Program-made: the position numbers and the translations under genes
Shown here: piece by piece, positions 1 to 64,000 of the stretch
Layout: every line of letters begins with the position of its first letter
How positions within the stretch are numbered: the first letter of the stretch is position 1
Assembly: GCF_027924145.1 (NCBI RefSeq)
Contig: NZ_BRVP01000002.1
Location: forward strand, 186,001-250,000
Direction of reading: 5' to 3'
DNA length: 64,000 nucleotides
From: Neptunitalea chrysea
GTDB taxonomy: Bacteria; Bacteroidota; Bacteroidia; Flavobacteriales; Flavobacteriaceae
The notes under the pieces: model-generated
Seen by the model: only the letters and a program-made list of their open reading frames with translations
The model's database searches: none
Told to the model about the DNA's origin: nothing

Positions 1-817
1 ATCTATTTAGACGTTCTTTGATGTTGTCATTTCTTAGATTCCCTGTAAAATGAAACTCATATTCAGGTAACTGCTCAATTACGTTTTCTATGGTATCAAT
101 ATCAAAACGATGGTCTAAGCTCCCTATATAACCAACAATTTTTTTATCTCTATTATGTACGTTTGTTTTAGCAGATTTTACAAAGGTTTCAAAGTTAACC
201 CCGTTTTTAACCACAAAACTATTGGCATTAAACTTCTTTTTATCTTCATTTAAAAAATCTGAAGTGGTGATAATACCATCTACACCACGAGAAAACTGTT
301 CATCGATGCCATAAATTCGAGGCCCGTGTCTTCTGGTTCCTATACCATCATAACAATAATAAACATTCAGTTTTTCGTTAAGCTTACCAATTAAAGATAG
401 TCCATAAAAAGGATTATACGCAGTAACCACAATAGGGTCTACAATATTTAATTGTTTAAAAACTTTTTTTACTCTTTTCTTATAAATTGAGATATTTAAA
501 TTGAAGAAGAATTTAAATATAGTATTATTTTTTATAAAATCTACAGGTAATACCGGTGGTGCTACTAAATGGTAAATATTAGTATTTTGATCTGTAGTTA
601 TTTGTGTTAATGCAGGTTCTATATTAAGCATTCGTTTTACTGGTGCATGCTGTTTTTTGCGAATACTATTTATCATATCCTTTATAGTAAAAGGATATTC
701 TATAAAAAGGACTCTATGATTTTTAGCTAAACGAGCCATAATCTGAACGGTAGATTTGGTGTATTCACCAAACCAAGTCGTATTAGCTATACAAACTATG
801 TCTTGTTGTTGACTCAT
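1..817 (-). CDS. Glycosyltransferase, partial (C-terminus outside the window)
   Basis: An open frame runs from an ATG at 817 off the left edge, so only the first 272 residues are seen. The product begins MSQQQDIVCIANTTWFGEY and continues with alternating hydrophobic strands. Around residues 185-240 there is a segment of the type IITTSDFL...VVKNGVNFETF, followed by KKIVGYIGSLDHRFDID. This is the linker and start of the C-terminal nucleotide-sugar binding half of GT-B glycosyltransferases (GT1/GT4-like). The start lies one base after the stop of the upstream glycosyltransferase, so the two are probably translationally coupled at the end of the exopolysaccharide operon. Donor and acceptor sugars cannot be deduced. 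Confidence 0.85.
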   Translation of the reverse strand, partial: MSQQQDIVCIANTTWFGEYTKSTVQIMARLAKNHRVLFIEYPFTIKDMINSIRKKQHAPVKRMLNIEPALTQITTDQNTNIYHLVAPPVLPVDFIKNNTIFKFFFNLNISIYKKRVKKVFKQLNIVDPIVVTAYNPFYGLSLIGKLNEKLNVYYCYDGIGTRRHGPRIYGIDEQFSRGVDGIITTSDFLNEDKKKFNANSFVVKNGVNFETFVKSAKTNVHNRDKKIVGYIGSLDHRFDIDTIENVIEQLPEYEFHFTGNLRNDNIKERLNR

Positions 818-818
818 T

Positions 819-1979
819 TTACTTGCTTATATTATTATAAACTTCACTGTAAATATTTAAAACATTAAGAGCCATGTTTTTCCAAGAAAAGTCTTTTGCT
901 CTAAGTGTTCCTTTATCTACTAAAGTTGCTACCAACTCTTTATCTTCAATAATTGTTTTCATGGCAGCAGTTATTTCTTCCGGTTTAAAAGGATCAATAA
1001 TTAAAGCCGCATTATTATCACCCGCTACTTCTGGCATTGAAGCAGTATTAGAAGTAATTACAGGAGCCCCGCAAGCCATACCTTCTAATATAGGAATACC
1101 AAAACTTTCACGTAATGAAGGGTATAAAAATATTTTACATTGACTAATAATAGCAGGTAAATCGGTATTTTTTACGTAGCCCGTTAAGTGAATTAAATTT
1201 CTAATATCAGTAGCTCCAACTTCAGATAACATACGCTGTAATTGACTTTCTTCGAAATCGAGCATTACTAATTTATACTTATTAGGATACAGTTTATTAA
1301 AATCGGAAAAGGCTTTTAAAACACCTTTTGTATTTTTTTTAGGGTCTGTATTTCCTAAAAAGAAAAAGAAGTTATCAGGTAACTTATACGTATTTCTGAT
1401 TGATTTAAGAATTTCTTTATCTGTAACTTTTTTAAAATGTTCTCCTACACCATTGTAGATAGCTACCAATTGTTCATCATTTAACCCAAAAAAGTGTTTT
1501 ATACGTTTACGTTCATATTCAGAAACCGTAATTATTTTTTCACTCTTTTTAATTACCGGAGGCACAAAATATCTACGGTACATATTCCCTAATTTCTGGT
1601 ACCAAGTACCATCCTTTTTCAAAATACTTACACTCTCCATATAAATAATGTCGTGTAAAGTTATAATTAAAGGAACTTTGCTAAAAAGTGGTCCGGTATT
1701 ACTGGTACAATGTAAAATATCGCAACCTTCTTTTTTTGCAGCTTTTGGTAGTGCTATTTGTTCCCAGCCAGGATACCCAAATTTCGAAGTTAATTCAACA
1801 ATACGAAAGTTAGCAGCGGCAGGAATACAGGTGTTATCTTCATCTGGCTTTACAAAAATTACATAGTCATTTTCCTTATCTATTTTCTGTAGATTTTTGA
1901 TAAGCTCAAGAGCAACCATATCCATCCCATGTTTTTTCTTACGATATAAGCGTTGTCCTTCTATTCCTATTGTCATCAT
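819..1979 (-). CDS. Glycosyltransferase family 4 (exopolysaccharide cluster)
   Basis: The 386-residue product has the full length of GT-B, GT4-type enzymes. The N-terminal half begins with a glycine-rich strand (TIGIEGQRLY). The C-terminal half has the typical FFFFLGNTDPKKNTKGVL strand-loop and the donor-binding EX7E-type segment (PSLRESFGIPILEGMACGAP, about residues 290-310) followed by VITSNTASMPEVAG. It most likely adds one sugar to a lipid-linked repeat unit at the cytoplasmic face of the inner membrane. Two ATGs lie side by side at 1979 and 1976, and either may start translation. It sits between a GT2 gene and another glycosyltransferase in the same direction. Family is confident; sugar specificity is unknown. 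Confidence 0.92.
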   Translation of the reverse strand: MMTIGIEGQRLYRKKKHGMDMVALELIKNLQKIDKENDYVIFVKPDEDNTCIPAAANFRIVELTSKFGYPGWEQIALPKAAKKEGCDILHCTSNTGPLFSKVPLIITLHDIIYMESVSILKKDGTWYQKLGNMYRRYFVPPVIKKSEKIITVSEYERKRIKHFFGLNDEQLVAIYNGVGEHFKKVTDKEILKSIRNTYKLPDNFFFFLGNTDPKKNTKGVLKAFSDFNKLYPNKYKLVMLDFEESQLQRMLSEVGATDIRNLIHLTGYVKNTDLPAIISQCKIFLYPSLRESFGIPILEGMACGAPVITSNTASMPEVAGDNNAALIIDPFKPEEITAAMKTIIEDKELVATLVDKGTLRAKDFSWKNMALNVLNIYSEVYNNISK

Positions 1980-2009
1980 ATGAGTTGGTTAAGTTTTGAT
2001 GTTTAGATA

Positions 2010-3215
2010 CTAGTTTCCAATTTTTCCGTGTTGAGTATGTATAAACTTTTTATTGGCTCCTTTAAGTTTAAATAAGGATAAGAGCATCGTAAAAAAAGCT
2101 TTTGGTAAGCTACTAACAGCCTTTAATGTTTTTGGGTTATAAAATTTCTTAGGTACAGCCATTATAAAAGCTAAAACAGTAATACAAAAAACTATATACC
2201 AATAATCGGGTAAAATGGTGAAAGGTTTATTTAAATGAAAAACACCAATTAATAAATAAAATACTGTAATAAAAGTAACGATACCTAATAATAATATTCT
2301 TGGTGGAGATACCATTTGGTATACCTTATCGAAAAAGTCAATATTACCTTTAACTAATAATTCCTTAATACCACTCCATACATATCTTTTAAAATAGATG
2401 AACTGAGCAGAAAGCCAACGCTTACGTTGATTACCAAAAACATCTGCTTTTTGTACTTTTTCATCCAATACAACGGCATCGTGAAGGTATTCTATTTTTT
2501 TACCGTCTTTAAGTAATTTAAGTTCTAACTCTTTATCAAAACCACCAACAGCATTTACTTTGTTCATGGTTGATTTAAAGAAATGATAATTAAACGCCAT
2601 TCCTGAACCAATTAGGGCAGAGGAGAGCCCTAAATTTCTATGACCTTTTCTAAATATTTGATTATTAACCTCTTCGCTAATTGCATCTAATATAGCAAAA
2701 GAAGTATTTAAGTTTTTAGCAGCTCTATGTCCCTGTACTACTATATAACCTTGATCAAAAGCATCATTCACTTTCTCAATGAAATCAGGCTCCATTATGT
2801 TGTCTGCATCTAAAATAAGGGCAACATCATAAGCATCACCAATAGTTTCCATGGCTTTATTTAAAGCCTTAGATTTAGTACTTTTTTCAAAAGATACTTC
2901 AACTAGTTTAATAGGGAGTTGTCTTAAGGTGTCTAATGTTTCTGGCTGAAACGAATCTGCTATAACTACTACATCATAAAACTCCTTAAAATAGGATTGT
3001 TGAAGTGCCTTTTCAGCCACTTCAACAATAACACTATCTTCTTTATATCCTGGAATAAGAACAGCATACTTTCGTTTTTTTTGTTCTTTTATTTTTCTTT
3101 TTTTCTGTTTAAACAGTCCAGCAAAAGCGAATATAAAAATATAAATGCTTGCAAATCCAAAATATATAAATACTATATATTCAATTAAATGTAAGATAAA
3201 TTCAAGTACAAGCAT
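2010..3215 (-). CDS. Membrane glycosyltransferase family 2 (processive-type architecture)
   Basis: The 401-residue protein starts with a hydrophobic segment (residues 3-34), has a cytosolic GT-A domain, and ends with two or more membrane segments (about 305-350). The GT2 landmarks are present: a metal/nucleotide binding DAD at 136-138 within LILDADN, a DEKVQ-type acid region near 250, and a QRKRW motif at 263-267. QxxRW is characteristic of cellulose/hyaluronan synthase-like enzymes that hold a growing chain. Its membrane topology and motif suggest it could extend a polymer rather than add a single sugar, but it is shorter than cellulose synthases and lacks a PilZ domain. It lies between the LruC lipoprotein genes and a GT4 gene. 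Confidence 0.88.
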   Translation of the reverse strand: MLVLEFILHLIEYIVFIYFGFASIYIFIFAFAGLFKQKKRKIKEQKKRKYAVLIPGYKEDSVIVEVAEKALQQSYFKEFYDVVVIADSFQPETLDTLRQLPIKLVEVSFEKSTKSKALNKAMETIGDAYDVALILDADNIMEPDFIEKVNDAFDQGYIVVQGHRAAKNLNTSFAILDAISEEVNNQIFRKGHRNLGLSSALIGSGMAFNYHFFKSTMNKVNAVGGFDKELELKLLKDGKKIEYLHDAVVLDEKVQKADVFGNQRKRWLSAQFIYFKRYVWSGIKELLVKGNIDFFDKVYQMVSPPRILLLGIVTFITVFYLLIGVFHLNKPFTILPDYWYIVFCITVLAFIMAVPKKFYNPKTLKAVSSLPKAFFTMLLSLFKLKGANKKFIHTQHGKIGN

Positions 3216-3250
3216 GGGTTCTATTTTTTTAGTTGGTTTTAGTTCATTTT

Positions 3251-5212
3251 TTAGTTTTTATACCATTCCAATTCTGAGGTACCACTTGAATTAACCCATG
3301 TTTTAAATGATGGATATGTTTCAGTAATTGGTGTCTTCTCTGCAGAAGGTGTAAATACATCAAATATGTTTAATGCCCAAGGTAAATTTTGTGTTGTTTT
3401 ATAATATCTACCTGTAGAGGCATCACTATCATCGTCACTTGTTCCTAAGCTCTGAGCTTTACTTGTAGGCTCAAGATCTGGAAGATGCACTTCTCTTGTA
3501 CGGTCTCCGTTAACAATTAAAAATGTATTGTATGGTGCCACCCCTAAGTTACTAATTGTAATTGGAGTATTAAAATTAACTGTTACAGTTATAGTATCAC
3601 CGGTTTTATTTAAAACATTACCAGAAACATAGATTACAGTTTCGTTAGCAGCCGTACCAGATTCGGTTCCATTGGAAGCTGTTGTTTCATATCCCCCAGT
3701 TAATTCAGATCCTGTAACACTGGCTACTAATGAAGGGTCTATTGGTAAAACAAAGGCTAAGCCGTTATGGAATGATGCTCCAATGTGTTCAATAGTATAG
3801 CTAGCAGTCATTTCTGTTACTTTATTACTTCCGTTAGTAATTAAATTGTAATGATAACTTGTAACAACATCGTTAAAATCATAGTCACCTTGACTTGGCC
3901 ATAAATCTTCAAAAGCTAATGTTCCTGGTAAATCATTAGCAGGGTAATAGTTATTAAAAGCTTTATTAATATCATCAGGGTATTCGTCTACAGCATCGTT
4001 AATGCCGTCACCATCGGTATCATTTGCGGCAGTTAATACTGCTACGTTTTCATTGGAAATTGCGGTAACCGGATTAGATTTAACATAAAAAACAGCATCA
4101 TTAAAATCGTCATCAGATCCACCAGTACCTCTATATAAGTCTTCAAAACCAAAGATATTTAAATCTCTTGCCGGATCTTGTAATAATACAATATGATCTT
4201 TGTATCCGGTTGCTTCAGGGTTAAAATCTGGATTTGCATAATAGATCTGAGCATAGTTTTTAACATTAAAACCACTCCAGCCATTTGTAACTAAGAACCA
4301 ACTAATGACAGTATTGGCTGGGAAAAATCCTAGATATACGCGGTTACCAGGCACTAAACTACCTCCAGAACCTATCATAGAGCAGTTAGGAAAAACAATA
4401 TTATGCATTTGAATATCATCAGCAGATGTAGGTTCTTGTCCTAAAGTATAGGTGTAAAATCCAAGTGAGTTTCTATAACCGGCTCCTTCAGAAACAAAGG
4501 TAATCCATACTTCCGCATCTTCTACAAGTATAATTTCGGTTTCTTTACCTGCTAAATACTCAGGGTGTGTATTTGGGATTCCTCCATTATGTCCTTCAGG
4601 CAAAGAGCTGTTTATATCATCTAAAAGTGAGTTGTCTAAAGCATCGTTACTTGCCATAGTAGTTGGTTTACCACTGTAGGTATAACTACTTAAATAGTTA
4701 TAAACAACTGTATTTGTACCCTCTACATTTCCCGTTCCCTCAGGAATTGACCCTTTTTGTTGATAAGTTTCAGTATTAATAACTCTTTCAGAGGTTTGGT
4801 CTTGATAATAATTAGCGTAATCAAAAGTAATATTATCACTAGTTAAACCAATTCTAACATCTTTTGTTAATCCAATATAATCTGAATAAATTAGAATACT
4901 ATCGGTTGCAGCACTAACTGTTAGCTCCCTATTAAAAGATTCATTTTCAAATGAAGCTCTACCAATATAAATACTATCTCTTGTTCCTGTTTTTCCGTAA
5001 ATACTAAAAACAGCATTATTCAAAAAATCTGGAACTGATAGGTTTACACTAATTTGCTTGGTAGTTTCATAAGAAAAGCTATCCTCTACATTTAATCCTT
5101 CCATAGGACCATCAGTAACCACATTGTTATCTGTTGTGTCCAATTCTTTCTCTGCACAACCAGCAAAGGCTAATGCTACTACTAAGATTGTTACTTTAAT
5201 TAATGATTTCAT
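3251..5212 (-). CDS. LruC-domain lipoprotein (DUF4114 + LruC), copy 1
   Basis: The 653-residue product begins with a lipoprotein signal peptide ending in AFAGC (Cys19), so it should be lipid-anchored, probably at the outer membrane or surface. Residues about 235-378 match the DUF4114 style (GFYTYTLG, then FEDLYRGTGGSDDDFNDAV). A calcium-binding-like DTDGDGINDAVDEYPDD loop follows at about 398-415. The rest (FEDLWPSQGDYDFNDVV onward) is the LruC domain. It is a close tandem paralogue of the next gene, sharing long identical stretches. Being inside an exopolysaccharide operon, it may bind the polymer or scaffold it at the surface; this role is inference. Confidence 0.9.
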   Translation of the reverse strand: MKSLIKVTILVVALAFAGCAEKELDTTDNNVVTDGPMEGLNVEDSFSYETTKQISVNLSVPDFLNNAVFSIYGKTGTRDSIYIGRASFENESFNRELTVSAATDSILIYSDYIGLTKDVRIGLTSDNITFDYANYYQDQTSERVINTETYQQKGSIPEGTGNVEGTNTVVYNYLSSYTYSGKPTTMASNDALDNSLLDDINSSLPEGHNGGIPNTHPEYLAGKETEIILVEDAEVWITFVSEGAGYRNSLGFYTYTLGQEPTSADDIQMHNIVFPNCSMIGSGGSLVPGNRVYLGFFPANTVISWFLVTNGWSGFNVKNYAQIYYANPDFNPEATGYKDHIVLLQDPARDLNIFGFEDLYRGTGGSDDDFNDAVFYVKSNPVTAISNENVAVLTAANDTDGDGINDAVDEYPDDINKAFNNYYPANDLPGTLAFEDLWPSQGDYDFNDVVTSYHYNLITNGSNKVTEMTASYTIEHIGASFHNGLAFVLPIDPSLVASVTGSELTGGYETTASNGTESGTAANETVIYVSGNVLNKTGDTITVTVNFNTPITISNLGVAPYNTFLIVNGDRTREVHLPDLEPTSKAQSLGTSDDDSDASTGRYYKTTQNLPWALNIFDVFTPSAEKTPITETYPSFKTWVNSSGTSELEWYKN

Positions 5213-5276
5213 GTTAAATTTTTTTATTAGGTAAATATGATATTAAGTTTTTGTAAAATTATAATGTGCTTTATTT

Positions 5277-7229
5277 TTAATTTTCTGGTTCGTTATACCA
5301 TTCTAAATCAGAATTTCCATTTGAATTAGCCCATGTTTTAAACTTAGGATAAGCAACAATGATAGATTTTTTTTCTGATGGATGATTGAATACATTATAA
5401 ATGTTTAATCCCCATGGAAGGTTTTGTGATGTTTTATAGTACCTACCATTTGAAGCATTACTGTCATCATCATCTGTGCCTAAACTAGTGGCACTAGAAG
5501 TAGGGGTATGATCTGGTAAATGGACTTCTCTTGTTCTATCTCCATTCACTATTAAGAATGGATTAAATGGTGCTTCACCTAAATTGTTAATATGAACTGG
5601 TGAACCAAACGTTACAGTAATTGTTATGGTTGTACCTGTTTTGTTAATGGTATTACCGCATACGTATATAATACTCTCATCAGTACTGTTTCCGGTTTCT
5701 GTTCCATTAGCTGCAGTATTTTCATAACCTCCGTTTAAAACACTTCCTGTAACACTAGATACTAAAGCAGGATCTATAGGTAATACAAACGCTAATCCGT
5801 TATGGAAAGATCCTCCAATATTTTGTATCGTATAAGTAGCGGCTAACTCAGATATTTTATTTGCTCCGTTAGCAACTAAATGATAATGATACGTAGCAAC
5901 TAAATCGTTAAAATCATAATCTCCCTGACTTGGCCATAAATCTTCAAAAGCTACAGTACCTGGTACATTTTCAGCAGGGTAATAGTTATCAAATGCTTTA
6001 GTACTATCATTAGGATAATTATCTAAAGTATCGTTAACTCCATCACCATCTGTATCATTCGCTCCGTCTATTACAGCTACCTCATCTGTTTTAATAGCCG
6101 ATGCTGGGTTAGATTTCACATAATATATGGCATCGTTAAAATCGTCATCTGAATTACCCGTACCTCTATATAGATCTTCAAAACCTAGAATGTTAAGATC
6201 TCTAGCAGGGTCATTTAATAATACCATATGATCTTTATACCCAGTAGCTTCTGGATTAAAGGCTGGGTTAGCGTAATATATTTGAGCATTTTCTTTTACA
6301 GTTTTTGAGCTTCTGTCCCATCCGTCTGCAACTAAAAACCAGCTAATTACAGTGTTTTCAGGAAAGTGTCCTAGAGTAACTTGATCACCTGATACTAGCT
6401 TTCCACCAGATTTATGCATTGATGCATTAGGAAACACTACATAATGAGTTGTAATATCATTAACAGAAGTTGGCTCGTTACCTAAAGTATACGTATAGAA
6501 ACCTAGGGTGTTACGATAATCTGCTCCTTCGGCAACAAAAGTTATAGAAACATCAGCTTCTTGTGTTAAAATTATCTCTGTTTCTTTTCCAACTAAAAAG
6601 TCAGGATTATTGGCAGGTACACCACCAGGAACGCTTTCGGGTAATGAGTTATTAATATCATCTAATAATGAAGAAGAGATATCTTCGTGTACAGTAATAT
6701 TTGTTGGTACGCCGTTAGCATTATAATTACTTAAATAGGTAAAGAAGTCAAAAACATCTTTATGATTTAACGAGTTTGAATTAGGACCTAAGGTTTTATT
6801 TACATTACTTTCTGTAAATAATGAAGCATAATCAAAGCTAACCTCATCACCGCTAGCACCAAGACGTATATCTCTAGTTAAACCAATATAATTGGAGTAG
6901 ATTAAAATACTATCGGTTGCAGCACTAATGGTAAGTTCTCTTGTAAAATTACCACTTGTATCAAAATTTGCTTTTCCTATTGCTATGCTATCACTGGTAC
7001 CTGTTTTTCCGTAGATACTAAATACAGCATGTTCTAAAAACTCAGGTACAGATAAGTTTACCGTTAACTGTTTAGTAGTTTCATATGAAAAATCATCGTC
7101 TGCATTAAGTCCTTCCATAGGACCATCAGTAACTAAATTACTGCTAGTAGAATCAAGGTCGTTATCTACACAACTAATTAAAGTAGCTAGAATTAATAAT
7201 AGAAGATTTGAGTTTTTAAATAGTTTCAT
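5277..7229 (-). CDS. LruC-domain lipoprotein (DUF4114 + LruC), copy 2
   Basis: The 650-residue protein has the same order of parts as its neighbour: a signal peptide with lipobox LISC (Cys20), a matching N-terminal block (VTDGPMEGLNADDDFSYETT), a DUF4114-like region with FEDLYRGTGNSDDDFNDA, a DTDGDGVNDTLDNYPND calcium-loop-like segment, then the LruC region (FEDLWPSQGDYDFNDLV) and a conserved GDRTREVHLPD stretch near the end. Differences are spread along the whole length, so the duplication is not very recent and both copies look intact. It lies between a GT2 gene and copy 1 with short gaps, suggesting a shared transcript. Function in the family is not established. Confidence 0.9.
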   Translation of the reverse strand: MKLFKNSNLLLLILATLISCVDNDLDSTSSNLVTDGPMEGLNADDDFSYETTKQLTVNLSVPEFLEHAVFSIYGKTGTSDSIAIGKANFDTSGNFTRELTISAATDSILIYSNYIGLTRDIRLGASGDEVSFDYASLFTESNVNKTLGPNSNSLNHKDVFDFFTYLSNYNANGVPTNITVHEDISSSLLDDINNSLPESVPGGVPANNPDFLVGKETEIILTQEADVSITFVAEGADYRNTLGFYTYTLGNEPTSVNDITTHYVVFPNASMHKSGGKLVSGDQVTLGHFPENTVISWFLVADGWDRSSKTVKENAQIYYANPAFNPEATGYKDHMVLLNDPARDLNILGFEDLYRGTGNSDDDFNDAIYYVKSNPASAIKTDEVAVIDGANDTDGDGVNDTLDNYPNDSTKAFDNYYPAENVPGTVAFEDLWPSQGDYDFNDLVATYHYHLVANGANKISELAATYTIQNIGGSFHNGLAFVLPIDPALVSSVTGSVLNGGYENTAANGTETGNSTDESIIYVCGNTINKTGTTITITVTFGSPVHINNLGEAPFNPFLIVNGDRTREVHLPDHTPTSSATSLGTDDDDSNASNGRYYKTSQNLPWGLNIYNVFNHPSEKKSIIVAYPKFKTWANSNGNSDLEWYNEPEN

Positions 7230-7251
7230 TTTTAATAATTAAACAAGGTCA

Positions 7252-8154
7252 TTATTTATTTGATAAATTATAATGGGTTAAATTCCAAAAAATAGCATTC
7301 CAGTATACACGTAAATGCTTAAACTGTCTTTTAGCTAAAAACGTTATGGTGTTTTTAGGAATAGAGACGAAACACTGAAATAGCATGCTTACAAATAATT
7401 GTAAGGAGTTAAAATTTCTTCGAGCATATACAATCCTGTTTCTTGTTAAGTAATAGGTCTTTAGTGGACTAAATTTTCCTGTTGATAGTGATTCTTTATG
7501 TAATATGTACGATTTTGGTTGATAGTAAATTTTATATCCTGCTCTTTTAATATGGGCAGCCCAATCATGCTCTTCATAATATAAAAAATATACCTCGGTC
7601 ATTTTTCCAACGGTATCAATAATACTTTTCGGTACCATCATAGCAGCACCATGTATTGATTCTGTTTCCCCTGGAGTATCATAATTGCCAGTATCTTTTG
7701 TTTTGTAACCAATGCTGTTATTTCTAATGGTCCAATGATTCATGGGTGTATATCCTGCATATTGTATTAATGATGGATCCCAATGAAATTTTATTTTCGG
7801 ACTAACCATTCCTATGGTTGAATCCTGTTCTAATGTATTAACTAAAGGTTCTATAAAACCTGCAGGAACAATAGTATCATTATTTATAAATAAAAGGTAA
7901 TCTCCTTTTGCTACATCTACACCTAAATTGTTACCTCCTGCAAAGCCTAAATTTTTTTTGCTTTCAATTAGCGTTATTTCAGAGTATGTTTCTTTTAATA
8001 TTTTAGGATTGTCACTAGGTGATGCATTATCTACAACTATAGTTTCAAAATTAGGATATGTTAATCCTCTCAACGACTCTAACATTTCTAATGTAACTTT
8101 AGAATCGTTGTAGTTTATTGTAATTATTGAAACTAACGGAGTAGTTTTTCCCAT
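7252..8154 (-). CDS. Glycosyltransferase family 2, rhamnosyltransferase-like
   Basis: The 300-residue product opens with the classic GT-A start (VSIITINYNDSKVTLEMLES) and has ETIVVDNASPSDN, then FAGGNNLGV and a FINNDT metal-binding motif at about residues 90-95. The later segment PKSIIDTVGKMTEVYFLYYEEHDWAAHIKRAGYKI is typical of WcaA/rhamnosyl-type GT2 enzymes that add one sugar. A hydrophobic C-terminus may lie along the membrane. It lies 5 bases downstream of the Wzy-like gene in the operon. The linkage and sugar cannot be predicted. Confidence 0.92.
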   Translation of the reverse strand: MGKTTPLVSIITINYNDSKVTLEMLESLRGLTYPNFETIVVDNASPSDNPKILKETYSEITLIESKKNLGFAGGNNLGVDVAKGDYLLFINNDTIVPAGFIEPLVNTLEQDSTIGMVSPKIKFHWDPSLIQYAGYTPMNHWTIRNNSIGYKTKDTGNYDTPGETESIHGAAMMVPKSIIDTVGKMTEVYFLYYEEHDWAAHIKRAGYKIYYQPKSYILHKESLSTGKFSPLKTYYLTRNRIVYARRNFNSLQLFVSMLFQCFVSIPKNTITFLAKRQFKHLRVYWNAIFWNLTHYNLSNK

Positions 8155-8159
8155 AATAC

Positions 8160-9638
8160 TTAATTTTCAATTAATAGTATTTGTTCGTTTTCTTTTTCTT
8201 CTTGTAATTTTTTGTCCCATCTCGGAGCCAGAAAAATGAATGCCATACCTAAGTACATTAATGTGCCTGTAGGGAACTGTCCGAAAACTCCATTCCCATA
8301 GGATGCGGCCATAATCCCTGCCATACCACATGTTAGTGCTGCAATTTGACCTTTAATCCAGTCGTCTCTTATTCTGAACATGACATTGTAAGCCCCTGTA
8401 ACCAGTACAAAAAATAAAATAAACAAATGAAGGTATAAACCTATAATACCCATATCTGCCCAAATAGATACGTACCAGCTATCTGTTGCCGTATTTGCCA
8501 AAAAGGTATAAGGTGTAAATCGCTGCCCCCAGTTACCTGTAGAACCAATACCACCTCCAAAAGGTCTTGAAGCTAAATAATTAGATAGTTTCCGTTGATT
8601 AGCTAACCGAACCTGTAATGATGCATCATTAGGATCAAAAGCTGTTCGCATTCGTCTAATTTGTGCATTGTTATTCATAATGGTGGTATGCGCAAAAAAT
8701 ACATAAACCCCAATTCCCATAATTGCACCTGCAATTAGTACCGGAATATTTTTTCTAAGTATTAAGTACATAATACCCCCCATAGCCGGTACTGCAATAG
8801 CTCCTCTTGTTCCTGAAATTAGCATACCATAAATACCTGTAATAGCAACAATGATGTAAAATAACTTACGTTTAAAATTATTTTTTGTATAAATTGCTAA
8901 TACTCCAAATACAACCCCAGCATGACCTTGTGAAGCTCCAAACTGACCTGCATCTGAATAAAAACTAAAGATTCTTAGTTTTCCAAATAATATATGTGTT
9001 ACATTAGCTCCAGCATCTAACCAGCGTTGTTCAAAAGGATCTACCCCTATAAACAACTGTTGCATACCTTTTAATGTGCCCAAAAGTGAAAGAACGCCCC
9101 AAATAGTAAATACTAAATGTAAATCTTTGGGTTTGTTGAATAAGATAAAAACTAATGGAATTAACAATAATTGATATAGCGCAAATCCTCTCATTGCATA
9201 AAACCAAGCTGCTCTACTTACAACTTCGGGATTTACTAGTTCTAAAAAAGCATATCCCATCCAAATTGCTGCCAGAAGTGTCAACTGTGATTTAGCATCG
9301 TTCCAGTTAATTTTTCTCTTAAACGATGTAAAGAAAAGCGATAAATACATTAAAAATAGTAAACCATCGACGAGTAGCCCCCATGTGGCGGTCAAATAAC
9401 GGGATAGACCGATAACAAAAAAACTGAATATTAAAATAGTGATAATTCCAATCTTTGGATTTAGTAAAACTGCTGCTAAATAAATGATAGCCAGAGGTAA
9501 TATAATAAAAGCCATAGCCACCATTAGCCCTTTACTGGCTGTTAATAAGCCAATACAAACAGCAATACTTACCAAGATGGTAATAGGTATTGGTTTCTTT
9601 AAAAGATCTGGGCCATATGTACGTTCAAATGCGTTCAA
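8160..9638 (-). CDS. O-antigen ligase/polymerase family (Wzy-like) membrane protein
   Basis: The 492-residue protein is almost entirely hydrophobic, with roughly ten to twelve predicted membrane segments and a large extracytoplasmic loop around residues 320-385. That loop contains RMRTAFDPNDASLQVRLANQ and FGGGIGSTGNWG, in the manner of the Wzy_C/O-antigen ligase family. Such proteins polymerise lipid-linked repeat units, or ligate polymer to an acceptor, at the periplasmic face. Because flippase and chain-length genes flank it, a Wzy polymerase role is the simplest reading. Its start overlaps the end of the flippase gene by 4 bases. Confidence 0.85.
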   Translation of the reverse strand: MNAFERTYGPDLLKKPIPITILVSIAVCIGLLTASKGLMVAMAFIILPLAIIYLAAVLLNPKIGIITILIFSFFVIGLSRYLTATWGLLVDGLLFLMYLSLFFTSFKRKINWNDAKSQLTLLAAIWMGYAFLELVNPEVVSRAAWFYAMRGFALYQLLLIPLVFILFNKPKDLHLVFTIWGVLSLLGTLKGMQQLFIGVDPFEQRWLDAGANVTHILFGKLRIFSFYSDAGQFGASQGHAGVVFGVLAIYTKNNFKRKLFYIIVAITGIYGMLISGTRGAIAVPAMGGIMYLILRKNIPVLIAGAIMGIGVYVFFAHTTIMNNNAQIRRMRTAFDPNDASLQVRLANQRKLSNYLASRPFGGGIGSTGNWGQRFTPYTFLANTATDSWYVSIWADMGIIGLYLHLFILFFVLVTGAYNVMFRIRDDWIKGQIAALTCGMAGIMAASYGNGVFGQFPTGTLMYLGMAFIFLAPRWDKKLQEEKENEQILLIEN

Positions 9639-10981
9639 TTAGCAAAGTGTGATTTAATGTTTTTAAAAAACTGAATACTTTCAGGAAGTATATACCTGAA
9701 TTTTATTTGCATTTCGTGCTTCAAATAATAGAATCCCATGGAAATACCTATTAGTGTAAATAATACTGTTCCGATGGCCACTAATTCCAGAGAGTTGAAT
9801 GCAAAAACAGCTATAAAGTTTACAACAACATTGGCTATTGTCATTACTATAACCTTTATCATATTTAGTTTAGGTTTGTTAATGCTATCTAATAATACAC
9901 CACAGAATCTATCTACCGGAAGTAAAACTGTATAAACAGTAAAAATTCTGAAGACCACAATTAGTTGATCAATTTGATCTGCATAGCCTTTACCGCCAAG
10001 GAAGATAATTAAGAACTTAGCCATCATAAAACAAACAATGGCGATTGGAATAAAAATTAGCGTAATAGCTCCTGAGTATGCGTAGAACGTTTTTCTTGCT
10101 CCGTCCATATCACCTTGAAGCACTTTTTTAGACATTTTAGGATATGCAGTCATTGTTAAACTGCGTAACGGGATCCCTAACATGTCTGTTAGTTTTAAGG
10201 GGATAGCATACATGGCTATGGCAGAGGCTCCCATTACCGGACTTAACCCGATAATAAAAGTGTCTGCACTCTTTAGTAAGCTACTACCAATAAGGGTACC
10301 CATTGAGTATTTACCGAAATGAACAAGTTCTGAAACCGTTTCTTTATCTTGGTGTCTTAAGTATCTTAAACCATCCCATTTTTTAGAAATACACCAAATA
10401 CTAGAGAGTAGGTTAGTACTTAAAAACATACCAATAATATAATTAGAGCCGAGATTAAAAAAGAAATAATTAAACGCGAGAAAAACAGTGAAAATACCAA
10501 TGTTTGATAATTTTACGTACATCATGCGTTTAAAATTTTGCTGCGCCTGAAAAAGGGAGCACGCATTATTCCAGCTCATATTAAAAAGTCCAAGTATAGG
10601 ATACCATATCAAAAAGAGACCATACCCGTTGGTGTTTTCTACTGAAAAAATATGTAATATTCCATAAGTACTATAACAAACAATAGCGATGATTGCTATA
10701 AGCACAAGATTTATCTTGTAACTAGAACCTAGTAAAGTTTTAACTCTTTCTGATGAAGCACCCGATAGTAAACGTACCGTAGAAGTATTTGTCATACCAA
10801 AACGTAATAGGTCTACAAAAGAAGCCAGAGTTAAGAATAAAATCCACTCACCAAAGAAATTTTTATCCAATTGTCTGGCTAATAGCATAAAGGATAGAAG
10901 CCCTAGTGCCGCTACAGAAATGTTGGCAAATAAAGAAGCAAAGTTCTTTTCTCTTTTTATTTTAACCAGTTTGTTTAGCAT
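9635..10981 (-). CDS. Polysaccharide flippase, Wzx/MATE-like
   Basis: The 448-residue protein has about twelve to fourteen membrane helices and the start of an oligosaccharide flippase (KNFASLFANISVAALGLLSF, then LARQLDKNFFGEWILF). Wzx proteins move undecaprenyl-linked oligosaccharide units across the inner membrane for Wzy-dependent polymerisation. The gene shares one base with the end of the chain-length gene (stop/start at 10981) and overlaps the polymerase gene by 4 bases, so the three are tightly coupled. Length is normal for the family. Confidence 0.88.
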   Translation of the reverse strand: MLNKLVKIKREKNFASLFANISVAALGLLSFMLLARQLDKNFFGEWILFLTLASFVDLLRFGMTNTSTVRLLSGASSERVKTLLGSSYKINLVLIAIIAIVCYSTYGILHIFSVENTNGYGLFLIWYPILGLFNMSWNNACSLFQAQQNFKRMMYVKLSNIGIFTVFLAFNYFFFNLGSNYIIGMFLSTNLLSSIWCISKKWDGLRYLRHQDKETVSELVHFGKYSMGTLIGSSLLKSADTFIIGLSPVMGASAIAMYAIPLKLTDMLGIPLRSLTMTAYPKMSKKVLQGDMDGARKTFYAYSGAITLIFIPIAIVCFMMAKFLIIFLGGKGYADQIDQLIVVFRIFTVYTVLLPVDRFCGVLLDSINKPKLNMIKVIVMTIANVVVNFIAVFAFNSLELVAIGTVLFTLIGISMGFYYLKHEMQIKFRYILPESIQFFKNIKSHFAN

Positions 10982-13212
10982 TACAATATAGATGATTTAG
11001 TAAAAAAACGCATTTGGATTAGACGTTTTACCCCTCTTCTAAATCTTGATCGATCTTTAGGTAAGTCGCCTAAAACTGCTTCCATTTCAATAGGTTTAAC
11101 TCCGTTAAGAATAATAGTTGGCTCTGGACCCGTAGTAGCATCATTAAAAAGCTTTAAGGCATTCATATCTGCATCGGACCAAGAACGATTGGCTCTTACT
11201 ACTAAAAATGTATAGTCTACTACAGTAGCTAACTTAACAGGGAATGGATGCTTAATAATTGATGGTAGTTCTAAAATGATAAAATCAAAATCATCAAACG
11301 ATTTTAAAGTTCCATCACGATCAAATTCATCTATACTGGCAATTTTATACAGATGATCTCCAATGGTATAGGTAAGCTTTTTATATTTTTTAGTGTATTC
11401 AACACCCAAATCTTTAGTATCGTCGGTAATGTGTAAAATTTTATAATCAAGTTCGCACAACTTACTAATTAGGTGTTTACAAATAAACGTTTTTCCTTCA
11501 CCATTCTGAGTAGAGAAAAGCATGTTTACAACAGGCTTACCAGACTCATGCTTAAATTGATTTAGAATAATATTTCTGGAGATAGCAATAACAGCTTTAT
11601 TTTTTAAGTATTCAAAATCGATCTTTTTAGACTTAGTGTTTATTACAGGAAATATAGAGCTAACTTTCAATCCAATTTTCTCTTCAGCACGTTCTGCAGT
11701 ATTAATATTATTATCTAATAATGCTAAAATTAAAATGGTAGATGCTACAAGTACAAATCCCATAATACCAGCTACGGCAACTAAAATGAGTCGTTTACTC
11801 GGATTTGCCTCAATAGGAAAATTAGGTATTTCAGATATTTTAATATTGGTTTGTAATTCGGCATTTTGTTGTTTTAACTTCGCTAATCCTAAGCTGTGTA
11901 ATAAGCTGAGATATTCCTGCTCTGCAATGTTTATTTTTCTTTCCAGACGTTTCATAGTTGCACCAAGTGGTGCAAACTGAGCATAAATCTGATCAAACTC
12001 TAAACGTTTTTCATCTAATACTTTTAATTCAGCTTTTGAACTTTCATACTGAATTGTATTATCTAACCATTCTTCCAGAATAGGGGTAGAGCCAACTCCT
12101 TCCGTTGTATGATCTATATTGAATACAGTATCTAGAGATTTGGTTAATTGAAGTTTAACATCAGATAGTTCGCTTTTTAACTTAAGAACTTCATCTTTAT
12201 TTTCTTCACGTTGAAGAGAATCTAAAACAGAAGAAGTAAGCATTACAATATCAAAATTTAGCTTACTCATTTTATCTCTTAACTCAAGTACTTTTTTACT
12301 ATTTACATGTCTTTTACCGTAGGTGTTAAGCTTTTGTTCAAGTTCATCTAAAACAGCTTGAGAACCATAATAAAGCTGGGTAACTCGGCGAACTTCCATC
12401 TCAAATAGCTCTTTTCTAGCAGCAATTTGTTTGGTTTGCTCATAGTAGTTCATCAACTTATTATTCTTGTTGAAGTTTAATAATTCGGCTTCAGATTCCT
12501 TTAATCGTTCGGTACTACTCTTAAGTTCTTTTTTAAAATAGTTTACAACTTCATCAGACTGATTTACTTTCATGGTCTGATTTAGTTTTATAAATGTATG
12601 TGTTAAAATAAGTAGTGTGTTTTGACAAACTCCGGGATCGTCAGACTGAAAACTGATATCGACAAAATCACTAGACAATACTCTTTTTACAGAGATACGA
12701 CCCATAATTTTTTCGTAGCTATAATCTGGATGATTTAAGTTAATTAACTCATATATAAAGTTGTATGGATCTTTGTTTTTGTATTCTAAAAAATTAGCAT
12801 AGGTAGTATCATAGTCTCCTTTTACAACCAGATCCTTTACTTCCTTTGGAACAATTTTCATGAGCTCAGCATACTTTTCTTTACCAATAATACGATCATC
12901 CGGACCATCTAAAAGCATGTGTTGTGTAAATAATCTTAGAGAAACTTCTTCTAAAGTAGCTCTAGAACGTATTAAATTTAAAAGGTTATCATAAGCTATG
13001 TTTGTTTTATTTATTTCAAGTCTGGTATTTTCAAGTTCTATGGTAGAACCCGATGCAAAACCTGTATAAATTCTGGTTTTAGAATCATAAACCTTAGGTT
13101 GCCCTTTAGTTAAGAAGAAAACAAGAATAACTAATAGGATAGGTATTCCCATTAGTAATGTAACATGTCTCAATAATATGCGTACAAAAAAAAGTAAATT
13201 GAACTTTACCAT
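10981..13212 (-). CDS. Wzz/Wzc-like polysaccharide co-polymerase with degenerate tyrosine-kinase-type ATPase domain
   Basis: The 743-residue product has two membrane segments (about 13-34 and 475-499) bracketing a long periplasmic, partly coiled-coil region (about 225-460). The GNVR/Wzz-like segment FPIEANPSKR precedes the second helix. A cytosolic P-loop domain follows, with a recognisable Walker A (STQNGEGKT, 567-575). The other hallmarks of bacterial tyrosine kinases are altered: the A' motif reads HITDDTKDLG (about 594-603) instead of an IDxDxR type, and the Walker B region reads IILELPS (about 646-651) with Glu in place of the usual Asp. There is no C-terminal tyrosine cluster. It probably controls chain length and transport, but autophosphorylation is doubtful. 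Confidence 0.85.
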   Translation of the reverse strand: MVKFNLLFFVRILLRHVTLLMGIPILLVILVFFLTKGQPKVYDSKTRIYTGFASGSTIELENTRLEINKTNIAYDNLLNLIRSRATLEEVSLRLFTQHMLLDGPDDRIIGKEKYAELMKIVPKEVKDLVVKGDYDTTYANFLEYKNKDPYNFIYELINLNHPDYSYEKIMGRISVKRVLSSDFVDISFQSDDPGVCQNTLLILTHTFIKLNQTMKVNQSDEVVNYFKKELKSSTERLKESEAELLNFNKNNKLMNYYEQTKQIAARKELFEMEVRRVTQLYYGSQAVLDELEQKLNTYGKRHVNSKKVLELRDKMSKLNFDIVMLTSSVLDSLQREENKDEVLKLKSELSDVKLQLTKSLDTVFNIDHTTEGVGSTPILEEWLDNTIQYESSKAELKVLDEKRLEFDQIYAQFAPLGATMKRLERKINIAEQEYLSLLHSLGLAKLKQQNAELQTNIKISEIPNFPIEANPSKRLILVAVAGIMGFVLVASTILILALLDNNINTAERAEEKIGLKVSSIFPVINTKSKKIDFEYLKNKAVIAISRNIILNQFKHESGKPVVNMLFSTQNGEGKTFICKHLISKLCELDYKILHITDDTKDLGVEYTKKYKKLTYTIGDHLYKIASIDEFDRDGTLKSFDDFDFIILELPSIIKHPFPVKLATVVDYTFLVVRANRSWSDADMNALKLFNDATTGPEPTIILNGVKPIEMEAVLGDLPKDRSRFRRGVKRLIQMRFFTKSSIL

Positions 13213-13223
13213 TTGCTTTAAAT

Positions 13224-14015
13224 TTATTCTTGTTCTATTAAATTATTATTTAATTTGATTTCTACCCCTACAGTATTTTCTAAATACATGAAAGCTAGTA
13301 GAAATTCAGCTCTGTTTTTTTCAAATTCTTTAAAGGCATCATTCATTTGCTGTTGTAATCTGGTATATTCAGATAAAGGGATTAATCCGTTTTCATAATC
13401 AGACTCAGCACGCATAGACTGCACCTTATAAGTATCAATAATGGTATTTGAAACAAGCATTAATCTATGAGCCCGTAAAACATCATTATAATCTAAAATT
13501 AGTTTTCGCTCAATTTCAATCATCGATACTTGCTTTTGATATTGTGCTCTTTCCTGAAGCGTCTTTTCTGCATGTACGTTTTTCTTACGGTTAAAAAAGG
13601 CTGCCAAAGGTATTTTAAGCGACATACCAACAGTATATCTAGAGGTTTCTGTATTAATTAAGCTTTCATTTGCCTGGGCTACTCCCGTAAGTTGCTCACT
13701 ACTTAAATAACCATACATACCGTAATTATATACACCTTCTAAGTAGATATATTTTAACCATTCTGCTCTAGCTAGTCTTACGTTTACTTTATAATATTCA
13801 ATATTAGCTTGGTCATATTTTAATAAAGGAGAATTTTTCCGAGTCCATGCCTTTAGCGTATCTAACGGAGGTAATTTTTTACTAAAATCGGTTTCTTCTA
13901 AACTTTTGGTAATAAAATATTCTACATCCTGACTATGAGCAGTTTTATAGGAAAAAAGGACAAATGGAAAAATAAGTAGTGTTAAGAATTTATTTATTGT
14001 ATTAATTTTAATCAT
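13224..14015 (-). CDS. Short TolC-family outer membrane protein
   Basis: The 263-residue product has a signal peptide (about 1-28, ending near AHSQ) and the heptad-rich helical pattern and inter-repeat strands of outer membrane efflux proteins, e.g. YTVGMSLKIPLAAFFNRKKNV and a terminal pair of long helices. It is about half the length of classical TolC, which carries two OEP repeats, so it has roughly one repeat. It occupies the place where a Wza-type export protein would be expected next to the Wzc-like gene, and may form part of the export channel; this is inference. Its start overlaps the sugar transferase stop by 4 bases. Confidence 0.75.
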   Translation of the reverse strand: MIKINTINKFLTLLIFPFVLFSYKTAHSQDVEYFITKSLEETDFSKKLPPLDTLKAWTRKNSPLLKYDQANIEYYKVNVRLARAEWLKYIYLEGVYNYGMYGYLSSEQLTGVAQANESLINTETSRYTVGMSLKIPLAAFFNRKKNVHAEKTLQERAQYQKQVSMIEIERKLILDYNDVLRAHRLMLVSNTIIDTYKVQSMRAESDYENGLIPLSEYTRLQQQMNDAFKEFEKNRAEFLLAFMYLENTVGVEIKLNNNLIEQE

Positions 14016-15214
14016 ACATTCTCTTTTTGAAAAACCGCTCTAAAGGTTCTAATAATAATCCACATGTCTTTCCAAAATGAAAATTTGTGGTTAGCATACT
14101 CAACATACTTATTATCCAGTTCTTTACGTTCTTGTGGAGACATTTTAGAACTCCTACCTCTAGCTTCCACTTGCCATAGTCCGGTAATCCCTGCAGGACC
14201 GTTAAAACGCTGTGTCCATTCATCAGTAGTTAATAATTCTGCTTCGTACAAAGGTAATGGTCTATTACCAACAATAGACATATCTCCTTTTAAAACATTG
14301 ATAAGCTGAGGCAATTCATCAATACTTAATTTTCTGATAATTTTACCCACTTTTGTAATTCTAGGGTCATTGTCAAACTTGATGAATGCATTAGCATTTT
14401 CCTCAAATTTAGATTGAATATATGCTGTTTCACTTATTTCTTCATCATCGCTAAAAAGCATCACATCGTTTTCTTTTGATTTAGAAGTAATGGTTGTAAT
14501 TTCATCCTCTTCAGTATTTTCAACGTTATCTGTACCAACGTATTGATTTAAATGTAAAAACTCTTTCAATCTTTGATCTGCATCGGGGTACATAGATCGT
14601 AGCTTATAAAAGTCAAAAATTTTGTATCCGCTTCCCACACGTTTAGAAATGTAATATACTTTTCCTTTAGACTCTAATCTTATAGCTATAATAGTTAGTA
14701 GTAATAGCGGAGTAGCACAAAGCAATGCAAAGCCAGCAACTACAATATCAAACAATCTTTTAAAAGGTTTTGGTTTATAGGTTGTATGCTCTTTAACTAA
14801 TTCGGTATTTATTTCGGTTGAGTTTTGTTTTAAATACCTTAAAAACTCAATTCGTTTTAAAATGTGATTAATATTTATAGGCTTATGATAACAATCATCT
14901 ATACCGTCTTCTAAAGATTGTTTAATTATTTTATCATTTATTTCATCAGATACTAAGATAAATACAATTGTTTTTGCTTTGTCGTAAATCTTTAAATAAT
15001 TGTTATAGAAAGAACTACCGCTTTGTCCGGGTAATTTATTTTCGCAAATAATAGCATCTACCTCATGTAACTCATCTAATACTAATGAAGCGTCATACCC
15101 ACTTTTAAAAACTTTTAAATTAATAGTATTATTTACAGCCTTTAGACCCTCTACTAAATGATTATCGTCTCCTATATATAGTAAAGTTATTTTAGAAGTA
15201 TTTTTTGTGTTCAT
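14012..15214 (-). CDS. Receiver-like domain fused to a polyprenyl-phosphate sugar-phosphate transferase
   Basis: The 400-residue product joins two modules. Residues about 8-127 form a response-regulator receiver fold: acidic pair Asp16-Asp17, Ser89 and Lys111 are conserved. The phosphoacceptor position (IICENKLPG) carries Glu58 where Asp is expected. Residues about 150-400 are a bacterial sugar transferase of the WbaP/WcaJ type: KRLFD (152-156), a membrane hairpin segment, YKLRSM, an acidic insertion of about 60 residues, then KLSIDELPQLINVLKGDMSI, VGNRPLP and GITGLWQVEARG. The enzyme starts the repeat unit by moving a hexose-1-phosphate to undecaprenyl phosphate. A phosphomimetic regulatory domain is inferred, not shown. 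Confidence 0.9.
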   Translation of the reverse strand: MNTKNTSKITLLYIGDDNHLVEGLKAVNNTINLKVFKSGYDASLVLDELHEVDAIICENKLPGQSGSSFYNNYLKIYDKAKTIVFILVSDEINDKIIKQSLEDGIDDCYHKPININHILKRIEFLRYLKQNSTEINTELVKEHTTYKPKPFKRLFDIVVAGFALLCATPLLLLTIIAIRLESKGKVYYISKRVGSGYKIFDFYKLRSMYPDADQRLKEFLHLNQYVGTDNVENTEEDEITTITSKSKENDVMLFSDDEEISETAYIQSKFEENANAFIKFDNDPRITKVGKIIRKLSIDELPQLINVLKGDMSIVGNRPLPLYEAELLTTDEWTQRFNGPAGITGLWQVEARGRSSKMSPQERKELDNKYVEYANHKFSFWKDMWIIIRTFRAVFQKENV

Positions 15215-15230
15215 TGGGAGTGCCTAGTGT

Positions 15231-15608
15231 TTACTGGTTAGTATTTTCTAAAATATTCTCGATACGAATTAATAATTCTTCAGGATTAAATGGTTTTACC
15301 ATATAATCTACTGCACCGGCTTTTAAGCATTCTATACGATCTTTACTACTACTTTTGCAGCTTAGTACCATAACAGGAATTTCAGAAAAGAAACCACTCT
15401 GTTTCACCTGATCAATAAATTCTAATCCTCCCATTTTGGGCATCTGTAAATCTGTAATAATTAAATCGGGTACATTTGATTGTTGTAACCAAGCCAAGGC
15501 TTCAATACCATTACTTTTAGTGGTAACATCGTAGGAGCTACTTAAAAATTGAGCTACTAAGTCACTTAAAGTCTCTTTATCATCAATTACAAGTATTTTC
15601 ATATTCAT
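15231..15608 (-). CDS. Stand-alone CheY-like response regulator
   Basis: The 125-residue product is a complete receiver domain with no output domain. Asp9-Asp10 form the acidic pair, Asp53 in TDLQMP is the phosphoacceptor, Ser83 and Lys105 (VKPF) complete the active site. It is the first gene of the exopolysaccharide operon, 16 bases before the receiver-sugar transferase fusion, so phosphorylation from an unlinked kinase could gate polymer synthesis through protein contacts. No histidine kinase is encoded in the window. Two in-frame ATGs (15608 and 15602) are both possible starts. Confidence 0.93.
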   Translation of the reverse strand: MNMKILVIDDKETLSDLVAQFLSSSYDVTTKSNGIEALAWLQQSNVPDLIITDLQMPKMGGLEFIDQVKQSGFFSEIPVMVLSCKSSSKDRIECLKAGAVDYMVKPFNPEELLIRIENILENTNQ

Positions 15609-16075
15609 CGTTTTAATGGTTAAAATTTATTTAGGGTTTTAATTGTGGTATAAAATTATTTGCAAAAGCTATGTTTTGCTCGTTAAAAGGGTTAAATGGT
15701 ACCTTTGTATAGGTGAATGGTCTTTACCTTTCGATATACATTTTCTATTTAAAGATTAAATTAAGTAATTTTTAGCAAATACAAGTGTTTTGTCGGTAAA
15801 AAAATATATTTAATCGTAATTCTAAAAAATTACTTTTTTTTTAAACTAAACTTAACATTGTTTAAATATTTCGTTTTAAATATGTTATTACTTATTTGTA
15901 AGCTAATATGTTTTGGTAGTGTAGTCTTTTTTGTTTACTAGTGCGTTTAATCTTTCTAATTATTAAATAACAAAGTGTTTTGTGTATTTCATCGATAAAT
16001 TAATGCTTTTAATCGATAAAATTGTATTTTTATAATGTTATTAACTCCATTTTTAACTAAACCTACTTATTGATT
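15609..16075. promoter_or_regulatory. Divergent intergenic region between the exopolysaccharide operon and the beta-helix gene
   Basis: This 467-base, very AT-rich region must hold the promoters of both the minus-strand operon and the plus-strand secreted protein. Two direct copies of ATCGATAAA lie at 15991-15999 and 16012-16020, 21 bases apart (about two helical turns), which would suit a dimeric regulator. I see no coding potential and no convincing terminator here. Confidence 0.45.
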
Positions 16076-17809
16076 ATGCAAACTTTATTAGCTAACATAC
16101 GTTTTTGTATATATATTCTATTTTTTTTAGCTAGTACTTCAATTATAGCTCAGACATGTAATTGCAGTTACACTTTAGAAGAGGAGGATTTAGACAGTAC
16201 CACACTTAACAATATTTGGGGCACCAATTTAAATATAGAACCAGGAGATACTATTTGCATACCTGCTGGTAATTATACAGCCATCCGTTTTTATGATCTG
16301 GTAGGAACGGCTGAAAATCCTATAATTATTATTAATTGCGGAGGGTTAGTTACTTTCGATGCACCTTCATATTCTGCTATTTCACTTCAAAGAAGCAGTA
16401 ATGTTAGGTTAACCGGTACCGGTTCTTCTAATTATGAATATGGTATTAAGGTTGCTGGCACCAATTCGTATTCTTCAGGAATTTATATGGAAAATTTTTC
16501 AACTGATATTGAAATTGATCATGTTGAAGTAGAAAATACAGGATTTGCCGGAATAATGGGGAAAACTGATCCTTATTGTAACAATTCTAATAGTTGGAGA
16601 AGAAACGGGTTTACTATGAAAAATATCAACTTACACCATAATTATATTCATGATACTGGTGGAGAGGGTATTTATTTAGGGTTTACTGGAGGTTATAAGG
16701 TAACATCTACCAGAAGTTGTAATGGAGATTTGATATTTGGACACTGGTTGGAAGATATTACTATAGCCTATAATTTAATTGAACGAACTGACTTAGATGG
16801 TATTCAGGTAAATCTTGCTCGAGCTAATTGTTTTATACATGATAATGTAGTGCAAGATTATGCTTTGGCTGGTCAGTCATTTCAAGATTTTGCTATGAGT
16901 ATTGGTGGGGGTGTTTATGAAGTCTATAATAATAGAATGTATAATAGTACAGATAACGATGGGAAAGGAATTCAGTTAATCAGTGTAGATAGTGGAACTA
17001 AGTTGTACAATAATATTATCGTAACGCCCAAATTTCACGGTATTTTTATTCACCAAAGACATGAGTTTGAAACATCTAATGAAGGGTTTAAAGTTTTTAA
17101 TAATACGATAATTGAACCGGAAAATTCAGGAATACATTATAATACCACTATTACAGTTTCAGATGATGCTACTAAAATAGGAACTACTCAAGATACCACA
17201 CCATCTTATTTCGTAAATAATTTTATCTTAAATCCTGGAAATGATTTTACTATGACAAATACATGGAAAGGAGATTCTGAAAGTTATATAGATTTTAATA
17301 ATAAAAGTACTCGTGATGGTATGTTGCCTTATACCTTTACAAATCTTACCGTACGAGATACCACAAGCTTATATTTATTAGATGATGATTCAGTAGATGC
17401 TTATTCTGTAACAAGTTTAAATTCTATTCTTGTAGACTTGGGTACTGACGTTTCAGTATTCGGATTATATGATGATATAAATGGTACTGCTAGGCTGCAA
17501 GGTAGTGGTTACGATATTGGAGCCTATGAGTTGGCATATTCAGGATCTAAGTTTCCTACCATGCCTACAGCGGAAAGTACTGTAAAATTAAAAGTATATC
17601 CAAATCCGGCTCAAAACAGCTTTGCCATTAGTGGTAACTCGGTAAGAGGATCTGAAGTTTATATATATACAAGTGCCGGACAATTATTATACAATGGTAA
17701 AGATTATGATGGAGAACATATTGATATTTCAAACTTTAGAAAAGGAAATTATTTTGTGAATGTAATTTCAACAGAAGGAGTACAAACGTTGCAATTAGTG
17801 AAGTTATAG
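16076..17809 (+). CDS. Secreted right-handed parallel beta-helix protein with T9SS type A sorting domain
   Basis: Translation is best started at the ATG at 16076 (a TTG two codons earlier is less likely), giving 577 residues. A signal peptide covers about the first 22 residues (…STSIIAQT). The middle (about 60-400) carries repeated strand-turn patterns with NNIIV, HDNVV, FNNTII and IHHNYIHDTGGEGIYLG-like coils typical of pectate-lyase-type beta-helices. The last ~75 residues (KVYPNPAQNSF … GNYFVNVISTEGVQTLQLVKL) are a type A C-terminal sorting domain, so the protein should cross the outer membrane by the T9SS and be anchored at the surface or released. A polysaccharide-binding or -cleaving role fits the neighbouring operon but is inference. 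Confidence 0.9.
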   Translation: MQTLLANIRFCIYILFFLASTSIIAQTCNCSYTLEEEDLDSTTLNNIWGTNLNIEPGDTICIPAGNYTAIRFYDLVGTAENPIIIINCGGLVTFDAPSYSAISLQRSSNVRLTGTGSSNYEYGIKVAGTNSYSSGIYMENFSTDIEIDHVEVENTGFAGIMGKTDPYCNNSNSWRRNGFTMKNINLHHNYIHDTGGEGIYLGFTGGYKVTSTRSCNGDLIFGHWLEDITIAYNLIERTDLDGIQVNLARANCFIHDNVVQDYALAGQSFQDFAMSIGGGVYEVYNNRMYNSTDNDGKGIQLISVDSGTKLYNNIIVTPKFHGIFIHQRHEFETSNEGFKVFNNTIIEPENSGIHYNTTITVSDDATKIGTTQDTTPSYFVNNFILNPGNDFTMTNTWKGDSESYIDFNNKSTRDGMLPYTFTNLTVRDTTSLYLLDDDSVDAYSVTSLNSILVDLGTDVSVFGLYDDINGTARLQGSGYDIGAYELAYSGSKFPTMPTAESTVKLKVYPNPAQNSFAISGNSVRGSEVYIYTSAGQLLYNGKDYDGEHIDISNFRKGNYFVNVISTEGVQTLQLVKL

Positions 17810-17845
17810 TTTTTAGTAATAATAATAATTACTATGTTGGAGGGT

Positions 17846-17875
17846 GGCGGTATCTTAATGATATCGCCTTTTTTT
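17846..17875 (+). terminator. Rho-independent terminator after the beta-helix gene
   Basis: A 9-bp stem GGCGGTATC / GATATCGCC with one G-U pair and a TTAAT loop is followed by a run of T. It closes the transcript of the secreted beta-helix gene 36 bases after its stop. Confidence 0.85.
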
Positions 17876-17956
17876 ATAGCCATTAAAAATAACGAGATAA
17901 ACAAATTATAAAATTTTTACTATTTTTAGTTTGATTAGGCTAATTAGATAAACTTC

Positions 17957-18307
17957 ATGAAAAAAAATAGAATATTTACTATGGCCTTAGGTAGTGTATA
18001 TCCTCATTATATTACCAAGGCGGAAAAAAAGGGCAGAACAAGGGAAGATGTAGATACTATTATATGTTGGTTAACAGGGTATGATTTAGAGGCTTTACAT
18101 ACTCATATTACCAATAGAACAGATTTTGAAACCTTTTTTGAGGAAGCTCCTCAATTACACCCTAATGTCACTAAAATTACTGGATTAATATGTGGGTATA
18201 GAGTAGAGGAGATAGAGGATCCGCTAATGCAAAAAATACGATATCTAGATAAATTGATTGATGAACTTGCCAGGGGTAAGGCTATGGAAAAAATATTAAG
18301 AAAGTAA
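17957..18307 (+). CDS. DUF2200 family protein
   Basis: The 116-residue product has the whole-length pattern I associate with DUF2200: [21 protein letters not shown] near the N-terminus, [12 protein letters not shown] in the middle, and a [20 protein letters not shown] segment near the C-terminus. These are small soluble single-domain proteins of unknown function. It stands alone after a terminator, at the left border of the accessory region. Confidence 0.85.
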
Positions 18308-18357
18308 ATACGTCTTATAAAAAATGCTTTACATTAGAGTTGTCATTAATGACTCTA

Positions 18358-18565
18358 CTAAATATTTAGATCTACTAAAAATTTCATTCCATATGGAATT
18401 CCAAAGGAAATAACGGTTATTAAGGTAACCAAAAGTGAGAGAACTGTAGTACTTATATTTAAAGAACGCCTGTAATCTTGATAAGAGTTACAATGATTAC
18501 ATTTTTTAGCTCCTTCTTTTATTTCTTCCTTCCTTCCTTCCTTCCTTACAGGTTTTAAATGTCAT
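18358..18565 (-). pseudogene. Frameshifted zinc-ribbon membrane protein with a TTCC repeat in its coding region
   Basis: From an ATG at 18565 the frame reads MTFKTCKEGRKEG and runs into a stop after 19 codons. A second minus-strand frame offset by one base, without its own start, reads KEGAKKCNHCNSYQDYRR, then a hydrophobic stretch (TTVLSLLVTLITVISF) and ends at 18358. Together they look like a small zinc-ribbon plus membrane-helix protein. The frames meet inside five tandem TTCC units at 18526-18545. Losing one 4-base unit would join them into a single reading frame of about 67 codons. The second Cys of the first knuckle is absent and the C-terminus looks short, so decay is more likely than a functional switch. 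Confidence 0.55.
18526..18547. repeat. Tetranucleotide tandem repeat (TTCC)5
   Basis: Five perfect TTCC units followed by a partial unit, read as GGAA on the minus strand. The repeat lies exactly where the two frames of the zinc-ribbon gene fragment meet. Tandem units of a length not divisible by three are prone to slippage that changes the frame. Confidence 0.9.
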
Positions 18566-18601
18566 AATATATTCAAATTAATGGTTTTCTAAAAATGAAT
18601 T

Positions 18602-18925
18602 TTATTTCTCCAATTTAGCATTCAATGCTTTCATAAAGTCGCTAACAAAAATATAAAGGGCTTCATCCTGTTTTGTCATACTTTCATATTCCGAAAAATA
18701 AAACCTTTTGTAATAGCCCATCCAATTTTCCTTTGCAGAGAATAGCTTACTATCATATTCTATTTCCTGAATTTTATCTTTAATAGTTTTAAAATATTCT
18801 TCTTCAGGTAATTCCTTAACAGATTCTTTTCCAGGATTCCAAAAATGAATATGGGCATCACCATTTTCATAATAAATATCTATCTTAAAGCTATTATCGT
18901 TTTCTACAAATTTTTCATAAGTCAT
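18602..18925 (-). pseudogene. C-terminal remnant of a PD-(D/E)XK nuclease family protein
   Basis: A 107-residue frame (MTYEKFVENDNSFKIDIYYEN…) resembles the C-terminal portion of PDDEXK_4-type proteins: a strand-rich segment, ENWMGYYKRFYF, and a final amphipathic helix (ALYIFVSDFMKALNAKL). It lies 10 bases after a 75-residue frame that looks like the N-terminus of the same family. The catalytic core expected between the two is missing. I read the pair as one gene after an internal deletion, although the short frame could still be translated from its own ATG at 18925. Confidence 0.5.
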
Positions 18926-18935
18926 ATAGAAAGGC

Positions 18936-19163
18936 TTATATCTGTAAGTCGTGGTAAAAGGTCTTTAAAAATAAGTCTCCTTCTTCGTGTTCGGCTTTTG
19001 TGTCTAATAATTTTGCAAGTATATCGCTGTGAAAATTTTCTAAATGGCTACCATATCTTGAAATGGAAAAAATATTGAAACCTATTTTATCTAATTTCAA
19101 GGCATTAGTATCCAATTCATTAATAATAGCATTTACCTTCTCATCTTCGAGTAGATTATACAT
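18936..19163 (-). pseudogene. N-terminal remnant of a PD-(D/E)XK nuclease family protein
   Basis: The 75-residue frame contains FNIFSISRYGSHLENFHSDILAKLLDTKAEHEEGDLFLKTF, in register with the conserved N-terminus of PDDEXK_4-type nucleases (an I-x-R-x-E/G-H-SNFLAWLLDP-like block followed by GDLFLK). It stops right after this block, before any catalytic D…(D/E)xK residues. Such nucleases usually belong to defence or restriction loci. With the fragment at 18602-18925 it forms a gene reduced to its two ends. Confidence 0.55.
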
Positions 19164-19338
19164 GTTTATTGGTGTTTATTTAGATTATATAGAATGTAAT
19201 GGTACGTTAGCCTTCTTTATAGTGTAATTAAGTAACTATAAAAGAGGTATCTTTTATAGCATAAAAATATAAAATTATTCCGTACTTTAGCTTAATACGC
19301 TCCCCAAAAAAATTAAATAATCATACCTTAGTGGTTAT

Positions 19339-19503
19339 TTATAAAATATAGAGAATTCGAGTATGGCAAAAAAGAAGGATGTTTAGTAGTGTAAGTTCCC
19401 CATGAAAACCTAACTGTTTATAAGTATAAATTCTTTCTATTAGATAACTTCCACTTCCTGCTCTGACCATCTAAACTTTGAAGTTATTTTTATGCTTTGC
19501 CAT
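19339..19503 (-). pseudogene. IS3-family OrfA-like transposase scrap
   Basis: From an ATG at 19503 the minus strand reads MAKHKNNFKV, a stop codon, then MVRAGSGSYL joined to YTYKQLGFHGE and a divergent tail. The first part resembles the beginning of IS3/IS911-type OrfA proteins (KxKFKxxMVRA) and YKQLGFHG resembles the segment after the helix-turn-helix (WVxxYKxxGxxGL). The helix-turn-helix itself is missing. There is no OrfB and no clear terminal inverted repeat. The match is short, so confidence is low. Confidence 0.3.
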
Positions 19504-19532
19504 ATGCACTATTTCTTATTTATACTTTTATT

Positions 19533-19549
19533 TTACTTCCCCAATACAA
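19533..19549 (+). repeat. Left att-like core repeat
   Basis: The sequence TTACTTCCCCAATACAA matches the mnmE-end copy TTATTTCCCTATACAA (39519-39534) in the same orientation, with two substitutions and one extra C. An ATACTT lies a few bases before each copy. On the minus strand it reads like the last codons of an mnmE gene (GTATTGGGGAAGTAA). The mismatches mean it could be an old or tolerant recombination site, or chance similarity. Confidence 0.45.
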
Positions 19550-19588
19550 TATGTAACTATCCTTTAAGCACAGTACTTTAAAGCCTTC

Positions 19589-19608
19589 AAGGTGTAAATA
19601 TGGTGTAA
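19589..19608 (+). repeat. Left arm-type repeat (two GGTGTAA units)
   Basis: AAGGTGTAAATATGGTGTAA matches 19 of 20 bases of a repeat at 39380-39399 near the other end of the element. Each copy has two GGTGTAA units 11 bases apart, one helical turn, as expected of integrase or excisionase arm-binding sites. Confidence 0.6.
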
Positions 19609-19694
19609 TACTATGTTTTCTTTTAATATTACTATAGTATCTATCTTACTAAATTATTGTTTTATAATATTTGTGATTTAAAAAATACTCTTGA

Positions 19695-19934
19695 TTAATT
19701 ATTCTGTATTATCAAACAATACTTAAAGACTCTTTTACTTTTGCGATTAAGTTCATTTGCTACTAAAAAACGTAACGTATTTACTGGTTTAAATTCTTGC
19801 TCTGATTTATACTGTTGTATAACTTCATCTAAATTATCGTGGTTAGAATTTATGTGATCAAAAAGTGTTTCTTCACTGTTACTTAAACGATTAAGAATCG
19901 TTGCTTTTTGTTTTAAGTTTTCAATGATTTCCAT
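19695..19934 (-). CDS. Small hypothetical protein (79 aa)
   Basis: The predicted product is rich in charged and helix-forming residues (MEIIENLKQKATILNRLSNS…) with a basic stretch near the end (NELNRKSKRVFKYC). I do not recognise a family. It lies 24 bases downstream of the 124-residue gene in the same direction, so both may share a transcript. It is the first frame inside the left end of the element. Other genes nearby are truncated, so it may also be a fragment. Confidence 0.45.
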   Translation of the reverse strand: MEIIENLKQKATILNRLSNSEETLFDHINSNHDNLDEVIQQYKSEQEFKPVNTLRFLVANELNRKSKRVFKYCLIIQNN

Positions 19935-19958
19935 AGTATTTATAACTTCAAATAATAT

Positions 19959-20333
19959 TTACTTTATAAGTCCATTCTCCCAAAGCGCTAAAACAACATC
20001 CATTTGTGAATTAGGCCTTTTATCTCCAAGGTTTAACTCCTCCCAAAGTTCCTTTGGAGTATAAGTAGTTTTTGTGTTACTTTTTAAGATATCAATAGCT
20101 TTTACAGCATAAGCTTTATTGTCAATTGACCTAGTATATTTCCCTTCAGGTATTCCTTTTACTAAACCTTTTTCGCACAAACCTAAAAAGGCACTTTTCG
20201 GGCAATTTTTTTTCTGAGAACTTATGGAATCAAAAAAGTCCTTTTTTACTTCTGCCTTCCAGTTTTCCTCTGGATTTCCTTTTGTTTTAGCCACATTTAT
20301 AGCTACTTCTCCATATTCATTATAATTAGGCAT
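19959..20333 (-). CDS. Small conserved hypothetical protein, DUF6979-like
   Basis: The 124-residue product has a pattern I have seen in small uncharacterised proteins (probably DUF6979): YGEVAINVAK near the start, then CPKSAFLGLCEKGLVKGIPEGKYTRS, and YAVKAIDILKSN followed by a helix-rich C-terminus with ELWEELNLGDKRPNSQMDVVLALWENGLI. The last part looks like a winged-helix fold, but this is a guess. It has no signal peptide or membrane segment. It sits 3 bases before the stop of a 57-residue gene fragment, so the cluster could be co-transcribed. Function unknown. Confidence 0.7.
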   Translation of the reverse strand: MPNYNEYGEVAINVAKTKGNPEENWKAEVKKDFFDSISSQKKNCPKSAFLGLCEKGLVKGIPEGKYTRSIDNKAYAVKAIDILKSNTKTTYTPKELWEELNLGDKRPNSQMDVVLALWENGLIK

Positions 20334-20336
20334 AAG

Positions 20337-20510
20337 TTAATTTCTTTTTAATTCATCAAAAGTTTTTCTGTTTTTATATCTCCATGATGTCGAACCACTT
20401 GCAGAACTTCCTAAAATGGTAGCGGCTGCAATATTGTTTATTTCTGCTTCACGAATACTAGTTGGCGAACGGTCTGGTAAAAATATTTCTATGGTTTGTG
20501 GTTTAGTCAT
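20337..20510 (-). pseudogene. 57-residue mini-protein joining the two ends of a GIY-YIG nuclease-like protein
   Basis: The frame from the ATG at 20510 encodes MTKPQTIEIFLPDRSPTSIR, which resembles the N-terminus of a group of GIY-YIG nuclease proteins (KPQTIQIFLPDGxP). It then passes directly to AAATILGSSASGSTSWRYKN and KTFDELKRN, which resembles their C-terminus. The GIY-YIG catalytic domain expected in between, over 200 residues, is absent. It is therefore read as an in-frame internal deletion. A translated mini-protein is possible because the frame stays open. Confidence 0.45.
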
Positions 20511-20605
20511 TTTAAATACAATTTTTCTACAATCCTTAGTTAGACAATTTAGATTCCTTGTCTATATCGTGTATAATTTAGCATGAAATTGTTTATATAT
20601 TTAAA

Positions 20606-21601
20606 TTATTTAATCTTTAATAATTCCTCAATAATGTCTTTTTTAAACTTACTGAACGGACGCTTATGCATATTATCCTCTGATAATTCTATTCCAAAAA
20701 TTAATCTATATTTTTCTTCTTCTGCCATATTCAATTTATCATCAAATGTATTTTCCAACAAGTTTTTTAAGTAATTTTTAGAATACTTCATCCTCAAATC
20801 AATTAGATCTTGAAGCTCCTTTTCACTATGTTTACTGTAGACTAATTTAGTTCCCAGTCCATCTAATGTTCTTTTTGTCTTAGCATCCATTTTGTCTTCA
20901 TTCAAAAAGGTGATATCGTATTGAGTTGCTGTATTTGGTATAGATGAGAATTTAAATCTTGAAGATATATCTTTATCGAGATATGGATGTAAATATTCAT
21001 CCGTATTAAAATGAGTTACAGATTTCACAGAAGAATTACATACTGAACATGAAGGAATTAAATTATAGAAAGAAAGTGCAAATAACGGTCTAGAACCTTT
21101 GTCAAACCAGTGATCAAATTGACAAGTCATTCCTTTTTCTTCAGCATTTTTTCTAGCGGTAAAAATATATTGTCGATTACAAAACGTACAAGTGTGCTGA
21201 TCTAACCATTCTGCTAAATCATAATTGAGGCCTTTTGTACCAGTAAACCATCCTTTATAACCTTTATTAGATAATATCTCTGAACAAGCATCGTTAAACT
21301 CGTTTAGATCATGACTTACATTACTCCACCAATCTGCTCTTAACTTTAATTCAAGTTGTAACATTTTATCAGGTTTTGCTTTTATTATTTCCTCTAGCTT
21401 TGGAATAATAAATTCAAAAAAACGATTATAACCTTCTATTTTTTGTAAACCCCTTGTACAAACTGAACAGTTTAAATCATTACATTTGTAGCCATCTAGG
21501 TTACTAGCTTTTTTTCTTCCAAGATGTTTGCTTTTAACCCAACAAGTAACGACTGAATAAAACTTATCTAATGCTTCTAATTGCTCCCCTAAATAAATCA
21601 T
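20606..21601 (-). CDS. HNH endonuclease, PtuB-like partner of the adjacent ATPase
   Basis: The 331-residue product has an HNH core: zinc-knuckle Cys138/Cys141 (CTFC), QFDHWFDKG with Asp163-His164, then LALSFYNLIPSCSVCN-like residues with Cys185/Cys188 and Asn189, and HPYLD after it. This LSFYNLIPSC…CN arrangement is typical of HNH nucleases paired with AAA ATPases in phage defence. An extra Cys-rich stretch (CNDLNCSVC, 40-48) lies near the N-terminus. Its start directly abuts the ATPase stop (21601/21602), so the pair is coupled. It is longer than typical PtuB proteins. It would cut DNA, perhaps when released or activated by the ATPase; the Septu assignment is inference. Confidence 0.8.
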   Translation of the reverse strand: MIYLGEQLEALDKFYSVVTCWVKSKHLGRKKASNLDGYKCNDLNCSVCTRGLQKIEGYNRFFEFIIPKLEEIIKAKPDKMLQLELKLRADWWSNVSHDLNEFNDACSEILSNKGYKGWFTGTKGLNYDLAEWLDQHTCTFCNRQYIFTARKNAEEKGMTCQFDHWFDKGSRPLFALSFYNLIPSCSVCNSSVKSVTHFNTDEYLHPYLDKDISSRFKFSSIPNTATQYDITFLNEDKMDAKTKRTLDGLGTKLVYSKHSEKELQDLIDLRMKYSKNYLKNLLENTFDDKLNMAEEEKYRLIFGIELSEDNMHKRPFSKFKKDIIEELLKIK

Positions 21602-23590
21602 CTAAATCAAATCTTTTAAATTAATCCCTGCTTTTTGAGCCAAATCTTTGATTTGTTTCTCAGTTTGAATTTTATCTATTCTATCTGTAAAAACAGTTTG
21701 AAACATCTCCGTTAATTTATAATTCAATAAAGGTTCATCTATTATTTTTATTAGGGCTTCATGCTGGTTTATTATGTCTTCTGACACTTCTGGATTCACC
21801 ATCCTTTCTATAATAAATGAATTGAGCCAATTTATAGTCTCCTGTATTTTTTCTTTTGCAAAATCTCCCATTAATCCATTTTCCAAAAAGAATGAATCGG
21901 TAAGTAAGTCTGTTATATTAGCTGCAAATGTTTTGTGCTTATTTTGATTTGTAAATATTTTACCTTCTTTTAATTTTAAAGTAAACTCTGATGGAATATC
22001 AGATAAGATAAAAGGCGAGTGCGTTAAAAACATGATGTTCAAATACTTCACATAGTTTAATTTCGATTTTTCCAGAACATAGAGCAATCTAGATATCGTA
22101 CTTTTCTGTGCCTGAGGATGGTAATACAATTCTATTTCATCTAAAATTAAGAATACTGAATTATATTTAAGTTTATCTCCTATACTACTATGTACAGAAT
22201 CTATATTTTTCAGGTGATAAACTATTGAATGTATTGAATAGATTTGCTGTTTCTCACCTGAGCTTAATTGATCAAAATGTGACTTATCTTTGAAGTGAAA
22301 CCTTGTCATAAATATTGGTGGTGGTAAATAATCAATTGTTTCTGTGAAGAATTGATTATCTCTTAATTCAGCAATACTTTCAATTATTTCATCAAGCTCA
22401 AAGTGTTTTGTCCCTTCTTCATGATCAATTTGATAAAGATCATTATGCAAGAAATTTAGCGATTGTCTAATTTTTAAGGTTACATGACTTCGGTCTTGAT
22501 ATAGTTTTTTGAAAAATGATTTCAATTCATTTTTCTGAATATCTGAATATGGAGCACTTTGATTAACAATAAAATTGTATTCTTTATAGTCAAGGTATCT
22601 TTCTGTTATTGTCCTTATTTTACGAAAGAGGTATTTTTCTACCTCACCCCTATAAAAAGTAATAGTTACAGGATAATCTTCATCTTTAAAAAACGTCTGG
22701 TATAGAGTTCTAATTTTAAAATCTAGATCCTCAGACCTCTTTTCATAAGGAGCTGTTTCTGCTATTTTTTTAGAAGAATCTCTTGATATTTCAATATACT
22801 CAATTTCAATATTTTGTAGAATTAAAGATTCATCTGCGGTGTCAATGACATTGGTAAAAACCCTATCTCTAGACAAGTAATTTTCTACATTTATATCGAT
22901 ATTACCTTTAACGCGATACGGATTAATAACCACTGGTAATTGATAACCATCATTTTTATGAAATAATGTTCTTAACCATTCTCCCTCAACATTAGTGTTC
23001 AATCCATGATGAGAATAATTTACATACATTGAATAGAAAGGAAAAATAAAATCATTAAAAGGAACCTCTTTTACTAATGAATATGTACTTTCATTTTGCT
23101 TAAAAGTTTTAATTTCAAAATTATTTCTTCTTAAAATTATCTGATAAAGTATGTCATCATAAATGTATACAAGCTCTACATTAAGATACTCATTCATCAT
23201 GTTAATCTCCTTAGCGTATTTAATTTGCCGAAATGCACCAAATCCATCATTATCAGGATCTGACGATTGTTGGTGTTTTGAAATGTGATCTTTTTGTATC
23301 CCATAATAAAACATGAAATACAAGAACAGTTCTGCTAAAGCACTCTTTCCACTACCATTACCACCAATAACAGCATTAATTTGAATATTTAAATCTTTAG
23401 AATAAAAATTTCTTGGAATGCTGTCTTTTTCGACATTAAAAGCAATCTGGACAATTTCATTTTTATCATTATAAGCAATCGTATATCTCTCGTCAAAAAG
23501 ATATAACTGGTCAATTTTAAGAATCTTTTTAAAATCTTCGTGGCAGCCTTCTAAAGGTCTTATTCCTATTATTTGAAAGTTTTTTAACAT
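21602..23590 (-). CDS. AAA/ABC-type ATPase, PtuA-like (Septu-like defence)
   Basis: The 662-residue ATPase has the OLD/SMC-like layout: Walker A GGNGSGKS at 76-83, a long insertion of about 350 residues, an ABC signature QLSSGEKQQ at 441-449, Walker B LILDEIE at 481-487 and an H-loop THSP with His524. No Toprim nuclease domain follows, which separates it from OLD nucleases. The partner nuclease is the next gene. In Septu, PtuA and PtuB form a complex that senses phage and degrades DNA. Here the pair sits directly after hsdS, 22 bases away, which suggests co-transcription with the type I restriction operon. Confidence 0.8.
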   Translation of the reverse strand: MLKNFQIIGIRPLEGCHEDFKKILKIDQLYLFDERYTIAYNDKNEIVQIAFNVEKDSIPRNFYSKDLNIQINAVIGGNGSGKSALAELFLYFMFYYGIQKDHISKHQQSSDPDNDGFGAFRQIKYAKEINMMNEYLNVELVYIYDDILYQIILRRNNFEIKTFKQNESTYSLVKEVPFNDFIFPFYSMYVNYSHHGLNTNVEGEWLRTLFHKNDGYQLPVVINPYRVKGNIDINVENYLSRDRVFTNVIDTADESLILQNIEIEYIEISRDSSKKIAETAPYEKRSEDLDFKIRTLYQTFFKDEDYPVTITFYRGEVEKYLFRKIRTITERYLDYKEYNFIVNQSAPYSDIQKNELKSFFKKLYQDRSHVTLKIRQSLNFLHNDLYQIDHEEGTKHFELDEIIESIAELRDNQFFTETIDYLPPPIFMTRFHFKDKSHFDQLSSGEKQQIYSIHSIVYHLKNIDSVHSSIGDKLKYNSVFLILDEIELYYHPQAQKSTISRLLYVLEKSKLNYVKYLNIMFLTHSPFILSDIPSEFTLKLKEGKIFTNQNKHKTFAANITDLLTDSFFLENGLMGDFAKEKIQETINWLNSFIIERMVNPEVSEDIINQHEALIKIIDEPLLNYKLTEMFQTVFTDRIDKIQTEKQIKDLAQKAGINLKDLI

Positions 23591-23612
23591 GCCTCTAAAT
23601 TCTTAATTAACT

Positions 23613-24890
23613 TTAACTCTTCCAATATTCAACATTACTCTCTGCAACCATACCCAACTCCTGCTCTACCTTTCCAAGACTTCCATCTCGGGAATCCGAA
23701 ACGCGCACCTGCCCATTCATTAACATAGGTAACAACCAATCTCTAAGTTCTGAGAGTTTTTGATTTTGTTGTTGATTTGAAACAACTGATTTTAAAATTG
23801 GACTTATTTTTTTTTCTATTTCTTCACAAAGAGTTATTGGTGGAATTACAATTCTACTTTGCTTTAAATGATCTTGAGTAATATGTCCCATTGTTGTTTT
23901 TCTTAAATCTGCAATCATTTTAAAATGTTGTAAATAATTAAGAAGCTCGAAATAATAATATGATTTTGGGTAATCACCTGACGTAACTTTAAAAATATGC
24001 TGATTTAATGCTCCATTTCCACCTGACCAAATCATAACTTCTAAAGAAGCTGACCAAGAAAACAAAATATCCCCATCATAAATTTTAATTCTATCTGGAA
24101 CATCTTTTTTGACCTTTTCTGTTTTTCCTGTAAAGCCATCACGCATTTCCTTAATCTTTATTACTGGAAGATAATTTTCATCAACAGGTCTAAATTTTTG
24201 ACAAGCCAAACCATTTTGGAAATTAGCAATATCTAATAACGTTCCTACTTCCCAACCCTCAGGAATCTCACGTTTCAATGCCTCATTAAAAACCATTTTT
24301 CCACCAGAATATTTATAAGGTTTTCCATTCACATCTGGAAAATCGAACTGTACAAACCAATAATCGTAAAGCGTTTTTGCCATCGCTTCTAATTCTTGGT
24401 TTATTTTGTTATTGACTTCTATTTTGGCGTCTAAATCTGAAAGAACTTTGGCTATTTGCTTTTGGGTTTCAAATTTAAAATCTGGATTAGGAAAATCTAA
24501 TATTTGATTTTTATCTCCACGAGGCATTTTAGTTCCCTTAGAACCATTCATCATATGTTCAAAGAAATCATCTCTAAAAAGGGAATAATACACAAATGTT
24601 GAGTCAAAATTCTTTCTTACTTTAAATGTTAAAACATCACTTGAACTACCTCCTGTGTATTTAGCTAGCCATATTTTTTTTAAGTAAGGACGGATATTTG
24701 CCACTAAAATATCTCCTTCATCAAATCTCGTTACATTATTTGATGATTGTTTCGGCATTTTTTCTGCATTAACCTTACCCTGTTTATTTTGAAGTAAATT
24801 ATCTGTTGTTACATATGTACCAACATCAATATCTTCTAAAGAAATTCTAGATTTAGAGTAATCAGCAACTATTTTTAGTGGATTAGTCAT
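23613..24890 (-). CDS. hsdS: Type I restriction-modification specificity subunit
   Basis: The 425-residue product has two target-recognition halves separated by conserved helices: the first ends with QKQIAKVLSDLDAKIEVNNKINQELEAMAKTLYDYWF, the second with EKKISPILKSVVSNQQQNQKLSELRDWLLPMLMNGQV. These coiled-coil spacers set the distance between the two DNA half-sites. The first domain carries GTKMPRGDKNQI, a common TRD end. It overlaps the end of hsdM by 8 bases. The recognition sequence cannot be read from the protein. Length is in the normal range, so it appears intact. Confidence 0.93.
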   Translation of the reverse strand: MTNPLKIVADYSKSRISLEDIDVGTYVTTDNLLQNKQGKVNAEKMPKQSSNNVTRFDEGDILVANIRPYLKKIWLAKYTGGSSSDVLTFKVRKNFDSTFVYYSLFRDDFFEHMMNGSKGTKMPRGDKNQILDFPNPDFKFETQKQIAKVLSDLDAKIEVNNKINQELEAMAKTLYDYWFVQFDFPDVNGKPYKYSGGKMVFNEALKREIPEGWEVGTLLDIANFQNGLACQKFRPVDENYLPVIKIKEMRDGFTGKTEKVKKDVPDRIKIYDGDILFSWSASLEVMIWSGGNGALNQHIFKVTSGDYPKSYYYFELLNYLQHFKMIADLRKTTMGHITQDHLKQSRIVIPPITLCEEIEKKISPILKSVVSNQQQNQKLSELRDWLLPMLMNGQVRVSDSRDGSLGKVEQELGMVAESNVEYWKS

Positions 24891-26508
24891 ACTTCAAACT
24901 TTTCAAATTATCTTTAATCTCCTTTTCCAAACTTTTAGATTCAGCAAAAAGGATTTCCAAATTACTTTCAAACCCATTCATTTTTGCAGTAAATTCTTCC
25001 TCAGTAATATCTATATATTCAATTTTAACTTCAAAATACTGCCCTGCACTTAGGCTGTATTTTTTAGCTTTTATATCTTCATAAGACACCACAACAGATA
25101 AATCGTCCTTAGCTTCTTTCGCATTAAAAACATCTATAATTTGTTGCTCTTCTACTTCGCTTAAAACCGTTTTTTGGTTTTTACCATCTTTTACTTTGGT
25201 TCCTAAATTAGAGGCATCTACCAACACCACTTCTTTGGTATTGGTTTTATCTAAAAACAAAATACTTACGTTGGTTCCTGTAGTTGCAAAAATATTAGAA
25301 GGCATAGATACTACGCCTGCAAGCATTTTACTCTCTACTAGTTTTTGCCTGATTTTTTTATCTATACCAGATTGTGCGGTTATAAAACCTGTGGGCACCA
25401 CAATAGCAGCTTTACCTGTCGCTGTTAAGCTATGCATAATGTGTTGTATAAACAGCAAGTAAATAGCCATAGAGTCTTTTTTGGTTTTAGGTATATTGGG
25501 TATGCCTGCAAAAAAGCGTTCTTTGTTGGATTTACTTTCTAAATCTGCGCTATAATCAGAAAAATCTAGTTTAAATGGTGGGTTGGAAACTATATAATCG
25601 AACTGCTCTAACTGTCCGTTTTCTTGTTTATGATACGGACTTAAAATAGTATTGCCTTGTATGATATTTTGTATAGAGTGTACTAGATTGTTTAAAATAA
25701 GGTTTAAACGTAATAAGGCAGACGACTTTTGCGAGATGTCTTGCGAGTAAATGGTACATTTATCTTCACCAATGGCGTGCGCTAGATTCATTAAAAGCGT
25801 TCCCGATCCTGCACTTGGGTCGTAACAGGTTACGTTGTTTACATTAGTATCTGTAACCAAACAGGCTGCCATAATTTTGGCTACAGCGTGTGGTGTAAAA
25901 TACTCGGCATATTTACCACCAGAATTGGTATTGTAATCTTTTATTAAATACTCGAAAATAGTGGCGAAAAAGTCAAATTTCTGCGTAAATATATGCTCAA
26001 AACTAAAACCAACTAGTTTATTCACTAATGCTTTGCAGAAGGCATCTTTATTATCAGTTACATATTTACTCAGGTTTTCAAACAACACTACTTTTTCGCC
26101 ACCTTGTGTGAGTACCGAGAAAATATCGATATTATCTTTGGCTACACTTACTAAGGTTTCATCAAAAATATCTGCAAATTGATCTTTATTTTGTTGTTCG
26201 AACAAACGCGACAATAAGTTTTTTGGTGCAATGCGAGCAGTATTTTCGCTTATTTGCATGGTCAGCATTTCTAAATCATCATCAGAGAAGGTTTTAAGGG
26301 CTTCATCAAAGTCGTCAGCTTTAGCTAAATCGGGTTCTAGTTGTTTTAACTCGTAAACGTATTTATCGTTTAAAAATTTATATAGAAACACCTGGGTAAT
26401 TATTTTAAATTCGTTTCCGTCATTCCCTAAACCATAATTAGCACAGACGCTTTTAAGGTCGTCTATAAGTGCTTTGGTTTGAGTTTCAAATTGTGCTGTG
26501 CTCGTCAT
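24883..26508 (-). CDS. hsdM: Type I restriction-modification N6-adenine methyltransferase subunit
   Basis: The 541-residue protein contains the SAM-binding motif DPSAGSG (230-236) and the catalytic NPPF (309-312) of gamma-class N6-adenine methyltransferases. An N-terminal helical HsdM domain (KIITQVFLYKFLNDKY) and the block GGKYAEYFTPHAVAKIM come before the catalytic core. It methylates host DNA at the site chosen by HsdS, protecting it from HsdR. It lies between the RhuM-Fic gene (19-base gap) and hsdS (8-base overlap). Confidence 0.95.
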   Translation of the reverse strand: MTSTAQFETQTKALIDDLKSVCANYGLGNDGNEFKIITQVFLYKFLNDKYVYELKQLEPDLAKADDFDEALKTFSDDDLEMLTMQISENTARIAPKNLLSRLFEQQNKDQFADIFDETLVSVAKDNIDIFSVLTQGGEKVVLFENLSKYVTDNKDAFCKALVNKLVGFSFEHIFTQKFDFFATIFEYLIKDYNTNSGGKYAEYFTPHAVAKIMAACLVTDTNVNNVTCYDPSAGSGTLLMNLAHAIGEDKCTIYSQDISQKSSALLRLNLILNNLVHSIQNIIQGNTILSPYHKQENGQLEQFDYIVSNPPFKLDFSDYSADLESKSNKERFFAGIPNIPKTKKDSMAIYLLFIQHIMHSLTATGKAAIVVPTGFITAQSGIDKKIRQKLVESKMLAGVVSMPSNIFATTGTNVSILFLDKTNTKEVVLVDASNLGTKVKDGKNQKTVLSEVEEQQIIDVFNAKEAKDDLSVVVSYEDIKAKKYSLSAGQYFEVKIEYIDITEEEFTAKMNGFESNLEILFAESKSLEKEIKDNLKSLKYD

Positions 26509-26527
26509 TATATTTAATCTCTCTTTT

Positions 26528-27517
26528 TTAATTGCTGTTATTCCTATTTAATACGCTAATTACTAAACGTGTTACGGTTTGCATTTCGTCTGGTTTACTA
26601 GACGCTATAAAAAGTGTTAAACTCGCTAAAGTATCGTTATTAATAACTGGTTGTTGTTGGTTATTAAAAAGCATGTTGTTTTGCTGTAAAAACTTTAAAA
26701 AACAAGCTGCTGCAATACGTTTGTTACCATCTACAAACGAGTGGTTCTTCACTATAAAATACAAAAGCATGGTCGCCTTTTCTTCTATGCTTGGGTAAAA
26801 ATCGTCGTCTCCAAATCCCTTTGCTATTTGCGCAACAGAACTCTGGAAACTTTTATCTTTTTCTTTTCCAAAGACATCGGAATCAAATTCGGTTAGCATT
26901 TCATTAATTATCTTCTGATAATCGTCTAAACTCGGGTAATTGGCTTCTTTTGTAGTTAAACCTTTAGCATCTAACTCTTCATGATCATAATCATCTAACA
27001 AGCTTAAACCTTTAGCAAAGGTTTCTAAAATTATATTGTCTGAAACCTTTTCTTCAATAGCTTTGCTTACCGTTCTAGTTAAAATATGAATTCCGTCTTT
27101 TAGTAACTTTACTTCTTGTTCTTTTTGCTCTAAACGTTTTTCATTAAGCGCGTAGCCTTTAACTAGATAGTCTTTCAAAATAGCATTTGCCCATTTTCTA
27201 AATGCAGTTCCTTTTTTAGAATTCACCCTATAACCTACAGAAAGAATTGCATCTAGATTATAAACATTTATTGTCCTTTTGACTTCTCTATCTCCTTCTT
27301 TTTGAACTTGTGCAATTTTTGCACTAGTTGCCTCTTTATCTAATTCATTAGAATTATAAATGTTTTTTAGATGACGACTAATAGAAGTTCTGTCTGTATC
27401 AAACAGCGCTTCAAGTTGATATTGGTCTAACCAAATAGTTTCTCCTTCTAGTCTTACATCTATTGTAATACCAGAATCTTTATCTTGATAGATTACTATT
27501 TGACTATTCTTACTCAT
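26528..27517 (-). CDS. RhuM / Fic-Doc fusion protein within the hsd operon
   Basis: The 329-residue product joins an N-terminal RhuM-type domain (about 5-130: YQDKDSGITIDVRLEGETIWL, then RTSISRHLKNIY and RKWANAILKDYLVKGYALNEKRL) to a C-terminal Fic/Doc fold (about 185-325). The Fic motif reads HSFVDGNKR (259-267), with catalytic His259. This is the HxFx(D/E)GNKR form, closer to Doc-like than to the HPFxxGNGR form of AMP-adding enzymes, so nucleotide or phosphate transfer are both open. It is encoded between hsdR and hsdM, a position often seen for this family in type I loci. A regulatory or back-up toxin role is inferred. Confidence 0.85.
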   Translation of the reverse strand: MSKNSQIVIYQDKDSGITIDVRLEGETIWLDQYQLEALFDTDRTSISRHLKNIYNSNELDKEATSAKIAQVQKEGDREVKRTINVYNLDAILSVGYRVNSKKGTAFRKWANAILKDYLVKGYALNEKRLEQKEQEVKLLKDGIHILTRTVSKAIEEKVSDNIILETFAKGLSLLDDYDHEELDAKGLTTKEANYPSLDDYQKIINEMLTEFDSDVFGKEKDKSFQSSVAQIAKGFGDDDFYPSIEEKATMLLYFIVKNHSFVDGNKRIAAACFLKFLQQNNMLFNNQQQPVINNDTLASLTLFIASSKPDEMQTVTRLVISVLNRNNSN

Positions 27518-27570
27518 TTCTTTTTTTTAAACTGTCGCACATTTTGCGATAGTTAATTTTTAAACTTCCA

Positions 27571-30500
27571 TTAAGCAACATAACCGTTGTATTCGTTCAT
27601 GTATTCTTTTACGATAAGACTATTTATGCGTCTTACATCGGTTGTATTAATGTCAATCTTTTGTTCTTTTTTAAATTGGCTAACTACTAAACGCATCATC
27701 ATTTTTTCTACATAACTCTCGTTTTCTAATAACTTAGAGTTTTGCAAAATCTCTTTATCTACTGCTGTTTTTAAGCCTTTTAAGGCTTCAAACAATTTAC
27801 GTTCACTATCCGTTAATGGGTCTTTTTCCATTAAACGTTTATGAATACGCGCATATTTAGCATCATAATCGTATTTTGCTTTCAGCAATTGATTTTCACG
27901 CTCTAGCTTTTTTGCTTTGTCATAGATTTCGTTTAAAGCTTTTATGTTCGCTTCCATTTCCTCCTTAGTGACTTCACTTAAATTCTTCTTTTTAAACAAA
28001 CGCTCTAATTCCTCACGTAAAGAAATAAAGATAGGGTCTTTCTGGTCAAAGTTCCCTGCTAACATTTCTCTTGTTTTACCTAAGGTGTTTTTTAGTTCGT
28101 CTGCCAATATCATTTCTTCCTCTTTCACTTTGGTAAAAGCAAAAATAACATCTTCTAAAGCAGTATTTAAAATATTATCGGTATCTACATTGTTTTCTAA
28201 TGCAATTCTTGTGTTTATTAATGCTAATCTCTCGTTAGTTAATCGTGCTAACACAGATAGTTTTCTAAAGTCTAATTTTTCGAGTAATTCAAAATTACCA
28301 GACAAACGAATGAGGTTATATAATTCTTTTGAATTGTTTAAAACCTTGGCAATTTGACGAATTTCCGAACGCTCATTTATTTCTGAAATTTGCTCGCCAA
28401 AAACAGTTGCATTTTCTGTATTAAATTTAAAAAGAACGTCTTTAATTTCCTCAATCTCTTCTTTTATCTCTTCAGGTTTTTTAAACAGATTAGAATAATG
28501 CTGCATCTCATCGCCTAACTCGCTTTGTAACTCGTTAAAGTAATCTTGATTGGTTTTATCGAACTCTTTCTGTATATCTGCAAAATCAACAACATAACCA
28601 TATTTATGGGTTTTATAGGTTCTATTTACACGCGTAAGTGTTTGCAATAGGTTATGCGATTTTATCTTTCTCCCTATATATAATTTCTTTAAGCGTTTTG
28701 CATCAAAACCAGTCAATAACATATTATATACAAAAAGTAAATCGAGCTTACCAACCTTAAAATCAGACACCCAATCTCTACGATCTTGTTTGGTGCCAAT
28801 ATCATGTAAAATAACCTGTGCTTTGTTTACTTTACTTTCTTCTTTTTTCTTGTTGCCATAACTAGCAGGCTCTTCTGCTACTTGAAGTAAATGAGATTCT
28901 GATTTTTCAGCGTATTTATTTTGAAAAATCTCTTGCATCATTTTAGCTTGATCGGAAGAATCGCAAACTACCATACCACCAATACTATTATCATTCATAG
29001 ATATCCTAGCTTGTTCCATATCTTTAACAATATAGTCAAGCATTGGTTCTACAAATCGATGGTCTGCATAGAGTTTCTTTTTATCAATATTACCTTGTAA
29101 TACTTTAATGTTTTCTAGGGCTTCTTGTAATACAAGCTTGTAATTGGTCTCAATTTCCTCACGAATTAATCGCAAGGTATAACCATCTTTTATAGAAAGA
29201 TTATAATAGTATTTATGAATATAATCGCCAAATAAGGTTTTGGAATTATATTCTGAACCTAGTAATGGTGTTCCTGTTAATCCTATTTTTATGGAATGTT
29301 TATCTGCTAATTCTAAATTCGCTAAAAAGCTACCTTTCGGATTATAACTGCGATGCACTTCATCTAAAAAGAACACACGCTGAACTTTTAAATTGTAATC
29401 GTTATTTTTTATTACATCAGGATCATCTTTAAACTTCTGAATATTAACAACTGTAATTTCAGCCTTTCCAGAACTGTTATGTAAAACGCTTGTCGATTTT
29501 ATATCTCGACTAAACGCCTCTCTAGAATCTACTTTATGTACAACCAAACCACGAGCAGTAAATTCTTTTGCTGCTTGGGTTAATAAATCTAAACGATCTA
29601 CAATAAAGTAAAACTTAGGAATGATATTATTCTTCTGAAAATAATGCGTGAGGTACTTTACATTAAAATACGCTAAAGCTGTTTTCCCTGAACCTTGCGT
29701 GTGCCAAATGATGCCTTTTTTAATACCGTTTTCCAACTTGTTTTCTATTGCTTTAGTAGCAAATAGCTGTGGATAACGCATAATGTGTTTCTCTAAGCCT
29801 TTTTCTTCTTCTACATAAGCAAAAGCATAACGCAAAATGAATTTTAAACGCTCCCGTTGAAATAAAGACGTTGCAATAGAATTGGTTGCTGTATGTAGAT
29901 TTTTATTAGATTGATATTCTTTATTACTTTTTATACTAAGTAGATTAGTATCCTTTAAAACAAAGTTTTCTTCTTCCTCTGAAAGTGGTTGTAGTAACGA
30001 TGCTAAATCAAAAGTTTCTTCTTCTCTGAAATAATTGAAGATTGGTTTTTTATAATTTGTTGTACTATAAAAAGCACCTTCAAGCATTTGTGTATCCTCT
30101 TCACTATAAGCCATGTTATTTGAAAATACCATGAGTTGTGTCAAGTTAATAAACTTTCGGAACTTTTTATTCTGAAAACGCCTTTGCATACGTCTATGCT
30201 CCTCTTGAACGCCATTTCTATTATTTGGCTTTTTCACCTCAATAAAAACTAAAGGCATACCATTAATTAAAAGAATGATATCAGGTCTAAATGACTCATC
30301 ATCTTTAGTATATGATAATTCTGTAACGACATAAAATGAGTTATTATCAAAATTCTCAAAGTCAATAAGTTTAACTCCAGATTGATCTATTAATTTATTG
30401 TAAAAAGCACGTCCTAAATCTTCATTTTCTAATGAAATTGAAATATCATCATAAACCTTTTGAATATCCTTATCGGACATAGTAGGGTTTATTTGTTGAA

Positions 30501-30639
30501 TTTGCTTATTAAAAATTGAAGTAAAAATATTGGTGTTTTCATCCCATACATTGTTTTTCAATGACAGATACTTATACCCCAATTGAATTAGATGCAGAAT
30601 TGAAGGAATCTTAACTCTTGAGTCTTCGTTGAATATCAT
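27571..30639 (-). CDS. hsdR: Type I restriction endonuclease / translocase subunit
   Basis: The 1022-residue protein has the HsdR order. An N-terminal PD-(D/E)XK nuclease shows Asp120 and Glu134-x-Lys136 in FRPDIILLINGMPLVFIEVKK. Then come SF2 helicase motors with Walker A HTQGSGKT (313-320), DEVH (426-429), GLTGTPLLG and the motif VI-like LLQTLTRVNR. A long helical C-terminal domain binds the methyltransferase core. It pumps DNA and cuts at a distance when unmethylated sites are found. It is the first hsd gene, 54 bases after the XRE regulator, and appears complete. Confidence 0.95.
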   Translation of the reverse strand: MIFNEDSRVKIPSILHLIQLGYKYLSLKNNVWDENTNIFTSIFNKQIQQINPTMSDKDIQKVYDDISISLENEDLGRAFYNKLIDQSGVKLIDFENFDNNSFYVVTELSYTKDDESFRPDIILLINGMPLVFIEVKKPNNRNGVQEEHRRMQRRFQNKKFRKFINLTQLMVFSNNMAYSEEDTQMLEGAFYSTTNYKKPIFNYFREEETFDLASLLQPLSEEEENFVLKDTNLLSIKSNKEYQSNKNLHTATNSIATSLFQRERLKFILRYAFAYVEEEKGLEKHIMRYPQLFATKAIENKLENGIKKGIIWHTQGSGKTALAYFNVKYLTHYFQKNNIIPKFYFIVDRLDLLTQAAKEFTARGLVVHKVDSREAFSRDIKSTSVLHNSSGKAEITVVNIQKFKDDPDVIKNNDYNLKVQRVFFLDEVHRSYNPKGSFLANLELADKHSIKIGLTGTPLLGSEYNSKTLFGDYIHKYYYNLSIKDGYTLRLIREEIETNYKLVLQEALENIKVLQGNIDKKKLYADHRFVEPMLDYIVKDMEQARISMNDNSIGGMVVCDSSDQAKMMQEIFQNKYAEKSESHLLQVAEEPASYGNKKKEESKVNKAQVILHDIGTKQDRRDWVSDFKVGKLDLLFVYNMLLTGFDAKRLKKLYIGRKIKSHNLLQTLTRVNRTYKTHKYGYVVDFADIQKEFDKTNQDYFNELQSELGDEMQHYSNLFKKPEEIKEEIEEIKDVLFKFNTENATVFGEQISEINERSEIRQIAKVLNNSKELYNLIRLSGNFELLEKLDFRKLSVLARLTNERLALINTRIALENNVDTDNILNTALEDVIFAFTKVKEEEMILADELKNTLGKTREMLAGNFDQKDPIFISLREELERLFKKKNLSEVTKEEMEANIKALNEIYDKAKKLERENQLLKAKYDYDAKYARIHKRLMEKDPLTDSERKLFEALKGLKTAVDKEILQNSKLLENESYVEKMMMRLVVSQFKKEQKIDINTTDVRRINSLIVKEYMNEYNGYVA

Positions 30640-30693
30640 ATTTTAATAAAAAACTAATGTAAGAAAATAATGTGATATATAAATCTATACAAA

Positions 30694-30912
30694 CTACTCT
30701 TTGACCAGTTTAAGGTCTTTACAGACTTCTTTTAATAAATCACCAGGATCAACATCAATAGCCAAAGCAATTAAATAAAGTTCATCAGCTCGTAATTTAG
30801 TAGATTTATTTCCACTCAATTGACTCAAGCGAGATTTACTTATTCCAGTTCTTCTACCAACCTCTGCTTTATTTATAGATTTTTTAGTTAAATATAATCC
30901 TAGATTAGTCAT
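30694..30912 (-). CDS. XRE-family HTH regulator of the restriction operon
   Basis: The start is placed at the ATG at 30912 (MTNLGLYLTKKSINKAEVGR), which agrees with related short regulators; an upstream ATG at 30936 would add eight residues. The 72-residue product is a single Cro/CI-type helix-turn-helix (NKAEVGRRTGISKSRLSQLSG) followed by a helix ending LKEVCKDLKLVKE. It heads the minus-strand defence operon and faces the HEPN operon divergently. Two TACACTTTT repeats 21 bases apart lie upstream of its start and could be its own operators. It probably tunes restriction expression during element transfer (inference). Confidence 0.85.
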   Translation of the reverse strand: MTNLGLYLTKKSINKAEVGRRTGISKSRLSQLSGNKSTKLRADELYLIALAIDVDPGDLLKEVCKDLKLVKE

Positions 30913-30950
30913 AATAAATATCTCTTTTGAATACATAAATATAGAAAGTA

Positions 30951-30980
30951 TACACTTTTGTATGAAATAATTACACTTTT
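30951..30980. promoter_or_regulatory. Operator-like direct repeats upstream of the XRE gene
   Basis: TACACTTTT occurs at 30951-30959 and 30972-30980, spaced by 21 bases, in the divergent region between the XRE gene and the HEPN operon. The position and two-turn spacing fit an autoregulatory XRE operator. No binding data can be inferred. Confidence 0.4.
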
Positions 30981-31101
30981 ATTTTGAATTTGGATATATT
31001 TTAAATACATTAGTATCGATTTTTTACACAATTGTATAACAAATAGATACATGTGTTTTGCGTATTCAATATAAGTTCACTTGAAATAACTAGAAAGTAT
31101 T

Positions 31102-32268
31102 ATGAAAAATGAAATTCGAACTCAACAAGACCATATTCTGAATAAACTAAAATCTCTTTTGGAAATTAAATATATCTACGAGACAAGAATAGAAAAAGAA
31201 GACTCCATCAAGCCTATATTTATTGTAATACTGAAAGGAAAAAGCAGTTCATTAACCCAAGAATTATCGGCAATGGTTGCTAAAATATTTCAAGAAGAAA
31301 CAGATTTTTTATATCGAATATTTTCATTTGAATATGCTAAGCAACAACTAAAAGAAGAAAACCTATTCTTTGTTCATGGCTGTACTTGGAATAAACTAGT
31401 ATTTCATAATCCTGATGATGAATTAGACAGCTTTCATGAACACCATATACCAGAAAAAACACTAAACAACATGCAATTGACTTTCGAAAAAGAATGTCAT
31501 AAAATGACTGTGTTTTTGGAGGGCGCGATCTTTTTTATAGAAAACAAGAATCTTTCTCATGCCACCTATATGCTACACCAACATATAGAATTATGGTTTC
31601 GCTTTGCGGCTCTTTTTATAATGGGCAAGGAACGCAAAAGCCATAGTATTAAAGAGCTTCAAACCTATATAAAAGCATTTTCACCTGAACTAGGAAAACT
31701 TTTTAATACACAAATAGAAGAGGAGCAAAACCTTTTAAAATTATTAGATGATGCTTATATAACAACACGCTATGAAAACAATTACCATATCAACTTGGAG
31801 CAAATCCATAAAATATTAGAGAAAGCCCATAAAATGGAAGCATTGGCTACGTCACTATTCATAAACAAACTGAATACCTGTATTGTTGAAGTATCAAATA
31901 CTAAAGATATCAAAGTTACTCAACAACAAAGCTCAGAACCAAATGACATGGAGTTATCCAATTTCATTAAATCCTTATCCAAAAAGGATTTTTCTTCTTT
32001 GTCTCCTTATCCTTTTAAAGAAGGACATTATACCATTGGATTAGTTACTGAAGGCTATTTAGAGACTTCGTTCATGATTTCGAATCTGTTAAAGGTCTGC
32101 ATATTAGCCATGGAAGCCGATTACTGCTCAACACGTTCTATATCTGACCCAGAACATAACATCAAAGAAGTGTTAGGGTATGTCTTGGATATGATTCCGC
32201 ATAATGAAATGGAGCTTTTGGATGTTATTCGAGATTTAGCCTTAGAACCAGAAATCAACAGCCGATGA
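31102..32268 (+). CDS. HEPN-domain protein with an undescribed C-terminal domain
   Basis: Three parts are visible in the 388 residues. Residues 1-120 form an alpha/beta region of unknown family, without the GSxxRG…DxD motif of active nucleotidyltransferases. Residues about 125-255 form a HEPN fold in the PF05168 style: LHQHIELWFRFAAL, GKERKSHSIKEL (175-186) and DDAYITTRYENNY. Residues about 305-380 form a domain that also makes up the two genes downstream (IGLVTEGYLETSFMISNLLK … MIPHNEMELLDVI). HEPN proteins are often RNases or partners in toxin-antitoxin pairs; the strict Rx4-6H motif is not evident. The stop overlaps the next start by 4 bases. Confidence 0.7.
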   Translation: MKNEIRTQQDHILNKLKSLLEIKYIYETRIEKEDSIKPIFIVILKGKSSSLTQELSAMVAKIFQEETDFLYRIFSFEYAKQQLKEENLFFVHGCTWNKLVFHNPDDELDSFHEHHIPEKTLNNMQLTFEKECHKMTVFLEGAIFFIENKNLSHATYMLHQHIELWFRFAALFIMGKERKSHSIKELQTYIKAFSPELGKLFNTQIEEEQNLLKLLDDAYITTRYENNYHINLEQIHKILEKAHKMEALATSLFINKLNTCIVEVSNTKDIKVTQQQSSEPNDMELSNFIKSLSKKDFSSLSPYPFKEGHYTIGLVTEGYLETSFMISNLLKVCILAMEADYCSTRSISDPEHNIKEVLGYVLDMIPHNEMELLDVIRDLALEPEINSR

Positions 32269-32609
32269 AAGAAAAAAAGAAATTAAAGACAATACAGAAG
32301 CATATTAAAAACTTCTCTGGAGTCCGCATGGAATCTCATGGCAACAGGACAAGAAAGACCATAGGTTTTGAGGTGTCAGACCATGAGGATATTACTAGTA
32401 GTATTTCTGCGCTATTAGAAGTCTGTTATTATGCACTAGATGGCAATGGTGTTTTTGTTTATCCCAAACATAGCAATAAAGCGCCAATAACTAGCGTGAC
32501 CAAAGTACTAGAAATGGTTATTGACCTATTACCTCATGACCAAATGTTTTGTTTGGACAAAATCACCGAAATCCTTTCATCACAGGAACTCAAAAAGAAA
32601 GCACCTTAA
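32265..32609 (+). CDS. Small protein made of the HEPN-operon repeat domain, copy 2
   Basis: The 114-residue product is nearly all one domain: after a basic start (MKEKKKLKTIQKHIK) it has TIGFEVSDHEDITSSISALL, a variable loop, then VTKVLEMVIDLLPHDQMFCL and DKITEIL. These line up with the C-terminal domain of the upstream HEPN protein and with the next gene. The ATG overlaps the HEPN stop (ATGA type), so synthesis is probably coupled. There is no signal peptide or membrane helix. I do not recognise a named family. A partner or antitoxin-like role for the HEPN protein is possible but unproven. Confidence 0.7.
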   Translation: MKEKKKLKTIQKHIKNFSGVRMESHGNRTRKTIGFEVSDHEDITSSISALLEVCYYALDGNGVFVYPKHSNKAPITSVTKVLEMVIDLLPHDQMFCLDKITEILSSQELKKKAP

Positions 32610-32621
32610 ATAAAATAGGAT

Positions 32622-32942
32622 ATGAAATCAAAAAAGAAGGCACTTGAAAAATTAATAAAATCAGCTAAGTATAAATTAGATACATTAGAGCCATCAGATA
32701 TTCAAAAAGGTAAATTTAAGGCTACTTACTTACAATTTGAAGGCTATTTAGATTTATTCACCACTATTGAAGCTTTAATGAATGTCAGTATTTTGGCTAC
32801 TCAAGGAGATACTTATTGTCCTCCGCATATAAAGGATCATGGTAAAGACATTCGTAAAACCCTAGAATTGGCACAAAAACTTCTACCCTTTGAAGAAGGT
32901 GAATTTTTGGATGATGTATCTGCTTTAATGAAGCGACCTTAA
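32622..32942 (+). CDS. Small protein made of the HEPN-operon repeat domain, copy 3
   Basis: The 106-residue product carries the third copy of the domain: FKATYLQFEGYLDLFTTIEA, LMNVSILATQGD, then IRKTLELAQKLLPFEEGEFL and DDVSALM. Conserved features in all three are a small hydrophobic helix (I..L+.V…A), a Gly/Asp turn, a Pro/His loop, and the LLP-(H/F)-x-(E/Q)-x3-LD ending. It starts 12 bases after copy 2. It ends 6 bases from the convergent gene that leads into the mobilization block. Function unknown. Confidence 0.7.
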   Translation: MKSKKKALEKLIKSAKYKLDTLEPSDIQKGKFKATYLQFEGYLDLFTTIEALMNVSILATQGDTYCPPHIKDHGKDIRKTLELAQKLLPFEEGEFLDDVSALMKRP

Positions 32943-32948
32943 TCAAAT

Positions 32949-33263
32949 TTATTTCAGAAACATATAGGAAACAAGACCGACAGAAGTAACCACACAAATA
33001 ATAAACACCACCACCGCCCAAGCAGGATATATTTTAGCTTGGTTTATTTTATTGCTAAAACGTTTTTCAAAACCTTCTAATGTTTTTTTATGAAACTCCA
33101 TCTGTTGTTGATGTGATTCAATTATAGATTTGTATTCGGATATCTCCATTTTAATTTTAGTTTCTTTTAACTGTTCATTAATTTTTTCTAGTTTCTCAAT
33201 ACCATTATTAAAGTCATTGATTTCATTAACCAATAAGGCTGTTAGTTCTTCAAGTTTTGTCAT
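32949..33263 (-). CDS. Coiled-coil protein with a C-terminal membrane anchor, next to the relaxase
   Basis: The 104-residue product has a long charged helical part (about 1-75: LEELTALLVNEINDFNNGIEKL…) and a single C-terminal membrane helix (about 79-101: AWAVVVFIICVVTSVGLVSYMF). Similar small tail-anchored proteins are common next to relaxase genes on Bacteroidota mobile elements. It lies 16 bases downstream of the relaxase and is probably co-transcribed with it. It may link the relaxosome to the membrane or a helper coupling protein; this is inference. Confidence 0.7.
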   Translation of the reverse strand: MTKLEELTALLVNEINDFNNGIEKLEKINEQLKETKIKMEISEYKSIIESHQQQMEFHKKTLEGFEKRFSNKINQAKIYPAWAVVVFIICVVTSVGLVSYMFLK

Positions 33264-33279
33264 AATTACTCTGTTTAAT

Positions 33280-34143
33280 TTAATATCCTATGCCCACCCC
33301 TTTATCAATGGCTCTTTTAATAATGAATTTGGTGATTTTTAAAGCTAAGTTTGGTGTCAGGTCAATTACTTTACCAGCAAGTTTGATACTTACATGGTTT
33401 TCTTTTAATATGCTTGCTCCATTTATTCCTGACATTTGTTTTCCAATATTCCCAAGAGACATATTGCGATGTACCTCGCTACCTTTAAGATTGTGACCAT
33501 CAAACTCAAACCGAAAGCCCTGTAGTTTGTTTTGATTATTTATTGTTGGTATGACTTTTACCCCATTGGCTTGCATGGATTTTATATAATCATCAAAAGA
33601 TTTGGGTTTGAATTGTTTCATAGTTAGGTCATGCCTGCGTTTGATCTCAGTTCGTATTTCTTTTAGATTAAATTCCTTTTCAAATTGGATTTGCTTAACG
33701 GTGGTCAGTCCCATACTTTCAGCGACTTTTTCTGCTGCAAGCTGACTTCGTTTCCCAATAAAACTATCGTTATAAGCAACGCCTTTAAAATCGATACGAT
33801 TGACATATAAATGGATGTGTTTATGTTCTTTGTCTTGGTGCACAAAGGCTATTGCTTGTCGTTCTCTTAGTTGCATCTCTTTTATAAATTGTCTTGTTAT
33901 GACTTCTAATTCCTTTTTATTTAGACTTTTACCATCTTCTATGGTTGGACTAATCACAAATGATAAGGTATTCTTTTTACAATGGTAATTTTGGTCCTGG
34001 AGCATTTTAAATTCTTGAGTAATTTCTTTTGGAGAATCTCCATGCAGAAATTCCTTTAATACGATGTCTGCATCTTTTTCCTGATTCCATCCATAAGCCA
34101 TAGAGGCTCTAGTATGTGATATGCTTTTTCCTTTACCTATCAT
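33280..34143 (-). CDS. Relaxase / mobilization nuclease (MobB-like)
   Basis: The 287-residue protein matches the Relaxase (PF03432) type: an N-terminal block KGKSISHTRASMAYGWNQEKD, then FVHQDKEHKHIHLYVNRID with the metal-binding HxHxH triad at 107-111, and ending in a variable C-terminus. Relaxases nick one strand at oriT, with a Tyr (perhaps Tyr17) attached to the DNA end, to start conjugative transfer. It is shorter than self-transmissible element relaxases, as usual for Bacteroidota mobilizable elements. Its start overlaps the MobC-like stop by 4 bases. Confidence 0.9.
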   Translation of the reverse strand: MIGKGKSISHTRASMAYGWNQEKDADIVLKEFLHGDSPKEITQEFKMLQDQNYHCKKNTLSFVISPTIEDGKSLNKKELEVITRQFIKEMQLRERQAIAFVHQDKEHKHIHLYVNRIDFKGVAYNDSFIGKRSQLAAEKVAESMGLTTVKQIQFEKEFNLKEIRTEIKRRHDLTMKQFKPKSFDDYIKSMQANGVKVIPTINNQNKLQGFRFEFDGHNLKGSEVHRNMSLGNIGKQMSGINGASILKENHVSIKLAGKVIDLTPNLALKITKFIIKRAIDKGVGIGY

Positions 34144-34655
34144 TTTTGAAACTTTTTAAGATGTATTTTTATTTCGTTTGCTAAGTCATAGACTTCTTGG
34201 GTTAGTTTTGGATTTCGTTTTTTGTACATGTTTCCAATGGACTTAAAATTGTTATGATATTTAATAAGCATTTTATAAATCGCTATATGTTCATCTGTAA
34301 AACGTTCTGTGATTTCTTTGTCAAATAGACAACGTCGTATATATTCACTTAAACTCAATCCGCTGCTTTTTGCTTTAATATTCAAAAGCTTCTTTTCATA
34401 AATAGAACATCGAAACTTAACGAGATCACCCTTCCCCTTAAACACTCTTTTTCCTTTGCGACCATGGGGAGCAAACAAGAATGTGTCCACAGACACACAT
34501 CTTGAATTCCTACCTAAGACCATTTCCGTTTCCGATACATGCCGTTCTAAATCCAATACAATACTATCTGAACTATTAAGTACATCAGTAGGAATCTTTA
34601 GAGTCTGCTCCTGATCTTCTATGGATTTAAAATCAAATTTGTTTGTTTTTGTCAT
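34140..34655 (-). CDS. MobC-like relaxosome accessory protein
   Basis: The 171-residue protein has a disordered charged N-terminus and a ribbon-helix-helix-type DNA-binding segment at about 80-112 (KFRCSIYEKKLLNIKAKSSG, then LSLSEYIRRCLFD), followed by a helical tail. This matches bacterial mobilisation proteins that bend oriT and help the relaxase. Start overlaps the 3' end of the toprim gene by 23 bases, and the stop overlaps the relaxase start, so the three are one coupled unit. Confidence 0.85.
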   Translation of the reverse strand: MTKTNKFDFKSIEDQEQTLKIPTDVLNSSDSIVLDLERHVSETEMVLGRNSRCVSVDTFLFAPHGRKGKRVFKGKGDLVKFRCSIYEKKLLNIKAKSSGLSLSEYIRRCLFDKEITERFTDEHIAIYKMLIKYHNNFKSIGNMYKKRNPKLTQEVYDLANEIKIHLKKFQK

Positions 34656-35493
34656 GGCTTATCAAATCGTTTAAATCTTTATAGTTTTTATAAATATGTC
34701 TTTGGTCTATGACATGAGTGTGTTTATCAATCAAGCGCATTGTAGCTAGCTGCCCTGCCTTGTCATTATCCAAGTAGAGCTGTACCCATTCGTAATTATC
34801 TAAATGGATTTCAATAAGCTTTATAAATGCAATAGAGTTTAATACAAGGACATCTGAAGTTTTTAATACCTTATCATCTAATATTGCAAGTGATAACAAA
34901 TCAAACATCCCTTCTAGAATGATTAATTGTTTGCTATTATTTTGGATATAGGTATAAGATTTCGGGCTACTACTGTTTTTAAAAATCTTGTTGCGTAATT
35001 CCCAACCATCTTTATTGTTTTTTAGTCCTATGGCGAAAAATTCAGTTGCCTTATACTGGTACCAAACTTCTTTACAATAGGTGTTTGCTATATTTAATGG
35101 AATACCTCTAGAATTTAAATATTGAATTAAAGCAGGATGTGTAATATCTAGAACTTTAATAATCTTAATAACGCCTGCATTCTTATTAGAAGTCCATTGT
35201 TTTTTAGATGAGTTATTTACAATGCCATCATTTAAAAATTCTAGAGTATCTTTTATAGAACACTTTAAAATCTGACAGACTAAATCGATCACATTTCCGC
35301 CAATACCTTCACCGTGGTCATACCATCGATTTTTTGTTTTAGATACTTTAAAAGAGGCTTGGGTTTCTGACCTGAAAGGACTCAGAAACCAAGCTTCTTT
35401 TTCCGTTGTCTTTTTGGGAAAGTGTCCTAATTTTTCCAGTGCTTTTTCCACTGGAAAATTACGGGCTGTTTCACAATTTATTTTTCTTTTCAT
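34633..35493 (-). CDS. Toprim-domain primase of the mobile element
   Basis: The start is placed at the ATG at 35493 (MKRKINCETARNFPVEKALE), because the longer frame to 35550 would run into a repeat of the iteron region. The N-terminal part (about 1-95) resembles the CHC2 zinc-finger primase region (FLSPFRSETQASFKVSK, RWYDHGEGIGGNVIDLV) although the zinc-binding cysteines are not obvious. The C-terminal part is a toprim fold: LIILEGMFDLLSL with the catalytic Glu, and LYLDNDKAG with Asp-x-Asp. Such proteins prime replication of mobilizable elements after transfer. It is encoded before MobC and after the helicase. Confidence 0.85.
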   Translation of the reverse strand: MKRKINCETARNFPVEKALEKLGHFPKKTTEKEAWFLSPFRSETQASFKVSKTKNRWYDHGEGIGGNVIDLVCQILKCSIKDTLEFLNDGIVNNSSKKQWTSNKNAGVIKIIKVLDITHPALIQYLNSRGIPLNIANTYCKEVWYQYKATEFFAIGLKNNKDGWELRNKIFKNSSSPKSYTYIQNNSKQLIILEGMFDLLSLAILDDKVLKTSDVLVLNSIAFIKLIEIHLDNYEWVQLYLDNDKAGQLATMRLIDKHTHVIDQRHIYKNYKDLNDLISHDKNKQI

Positions 35494-35528
35494 AAGCCAA
35501 TGTGTTTTTAGGTGATTCTTTGATGATA

Positions 35529-35673
35529 TGATGACAGCACCCTTTAACACCTTATTATCATTGGGTTCCCAATGTCATCATTTCGTCATCACATCATCGT
35601 TTATCCTTTATTATACTTCTTTTCTGTCATCATTATTTTTTTTGATGACAAAATGATGACAGTTTGATGACAG
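35529..35673. repeat. Iteron-like TGATGACA(G) repeats between primase and helicase genes
   Basis: Copies of TGATGACAG or its complement lie at 35529-35537, 35573-35580, 35585-35591 (partial), 35624-35632, 35643-35650, 35654-35662 and 35665-35673. The last three are direct repeats exactly 11 bases apart, one helical turn. Iterons next to replication genes often mark an origin or the autoregulation site of a replication protein. Confidence 0.7.
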
Positions 35674-35699
35674 CCTTAGCCCTTGTAAAGATTAGGATT

Positions 35700-36908
35700 C
35701 TACAATTCCGTCATCATATCATCAAAATTTTTGGTCAAGAAATCCTTTTCCACCGTAAAATATCTACCTTTTGCATCTGCTAAAGTCATATCACCGTCCG
35801 TCCATATCATAAATTTTTGATATTTGTTTGAGTTCTCCTGGTTGCTTAATTTCCAATCTATTTTTAGTAGTTTCCGTAATTGTGTCAAGTCTGTTTTTAC
35901 TCGGGTCTTGTTGAGAGCCAATAAAGCATCCATAGGACAGAGATCTATTGTTTTTAAATCAAACTTTTCTATTACGCTCAATAAGATACTAGCCAACTCT
36001 TTTTCAACCCGATTACGATTATTTTGAACCAATTTAATCAGTGCACGCGTTTTTATCTGTTGAGCAGTGAACCACATCCTCGTTACATGTTTTGAGCTTA
36101 ACTCTCTATGCTGTAAAAAATACATAAACGCCGGAATTTCCTTAATTAGGCTTTCAAGAAAATGAGTTTGTTCTTTTTTAATAGTTGGGATTTTTATCAC
36201 CCAGAAACGCGTTTCATTAGCATCTATCTTAATAAAGTTTTCTTCATTATTACTACATAGTATAAACTTTCCAAAAAATTCCACTTCTCGTTTATCCTTC
36301 CCTTTGGCTTCTAACTTATTAATATTAGTGGTACTTAAATATTTGATACGTTCTGTAAGCTCTTCTTTATTAAACAACACTTCATCAATACATATTAAAA
36401 GTTTGTTTGCCCAATCTGCATTGAATTGACTGCTAAAACTATCATTAGTTAAATAGGTCAAGTTATTGTCAAAGATTTCCTTAAGCCATTTTAAAAAGGT
36501 ACTTTTTCCTGTAGAGCGTTCTTTAGAAACCAAGCATAGAATAGGTAATACTTGGATGGGTTTTAAATATAATAACTGGAGATAATCTAAACCCAATTCA
36601 GAATGCTTCCCGTAAATATGCTTTACAAATTCTAAAGATTTGGAAATATCTCCTTCTTTAGGCTGCTTCCCTAAAGGCGAATAAATATTATAAAACCCTA
36701 GATATTCTTGTTTAAAGTTTAGATGGTTTGGAATACAAGTAAAACCATCAAATTTAGGAATCTTACTTAAAAGATCTTTACCATGGTCTTGTTTAATGGT
36801 TTCCATGTTCCAATGCACTAGGATGTCATTAAAATGACCTGCTATGGTTGGAGCTTTGACGCGTTTATAATAGGATGTACCTACACGTATATAAGGTATC
36901 TGTTTCAT
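35700..36908 (-). CDS. Primase-associated helicase (DUF5906-like, SF3-type)
   Basis: The 402-residue protein has a P-loop helicase core with Walker A SKERSTGKS (128-136), Walker B LLICIDEV (170-177), and a sensor-like ILCSNNEENFIKID segment followed by ETRFWVIKIP. This matches the helicase half of primase-helicase proteins used by Bacteroidota mobilizable elements. A C-terminal winged-helix-like part is likely. It lies next to the iteron region and is followed by the toprim gene, giving a split helicase/primase replication unit. Confidence 0.85.
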   Translation of the reverse strand: MKQIPYIRVGTSYYKRVKAPTIAGHFNDILVHWNMETIKQDHGKDLLSKIPKFDGFTCIPNHLNFKQEYLGFYNIYSPLGKQPKEGDISKSLEFVKHIYGKHSELGLDYLQLLYLKPIQVLPILCLVSKERSTGKSTFLKWLKEIFDNNLTYLTNDSFSSQFNADWANKLLICIDEVLFNKEELTERIKYLSTTNINKLEAKGKDKREVEFFGKFILCSNNEENFIKIDANETRFWVIKIPTIKKEQTHFLESLIKEIPAFMYFLQHRELSSKHVTRMWFTAQQIKTRALIKLVQNNRNRVEKELASILLSVIEKFDLKTIDLCPMDALLALNKTRVKTDLTQLRKLLKIDWKLSNQENSNKYQKFMIWTDGDMTLADAKGRYFTVEKDFLTKNFDDMMTEL

Positions 36909-36938
36909 GAGAATTATTTTTTCAATGATGATTGTTCC

Positions 36939-37226
36939 CTATTGGACTTTATGACGCATGGTATATGCTAAAGCTTCCGCTTCTATATCGTGTTTGGATT
37001 TCCTTCTATTTTGTAGTAACCATTCAACGAGTTTGGCTTTATCAAAAAAGAGCATTTTTCCGTTGGGTTTGGAGTGTGGTATTCTACCTGAAGCTGTTAG
37101 TTTATAAAGATAGCTTCTGGATATACCAGTGTAATCACAGGCTTCGTCAAAGGTTAAAACTTCTTTGCTTCCTATGAGTAGTTTTTCTAAACGATCCAAT
37201 CGTTCTAGTATTAATAAAGTGTCCAT
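36939..37226 (-). CDS. Helix-turn-helix (excisionase-like) regulator
   Basis: The 95-residue product has a short coiled N-terminus and a MerR/Xis-type helix-turn-helix: VLTFDEACDYTGISRSYLYKL, then TASGRIPHSKPNGKMLFFDKAKLVEWLLQ with the wing. Proteins like this head the replication/mobilization operon of Bacteroidota mobile elements and act as directionality or transcription factors. It lies 30 bases before the helicase gene. Confidence 0.88.
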   Translation of the reverse strand: MDTLLILERLDRLEKLLIGSKEVLTFDEACDYTGISRSYLYKLTASGRIPHSKPNGKMLFFDKAKLVEWLLQNRRKSKHDIEAEALAYTMRHKVQ

Positions 37227-37549
37227 TTTTATTGTTTTTAGATTTATAAAATGAACAAAAGCGCTTTTGCTTTCCCTTATGGGATGATAGAAATAAAAAT
37301 ATAAAATGTGGCTATTGAAAGAAGAATAAAATTCAATTAGTTATCCACAAGTATTTGACAAACAACAAATTAAACTAAAACAATTCAAAATTAATTCAAA
37401 TGTTAAAGCATATTTTTTTTTAACATTTTATGATATCAAATTAATCCATTTAAAATTGAATATTAATGCCGTTTTAAGACCTATTTTGAGTTATTAACAA
37501 TGAAAATCAGGAGTTTTAGGAAATTTGAGTATATAAAAACGCAGATATC
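37227..37549. other. Intergenic region with a perfect DnaA box
   Basis: This 323-base gap lies upstream of the helix-turn-helix gene and downstream of the integrase. It is AT-rich and holds a perfect DnaA-box sequence TTATCCACA at 37341-37349. A promoter for the replication/mobilization operon must lie here. I see no coding frame and no strong hairpin, so an oriT could not be placed. Confidence 0.5.
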
Positions 37550-38686
37550 CTAATCTTTAGAAATTTTTAAGACCGGAATACTGTTAGCTGCTTCTTTCAT
37601 TTTGACATCAATTATTTTAGCATAAATCTGGGTCGTTCTTATCTCTTTATGTCCAAGTCGTTTTGAAACCGTATAAATATCTGCACCATTTTCTAATAAC
37701 AATACAGCATTTGTATGTCTAGCACTGTGAAAAGTAATATGCTTTGAAATTCCAGCACGCATGCACCACTTTAAAATCTCAGCATTAAAATGAGCACCAT
37801 ACTTAAGGCCTTTAAATACTTTATCTTCTCTATTACCTCGTTCTCTTAACAACTCCCTAGCTTGTTGTGAAATATAAAGATATTCGAGACCTTCGGTTTT
37901 CTTCTGTCTGAAAATAATTCGATAATCTTCTTCCTCTTCTCTTACTTCAGCCCATTTTAATTTATTAATATCACTCCAGCGAAGTCCTGTAAGACAACTA
38001 AATATAAAAGCTCTTTTTAAAACAGTATGTTTACAAGGCGTTTCACTTAATGCTTGCAGCTCTGAATGTGTTAGATATTCTCTTTTAGATTCACCTTGAC
38101 TAAACCCTTTAACAGATTTAACCACATCTATATTCAAATACCCTTCTGTATAAGCTTCTCTGAGCACAGCACGTAATTTATTGAAGTAGGTATATTTTGT
38201 ATTTTGAGATAATAACGTACCGCCATTAGTTTTAGCCTCTGTATTAAGATATTTCTTAAACCCTTTTAAAAAATTCTCATCTACATCCTTAATAGTTAGA
38301 TTTGATGAACAATAGCGTTCTAAATGCTTAAAAGCAGCTTCCCAATTATCATAGTTCCCTTTATTATCATATCTATCTTCCTTAAGTTTATTATAATAAT
38401 CCAAGAACAAAACTTTCCCTTTATTGTTATCTTCAATATTGAATTTGCCTTTTATTAACTCTGCTTTTTTAAGTGTTAATATATTTTCAGCCAGTTGCCA
38501 GATTTCTTTATTCTCATTCTTTTCAGATATCGTGATTGGATTACCATGAAGATATAGCTTTAAATATTCAAAACTTCTGTTGTGAGTTTGTTTTCCATTC
38601 TCATCTATGGAATATCCTTTGTAATATTCTAAATACAAACTAATCCGCCCAGAAGTGAGTTTCTTTTTTTTTAAACTTATTTTCAT
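37550..38686 (-). CDS. int: Tyrosine recombinase (integrase) of the element
   Basis: The 378-residue product has an arm-binding N-terminus, a SAM-like core-binding domain (about 90-190) and a catalytic domain with the five signature residues in view: Arg236 (TGLRWSD), a Lys in the beta-hairpin region, His320-x-x-Arg323 (HSARH), His346 (LGHKEI) and nucleophile Tyr355 (TTQIYAK). It integrates and excises the element, here close to the mnmE end. It is preceded by two overlapping small HTH genes that may act as excisionases. Length is normal for Bacteroidota integrases. Confidence 0.93.
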   Translation of the reverse strand: MKISLKKKKLTSGRISLYLEYYKGYSIDENGKQTHNRSFEYLKLYLHGNPITISEKNENKEIWQLAENILTLKKAELIKGKFNIEDNNKGKVLFLDYYNKLKEDRYDNKGNYDNWEAAFKHLERYCSSNLTIKDVDENFLKGFKKYLNTEAKTNGGTLLSQNTKYTYFNKLRAVLREAYTEGYLNIDVVKSVKGFSQGESKREYLTHSELQALSETPCKHTVLKRAFIFSCLTGLRWSDINKLKWAEVREEEEDYRIIFRQKKTEGLEYLYISQQARELLRERGNREDKVFKGLKYGAHFNAEILKWCMRAGISKHITFHSARHTNAVLLLENGADIYTVSKRLGHKEIRTTQIYAKIIDVKMKEAANSIPVLKISKD

Positions 38687-38716
38687 AACCTATAGCTTAC
38701 TAATTGTTAAACTTAA

Positions 38717-38911
38717 TTAATGCTTCTTGAAGAGATTATCAATGTCGGAACGTTTAATTCTAAGAACCCTTTCACCAAAGTTAATCGCTTTTATATTACC
38801 ATCCTTAATATTACGGTATACTGTTTTTATTGAACAATTTAAAAGAACTGCTGTTTCTTTTACTGTAAGAATCTCTTTTTCGCTTAAAATTTTTAGATCT
38901 ATTTTATTCAT
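38717..38911 (-). CDS. Small HTH excisionase-family protein
   Basis: The start is placed at the ATG at 38911, whose codon overlaps the end of the upstream gene by 8 bases (the longer frame to 38947 is less likely). The 64-residue product is a single excisionase-type winged helix: EILTVKETAVLLNCSIKTVY, RNIKDGNIKAINFGERVLRI, KRSDIDNLF. It is closely similar to the C-terminal domain of the upstream zinc-ribbon gene, so they are tandem paralogues. It lies 30 bases before the integrase and probably controls excision. Confidence 0.85.
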   Translation of the reverse strand: MNKIDLKILSEKEILTVKETAVLLNCSIKTVYRNIKDGNIKAINFGERVLRIKRSDIDNLFKKH

Positions 38912-39263
38912 TTCTAAATAATTTATCAAGTTCTGATCGTTTAACAATTATCTTTTTTATTTTCAAATCGATTGGTTTCAGCTTTCCTGAGTGAATAATT
39001 TTATAAATAGTCTGTCTAGAACAGTTCATTAATATTGTAATATCCTTTACAGTTAAAAACTCTTTAGTTTTTATAAGTTTAATAACTTGGGTTTTCGTAT
39101 CAAATGTTTCCTCATTTGACCTCTTAATCTTTTTAGACTTAACCCTCTCTTTATAAGCTCTACTGTTACACTTATGACAGCAGTATCTGGTTACAGTCGT
39201 TTTAGCTATAAACTCATTATGGCAATATTCACAAATACGGATTATTTCAATATTTGAACTCAT
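38904..39263 (-). CDS. Zinc-ribbon plus HTH excisionase-like protein
   Basis: The 119-residue product combines an N-terminal Cys-rich ribbon (ICEYCHNEF … YCCHKCNSRAYKER) with a C-terminal excisionase-type winged helix (EFLTVKDITILMNCSRQTIY … IIVKRSELDKLF). The C-terminal half is paralogous to the next gene. It is the first gene of the element's integration module, with GGTGTAA repeats upstream in the 39342-39399 region that could be its operators or integrase arm sites. Confidence 0.8.
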   Translation of the reverse strand: MSSNIEIIRICEYCHNEFIAKTTVTRYCCHKCNSRAYKERVKSKKIKRSNEETFDTKTQVIKLIKTKEFLTVKDITILMNCSRQTIYKIIHSGKLKPIDLKIKKIIVKRSELDKLFRNE

Positions 39264-39340
39264 TCAAAGAAATAGCTATAAGTATCTTATTAGATGATAT
39301 TAGTTAATTAAGTGTCATTAAGGGACACAATTCCCAAACG

Positions 39341-39360
39341 AGGTGTAAATTTTTACACCT
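39341..39360. repeat. Perfect inverted repeat of AGGTGTAAA
   Basis: AGGTGTAAA and its exact complement TTTACACCT face each other across two bases. The same unit recurs as direct repeats at 39380-39399 and near the other end of the element, so it is probably the binding site of the integrase, excisionase or the zinc-ribbon HTH protein. Confidence 0.6.
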
Positions 39361-39379
39361 TTTTCAAATTTAATAAAAA

Positions 39380-39399
39380 AAGGTGTAAAAATGGTGTAA
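39380..39399 (+). repeat. Right arm-type repeat (two GGTGTAA units)
   Basis: AAGGTGTAAAAATGGTGTAA differs at one position from the repeat at 19589-19608. Both lie just inside the proposed element ends and in the same orientation. Confidence 0.6.
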
Positions 39400-39518
39400 A
39401 AATATTGAAATTATTAACCTACAAAGGAAAGAGTAAGAAAATAAAATTAATTTTATAATACTGATTTTTAGAGTTTTAAGACCAAAACAAATCAAATGAC
39501 ATCAAAAAAAATACTTAT

Positions 39519-39534
39519 TTATTTCCCTATACAA
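39519..39534 (+). repeat. Right att-like core at the mnmE 3' end
   Basis: TTATTTCCCTATACAA includes the mnmE stop codon and the codons for its last Cys-Ile-Gly-Lys residues on the minus strand. It is imperfectly repeated at 19533-19549. The end of mnmE is strongly conserved in protein and DNA, which makes it a good integration target. Confidence 0.5.
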
Positions 39535-40907
39535 AAATTAGCAAAAATATTACCCAACAAATCATCAGAGGTTACCTCTCCCGTAATTTCCCCAAAATAG
39601 TATAACGCTTGTCGTATATCTATAGCCAATAAGTCACCAGATAAACCATCATTTAAGCCTAATTGCACTTTTTCTATTTCTTCTAACGCTTTAAGTAAGG
39701 CATCGTAGTGTCTACCATTGGTTACAATAGTTTCATTGTTGCGTAACTGCCCCGTATTAATAAATTGCAATAAAGTATTTTTTAGCTCATCGATTCCTGT
39801 TTTTTCTTTAGCCGATAATAAAAGTAAATGCTCATAATGAAGCTCACTCTTTATAAGAGATGCATCCGTAGTATCTACTTTGTTCGCAATAATAATCAAT
39901 GGTTTTTGAGGGAACTGATTTTTTATTTTTTCAATTTCAACAGTAATTAACTTACTATTTTCTGCATAATGACTCGCATCAAACAAATAAATAACCACTT
40001 GTGCTTGTACTATTTTTTCAAAGGTCTTTTTAATACCAATACTTTCTACCACATCTTCGGTTTCTCTAATACCTGCGGTATCAATAAATCTAAAACCGAT
40101 TCCTTGTATCACCAACTCATCTTCTATGGTATCACGAGTAGTACCAGCTATATCACTAACAATAGCGCGTTCTTCATTTAATAGCGCATTCAATAGGGTA
40201 GACTTACCAACGTTTGGTGCTCCTACAATAGCAACAGGGATACCGTTTTTAATAACGTTGCCAACAGCAAAAGAATCTATAAGTCGTTTTAAAACCGTTT
40301 GTATACGGTTCAGTAAATTTTCAAATTGTGTTCTATCTGCAAATTCTACATCTTCTTCGGCAAAGTCTAGTTCTAACTCAATTAAAGAGGCAAAGTTTAG
40401 GAGTTCTTCTCTTAAAAGTTTTATTTCATTACTAAAACCACCTCGCATTTGTTGCATCGCTACTTGATGCGATGCTGCATTATCACTGGCAATAAGGTCG
40501 GCTACTGCTTCAGCCTGACTTAGGTCTATTTTACCGTTTAAGAAAGCTCGTAAGGTAAATTCACCAGCTTCGGCCATTCTGCAACCATTTCTTAGAAAAA
40601 GTTGTATAATTTCTTGTTGTATGTAAGTAGAACCATGACAAGAAATTTCCACAATATTTTCACCAGTATAGGAATTAGGTCCTTTAAAAATGGAAACTAA
40701 TACCTGATCTATAGTACGTTTATCTTCTACAATATGTCCTAAGTGTATGGTATGACTTTTTTGCTCAGTTAGTTCTTTACCATCCTTTATCGAATTAAAA
40801 AAAGAATTAACCAATGAGATTGCATCAGGCCCTGAGACTCTAATGACTGCAATAGCACCTGCACCTGAAGGTGTAGCTAATGCGATTATTGTGTCATTTA
40901 ATACCAT
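39519..40907 (-). CDS. mnmE: tRNA uridine-5-carboxymethylaminomethyl modification GTPase
   Basis: The 462-residue protein has the full MnmE layout: an N-terminal folate-binding domain (IIALATPSGAGAIAVIRVSG), a helical domain, an inserted G domain with GAPNVGKST, DIAGTTRDT, DTAGIRET and ANKVD, and the catalytic C-terminal CIGK with the conserved cysteine. With MnmG it modifies U34 of several tRNAs. The mobile element abuts its stop codon, but the reading frame and C-terminal motif are intact, as expected when an integrating element restores the end of its target gene. Confidence 0.97.
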   Translation of the reverse strand: MVLNDTIIALATPSGAGAIAVIRVSGPDAISLVNSFFNSIKDGKELTEQKSHTIHLGHIVEDKRTIDQVLVSIFKGPNSYTGENIVEISCHGSTYIQQEIIQLFLRNGCRMAEAGEFTLRAFLNGKIDLSQAEAVADLIASDNAASHQVAMQQMRGGFSNEIKLLREELLNFASLIELELDFAEEDVEFADRTQFENLLNRIQTVLKRLIDSFAVGNVIKNGIPVAIVGAPNVGKSTLLNALLNEERAIVSDIAGTTRDTIEDELVIQGIGFRFIDTAGIRETEDVVESIGIKKTFEKIVQAQVVIYLFDASHYAENSKLITVEIEKIKNQFPQKPLIIIANKVDTTDASLIKSELHYEHLLLLSAKEKTGIDELKNTLLQFINTGQLRNNETIVTNGRHYDALLKALEEIEKVQLGLNDGLSGDLLAIDIRQALYYFGEITGEVTSDDLLGNIFANFCIGK

Positions 40908-41149
40908 AAATAGTTACATATTACTCGATAATCGAGATTTAATACTTCGAAGTTTGTCTCGAAATTAATACTTTTTTATAAACATGTCATGAGCGTATCA
41001 TGACAGTTTATGCTACAAAAATACTATTTTAATAATACTTTTTAAAATGTTGAGGATTACGTATTAATCTACTGTTAACGAGTATTAAGCATTTTAAAGA
41101 GATTTAAAAACGCTTGTAATTGTTGTGATTTTAGTATAAATAAAAAAGT
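40908..41149. promoter_or_regulatory. mnmE upstream region with palindromes
   Basis: The region holds two palindromes. CTCGATAATCGAG lies at 40924-40936. TGTCATGA and TCATGACA face each other across five bases at 40985-41005, an operator-like site. No hairpin with a T-run is present. A promoter for mnmE should lie here; I cannot pick out its elements with confidence. Confidence 0.4.
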
Positions 41150-41293
41150 ATGAGCTATTTTAATTTAGATAAAGAGAAAATATCCAAAACCATTTTTGAA
41201 TTTGATTACTATTGACAAACTATCATGTCTATTATCAAAAAAATAAGAAATTCTTATCAGAATACTTCTGGGCACATTTTTTTAACTTCATGA
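41150..41293 (+). pseudogene. Possible small gene interrupted by an in-frame TGA
   Basis: From an ATG at 41150 the frame reads MSYFNLDKEKISKTIFEFDY, Tyr, then TGA at 41213-41215, and stays open for 25 more codons (QTIMSIIKKIRNSYQN…) to TGA at 41291-41293. One change of TGG to TGA could have split a 47-residue peptide. No family is recognised and the frame is short, so it may be chance. Confidence 0.25.
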
Positions 41294-41358
41294 GAAGTTT
41301 GAAGAAATGTAAAATTAAAACAGTATTTTTAACTCTTTATAATCAATAATACTATTAG

Positions 41359-42261
41359 ATGATACCATTATTTGCTCAAGAAATAGAAATGGGAGAACAA
41401 TTAGAGACTGCCTGGGAAAAACTAGAAAAAAAATTAGGTGGTTGGGTTGACTCAATAATTGTTAATCTTCCTAATTTTCTATTAGCGATACTTATTTTTG
41501 GGGTATCATTTTTCTTATCTAACTATATAAATAAGTTCATATTAAAAGTACTTCAGCGCACAAAAATGCAACGATCTATAAAAGTTATGATTGCCAAAAT
41601 TGTTTCTATTGTAGTAATTATTGTAGGACTTGTTTTAGCGTTGGGTATTATGAACCTGAATAAGGTTTTAACTACCATGTTAGCGGGTGCCGGTGTTGCT
41701 GGTTTGGCGGTAGGTTTGGCACTTCAAGGTACATTATCTAATACGTTTTCAGGTATTATGTTATCTATTGTTGATTATATTAAGATTGGTGACTGGATAG
41801 ATACTAACGGATATTCGGGTGAGGTAGTAGAAATTAATTTACGTAATACTACTATTGAACAAGGAGATAATAATTTGGTGTTTATCCCTAATAAATTAGT
41901 AGTAGAAGGAAATCTTAAAAATTATTCTTCAAGACCTATAGCAAGAGTAATTCTTAGTTGTGGAGTAGGGTATGAGTCTGACCTTAAACTAGTCGAAGAG
42001 ATTACGGTAAATACGATTAAAGAAAACTTTAAAGATATTAATACCGAAGTTCAGTTTTATTATACTGAATTTGGAGATAGCTCTATTAATTTTGAAGTAC
42101 GATTTTGGATTCGGTCTAGAGACCAAATGACTCTTAATATAGCAAAAGGGAAGGCTATCGTACTTATAAAAGCAGCCTTTGATGAACATAATATCAATAT
42201 TCCATTCCCAATTAGAACTATTAATTTTAGTAATCCGATGTCTTTAGAAAAGAAAGATTAA
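41359..42261 (+). CDS. Small-conductance mechanosensitive channel (MscS family)
   Basis: The 300-residue product has three membrane helices (about 38-58, 75-97 and 101-125). The third, pore-lining helix holds the Gly/Ala-rich LAGAGVAGLAVGLALQGTLSN motif of MscS. The beta domain (IGDWIDTNGYSGEVVEINLRNT) and a C-terminal alpha/beta domain follow. The channel opens under membrane tension to release solutes during osmotic downshock. It stands alone, with ~450 bases upstream that hold only palindromes and a possible small pseudogene. Confidence 0.93.
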   Translation: MIPLFAQEIEMGEQLETAWEKLEKKLGGWVDSIIVNLPNFLLAILIFGVSFFLSNYINKFILKVLQRTKMQRSIKVMIAKIVSIVVIIVGLVLALGIMNLNKVLTTMLAGAGVAGLAVGLALQGTLSNTFSGIMLSIVDYIKIGDWIDTNGYSGEVVEINLRNTTIEQGDNNLVFIPNKLVVEGNLKNYSSRPIARVILSCGVGYESDLKLVEEITVNTIKENFKDINTEVQFYYTEFGDSSINFEVRFWIRSRDQMTLNIAKGKAIVLIKAAFDEHNINIPFPIRTINFSNPMSLEKKD

Positions 42262-42350
42262 TTTGTCAGTAACAATTCCTAAATAGGATTTTGTAACGTT
42301 TTTGATTATATTCGACTAATAAGTTGAAATCAATTAAAAATGAGTTACTT

Positions 42351-42698
42351 ATGAAGTATGCGATGAAAGAAGATAATCAATTATTAGTATTAATCCATGT
42401 GAGTCAATTAATTAATTTAGTTACTGGTATGGGTGGTTTTATAGTTCCTTTAATTATATGGCTTACACAAAAAGACACTGTTTACGATATGGATAGACAG
42501 GGTAAAATGATACTTAATTTTCAAATAAGCATGTTTATTTATGCTTTAATTTGTGTACCATTATGTTTTATTGTAATAGGTGTTTTTCTTTTGATTATAA
42601 TAGGGATTATTTCATTTGTTTTACCTATTATTAATGCTATTAAAGTTAATAAAGGTGAAGAACCGAATTATCCGTTATCTATTACACTTATAAAGTAA
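42351..42698 (+). CDS. DUF4870 membrane protein
   Basis: The start is placed at the ATG at 42351 (a TTG nine codons earlier or the ATG at 42363 are alternatives). The ~115-residue product has the DUF4870 pattern: a first helix with LVLIHVSQLINLVTGMGGFI, IWLTQKDTVYDMDRQGKMILNFQISM, then two more helices and PIINAIKVNKGEEPNYPLS. These are small inner membrane proteins of unknown role. It converges on ppk1 with 2 bases between stops. Confidence 0.88.
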   Translation: MKYAMKEDNQLLVLIHVSQLINLVTGMGGFIVPLIIWLTQKDTVYDMDRQGKMILNFQISMFIYALICVPLCFIVIGVFLLIIIGIISFVLPIINAIKVNKGEEPNYPLSITLIK

Positions 42699-42700
42699 GT

Positions 42701-44722
42701 TTACACTTTAGCTTTTAAAAAATTATAAATTTCATATTGAGACCTGAGTTTTGATTTATTATTAGTTACGTAACTATTACTGAAATTATGATCTAAAACT
42801 CGGGCCTTTACATTGTCGTTAAGTTGCAGATTAAGTATACACTTTAACTCTTTATAAATGTCTTTATCGTAAATAGGAGTCAGAACTTCTATTCTATAAT
42901 CTAAATTACGAGTCATCCAATCTGCAGATCCAATAAACATAATTTCATCACCTCCATTTTCAAAACAATAGACTCTTCCGTGTTCTAAGTATCTATCTAC
43001 TATGCTGGTTATATATATGTTATCACTTAACCCTTCAACTTCAGGTTCAAGACAACAAAATCCTCTTATTAATAAACGTATTTCAACCCCGGCCATAGAA
43101 GCTTCATATAGCTTATGAATCATACGCTTGTCGTGAAGACTATTCATTTTAGCCGTTATTTTAGCTTTTTTACCCTCTCTTGCATTTTGTATTTCGTTAT
43201 CTATTAAGGTGTAAAATTGTACTCTAGTATTAAAAGGAGATACTAATAAGTGCTTAGTTTTTGGAATAATCAGATTATGTTCTAATACTTCAAATACGCT
43301 TTCAATATCAGAAGTTATATTTTCATTCGCTGTAAATAAGCCATGATCTATATATAATTTAGCCGTATTTGCATTAAAGTTACCAGTACTAATAAACGCA
43401 TATCCTTTTGTTTTGGTGCGCTCTTTACGTTTAATATAGAATATTTTACTATGTACCTTTATGTTTGGTATACTATAGATAACTTTTGCGCCTTTGTCAC
43501 TAAATGTCTTGCCCCATTCAATGTTGTTTGCTTCATCAAATCTAGCCTGAGCTTCTACAAAAATGGTTACATTTTTACCTAATTCGGTAGCTTTTATTAG
43601 AGCATTATTTAAAGCGGATGTTTTGGCAATTCTATAAAGTGAAATTTTGATATGTGTTACATCAGGGTCTTCAGCTGCCTGCTGTAAAAACAAGGAAACA
43701 TAATCGAATTTTTGATAAGGAAAATGAACTATCTGGTCTTTTTGGGAAATGGTGTTAAATAGGTCATTCGATTTTGATAAAACCGGATGATCTAAAGGTG
43801 GTTGGGCTATGTATTCAAGATTTTTATTGTGAGACGGATTCTTGAATTTCATAAAATCACTGAAATTATGATAACTTCCTCCTGGCATTAGATCTACTTT
43901 ACCTAAGCCTAAATTTTCTTTTAAAAGTTTTCTATGCTCTTTTGAGATTGAGGAATCATAAAGTAATCGAGTAGGTTGACCAATTTCTCTTTGTGAAAGT
44001 GCTTCATATATTTGCTCTGCAAGCTCGCCATTAAAATCATCGTCTAAATACAATTCAGCATCCCTTGATAATTTTATTTCTCCAATTTCATGAATCTTAT
44101 CTTTATACGTGGCGTTTATTTTATACTTAATAACATCATCTATTAAAGTAAAGATATAGGTATTTGATTCAGAAGGTAATTGAATGAATCTATCTTTCGA
44201 TGGAATCTCAACAAATTTTAATTCGTTATTTGTAGTTAAAATAGAGTAGTATAATTCCCCGTCTCCAAGATGTAGCTTACTTTCATTAGTAGTAAGTATA
44301 TTGATTTTCTTATAATGCTCTTCAAAATAATTTTCAATAAAATCCTTTTGGTTTTCAGTGTATTCGTTCGAGCTTTTAAAATAAATGGAGTTGCTAGCTA
44401 ACTCAGGCAGAATAGTTTCTTTATATATTTTGCCAAACTCTTGTTGTTGCTCGTTTACAATTTTAAGAACCTGTTTTAAAGTTTTATTTGGTCTTAAATG
44501 AAGTTTTTTTCTTGTGAAACGATCAATTTTCTTGATTTGGCGTAAATTAGAAACACGTACTTTAAAGTATTCATCTAGGTTAGAAGAAAAGATAGCAAGA
44601 AATTTTATTCGCTCGAAAAGCGGGTTTTTTACATCTTTTGCTTCTTGTAATACTCTAGCGTTAAAATACAACCAATTAACATCACGTTTTAGGTAATGAT
44701 CTTCTTTTATATCAATATTCAT
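42701..44722 (-). CDS. ppk1: Polyphosphate kinase 1
   Basis: The 673-residue protein has the four-domain PPK1 layout: an N-terminal domain (LYFNARVLQEAKD, FLAIFSSNLDEYFKVRV), a head domain, and two phospholipase-D-like catalytic domains. The autophosphorylated His lies in NIKVHSKIFYIKR, and the second in VDRYLEHGRVYCF. It makes long-chain polyphosphate from ATP at the membrane. Length is normal. It follows, in the opposite direction, a DUF4870 gene and is preceded by a separate unit. Confidence 0.95.
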   Translation of the reverse strand: MNIDIKEDHYLKRDVNWLYFNARVLQEAKDVKNPLFERIKFLAIFSSNLDEYFKVRVSNLRQIKKIDRFTRKKLHLRPNKTLKQVLKIVNEQQQEFGKIYKETILPELASNSIYFKSSNEYTENQKDFIENYFEEHYKKINILTTNESKLHLGDGELYYSILTTNNELKFVEIPSKDRFIQLPSESNTYIFTLIDDVIKYKINATYKDKIHEIGEIKLSRDAELYLDDDFNGELAEQIYEALSQREIGQPTRLLYDSSISKEHRKLLKENLGLGKVDLMPGGSYHNFSDFMKFKNPSHNKNLEYIAQPPLDHPVLSKSNDLFNTISQKDQIVHFPYQKFDYVSLFLQQAAEDPDVTHIKISLYRIAKTSALNNALIKATELGKNVTIFVEAQARFDEANNIEWGKTFSDKGAKVIYSIPNIKVHSKIFYIKRKERTKTKGYAFISTGNFNANTAKLYIDHGLFTANENITSDIESVFEVLEHNLIIPKTKHLLVSPFNTRVQFYTLIDNEIQNAREGKKAKITAKMNSLHDKRMIHKLYEASMAGVEIRLLIRGFCCLEPEVEGLSDNIYITSIVDRYLEHGRVYCFENGGDEIMFIGSADWMTRNLDYRIEVLTPIYDKDIYKELKCILNLQLNDNVKARVLDHNFSNSYVTNNKSKLRSQYEIYNFLKAKV

Positions 44723-44783
44723 AGGGACATTTCCTCTTTATTCAAAAATAATGAGTGTAAAAAGGAATTGAATTAAATTGATG

Positions 44784-45650
44784 TTAAATGGTAAGCTTAG
44801 AAAGTATATATTTTATTAAATTATCAACTCCTTGATACGGATCTTTAGAAAATGTACCGTTTGCTCTATTAGCAATAATGGTATTTGCAGAGAGTGCATG
44901 GTGCCCCATTAGTTTAGATAAGCCATAAATAGCAGAAGTTTCCATTTCTAAATTAGTAACAGGTACTCCATTAAACTTAAAGTTATCCATTTTGGTATTT
45001 AATGTTTCATCTTCAACTGCTAATCTTAGCACTCTTCCTTGTGGTCCATAAAATCCGGGTGCAGTAGCGGTAAAACCGGTAACAGTTTCTTCACTACTTA
45101 ATGTATCAAGTAATTTTTCGCTTCCTTTTATTACTGTTGGACGTCCTTTGTCTAAATTCCATCCGGTATGTGCTATAAAAGCGTCTTCTACATCGGTTTC
45201 GGTAATACCATCAAGTTTGTATGATCGCATCATATTATCGAGTCCTAAACCATATTTACCTAATACCATACTATCTACAGGAATATCGGTTTGAAGAGAC
45301 CCCGAGGTTCCTATTCGTATGATGTTTAAAGAAGTTAATTCCTTTTTTATAGCTCTGGTTTTAAAATCAATATTAACCAGAGCATCTAGTTCATTAATTA
45401 CAATATCAATATTATCAGGACCAATTCCAGTAGCAATAACGGTTAAACGCTTACCATTTAGGGTACCGGTATGTGTTACAAATTCTCTTTTCTCCTTTTT
45501 AACCTCAATGGTATCAAAGTGTTGTGAAACTCTTTTTACCCTATTAGGGTCTCCTACTGTTATCACAGTAGGAGCAATATCTTCAGGAAGTAAATTTAGA
45601 TGATAGATGCTACCATCAGGATTTAATATAAGTTCAGATTCTTTAATCAT
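44784..45650 (-). CDS. Nucleoside phosphorylase (uridine phosphorylase-like)
   Basis: The 288-residue protein has the PNP/UDP family I pattern: VITVGDPNRVKRVSQHFD near the start (phosphate/ribose site), RIGTSGSLQTDIPVDSMV in the middle, and NLEMETSAIYGLSKLMGHHA near the C-terminus, where the Glu-x-Glu-type segment contacts ribose. It splits nucleosides with phosphate into a base and ribose-1-phosphate for salvage. Uridine is the likeliest substrate but is not certain. It lies 13 bases downstream of the DUF1835 gene. Confidence 0.92.
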   Translation of the reverse strand: MIKESELILNPDGSIYHLNLLPEDIAPTVITVGDPNRVKRVSQHFDTIEVKKEKREFVTHTGTLNGKRLTVIATGIGPDNIDIVINELDALVNIDFKTRAIKKELTSLNIIRIGTSGSLQTDIPVDSMVLGKYGLGLDNMMRSYKLDGITETDVEDAFIAHTGWNLDKGRPTVIKGSEKLLDTLSSEETVTGFTATAPGFYGPQGRVLRLAVEDETLNTKMDNFKFNGVPVTNLEMETSAIYGLSKLMGHHALSANTIIANRANGTFSKDPYQGVDNLIKYILSKLTI

Positions 45651-45663
45651 TTATAGTTAATTA

Positions 45664-46581
45664 CTATAATTTAAGTAGTTTTCCGGTGCTATCGTTAAAT
45701 AAGAAATCGTACTTGCGGCTACCACCTAAGAAAATATGATCATCTCGTAATTCAGAATAAAAGTTGGTAGCACCATCAATAACATCATTACCTTTTTGCG
45801 AAAGAGTAACCGGAGAAAAAGTACTAAATAAAGGTTTTAATAAATTGATGACATTCTCGAATTGAATATCTCCAAAACCAAAACTTTTTTGATTCTTAAG
45901 AGACATTACAATTAATTCATCTTTTGATTTTAATTTTCTTTTGGTAGCTTCCCCTAATACAAAATTTTCTACAGAATTTAATCCATTATGTATAGATGGA
46001 AATCTGGAAAGGTGAGTATGAATGGCGTTTTGAAGAAAATTAAACTGAGAAGAATTGAAAGAGGAGAAGTTTTCTAGGTTTATAGGAGAATCACTACAGT
46101 AAAGCTGCCAGACATAGTCGGCGGTAGCAATATCATCCTGTGTTAAATGAACTCTTTTCTTGTATAGCCTATCTAGTTGCTCAGAGGTTAAAGAAGAAAA
46201 GAACTGAAATTGTTTTTTAGGAGATACAAGAGAAATTTGAACATCTTTTCTGTATTTCTTAAGCCAGCTAATAACAGCAATCATGTTCACCTGACAAAAT
46301 AAATCGTTATCAAACCATAAAACAATTTCATCTTGTTGTTTTTCATTACAAAGCCTTCTGTACTCTTTTAAAGTTTTCTCAATAAAAGTTTGTTTAGTTA
46401 TTCTGTAATTAGATTTTAGATGATCAAATCTTGTCTTCCAGAAAGTTTCACTGCCTACATCTGTAGTTGTTTTACCTTCGCACAAGATTTCGCGCCAAGT
46501 AATAATATTGCCTTGAACAGGAACGCCAGCAAGCTGCTCCGTTAAAGAATCACCATTAGTAATGTGAAGGGTTTTACTCAT
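45664..46581 (-). CDS. DUF1835 domain protein
   Basis: The 305-residue product begins with TLHITNGDSLTEQLAGVPVQ and continues with IITWREILCEGKTT and EIVLWFDNDLFCQVNMIAVI, the pattern of DUF1835. No signal peptide or membrane segments are visible, so it is a soluble cytoplasmic protein. It precedes the nucleoside phosphorylase gene and may share its transcript. Function is unknown. Confidence 0.85.
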   Translation of the reverse strand: MSKTLHITNGDSLTEQLAGVPVQGNIITWREILCEGKTTTDVGSETFWKTRFDHLKSNYRITKQTFIEKTLKEYRRLCNEKQQDEIVLWFDNDLFCQVNMIAVISWLKKYRKDVQISLVSPKKQFQFFSSLTSEQLDRLYKKRVHLTQDDIATADYVWQLYCSDSPINLENFSSFNSSQFNFLQNAIHTHLSRFPSIHNGLNSVENFVLGEATKRKLKSKDELIVMSLKNQKSFGFGDIQFENVINLLKPLFSTFSPVTLSQKGNDVIDGATNFYSELRDDHIFLGGSRKYDFLFNDSTGKLLKL

Positions 46582-46662
46582 AGTTTTAGCATAAAATTTA
46601 GTTAGGGAGGATAAATGTATAAATTTTTAACTGAAATTTCATATTTAAATTGTGTTAAGTTA

Positions 46663-46992
46663 TTAACCACCAACTCTTTTCACTTTAAAACCTTTATCTT
46701 TAAGGATAGTCATAATTTTATCTCGATAATCACCTTGAATAATTATTTCATCATCTTTAAAACTTCCCCCTACACTTAAAGTTGTTTTTAATTCTTTGGC
46801 TAAAATCTTAAAATCATCGGTAGCACCAGTATAACCTGCTATAATGGTTTGTGGCTTTCCTTTTCTTTTTTCGTATTTGCATAGGAGTGGTTCGTCTTGC
46901 ATCCAAATACCGTCTGAATCATCTTTTATATCATTAGCCTCTTCATGAACATGATCTGGAAATAAATTCTTTAATTGATCTTGTAAATCCAT
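46663..46992 (-). CDS. SUI1/eIF1-family translation factor (YciH-like)
   Basis: The 109-residue product has a variable acidic start and a SUI1 fold: RKGKPQTIIAGYTGATDDFK, LAKELKTTLSVGGSFKDDEI and IIQGDYRDKIMTILKDKGF. Bacterial SUI1 proteins resemble eIF1 and may affect start-site selection on the ribosome, but are usually not essential. It lies alone between the DUF1835 and cupin genes. Confidence 0.92.
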   Translation of the reverse strand: MDLQDQLKNLFPDHVHEEANDIKDDSDGIWMQDEPLLCKYEKRKGKPQTIIAGYTGATDDFKILAKELKTTLSVGGSFKDDEIIIQGDYRDKIMTILKDKGFKVKRVGG

Positions 46993-47036
46993 TTTTATAT
47001 TTTTTGCAAAAATATTCTTTTTAGTTACGTATCTAC

Positions 47037-47552
47037 TTAAACTTTAGTAAGTTCTTTTAGTTTTTCTAAATATTCTAAACTCTCTGTTGTACCTTCTTCA
47101 GGAGACCATAGCATAAAATCTTTATCGGTACTTTTAATATAAGGTCCAGGCTTTACTTCATAAATAACTGTATCTTTTTCAAGCACTATAAAGGAATGAA
47201 TGATAGAAGGTTCTAAATCAACTCCAAATATGTCAGAACCGGCTTTAATTGTTTGATAGGTATCTATAGTACCATTTAAATGAAAGGTGATAAACATAAT
47301 AGCTCCTTTTAAGACCACTACCGATTCACATTTTTGCTCATTCTTATGGTAATGTGGTCGTATATAGGTACCAGGTTGCATCACATTAAACATTCTGTGT
47401 AATTTATTATCATCAGTTTTATGTAATGGCACTATGACACGCTTTCTGGGACTATCTTTAGATATTTCTATACCAGCTTCTAATATCGCAGAAGTGAGAT
47501 ATGTTAAGTCTGTTGTTGGGGGAGTTGTTGCTGCAGGATTTTTTTTTTCCAT
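47037..47552 (-). CDS. WbuC-like cupin metalloprotein
   Basis: The 171-residue protein is a single cupin: RPHYHKNEQKCESVVVLKGAI has the His-x-His-x-Glu-like metal site, followed by SIIHSFIVLEKDTVIYEVKPGPY. The RMFNVMQPGTYIRPHYHK block fits the WbuC family, named from O-antigen clusters. It reads divergently from lpxD, which would be in line with envelope polysaccharide metabolism. The catalysed reaction is unknown. Confidence 0.85.
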   Translation of the reverse strand: MEKKNPAATTPPTTDLTYLTSAILEAGIEISKDSPRKRVIVPLHKTDDNKLHRMFNVMQPGTYIRPHYHKNEQKCESVVVLKGAIMFITFHLNGTIDTYQTIKAGSDIFGVDLEPSIIHSFIVLEKDTVIYEVKPGPYIKSTDKDFMLWSPEEGTTESLEYLEKLKELTKV

Positions 47553-47691
47553 TTATGTTTTTATTTCATTTTGCTATAAATAAATAGCAAGTTGTTAAAT
47601 AATATTCGTTCTTTGTATGTTAAAGAAATGGTCTTATAGGTCTAAAACTATATATAATTTATTTTAAAAACGATTTCTTTACTATTTTTTT

Positions 47692-47699
47692 TAATTTTG
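47692..47699 (+). promoter_or_regulatory. Putative -7 element of the lpxD operon
   Basis: TAATTTTG matches the Bacteroidota -7 consensus TAnnTTTG. It ends 5 bases before the lpxD ATG at 47705, which would give a transcript with almost no leader. No convincing -33 TTG is visible at the usual distance. Confidence 0.4.
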
Positions 47700-47704
47700 A
47701 CGCA

Positions 47705-48724
47705 ATGAAATTTACAATACAACAAATAGCAACCATTTTAGAGGGTGAAGTAGTAGGTAATCCTGATGAGGAAGTTTATAAATTAGGTAAAATCGAGGAA
47801 GGTAAAAAAGGAGATTTAACTTTTTTAGCAAATCCAAAATATAAATCTTACATATATACAACAGAAGCTTCGGCTACTATCGTTGACAAGGATTTTGTTA
47901 GTGATAAACCACTGAAAACCAATCTTATTAAAGTGGCTGATGCATACAAAGCTTTTTCTAAATTACTTGAATATTACAATCAAGTTAAAATGAATAAATC
48001 AGGAATAGAATCCCCTGTTTTTGTTGCGGAATCTTCCAATTACGGAAATAATATCTATCTTGGGGCCTTTGCTTATATAGGAGAAAATGTGAAAATTGGA
48101 GAAAATGTAAAGATTTATCCACATGCATATATAGGCGATAATGTTACTATTGGTGATAATGTAACTGTATTTTCAGGCTGTAAAGTATATTCAGAATCAG
48201 TGATAGGAAATAATTGTGTTTTAAATAGTAACGCTGTAATTGGAGCAGATGGATTTGGGTTTGCACCTAATGATAAAGGAGAGTATTCTAAAATACCACA
48301 AACAGGAAATGTAATTTTAGAAGATTTTGTGGATGTTGGAGCAGGTACAACAATAGATAGAGCTACGCTAGGTTCAACAATTATAAGAAAAGGAGTAAAA
48401 CTGGATAATCAGATCCAGATAGCACATAATGTAGAAATAGGAGAAAATACTGTAATAGCGGCACAGACTGGAATTGCAGGTTCTGCTAAAATTGGTAAAA
48501 ATTGTATGATTGGTGGTCAGGTAGGGATTGTAGGACATATTACCATTGGAGATGGAGTTAAAGTGCAGGCACAATCTGGAATTGGACGTAACTTAAAAGA
48601 TGGAGAAACAGTTCAAGGATCTCCGGCTTTAAATTATGGCGATTTTAACAAGTCATATGTGCTATTTAAAAATTTACCCAAATTAGCTTCAACTTTAAAC
48701 AACTTAGAAAAACAATCAAAATAA
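47705..48724 (+). CDS. lpxD: UDP-3-O-acylglucosamine N-acyltransferase
   Basis: The 339-residue product has an N-terminal uridine-binding domain (about 1-100) and a left-handed beta-helix of hexapeptide repeats (e.g. [20 protein letters not shown]), with the catalytic His in [13 protein letters not shown]. It transfers a 3-hydroxyacyl chain to the amine of UDP-3-O-acylglucosamine, the third step of lipid A synthesis. Its last base is the first base of the next start codon, so lpxD and lpxC-fabZ are coupled. Length and motifs are typical. Confidence 0.95.
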
Positions 48725-50124
48725 TGAGTAGTTTGGCTGCAAACCAAAAAACAATTGGAAAAGAAACAACCCTTAAAGGAGTAGGATTACACACAGGTAA
48801 AGAAGTTACCATAACTTTTAAACCAGCCCCAGAAAATCATGGTTTTGTCTTTGTTAGAGTGGACCTAGAAGGTTCTCCTAAAATAGAAGCTGACGTTAAT
48901 TATGTGATTAATACTCAGAGAGGTACTGTATTAGAAAAATTTGGTGTTAAGATTCAGACTTGTGAGCACGTACTAGCGGCTTTAGTGGGTATGGATGTTG
49001 ACAATGTTTTAATAGAATTAGATTCTTCTGAGCCTCCTATTATGGATGGTTCCTCTAAATTTTTTGTAGAGGCTATTGAAGAAGCCGGAATTAAAGAGCA
49101 GAAAGCTGAAAGAGAAGAATACATTGTTAAAGATGTAATTTCATATACAGATGAAGAAACTGGAAGTGAAATAACTATAATACCTTCAGATGAGTACCAA
49201 GTAACTACGATGGTAGATTTTGGTACTAAGGTTTTAGGAACTCAAAATGCATCTATTAAAAAGATGGATGAGTTTACGTCGGAGATAGCTAATGCCAGAA
49301 CGTTTAGTTTCTTACATGAGTTAGAGATGTTACTTGAGCATGGTCTAATTAAAGGAGGAGATTTAAATAATGCTATTGTTTACGTAGATAAAGAACTTTC
49401 TAAGGAAACAATGGAAAAATTAAAAGTGGCATTTAATAAAGATAGTATCTCTGTTAAGACTAACGGAATCTTAGATAATTTAACGCTACATTACCCTAAT
49501 GAAGCTGCCAGACATAAGTTATTAGATGTTATTGGAGATTTAGCTTTAATAGGAATGCGTATTAGAGGTAAGGTTATTGCAAATAAACCTGGACATTTTG
49601 TAAATACACAGTTTGCTAAAAAAATTGCAAAAATTATAAAATTAGAGAAACGCAATAACGTTCCTAAATTCGATTTGAGCGCAAAACCTTATATGGATGT
49701 TGTTCAAATTATGAAAATGTTACCACACAGACCTCCATTTTTATTAGTAGATAAAGTTTTAGAGTTAACAGATACGCGTGTTATAGGAGTGAAGAATGTG
49801 ACTATGAACGAACCATTTTTCGTAGGTCATTTTCCTGGTGCTCCGGTAATGCCAGGTGTATTACAGGTAGAAGCAATGGCACAAACAGGAGGTATCTTAG
49901 TACTTAGTACTGTGCCAGACCCTGAAAACTATCTTACCTATTTTATGAAAATGGATAAAGTTAAGTTTAAGCAACAAGTACTTCCGGGTGATACCCTAAT
50001 TTTTAAATGTGATTTAGTATCTCCGATAAGAAGAGGAATTTGCCATATGCAGGCTTATGTGTATGCCAATGATAAATTAGTATCAGAAGCAGAGTTAATG
50101 GCACAAATTGTAAAAGTAAAATAG
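48724..50124 (+). CDS. lpxC-fabZ: Bifunctional UDP-3-O-acyl-N-acetylglucosamine deacetylase / 3-hydroxyacyl-ACP dehydratase
   Basis: The 466-residue fusion is characteristic of Bacteroidota. The N-terminal LpxC part (about 1-310) has VGLHTG, the metal site TCEHVLAAL with His, and HKLLDVIGDLAL with the second His/Asp. The FabZ part (about 320-466) begins with IMKMLPHRPPFLLVDKV, carrying the catalytic His, and has GHFPGAPVMPGVLQVEAMAQ with the catalytic Glu. It joins the committed lipid A step with fatty acid elongation, which could balance the supply of hydroxyacyl chains. It is followed by lpxA after 5 bases. Confidence 0.97.
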   Translation: MSSLAANQKTIGKETTLKGVGLHTGKEVTITFKPAPENHGFVFVRVDLEGSPKIEADVNYVINTQRGTVLEKFGVKIQTCEHVLAALVGMDVDNVLIELDSSEPPIMDGSSKFFVEAIEEAGIKEQKAEREEYIVKDVISYTDEETGSEITIIPSDEYQVTTMVDFGTKVLGTQNASIKKMDEFTSEIANARTFSFLHELEMLLEHGLIKGGDLNNAIVYVDKELSKETMEKLKVAFNKDSISVKTNGILDNLTLHYPNEAARHKLLDVIGDLALIGMRIRGKVIANKPGHFVNTQFAKKIAKIIKLEKRNNVPKFDLSAKPYMDVVQIMKMLPHRPPFLLVDKVLELTDTRVIGVKNVTMNEPFFVGHFPGAPVMPGVLQVEAMAQTGGILVLSTVPDPENYLTYFMKMDKVKFKQQVLPGDTLIFKCDLVSPIRRGICHMQAYVYANDKLVSEAELMAQIVKVK

Positions 50125-50129
50125 AAAAG

Positions 50130-50915
50130 ATGAATCAACCCCTTGCATATGTGCATCCTGGTGCAAAAATTGCCAAAAATGTGGTTATCGAACCATTTAC
50201 AACAATACATAACAATGTTGTAATTGGTGAAGGAACTTGGATAGGTTCTAACGTTACCATAATGGAAGGTGCTAGAATCGGAAAAAATTGTAATATATTC
50301 CCTGGAGCTGTAATTTCTGCTCCACCTCAAGATTTAAAATATCAAGGTGAAGAAACTACTGCAGAGATAGGAGATAATACAACTATTAGAGAATGTGTTA
50401 CCATTAATAAAGGTACTTCAGATAGAATGAAAACCAAAATAGGGGATAATTGTCTTATTATGGCCTATTCGCATGTTGCTCACGATTGTATTGTGGGTAA
50501 TTCATGTATTTTTTCTAATAATACAACACTTGCCGGACATATTACGGTAGGAGATTATGTGGTGATGGCGGGTATGACTGCCGTACACCAATTTTGTTCT
50601 GTAGGTAATCATGCTTTTGTAACCGGAGGTTCTTTGGTTAGAAAAGATGTTCCGCCGTTTGTAAAAGCAGCCCGTGAGCCACTTTCATATGTTGGTATTA
50701 ATTCGGTAGGGTTACGAAGAAGAGGTTTTACAACCGAAAAGATTAGAGAAATTCAGGATATCTATAGAATTCTATATCAGCGTAACTATAACAATACGCA
50801 AGCAGCTGCATTTATAGAAGCAGAAATGGAAGCAACTTCTGAAAGAGATGAGATTCTACAATTTATAAAAGATTCTCAAAGAGGTATTATGAAAGGATAT
50901 TTTAGAACAACTTAA
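50130..50915 (+). CDS. lpxA: Acyl-ACP--UDP-N-acetylglucosamine O-acyltransferase
   Basis: The 261-residue protein is a hexapeptide-repeat beta-helix (VHPGAKIAKNVVIEPFTTIH…) with the catalytic His in MAYSHVAHDCIVGN, and a helical C-terminal domain (GLRRRGFTTEKIREIQDIYR). It adds the first acyl chain of lipid A. It is third in the lpxD / lpxC-fabZ / lpxA operon, and the efp gene follows after 24 bases. Confidence 0.96.
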   Translation: MNQPLAYVHPGAKIAKNVVIEPFTTIHNNVVIGEGTWIGSNVTIMEGARIGKNCNIFPGAVISAPPQDLKYQGEETTAEIGDNTTIRECVTINKGTSDRMKTKIGDNCLIMAYSHVAHDCIVGNSCIFSNNTTLAGHITVGDYVVMAGMTAVHQFCSVGNHAFVTGGSLVRKDVPPFVKAAREPLSYVGINSVGLRRRGFTTEKIREIQDIYRILYQRNYNNTQAAAFIEAEMEATSERDEILQFIKDSQRGIMKGYFRTT

Positions 50916-50939
50916 GATTATTTAAATTATAGAAATAAA

Positions 50940-51506
50940 ATGGCAAATACGTCGGATATAAGAAAAGGATTGTGTATACGATACAATCATGACATTTTTA
51001 AAGTAATTGAATTTCTTCATGTAAAACCAGGTAAAGGGCCTGCTTTTGTGAGAACTAAATTGAAAAGTGTTACTACAGGGAAAGTAATTGATAACACGTT
51101 TTCGGCAGGACACAAGATAGAGGATGTAAGAGTTGAAACAAGAAGTTATCAATATTTATATCCGGAAGGTGATATGTTTCATTTTATGAATACAGATGAT
51201 TACACTCAAATTGCTTTACAAAAAGATAATTTGGATGCTCCTGAATTAATGAAAGAAGGAGAAGTGGTTACCATCATTTTTAATACAGAGGATAACATGC
51301 CTTTAAGTGTTGATATGCCAAATCATGTAATTTTAGAAATTACGCATACTGAACCTGGTGTAAAAGGGAATACAGCTACAAATGCAACTAAACCCGCTAC
51401 TACAGAAACAGGAGCCTCTGTAAATGTTCCTTTATTTATTAACGAAGGAGACAAAATTAAGATTGAAACCGATAAAGGTACTTACGTAGAAAGAATTAAA
51501 GAATAA
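50940..51506 (+). CDS. efp: Elongation factor P
   Basis: The 188-residue protein has the three-domain EF-P form: an N-terminal KOW-like domain with the loop KPGKGPAF (Lys32 at the tip, the residue usually modified), an OB domain and a C-terminal OB domain ending GDKIKIETDKGTYVERIKE. It relieves ribosome stalling at proline runs. A ~20-residue Thr/Ala-rich linker (about 140-158) lies within the C-terminal part. A terminator follows. Confidence 0.96.
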   Translation: MANTSDIRKGLCIRYNHDIFKVIEFLHVKPGKGPAFVRTKLKSVTTGKVIDNTFSAGHKIEDVRVETRSYQYLYPEGDMFHFMNTDDYTQIALQKDNLDAPELMKEGEVVTIIFNTEDNMPLSVDMPNHVILEITHTEPGVKGNTATNATKPATTETGASVNVPLFINEGDKIKIETDKGTYVERIKE

Positions 51507-51515
51507 CATTTTATT

Positions 51516-51548
51516 AATTCCCGTTGATATAAAACGGGAATTTTTTTA
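51516..51548 (+). terminator. Intrinsic terminator between efp and the second lpxD-like gene
   Basis: A perfect 10-bp stem AATTCCCGTT / AACGGGAATT with a 7-base loop is followed by T7. The T-run ends two bases before the ATG of the next gene (51550), so the element both ends the efp transcript and covers the place of a leader for the next gene. Confidence 0.85.
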
Positions 51549-51549
51549 T

Positions 51550-52482
51550 ATGAAATTTCCACAAACACATACATTAAAACAAATTGCGACGATTATTAAC
51601 GCATCATTTGTTGGACCAGAGGATTTCCCTATTTTAGGAATGAATGAGATTCATGTTGTAGAAGAAGGTGATATTGTTTTTGTAGATCATCCTAAATATT
51701 ATGACAAGGCATTAAATTCTGCTGCTACAATTATTTTAATTAATAAAGAGGTAACCGCACCAGAAGGTAAGGCACTGCTTATTTCTGATGATCCTTTTAG
51801 AGATTTTAATAAACTTACAGAATATTTTAAGCCTTTTGTGAAGGCTGATAATATTTGTACTTCAAGTGCAGTTATTGGTGAAAATACGGTTATTCAACCA
51901 GGAGCTTTTGTTGGTAATAATGTTACAATAGGCGATAATTGCTTAATTCATGCAAATGTTTCTATCTATGATAATGCTGTAATTGGTGATAATGTTATTA
52001 TTCATTCAGGTACTGTTTTAGGAGCAGATGCTTTTTATTACAAAAAGCGCCCTGAAGGTTACGATAAGTTAAAATCTGGTGGTAGAGTTGTTATAGAAGA
52101 CAATGTAGAAATTGGGGCATTGTGTAGTATAGATAAAGGAGTTACCGGAGATACTACAATTAAAAAAGGTACTAAGCTTGATAATCAAGTGCATATAGGT
52201 CATGATACGGTTATTGGAGAAAGATGTTTAATAGCTGGTCAAACTGGTATTGCAGGGTGTGTTATTTTAGAAGATGAAGTAGTATTATGGGGGCAGGTTG
52301 GTTTAATTAGTGGTATAACTATTGGTGCAAAATCGGTAGTGTTAGCAAAATCAGCATTAACTAAATCTGTTAAGGGAGGTACCACATATTTTGGTGCTCC
52401 TGCAGGAGAAGCACGTAAAAAGTATAAAGAATTAGCAAGTATACGTATGTTACCTTCGTTAATTTCAAAAATTAAAGAATAA
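51550..52482 (+). CDS. LpxD-like acyltransferase, second copy
   Basis: The 310-residue product resembles LpxD: an N-terminal domain (FPQTHTLKQIATIINASFVG, EIHVVEEGDIVFVDHPKYY) and a hexapeptide beta-helix (VIGENTVIQPGAFVGNNVTI) with a His in DNQVHIGHDTVIGE at the place of the catalytic His. It is shorter than the lpxD at 47705 and lacks its C-terminal helical part in part. This second copy in the same neighbourhood is common in Flavobacteria. It may use a different acyl chain or act in another amide-acylation; function is unproven. It starts directly after a terminator. Confidence 0.88.
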   Translation: MKFPQTHTLKQIATIINASFVGPEDFPILGMNEIHVVEEGDIVFVDHPKYYDKALNSAATIILINKEVTAPEGKALLISDDPFRDFNKLTEYFKPFVKADNICTSSAVIGENTVIQPGAFVGNNVTIGDNCLIHANVSIYDNAVIGDNVIIHSGTVLGADAFYYKKRPEGYDKLKSGGRVVIEDNVEIGALCSIDKGVTGDTTIKKGTKLDNQVHIGHDTVIGERCLIAGQTGIAGCVILEDEVVLWGQVGLISGITIGAKSVVLAKSALTKSVKGGTTYFGAPAGEARKKYKELASIRMLPSLISKIKE

Positions 52483-52510
52483 ATAGCTTTAAATTTCATT
52501 TCCAAAAACA

Positions 52511-52518
52511 TATTTTTG
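52511..52518 (+). promoter_or_regulatory. Putative -7 element upstream of sucD
   Basis: TATTTTTG fits the TAnnTTTG -7 consensus and lies 29 bases before the sucD ATG at 52548. No clear -33 TTG is seen. Confidence 0.4.
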
Positions 52519-52547
52519 TATAGCTTAAAACTTAAAAAAAATTAAAA

Positions 52548-53417
52548 ATGAGTGTTTTAGTCAATAAAGATTCTAAAATAATTGTTCAGGGGTTTACCGG
52601 TAGTGAAGGTACTTTCCACGCAGAACAGATGATAGCATATGGTACCAACGTAGTTGGTGGAGTTACTCCAGGAAAAGGAGGACAGGAACATTTAGGGAGA
52701 CCTGTTTTTAACACCGTTAAAGAAGCAGTTGAAAAAGTAGGAGCAGATACTACTATTATCTTTGTTCCACCAGCATTTGCTGCAGATGCTATTATGGAGG
52801 CTGCTGATGCCGGAATTAAAGTAATTATCACAATTACAGAAGGTATTCCTGTTGCAGATATGATTAAAGCATTCGATTATATTAAAAATAAAGAATGTAG
52901 ATTGATTGGTCCTAATTGTCCGGGTGTTATTACTCCAGGAGAAGCTAAAGTTGGTATTATGCCAGGTTTTGTATTTAAAGAAGGAGAGGTAGGTATTGTA
53001 TCTAAGTCTGGTACTTTAACATACGAAGCAGCTGATCAAGTGGTTCGTCAAGGTTTAGGAATTACTACAGCTATTGGTATTGGTGGGGACCCAATTATTG
53101 GTACAACAACAAAAGAAGCTGTTGAATTATTAATGAATGATGAAGATACAAAGTGTATCGTTATGATTGGTGAAATTGGAGGTCAGTTAGAAGCTGATGC
53201 TGCAAAATGGGTAAAAGCACATGGTACTAAGCCAGTGGTAGGATTTATTGCTGGGGAAACTGCTCCTAAAGGTAGAACCATGGGACATGCTGGTGCTATT
53301 GTAGGTGGTGCAGATGATACTGCTGAAGCTAAAAAAGCTATTATGCAAGAATGTGGAATTCATGTAGTAGATTCTCCTGCTGAAATTGGTAAAAAAGTTG
53401 CCGAAGTTTTAGGGTAA
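52548..53417 (+). CDS. sucD: Succinate--CoA ligase, alpha subunit
   Basis: The 289-residue protein has an N-terminal CoA-binding Rossmann fold ([20 protein letters not shown]) and a C-terminal ligase domain with the phospho-His in [11 protein letters not shown]. It interconverts succinyl-CoA and succinate with nucleotide synthesis in the TCA cycle, with a beta subunit encoded elsewhere. It has its own terminator 30 bases after the stop. Confidence 0.97.
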
Positions 53418-53446
53418 GAATTTAAGATAATTCTTTCGAAAATATA

Positions 53447-53482
53447 AAAAGTCATCAGTATATTTACTGATGACTTTTTTTT
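53447..53482 (+). terminator. Rho-independent terminator after sucD
   Basis: A perfect 14-bp stem AAAAGTCATCAGTA / TACTGATGACTTTT with a TATT loop and T-run. Confidence 0.93.
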
Positions 53483-53515
53483 ATTAAATATTCATTCAAT
53501 TAAAAATCAACATTT

Positions 53516-56509
53516 ATGAAACAAATCAAGACACTGTTAGGTAGTTTATTGGTTACTTCTTTGCTTTTTGTGAGTTGTGATCAATCCAAAGAAATGCATG
53601 ATGATTCAACCGAAATTGTAACGAAATCAGAGAAAGATTCAGTTGGGTATACTTATGAATATGTTACAAATGACCCTACAGGGCTAAGGCTATACACTTT
53701 AGACAATGGTTTAAAAGTATATTTAAGTAAAAATACAGATGAACCTAAAATTCAAACCTATATTGCTGTACGAGCCGGTTCTACCTATGATCCTAAAGAA
53801 ACTACTGGTTTAGCACACTACCTTGAACATATGCTTTTTAAAGGTACCCATGAATTAGGAACCTTGAATTGGGAAACGGAAAGTAGTTATTTACATCAAA
53901 TTTCTGATTTATATGAAGCGCATAAAATTGCTATTAATCCTGAAGAAAAATTGGCAATTTATCGTAAAATCGATAGTGTGTCGTTAATAGCATCTAATTA
54001 TTGTGTGGCCAATGAATACGATAAAATTACCCAGTCTATGGGTGCTACAGGTACCAATGCTCATACATCTGTAGAGGAAACCGTTTACAAAAATAAAATC
54101 CCTTCAAATGAATTAAATAAATGGTTAGCTTTAGAAAGTGATCGTTTTGGAGAATTGGTACTTCGATTATTTCATACAGAATTAGAGGCTGTTTTTGAAG
54201 AGTTTAACAGAAGTCAGGATAACGATTACTTTAAAATGTACCATGCTACAATGTCTTCGTTGTTTCCTACACACCCTTATGGTACTCAAACTACTATTGG
54301 TACAGCAGAGCATTTAAAGAATCCTTCAATGGTAGCTATTCATAACTATTTTGATAAGTACTATGTGCCTAATAATATGGCTTTAGTATTGGTAGGTGAT
54401 ATTGATTATGATAAAACTATTAAGGCTGTAGATGATACTTTTGGTAAATTAAAAAGAAAAGAAGTTACGCATCCTACATTACCTAAAGAAGCACCTATAA
54501 CATCACCTGTTATTAAGGAAGTTTACGGGCCAACTGCTGAAAATGTTACCATAGCTTTTAGATCACCAGGTGTTGGAACTGATGGAGAAAAATATCTTAT
54601 GTTGTGTGATATGATTATGGCTAATGGTAATGCTGGGTTAATAGATTTAAATCTAAACCAAAAGCAAGTTGTTCAACGTGCAAGTTGTTATCCTAATTTT
54701 ATGAATGACTATGGCTATCATCAATTTAATGGTACACCAAGAGCTAACCAGACTTTAGAGGAAGTGAAAGATTTGCTGTTAGAACAAATAGACAAATTAA
54801 AAAAAGGAGAATTTGAAGACTGGATGATAGATGCAGTAGTAAATGACCTAAAATTAAATCAGACCAGACAATACGAAAACAGTACAGCTTTGGCAAGTGC
54901 ATACTATGATGCTTTTATTCATCATCAAAATTGGGAAGATAGAGTAAAGCTTTTGGATGATCTTAAAAACATCAATAAAGAAGATTTAATAGCATTTGCT
55001 AATGATTTTTATAAAGAAAATTATGTAGTAATCTATAAGCATCAGGGAGAAGATGAAAATATTGTAAAGGTTCAGAATCCTAAAATAACGCAGGTAAATC
55101 TAAATAGAGATAAGCAATCTGAATATTTCACTAAGTTTATTGAAATGGAAACAGCACCTCTAGAACCACAATATGTTGATTTTGATAAAGCTATTCAAAA
55201 AATTAGCTTAGCAAATGGAGTAGAGGTTTCTTATATAGAAAATGAATTGAATGATTTATTTCAGTTATACATTCTTTTTGATATGGGAAGTGATAATAAT
55301 AAAGATTTAAGTACTGCTTTAAATTATCTTGAGTACGTAGGTACTGCTAAGTATTCTCCTGAAGAGCTTAAAAAAGAGTTTTATAAATTAGGTGTTAATT
55401 ATTATGTAGGTGTAGATAATGACCAGACATATGTAGCTTTAAGAGGTTTAAAGGAAAATTTACCAAAAGGACTAAGTTTACTGGAAGAACTTTGGGATAA
55501 CGCGGTAGCCAATCAGGAAACCTATAATAAATATGTAGATCAAATTGCTAAGGGTAGACAAGATAATATATCGGAAAAAAGCTTTATTCTATGGAATGGA
55601 TTAATGAATTATGGTAAATATGGGGAAGATTCTTCTCTTAGAAATATTTATACGGTATCTCAATTAAAAGAAAAAGACCCTAAAGACTTAGTAGATCTTA
55701 TCAAAGGTCTTAAAAATTATAAACAACGTATTTTTTATTACGGAAAGGATATTGATGCTGCAATAGCTAATTTAAATGATCAGCATAAACTGAAAGGAGC
55801 TTTAAAACAATATCCTAAAGCTAATGTTTATCAAGAGGATGAAACGGGAGGAAATGTTTATTTTGTAGACTACGATATGGTACAAACTGAGATGCTATTT
55901 TTAGCTAAGAGTGCTCCTTTTGATCCTAAAAACATGGCAGCATCTACATTATTTAATTCGTATTTTGGTAGTGGGTTATCCTCTATTGTTTTCCAGGAAA
56001 TAAGAGAGTCTAAAGCACTTGCATATTCTGCTTTTGCAAGTTATTCTAATGCTTCTGAAAAAGATAAGTCTAATTATGTATATGCATATATAGGTACACA
56101 GGCTAATAAAATGCCACAAGCGGTAGACGCTATGATATATTTAATGAAAAATATGCCAGATGCCGAACAACAATTTAATGCGGCTAAGGATGCTGCACTT
56201 AAAAAAATTGCCGCACAACGAATTACTAAAACAAGCATCTTTTGGAGATACGAAACTCAAAAGAAAAAAGGCATTGACTATGATAATAGAGAAGAAATTT
56301 ACAATACTATTAAAAATATGACACTGGAAGATCTACATACCTTCTTTGATGAGAACATAAAAAATGAAGATTATAACGTTATGGTTATTGGAAATAAGAA
56401 TGAAGTAGATATGGAGGCATTAAAACAATTAGGTAATGTAAAAGAATTAGATGTAGATTACTTATTTAATTATGAAAAACCTAAAGGTTTAAGAAATAGT
56501 GATTTATAA
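53516..56509 (+). CDS. M16-family zinc metallopeptidase, lipoprotein
   Basis: The 997-residue protein has a lipoprotein signal peptide (LLFVSC, Cys21) and the two-lobe M16 (pitrilysin/insulinase-type) layout. The inverted zinc motif HYLEH lies at 101-105, and the third ligand Glu in a following ELEAVFEEFN segment. The second half is a non-catalytic M16_C domain pair (e.g. LSSIVFQEIRESKALAYSAF, the R/Y substrate-binding block). It degrades peptides at the outer membrane or periplasm. It follows sucD after a terminator. Confidence 0.93.
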   Translation: MKQIKTLLGSLLVTSLLFVSCDQSKEMHDDSTEIVTKSEKDSVGYTYEYVTNDPTGLRLYTLDNGLKVYLSKNTDEPKIQTYIAVRAGSTYDPKETTGLAHYLEHMLFKGTHELGTLNWETESSYLHQISDLYEAHKIAINPEEKLAIYRKIDSVSLIASNYCVANEYDKITQSMGATGTNAHTSVEETVYKNKIPSNELNKWLALESDRFGELVLRLFHTELEAVFEEFNRSQDNDYFKMYHATMSSLFPTHPYGTQTTIGTAEHLKNPSMVAIHNYFDKYYVPNNMALVLVGDIDYDKTIKAVDDTFGKLKRKEVTHPTLPKEAPITSPVIKEVYGPTAENVTIAFRSPGVGTDGEKYLMLCDMIMANGNAGLIDLNLNQKQVVQRASCYPNFMNDYGYHQFNGTPRANQTLEEVKDLLLEQIDKLKKGEFEDWMIDAVVNDLKLNQTRQYENSTALASAYYDAFIHHQNWEDRVKLLDDLKNINKEDLIAFANDFYKENYVVIYKHQGEDENIVKVQNPKITQVNLNRDKQSEYFTKFIEMETAPLEPQYVDFDKAIQKISLANGVEVSYIENELNDLFQLYILFDMGSDNNKDLSTALNYLEYVGTAKYSPEELKKEFYKLGVNYYVGVDNDQTYVALRGLKENLPKGLSLLEELWDNAVANQETYNKYVDQIAKGRQDNISEKSFILWNGLMNYGKYGEDSSLRNIYTVSQLKEKDPKDLVDLIKGLKNYKQRIFYYGKDIDAAIANLNDQHKLKGALKQYPKANVYQEDETGGNVYFVDYDMVQTEMLFLAKSAPFDPKNMAASTLFNSYFGSGLSSIVFQEIRESKALAYSAFASYSNASEKDKSNYVYAYIGTQANKMPQAVDAMIYLMKNMPDAEQQFNAAKDAALKKIAAQRITKTSIFWRYETQKKKGIDYDNREEIYNTIKNMTLEDLHTFFDENIKNEDYNVMVIGNKNEVDMEALKQLGNVKELDVDYLFNYEKPKGLRNSDL

Positions 56510-56521
56510 TAGATTAATTAG

Positions 56522-56555
56522 AAAACCTCATTGAAATATGAGGTTTTTTATTTTT
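56522..56555 (+). terminator. Rho-independent terminator after the M16 peptidase gene
   Basis: Stem AAAACCTCA / TGAGGTTTT with an 8-base loop, followed by a T-rich tract. Confidence 0.88.
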
Positions 56556-56572
56556 CACAGAATCTAAATTGT

Positions 56573-56580
56573 TATATTTG
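56573..56580 (+). promoter_or_regulatory. Putative -7 element of fabG
   Basis: TATATTTG exactly fits TAnnTTTG and lies 30 bases before the fabG ATG at 56611. This supports starting the gene at 56611 and not at the TTG at 56569. Confidence 0.5.
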
Positions 56581-56610
56581 AATTTAATAATTAAAATAGA
56601 ATACATATTA

Positions 56611-57357
56611 ATGAAACTTTTAGAAGGTAAAACGGCTATTATTACCGGTGCAAGTAGGGGTATTGGTAAAGGTATTGCTGAAATTTTTGCTCAGCATGGT
56701 GCCAATATCGCATTTACATATAGCTCCTCTGTAGATGCAGCTAAAGCATTAGAAGATGAATTAAATACTTTAGGAGTAAAAGTTAAAGGATATCAAAGCA
56801 ATGCGGCTAATTTTCAAGAAGCTCAGGCTTTAGCGGAAGATGTGGTAAAAGAGTTTGGCGCAATTGATATCTTAATTAATAATGCTGGTATTACTAAGGA
56901 TAACTTACTTATGAGAATCTCAGAAGAAGATTTTGATAAAGTTATAGAGGTGAATCTTAAGTCGGTGTTTAATATGACGAAAGCGGTACAACGCACAATG
57001 CTTAAGCAACGTAAAGGTTCTATTATTAATATGAGTTCTGTGGTTGGTGTAAAAGGTAACGCAGGACAAACTAACTATGCCGCTTCAAAGGCAGGTATTT
57101 TAGGATTTACGAAGTCTGTAGCTCTTGAATTAGGGTCTAGAAATATTAGATGTAATGCTATTGCTCCTGGTTTTATTGAAACTGAAATGACAGCTAAATT
57201 AGATGAAAAAGTAGTTCAAGGTTGGAGAGATGGTATTCCGTTGAAAAGAGGGGGTACTACTGAAGATGTAGCGAATGCTTGTTTATTTTTAGCTTCTGAT
57301 ATGAGTGCCTATGTTACCGGACAAACATTGAATGTTGATGGAGGAATGTTAACATAG
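56611..57357 (+). CDS. fabG: 3-oxoacyl-ACP reductase
   Basis: The 248-residue SDR enzyme begins MKLLEGKTAIITGASRGIGK with the NADP-binding TGxxxGIG motif. It has NNAGIT, the catalytic Ser (NMSSVVG), Tyr-x3-Lys (YAASKAG) and ends in YVTGQTLNVDGGML. The 14 extra codons to an upstream TTG are rejected because a -7 promoter element overlaps them. It reduces 3-oxoacyl-ACP in fatty acid elongation. The following gene starts 7 bases after the stop. Confidence 0.95.
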   Translation: MKLLEGKTAIITGASRGIGKGIAEIFAQHGANIAFTYSSSVDAAKALEDELNTLGVKVKGYQSNAANFQEAQALAEDVVKEFGAIDILINNAGITKDNLLMRISEEDFDKVIEVNLKSVFNMTKAVQRTMLKQRKGSIINMSSVVGVKGNAGQTNYAASKAGILGFTKSVALELGSRNIRCNAIAPGFIETEMTAKLDEKVVQGWRDGIPLKRGGTTEDVANACLFLASDMSAYVTGQTLNVDGGMLT

Positions 57358-57364
57358 TCATTAA

Positions 57365-59392
57365 TTGAGTACTATAACAATTGTATATATTATATTGGCT
57401 CTGGTTGTTTCGGCAGCCGTAGCCTTTTTTTATTATCGCCAAAAATCTGAGGAGAGAAGAGGATGGTATATAATTACCGCTATCTCAAGGTTTTTGGTCC
57501 TTTTTATTTTAGGGTTACTTATAATAAACCCAAAGGTAAAGCATACTAGCTATACTTTAAAAAAACCTGTTTTATCGGTATTGGTAGATGGTTCTTCTTC
57601 TATAACCAAAATTACTGATACTACCCAACTTAAAGATGTAATCAATAATTTTATTCAGGATAAAGACCTGAAAAATAAATACGATATTCAAACGTATCGT
57701 TTTAGTAAAGACGTACAGACTGAAAATAATACATTTAGTTTTAAAGGAGACATAACAGATATTTCTAATGCGATTACCACTGTTGATGGTATGTATTCGG
57801 ACAGTACAGCTCCTATTGTGTTATGTACTGATGGGAATCAGACGTATGGTTTAGATTATGAATACATAGCTAATAAAATACAACATCCTATTTATTCATT
57901 AGTGGTAGGTGATACTATTCAATATGAAGACATCCGTATTGCAAAAATAAATGTAAATAATTATGCTTTTTATGACAACGAATTTCCTGTTGAGATTTTT
58001 TTAAAATATAAGGGGAATTCTGATAAAGATTTAACATTTAAAATAAAGTCTGGTTCTAATACAGTGTACTCAGAAGCTATTTCTTTTTCACCAGAAAATT
58101 CTTCAAGTAAGGTTGAAGTTCTTTTAAAAGCAAATAAGTTTGGAGTATTGAGATATATGGCTAGTATATCTGAATTGAATGATGAAAAAAATACAGCTAA
58201 TAATAAGGGGAATTTTGCTGTAGAAGTATTAGATCAGAAAACCAAAATAGCATTGGTATCAGATATTATACACCCAGATTTAGGGGCTCTTAAAAAAAGT
58301 ATAGAATCTAATGAACAACGTACTGTTGTTATTGGTAGCCCTTCAGAATTTATTGATAAATTAAATGATTTTCAATTGGTTATATTGTATCAACCTGTTG
58401 AAAGCTTTAAAAATTTATATAAGCAAATAAACAGTTTCCAAAAAAATACGTTTATTGTTACCGGAAGTAAAACAGATTGGGATTTTTTAAATAAGATTCA
58501 GAACGATGTTTTTAAAGATATTTCTAATCAGGAAGAAATAACACCAGCCTATAATTCTGGGTTTACTACATTTATTTTAAATGATATTCCTTTTGAAAAG
58601 TTTCCTCCTTTAAAAGGATATTTAGGAAATGTAACATTTAAAGGAAATTACGATATTTTATTACAGCAAAAAGTTAGAAATATCACTTTAGAAGATCCTT
58701 TATTAGTTACTATTGAAAATAATAATAGAAGATGTGCTGTATTATTTGGTGAGAATAGCTGGAGATGGAGAGCTAAAACATTTTTAGAGGCTGGTAATTT
58801 TAAAGAATATGATCAATTAATAAATAAATTAGTTTTCTATTTGGCGTCTAATAAAAAGAAAGAGCGTTTGCAGGTAGAAGCTAAGAATTTTTACTATGGT
58901 ACTGTTCTAATAGACGCGGCTTATTTTAATAAGAATTATGAGTTAGACACAAATGCTTCGCTATCTATAAAATTAAAGAATAAAGAAAGTGGAGAAGCGC
59001 AAGAGTATCAGATGCAGTTTAAAAATTCGTATTTTGAGTTTACTAATAATACGATTACTCCAGGTACTTATGATTATACCGTTTTAGCAGCTAATGGTGA
59101 TTTTAAAAAGTCGGGAACTTTTACCTTAATACCATTTTCTGTAGAAGATCAATTTTATAATGCTAATTATAACAAACTAGCTAAGCTAGCTAATACAACT
59201 AATGGAAAAACGTTTTTACTTCAAAACGTAGATGCATTAAAAAGAGAATTGATAGCAACCGAATTATATAAACCAGTTCAGAAATCATCAGAAAAGATAT
59301 CTCCACTAGTTAGTTGGAAGTTACTACTATTTGTTTTAGCCTTTTTACTTGGGATAGAATGGTTTTTAAGAAAGTACTTTGGTCATATATAG
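57365..59392 (+). CDS. Membrane protein with a von Willebrand A-type domain, TTG start
   Basis: The 675-residue product has two N-terminal membrane helices (about 5-22, 38-56), a VWA-like domain starting with PVLSVLVDGSSSITKI (DxSxS-type metal site), a long beta-rich middle and a C-terminal membrane helix (about 653-671). It resembles BatA-like or uncharacterised VWA membrane proteins. No in-frame ATG occurs for over 140 codons. The TTG at 57365, which directly follows an in-frame stop and lies 7 bases after fabG, is the only plausible start. It is probably coupled to fabG. Function unknown. Confidence 0.85.
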   Translation: MSTITIVYIILALVVSAAVAFFYYRQKSEERRGWYIITAISRFLVLFILGLLIINPKVKHTSYTLKKPVLSVLVDGSSSITKITDTTQLKDVINNFIQDKDLKNKYDIQTYRFSKDVQTENNTFSFKGDITDISNAITTVDGMYSDSTAPIVLCTDGNQTYGLDYEYIANKIQHPIYSLVVGDTIQYEDIRIAKINVNNYAFYDNEFPVEIFLKYKGNSDKDLTFKIKSGSNTVYSEAISFSPENSSSKVEVLLKANKFGVLRYMASISELNDEKNTANNKGNFAVEVLDQKTKIALVSDIIHPDLGALKKSIESNEQRTVVIGSPSEFIDKLNDFQLVILYQPVESFKNLYKQINSFQKNTFIVTGSKTDWDFLNKIQNDVFKDISNQEEITPAYNSGFTTFILNDIPFEKFPPLKGYLGNVTFKGNYDILLQQKVRNITLEDPLLVTIENNNRRCAVLFGENSWRWRAKTFLEAGNFKEYDQLINKLVFYLASNKKKERLQVEAKNFYYGTVLIDAAYFNKNYELDTNASLSIKLKNKESGEAQEYQMQFKNSYFEFTNNTITPGTYDYTVLAANGDFKKSGTFTLIPFSVEDQFYNANYNKLAKLANTTNGKTFLLQNVDALKRELIATELYKPVQKSSEKISPLVSWKLLLFVLAFLLGIEWFLRKYFGHI

Positions 59393-59476
59393 GTAGGTGT
59401 TTTTTGTCCTTTTCTTTGTAACTTATACACTAAGTAGAATACTTATATAAATATAACATATAATAATACATATAAT

Positions 59477-60292
59477 ATGAACGGAATATCGAAACAATTA
59501 ATTGCAATTATTGTAATTGTAGTAATTGGATTAATAATAGTATTTAAATCAGCTATCACAATTGGATCTGGAGAAGCAGGTGTAATGTATAAACCTTTTG
59601 GAGGAGGTGTGGTTACAGATCAAGCACCTTTAGGTGAAGGAATACATATTGTAGGGCCATGGAATAAAGTTTTTATTTATGAAACAAGACAGCAGCAGTT
59701 ATCTGAAAAAATGAATGTATTGTCTTCTAATGGGTTAGATATTAAATTAGATGCAACAGTTTGGTTTAAACCTGAAGTTTATAAATTAGGACTTTTACAC
59801 CAACAAAAGGGAGAAGAGTATGTTCAAAGGATCATAATTCCAGCGCTTCGTTCTGCAACAAGAAGTATTATAGGTAGATATACTCCTGAAGAATTATATT
59901 CAAGTAAGAGAGATACTATACAATTAGAAATTTTAAATGCAACTAAGAGCATCTTAGAAACTCAATATGTAGATTTAGAAAAGGTATTGGTTAGAGACAT
60001 AACCTTACCTGTTACAATTAAAGATGCTATAGAGCGTAAATTACGTCAGGAACAAGAGTCTTTAGAGTATGAGTTTAGATTAACTAAAGCACAGAAGGAG
60101 GCAGAGAGACAAAAGATAGAGGCAGAAGGTAAAGCTAGAGCTAACGAGATTTTAAATGCTTCGTTAACCGATAGAATTCTTAAGGAAAAGGGAATTCAGG
60201 CTACACTGGAGTTATCAAAATCTACTAATGCCAAGGTAATTGTTATAGGTAGTGGTAAAGATGGATTACCTATTATTTTAGGAGATCAATAA
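59477..60292 (+). CDS. Prohibitin/SPFH-family membrane protein
   Basis: The 271-residue product has one N-terminal membrane helix (about 7-29), an SPFH domain (AGVMYKPFGGGVV … IHIVGPWNKVFIYETRQQQ), and a C-terminal coiled coil (LTKAQKEAERQKIEAEGKAR). Prohibitin-like proteins form large membrane rings, often with proteases such as FtsH. It is encoded alone, 84 bases after the VWA gene. Confidence 0.93.
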   Translation: MNGISKQLIAIIVIVVIGLIIVFKSAITIGSGEAGVMYKPFGGGVVTDQAPLGEGIHIVGPWNKVFIYETRQQQLSEKMNVLSSNGLDIKLDATVWFKPEVYKLGLLHQQKGEEYVQRIIIPALRSATRSIIGRYTPEELYSSKRDTIQLEILNATKSILETQYVDLEKVLVRDITLPVTIKDAIERKLRQEQESLEYEFRLTKAQKEAERQKIEAEGKARANEILNASLTDRILKEKGIQATLELSKSTNAKVIVIGSGKDGLPIILGDQ

Positions 60293-60313
60293 AACAATAT
60301 AGTTTGGTTGTAT

Positions 60314-60341
60314 AAATAAAAATTACATCTAATTTTTATTT
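60314..60341. repeat. AT-rich perfect 12-bp inverted repeat
   Basis: AAATAAAAATTA and its complement flank CATC, just after the prohibitin-like gene. It lacks GC pairs and a T-tail, so it is a weak terminator candidate. Confidence 0.4.
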
Positions 60342-60361
60342 AACAGCGTTATTTTGTATCG

Positions 60362-60404
60362 AATGAGTTATATTAATTTGTGAAATTTAATATAACTCAT
60401 TTTA
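60362..60404. terminator. Bidirectional terminator between convergent genes
   Basis: A long inverted repeat (AATGAGTTATATTAA with its complement TTAATATAACTCATT) is followed by TTTTA on the plus strand. It lies between the prohibitin-like gene and the convergent aminotransferase gene, so it can serve both. Confidence 0.75.
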
Positions 60405-60499
60405 TTTAGTGGAGTTGTATCTTATTACGATATTAGGTAAAATAATGATATGATATCGACAGAGATTAATACCCTTTTTTATGTTTAAAGATATAATTT

Positions 60500-61687
60500 T
60501 TATTTACGATAAATTTTATCCATTGCGTTAAAAAACACTCTCATTTCATCATCAGTTCCAATGGTTACTCTGCACCAAGTTTTGTCCCAGAATTTAAAAG
60601 TTCTAATTACAATACCAGAATTGTACATCTCTTCAGTAAATTTGGTGCCGTCCATGTTAATTTCAAAAATCACAAAATTAGCCTCGGAAGGAATATAATT
60701 GATGTTTTTAGTAATTAAGTACTTAATAGTAATATCACGGTATTCTAAGATATCAGTTCTGCATTTATGCAAATGCTCTTTATCGTCTAAAGCAACTTGT
60801 GCAGCAATTATTGTAGGGGAACTAATTCCAAACCCAGGTATGGTAAAATTGCTCAATTCGGTTATTAAATCTTCATGAGCTACAATATAACCGCATCGCA
60901 TACCTGCCATACCGTAAATCTTAGAAAATGTTCTAGATATAATTACATTTTTACCCTTTTTAACCAAGTCAACCATACTGTCTTCAAGTCCATTTTTAGA
61001 AAACTCTAAATAGGCCTCATCAACAAAAACAGGTGCTTTTTTAGAAACCTTAGCACAAAATTCATATAAATCATTACGATTGGTTTTACTTCCTGTTGGA
61101 TTATTTGGATTTGCGATATAAACTAGTTTAGTCTCTTTATCCATAGCTAATTCCATTCCTTCTAAATCGTGCTCGTAGTTTTCGGTTAGCTTAATCGCTT
61201 TCCAAGTAGCCCCAGAAGCCTGTGCTACACTAATAACTGACATATAAGCAGGATCCGCACTTATTACATTTCCACCGTCTCTAAAACAGTAAACAGATGT
61301 TCTTTCTAATAAATCTGTAGAGCCAGGGCCTAACATTATATTTGATGGATTTACACCTTCCTTTTCAGCAATCACTTTTTTAAGCCCCATAAGGTCTTGC
61401 CATCCGTATCTATTAGCTTTACTAGTACTTTCGTTAATTGCCTCTAACGCCATAGGTGAAAACCCATAAGGATTTTCATTCCAAGCTAAGATAGCTAGAG
61501 GTTTTTCTGGTAAAATATATGGTGGTGTAAATTCATTAAAGGGGAATGTTTCCGGATGTAAAAAAGTGCTATTTGTTTCGTTTGCAATAACAACTCTATT
61601 TGCCCATGTGGTGAATGGAGTGGCAGCAACAGCACCTATTCCTAGTGCACTTTTTTTAATCCAATTTCTTCTACTTGATGAATGCAT
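60500..61687 (-). CDS. Class I/II aminotransferase with a Tat signal (histidinol-phosphate aminotransferase-like)
   Basis: The 395-residue protein starts with a twin-arginine type signal (SSRRNWIKKSALGIGAVAAT). The PLP enzyme body follows: NPYGFSPMALEAI, GPGSTDLLER, NPNNPTGSKTNR, the DEAYLEF block and SRTFSKIYGMAGMRCGY with the PLP-binding Lys. This fold group includes HisC and related small-molecule aminotransferases, which normally act in the cytoplasm. Export of a folded PLP protein to the periplasm is therefore notable. Its neighbours (porin-like, Gfo/Idh/MocA) give no pathway clue. Confidence 0.9.
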   Translation of the reverse strand: MHSSSRRNWIKKSALGIGAVAATPFTTWANRVVIANETNSTFLHPETFPFNEFTPPYILPEKPLAILAWNENPYGFSPMALEAINESTSKANRYGWQDLMGLKKVIAEKEGVNPSNIMLGPGSTDLLERTSVYCFRDGGNVISADPAYMSVISVAQASGATWKAIKLTENYEHDLEGMELAMDKETKLVYIANPNNPTGSKTNRNDLYEFCAKVSKKAPVFVDEAYLEFSKNGLEDSMVDLVKKGKNVIISRTFSKIYGMAGMRCGYIVAHEDLITELSNFTIPGFGISSPTIIAAQVALDDKEHLHKCRTDILEYRDITIKYLITKNINYIPSEANFVIFEINMDGTKFTEEMYNSGIVIRTFKFWDKTWCRVTIGTDDEMRVFFNAMDKIYRK

Positions 61688-61766
61688 AAATGTTTACTTT
61701 TAACATAAGCGCTAAAAATAATTCAGATTTATGATTTCACCAATAATTTATCCCTAAAAAATAAAC

Positions 61767-63056
61767 TTAATTGATGACTATTTGATATTGTAGAACGGCC
61801 ATGCCTTTTCGGTCAGTTTCAACAAGTGCTCCAGAAGTATTTTCATTAAAAATAGGTCTAGATTGATATCCAACAGATAATTTGTTAGAATGTCCTTTAA
61901 AGAACCAGTTAACACCTAAATCAACTACGGTGGATGGATCTTCTAATGCTTCGAAATAAGATTGTTGTATAGCTATATTTGGTTGTAATTGGCCATTAAA
62001 TTTTTCTTTACCTAAAAGATTTTTATCTAATAAATACCCCAATTGGAAGAAATACGTATTTCCTGTTCCAATCATAGGGAAGGCATTCCCAGCTCCATTA
62101 AAGGATGTTCCATCAGAAGTATAGTTGTTTGCACCAACATTTCTAATATAATTTAACCCAAAATCGGTATGATAGAATCCTGTATATAAGGTTATAGCTG
62201 TATTTTTATTAGTATTAATAGGAGTATCATAGAAAATTTCAGCAGCCCAGTTTTTAAAATCATAAAATATTTCTTCATTATTAATTAAGCGTGAAGTCAT
62301 TTTTGGTTCAAAAAGACAGCCTACACCAAGGTTTAATATTTTTTTCTTTCCTAAATAAGAACCCACACCTCCACTATATGCAGTTTTATTACTTTCATTA
62401 TCTAGAAATTCATATTTCACATAAACTGAAGATCGCAATTTAGGATTGTTTAAGGCATAATCTGTAACACCTTCTTGTGCAGTAACGCCATATGGCGCAG
62501 GCTTTTTTAAAGAAACTATATAATCAAATTTACCTACTTGTCCTTTAGCCCATATACCAAAGCCTCTTCCTATGTCATCATTTTTATTAACGCTTAGTAA
62601 AGAAAATAGGGGAGCATCTACAGCCATTAATGAAGCACTACTCCTTACTAGGTTTCTGCTTAGTCCGTCCCAGGCATGTTTACCTATACCAATATTAAAT
62701 TCTTTAGCTAATTCATATTCAATATTTAAATCTAATACTCTAATTCTCCAGTCTTTTTCTGTTTTATTATTAATGTTATTTCCGCCAATTAAACTATAGA
62801 AATAAAGTTTTGGGGTAATTTGAGATTGGATACTTATGCGTAATCTTCGAACTGAAAAATCGATATCGTTAGCTAATGCTTCATTGTTTACCATTGTACC
62901 AGGGTTCATATCAATATATCTAGCCCAAAACATACTACGTACACTTCCTTTTATATAAGTTGTACCTTCTTCATCAAGGTTTAGGCGTAATACATTAGAT
63001 TGAGTGAAGCAAAAATTAAAGCTAAAAACAAGTAAGATTACGATGAAATTTTTCAT
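61767..63056 (-). CDS. Outer membrane porin-like beta-barrel protein
   Basis: The 429-residue protein has a signal peptide (about 1-18, FNFCFTQS) and many short alternating strands ending in aromatics, e.g. GSVRSMFWARYIDMN, RRLRISIQSQITPKLYFYSL and a terminal VLQYQIVIN. It resembles phosphate-selective or short-chain porins of Bacteroidota, but the substrate cannot be told. A 23-bp perfect hairpin ends 4 bases before its ATG. It lies between the aminotransferase and the oxidoreductase genes, all in the same direction. Confidence 0.75.
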   Translation of the reverse strand: MKNFIVILLVFSFNFCFTQSNVLRLNLDEEGTTYIKGSVRSMFWARYIDMNPGTMVNNEALANDIDFSVRRLRISIQSQITPKLYFYSLIGGNNINNKTEKDWRIRVLDLNIEYELAKEFNIGIGKHAWDGLSRNLVRSSASLMAVDAPLFSLLSVNKNDDIGRGFGIWAKGQVGKFDYIVSLKKPAPYGVTAQEGVTDYALNNPKLRSSVYVKYEFLDNESNKTAYSGGVGSYLGKKKILNLGVGCLFEPKMTSRLINNEEIFYDFKNWAAEIFYDTPINTNKNTAITLYTGFYHTDFGLNYIRNVGANNYTSDGTSFNGAGNAFPMIGTGNTYFFQLGYLLDKNLLGKEKFNGQLQPNIAIQQSYFEALEDPSTVVDLGVNWFFKGHSNKLSVGYQSRPIFNENTSGALVETDRKGMAVLQYQIVIN

Positions 63057-63060
63057 AAAT

Positions 63061-63111
63061 ATTAGTCTTTAAAAAGGGTAAAATTACTTTTTACCCTTTT
63101 TAAAGACTAAT
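63061..63111. repeat. Perfect 23-bp hairpin directly before the porin-like start codon
   Basis: Bases 63061-63083 are fully complementary to 63089-63111, with a 5-base loop. On the minus strand the hairpin ends 4 bases before the ATG at 63056, so it covers any leader and ribosome site. It may end the upstream oxidoreductase transcript or act as a translation-controlling structure. Confidence 0.85.
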
Positions 63112-63203
63112 TTATGCAGTGTTATTTTACTGATTATTGTCAGTAAAAAAGTATTAAAATTACTTGTTTATTTTGGGTTTTGTACCCGGTAAATAAGCTG
63201 TAA

Positions 63204-64000
63204 TTAATAGTGTAAGTTTATTAATTCTCTAACCTTATCTAATAAGTTAATGAGTGCCAAACTTTTGTTATAGGTCATTATTGGACTTTCTTTTTTACCA
63301 TTAAGAATTAACTCTGTAAAATGAGTTGCTTCAAAATTATAACCAATAGTAGTGTACCCAAAATCTTTAATTTCAGAAACGTTATGAGTCGTTATTCTAA
63401 CCTGAGTAGGTTTATGAAAATGACCTAAGATATGAATGGTTCCTTTTTCACATTCAATTACTGCTTCTGTTGCTGTTTTTTCGAGTAATGTACTTTTTAG
63501 GTTGGCTATGACATTATTTTTGTAGGTAAACTCCATTTGGCAGCTAGAGTCAGCACCGTTATCATAATATGTGGCGTCAGCTTCAATATTTTCTGGTATA
63601 CCTAGTAGTGTAAGTGCAGCAAAAATAGGGTAAATACCAATATCTAAAAGACTCCCACCGCCAAGTTCTTTATTAAATAAACGGGCATTATTATTAAAAC
63701 GTTTATAAAACCCAAAATCAGCTTTTAATGATGTTATCGCTCCCATTTTACCAGATGAAACCAATTCTAATACATAATTATAATGAGGCAAGAAATGTGT
63801 CCACAAGGCCTCCATTAATAATGTATCTTGCTTTTTAGCTAGTGAAATCATTTCCTGAACTTCATTTGTATTCATGGCGAATGGTTTCTCACATAAAACA
63901 GAAATCTTATGCTTTAAAAATAGTTTTGTATGCTCTGCATGTAATGCATGCGGACTAGCAATATAAACAGCATCTACTTTTGTATCTTTAGCTAATGCTT
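63204..64000 (-). CDS. Gfo/Idh/MocA-family oxidoreductase, partial (N-terminus outside the window)
   Basis: The frame runs in from the right edge (64000) and stops at 63204, giving 265 residues. The visible N-terminal end has VDAVYIASPHALHAEHTKLF and VLCEKPFAMN, the conserved EKP motif of Gfo/Idh/MocA enzymes. It is followed by a C-terminal substrate domain (NKELGGGSLLDIGIYPIFAA with the catalytic Asp-x3-Tyr/His-like block). The nucleotide-binding start lies outside. It oxidises a sugar or related polyol with NAD(P); the substrate is unknown. Confidence 0.9.
   Translation of the reverse strand, partial: ALAKDTKVDAVYIASPHALHAEHTKLFLKHKISVLCEKPFAMNTNEVQEMISLAKKQDTLLMEALWTHFLPHYNYVLELVSSGKMGAITSLKADFGFYKRFNNNARLFNKELGGGSLLDIGIYPIFAALTLLGIPENIEADATYYDNGADSSCQMEFTYKNNVIANLKSTLLEKTATEAVIECEKGTIHILGHFHKPTQVRITTHNVSEIKDFGYTTIGYNFEATHFTELILNGKKESPIMTYNKSLALINLLDKVRELINLHY

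Follow-up and report, generated by a model that had tools for sequence, protein, structure and literature searches.

A pseudo-receiver on a small phosphoglycosyl transferase beside an intact response regulator suggests an on/off switch for polysaccharide production in Bacteroidota

A receiver pair leading a polysaccharide operon

The window analysed in this study, a stretch of 64,000 nucleotides from Neptunitalea chrysea, contains a polysaccharide operon headed by two open reading frames that are separated by 16 nt. The first encodes a single-domain response regulator, the second a receiver-like domain fused to a phosphoglycosyl transferase (PGT), to which we refer as the partner and the fusion. 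No kinase or Hpt gene was found directly beside the pair in the window, as judged from the list of open reading frames and Pfam, and of the 41 receiver matches in the genome, eight are single-domain receivers with open frames of no more than 141 aa. The features of the locus are as follows.

15231..15608, minus strand: single-domain CheY-like response regulator, 125 aa (Pfam Response_reg, 98.3 bits; pocket columns conserved among the partners at 76 loci)
14012..15214, minus strand: pseudo-receiver fused to a small monotopic PGT, 400 aa (Pfam Response_reg at residues 14-123 and Bac_transf at 152-396)
14822..15190, minus strand: pseudo-receiver domain, residues 9-131, (beta-alpha)5 fold (AlphaFold2 model and Foldseek)
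15041..15043, minus strand: codon of Glu58, the phosphoacceptor position at the end of beta3 (alignment and AlphaFold2; Glu in 15/15 clade members)
14948..14950, minus strand: codon of Ser89, the Thr/Ser position at the end of beta4 (kept in the window's protein; in its clade Ser in 1/15 and Thr in 0/15)
14882..14884, minus strand: codon of Lys111, the conserved Lys position (in the clade Lys in 10/15, His in 3/15, Gln in 2/15)
14027..14761, minus strand: PGT catalytic domain, residues 152-396, with Asp299-Glu300 in a DELPQ motif (Pfam)
14390..14569, minus strand: acidic insert of about 60 residues (~216-275) inside the PGT domain (profile coverage, alignment and motif counts)
13224..14015, minus strand: short outer-membrane-efflux (TolC)-like protein, the next gene of the operon (Pfam OEP)
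10981..13212, minus strand: Wzz/Wzc-like chain-length protein (Pfam Wzz, 20.6 bits, less than the cut-off of 25.5; NCBIfam chain-length models, also below cut-off)
9635..10981, minus strand: Wzx-like flippase (Pfam Polysacc_synt)
8160..9638, minus strand: Wzy-like polymerase/ligase (Pfam Wzy_C)

The catalytic half of the fusion matches Bac_transf with 183 bits (Pfam cut-off 27) and contains the DE motif, which together place the protein among the small monotopic PGTs. Asp299 and Glu300, which we take to be the catalytic dyad, are invariant over 23 alignment rows. The 245 residues of the domain span 179 profile positions, which reflects the presence of the acidic insert; in some other members, a four-Cys motif is found at the same site. 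An assignment to the large monotopic PGTs of the WbaP, EpsZ and WcaJ type was rejected: PF13727 gave no match at an E-value of 0.001, TIGR03025 scores 226.8 bits compared to a cut-off of 295.55, and the WbaP and WcaJ models of NCBIfam remain far below theirs.

The N-terminal half shows the (beta-alpha)5 fold of receivers, as defined by its AlphaFold2 model, by a Foldseek search in which receiver domains or receiver-containing proteins make up the 50 best PDB matches listed, and by a Pfam match to Response_reg with 32.7 bits (cut-off 30.2). The model was obtained from 11 rows and has a mean pLDDT of 55 over the whole protein, of which the low-confidence PGT half was left out, with values of about 76-88 in the receiver part. 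Here, Glu58 terminates strand beta3 (54-58) at the place where the phosphoacceptor Asp belongs, residue 89 terminates beta4 (84-89), and residue 111 is located just after beta5 (107-110). In the alignment, Glu58 is found opposite Asp53 of the partner, and its presence in all 15 members of the window's clade rules out a sequencing error. The assignment of a Glu to the phosphoacceptor site, made in an initial sequence-only reading of this DNA, is thus confirmed by alignment, model and clade alike. The same reading had described the pocket as kept, which is correct for Ser89 and Lys111 but not for Asp16 and Asp17; these do not form the usual acidic pair, as Gly15 aligns with the first acid, Asp16 with the second, and Asp17 is placed one further on. 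With Gly15 in place of the first acid, the pocket is largely yet not fully retained in this protein, and the combination of Glu58 and Gly15 defines the domain as a pseudo-receiver. The pocket of the partner consists of Asp9/Asp10, Asp53 (codon 15452-15450), Ser83 and Lys105, with Phe at position K+2.

Receiver pockets in fusions and partners

The distinct fate of both receivers is illustrated in a set of 77 fusions collected from Bacteroidota, whose loci are related and thus not independent. Taking a full canonical pocket to comprise Asp, Ser/Thr and Lys together with one or both acids of the pair, we found it in 73/76 partners, the exceptions L151, L154 and L155 having Glu in place of Asp, compared to 0/77 fusion receivers, so that retention of the pocket does not extend to the family. 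Phe occupies position K+2 in 75/76 partners and in 10/77 fusions, with Ala, Ile, Leu or Val found in 43/77 fusions; in E. coli CheY, Phe at this position favours inactive states and the latter residues active ones (PMC12632262). Within the clade of the window, the mean pairwise identity of ten representatives amounts to 69% in the partner and 76% in the catalytic domain, but to 33% in the pseudo-receiver. The label of pseudo-receiver is less certain for L140, L141 and L145-L147, since their N-terminal domain matches receivers weakly by profile (54.8% probability) and since Pfam does not call a receiver in 4/10 fusions scanned.

The absence of a complete pocket in any fusion rules out an ordinary enzyme-linked response regulator. 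The presence of Asp at position 58 in 14/77 fusions might still be taken to indicate that the fusion receiver is phosphorylated, either in these members or on another residue, and that it would act as a regular response regulator with an enzyme as output. However, none of these 14 proteins contains both Ser/Thr and Lys, which makes this scenario hardly credible. In contrast, the pocket of the partner, together with its location next to the fusion in 75/77 loci, supports the proposal of the sequence-only reading that the true switch resides in the neighbour with its intact Asp53, which is the more plausible candidate of the two.

The sequence-only reading had further suggested that Glu58 mimics a phosphorylated Asp. 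By reaching Ser89 and Lys111 in the manner of phospho-Asp, it would hold the receiver, and with it the enzyme, permanently in an on-state. Glu acts as phosphomimetic in many regulators (PMC12632262) and is the commonest substitute in aspartate-less receivers, accounting for 26% (PMC4395418). The protein of the window retains Glu58, Ser89 and Lys111 together, and in its clade Glu58 is one of three invariant columns out of 122 (12 representatives). Across the family, Lys111 accompanies Glu58 in 16/28 fusions compared to 1/49 fusions lacking Glu58, although this association comprises just five independent pairs on well-supported branches, which are too few to serve as proof and put significance out of reach. 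The comparison of position 58 among fusions that the same reading had called for shows a uniform Glu in the clade but a mixed family (Glu in 28, Asp in 14, Asn in 7 and another residue or a gap in 28), with at least 17 changes on the family tree and with Tyr, Gln, Lys or Arg found in some fusions where the module is still present. Of the two residues that would contact the Glu, Ser/Thr89 is found in 11 and both in 6 of the 28 fusions with Glu58, whereas the clade itself keeps Ser/Thr89 in 1/15 and Lys111 in 10/15 members. Moreover, the constitutive DNA binding of ChxR was not abolished when its Glu was exchanged for Asp or Ala (PMC4395418). Mimicry is thus possible in the one protein of the window, where all three residues are kept, but it is not supported as a mechanism of general validity, and overall we consider this reading improbable.

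Gene neighbourhood of the fusions

A single-domain receiver is located directly upstream of the fusion on the same strand in 75/77 loci, with gaps of -49 to 293 nt, a count which takes in overlapping genes and for which flanking DNA was absent from the search queries. Both exceptions concern L035, with no partner within 4.9 kb upstream, and L110, where the nearest single-domain receiver is found at a distance of 4.9 kb as the first gene of a haem-NO-binding/kinase/FIST cluster. A set of 14 C-terminal-only matches was dropped as negative control and counted among the relatives, since these more diverged proteins carry a single-domain receiver directly upstream in 14/14 cases and since their N-terminal domains as a group match receivers at 98.7%. 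In the control set, which comprises the 24 sugar transferases given as loci among the 31 non-fusion matches listed, from 11 genomes, an adjacent receiver was found in 0/24 cases within the 633-1491 nt examined upstream. Receiver and fusion are encoded as separate genes in 76 paired loci, and no single chain of receiver, pseudo-receiver and PGT was detected among the matches listed, where open frames of fusions reach 465 aa. Adjacency is also compatible with co-expression of both proteins without contact.

In the surrounding operons, relatives of the TolC-like gene are found downstream on the same strand in 45/77 loci and relatives of the Wzz-like gene in 50/77. Neither was found downstream in 24/77 loci, 23 of which have kept the adjacent receiver. 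Seven of these 24 still contain a Wzx- or Wzy-like gene, and L141 contains a glycosyltransferase. The next large gene on the same strand encodes a subunit of phenylalanyl-tRNA synthetase in L115 and L118, and a hybrid kinase-REC-Hpt protein in L142. Since ten downstream proteins analysed with Pfam are of mixed identity (three glycosyltransferases, two phenylalanyl-tRNA synthetase subunits, one hybrid kinase and four others), the pair outlives the operon at some loci, though not at all 24.

These observations bear on a reading where the degenerate domain has been kept for dimerisation or membrane-proximal folding, replacing the DUF of large PGTs, and where the receiver acts elsewhere, on a kinase or in transcription, and is merely co-expressed. 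The position of the domain N-terminal to the catalytic core, at the site of PF13727 in large PGTs (PMC10942596), the dimerisation of many atypical response regulators without phosphate (PMC12632262) and the fast divergence of the pseudo-receiver are all consistent with such a role. It is countered by the lack of adjacent receivers at the other sugar transferases of the control set and by their persistence beside the fusion even in loci where no polysaccharide operon was found downstream, such as L115 and L118. Among 12 loci with unfused PGT relatives (258-284 aa), four have a single-domain receiver at a distance of 22-60 nt upstream and another four have one 2.2-2.5 kb away, with none found within 1.3-6.0 kb in the remaining four; the adjacent cases argue against this reading, but they would also fit a partner acting independently of the pseudo-receiver. 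Taken together, we regard this reading as rather unlikely.

A phosphorelay might feed into the pair in several relatives, where example loci analysed with Pfam contain suitable neighbours, most of the Hpt matches scoring below the Pfam cut-off. A small Hpt gene immediately precedes the receiver in L100, L102 and L112, an HNOBA-PAS-hybrid kinase-REC-Hpt protein is encoded at the same place in L123, and FIST, kinase, Hpt, LytTR-type and STAS genes are found upstream in L092-L097.

A proposed two-gene switch and its relation to known systems

Collectively, the worn-out signalling domain of the enzyme and the intact copy encoded beside it suggest that the pair constitutes an on/off switch for polysaccharide production. 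We thus favour, with a probability of about 0.55, a two-gene regulatory module of Bacteroidota where the partner, once phosphorylated, controls the PGT via the pseudo-receiver. The analysis itself establishes the fold, the site, the loss of the pocket, the conservation of the partner and the adjacency relative to a control, whereas we infer the binding of both proteins, its dependence on phosphorylation and the direction of control. In the proposed mechanism, the stand-alone receiver would be the phosphorylatable switch, whereas the pseudo-receiver would no longer take up phosphate and instead provide the enzyme with a docking or allosteric domain of its own, to which the partner could attach. 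Phosphorylation of Asp53 would be carried out by a kinase, in several relatives probably via an Hpt relay, and the phosphorylated partner would bind to the pseudo-receiver and perhaps also to the catalytic domain, thereby altering, most likely activating, the enzyme committing undecaprenyl phosphate to the polymer. Glu58, which is fixed in one clade, probably sets the conformation or surface of the pseudo-receiver independently of phosphate and would not itself be the switch. A more far-reaching version, which we propose tentatively and at somewhat less than even odds, views the pair as a phylum-wide 'split PleD', where a phosphorylation-dependent complex of receiver and pseudo-receiver would control entry into polysaccharide synthesis at its first committed step and would be connected to Hpt relays in several lineages and to haem-NO-sensor kinases in a few.

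A review of 2025 describes the activation and inactivation of bacterial pseudo-receivers as a mystery and offers their phosphorylation-dependent pairing with a true receiver as one possibility (PMC12632262). The proteins described here provide a large natural set where nearly every enzyme-linked pseudo-receiver has a candidate partner next door, which makes the pairing idea directly testable, with sugar-phosphate transfer as a readout that can be assayed in vitro. Such regulation would also help to explain how a cell restrains the synthesis of a polymer whose production is costly and makes use of undecaprenyl phosphate. In the largely open-access literature searched, we have recognised no report of a module of this kind in Bacteroidota.

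In its catalytic domain, the fusion resembles PglC-type small monotopic PGTs, with PDB entries 8e37 and 8g1n, which presumably are of this type, among its sequence matches, and it is distinguished from them by the N-terminal pseudo-receiver and the insert of about 60 residues. With aspartate-less and pseudo-receiver domains it shares a receiver fold devoid of a full phosphorylation pocket, but it differs from those described in PMC4395418 and PMC12632262 by its PGT output and by the paired single-domain receiver gene. In PleD of Caulobacter, which combines receiver, pseudo-receiver and diguanylate cyclase, phosphorylation of the receiver alters its interaction with the pseudo-receiver (PMC12632262); the same combination of intact receiver, pseudo-receiver and enzyme is found here, although with a separately encoded receiver and a PGT as enzyme. 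A published precedent is found in Myxococcus xanthus, where phosphorylated EpsW stimulates the initiating PGT EpsZ (PMC12802240); in their discussion, the authors also refer to fusions of receiver domains with small PGTs, for which they cite O'Toole 2021. Both systems combine a single-domain response regulator with intact Asp and an initiating monotopic PGT of a Wzx/Wzy pathway, and the regulator described here, adjacent and canonical in nearly all loci, would act in a comparable manner. However, EpsZ belongs to the large PGTs and contains a transmembrane bundle and a DUF, whereas the Bacteroidota protein, known from its sequence, is a small PGT of 400 residues with a receiver-like domain in the place of PF13727. 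The module would thus extend the idea of EpsW and EpsZ from myxobacteria to Bacteroidota.

The fusion and its relatives

The fusion joins a receiver-like domain to a small monotopic phosphoglycosyl transferase (PGT) and is preceded by the gene of a single-domain receiver, its partner:

14012-15214, minus strand: fusion, 400 residues (Pfam Response_reg at residues 14-123, 32.7 bits; Bac_transf at 152-396, 183 bits)
15231-15608, minus strand: CheY-like protein, 125 residues (Pfam receiver match, 98.3 bits)

In a search of the window's own genome, the fusion is the lowest-scoring of 41 receiver matches. In an AlphaFold2 model based on 11 sequences, its N-terminal part adopts a receiver fold (pLDDT about 76-88) whose top PDB matches are receivers; the PGT half of the same model is poor. 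The fusion is followed by a short TolC-like gene and then by Wzz-like, flippase and polymerase-like genes (Pfam), which point to a polysaccharide locus of the Wzx/Wzy type, where the fusion is probably the initiating PGT. Two adjoining large genes of this locus (3251-5212 and 5277-7229) each contain DUF4114 and DUF4842, and the former, the only one of the two given to an NCBIfam search, also matches the LruC domain.

Relatives were collected in a family search with the window protein against 397 genomes (19 matched at 1e-40), in class and phylum searches with a 23-row profile against 395 genomes each (60 matched at 1e-50 and 31 at 1e-80, fused and unfused), all three counts including the window's own genome, and in one further scan of genome contigs, which provided 10 loci. 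The 77 fusions analysed comprise 69 with retrieved surrounding DNA, seven loci (L029-L035) and the window, excluding L027 and L028, which repeat two members, and the unfused L036. All catalytic domains in the set differ from one another and the loci are still related, five being from Marinifilum. On a tree built only from the catalytic domains (90 rows, quick method), the window falls in a supported group of 15 fusions (97). An insert of about 60 residues within the PGT domain (14390-14569 in the window) shows a four-cysteine, zinc-knuckle-like pattern in 21 of the 77 fusions and in at least two unfused relatives (L036 and L177), and is an acidic stretch without this pattern in the window's clade.

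Position 58 and the receiver pocket of the fusion

The sequence-only reading had placed a Glu at the phosphoacceptor site of the fusion, which is confirmed by the alignment of residue 58 opposite to Asp53 of the neighbouring receiver and by the model, where Glu58 closes strand beta3. Its acidic pair, described as Asp16-Asp17, corresponds to Gly15-Asp16 in the alignment. Across the 77 fusions the residue is variable (E 28, D 14, N 7, Y 7, Q 4, others or gap 17), with at least 17 changes on the tree between Glu, Asp and other states. In the window's clade it is Glu in 15 of 15 fusions and, among 12 representatives (two of the five Marinifilum and ten others), one of only three invariant positions in 122 receiver columns, together with Gly15 and Asp53 of the fusion, which suggests that Glu58 is under selection within this clade. 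A sequencing error in a family of mostly Asp-bearing homologues, the counter-case raised earlier, is ruled out by the Glu in all 15 members.

The proposal that Glu58 mimics phospho-Asp finds no support as a general mechanism: the residue is fixed in the clade, but Ser/Thr89 and Lys111, on which such mimicry would depend, have often been lost beside it, being kept in one and ten of the 15 clade members, respectively, and in 11 and 16 of the 28 fusions with Glu58, with both present in six. Lys111 tracks Glu58 (16/28 with Glu58 vs 1/49 without), an association that speaks for some contact between the two residues but comprises five independent pairs on supported branches, too few for a test. A full pocket is found in none of the 77 fusions, and Ser/Thr and Lys do not occur together in any of the 14 with Asp58. 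The N-terminal domain is therefore classified as a pseudo-receiver. PMC4395418 names Glu as the most frequent substitute in such domains (26%) and describes that constitutive DNA binding of ChxR survived the replacement of Glu by Asp or Ala.

The partner receiver

Of the 77 fusion loci, 75 have a same-strand single-domain receiver close upstream, at a distance of -49 to 293 nt. Exceptions are L035, with no single-domain receiver within 4.9 kb upstream, and L110, where one is found 4.9 kb away. In the latter, genes for a haem-NO-binding protein, an HNOBA-PAS kinase, a FIST protein and a kinase (L110:7334-12390) lie in between, directly 5' of the fusion. An upstream single-domain receiver also accompanies 14 of 14 more diverged proteins (345-390 residues, matched by the class search at the C-terminus only), whose N-terminal domains as a group match receivers with 98.7% profile probability. 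In a control covering sugar transferases of 12 genomes (31 non-fusion matches listed, 30 loci examined), the receiver was found upstream of 6/6 fusions and, within 633-1491 nt upstream, of 0/24 other sugar transferases from 11 genomes.

The sequence-only reading had described the neighbour as having an intact phosphoacceptor (Asp53), and 73 of 76 partners possess a full pocket, the distant receiver of L110 included. Unlike these, the receivers of L151, L154 and L155 contain Glu in place of the phosphoacceptor Asp. Two residues past the conserved Lys, Phe is found in 75/76 partners, and the fusions contain Ala, Ile, Leu or Val in 43/77 and Phe in 10/77 cases. Because the CheY rule, as quoted in PMC12632262, links this residue to the inactive or active form, the partners appear to lean towards the former and many pseudo-receivers towards the latter. 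Among ten clade representatives, mean pairwise identity amounts to 33% in the pseudo-receiver, 69% in the partner and 76% in the catalytic domain.

Genomic surroundings and known systems

The same branch includes unfused small PGTs; in the 12 examined, a single-domain receiver resides 22-60 nt upstream in four, 2.2-2.5 kb upstream in four and nowhere in the DNA examined in four, the close spacing in the first group illustrating that a receiver-PGT pair also exists without a pseudo-receiver. In 24 of the 77 fusion loci (three with less than 4 kb to search), the downstream DNA showed neither a TolC-like nor a Wzz-like gene; 23 of these loci retain the pair, with L035 as sole exception, and seven still contain a Wzx- or Wzy-like gene. 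Pfam assignment of ten downstream proteins, one from each of ten such loci, identified glycosyltransferases (L141, L153, L154), the phenylalanyl-tRNA synthetase beta subunit (L115, L118), a hybrid kinase-REC-Hpt protein (L142) and, in four further loci, other proteins. In some lineages the pair thus occurs without an evident polysaccharide operon.

Upstream signalling genes are found in a minority of loci, with an HMM scan from small seed sets, counting hybrid and partial proteins and some genes on the opposite strand, detecting kinase-like genes in 22/77 and FIST-like genes in 11/77. Next 5' of the receiver is a small Hpt gene in L100, L102 and L112 and a 1547-residue HNOBA-PAS-hybrid kinase-REC-Hpt protein in L123, with Hpt scores above the Pfam cut-off in L112 and L123 and below it in L100, L102, L092 and L098. 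In L092-L097, the genes found upstream of the pair are of FIST, kinase, Hpt, LytTR-type and STAS kinds (Pfam on examples). The 100-residue STAS-domain gene lies 5' of the receiver at L092:5161-5460 (Pfam), and by similarity at L093:8717-9016 and L094:7905-8204. In L142, a PAS-hybrid kinase of 1445 residues (1432-5766), which contains an Hpt domain and two receiver stretches, is encoded 235 nt 3' of the fusion and in the same orientation. The window genome itself encodes a comparable cluster of a single-domain receiver, a haem-NO-binding protein, a PAS kinase, a FIST protein, a kinase, an Hpt (below cut-off) and a LytTR protein at another place (contig C17, L213:2116-8326); similar genes directly adjoin the polysaccharide module in some relatives, and it is our guess that this cluster feeds the module of the window.

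Pseudo-receivers with Glu and receiver-PGT fusions are each already known, small PGTs with fused receiver domains being mentioned in PMC12802240, which cites O'Toole 2021. In the open-access literature searched, we found no report that canonical single-domain receivers and pseudo-receiver-PGTs are paired across a phylum. The observed properties of the module are its receiver fold, the loss of the pocket, conservation and the adjacency of the two genes. In the mechanism proposed for it, the partner would act as the switch and the pseudo-receiver would offer this partner a docking or allosteric site on the enzyme, and we infer binding of the partner, dependence on its phosphorylation and activation of the PGT. 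That a phosphorylated receiver can work through a pseudo-receiver is described for PleD in PMC12632262. The nearest working model for partner and fusion is the EpsW-EpsZ system of Myxococcus, where, according to PMC12802240, phosphorylated EpsW stimulates the PGT EpsZ, in the authors' modelling by stabilisation of its dimer.
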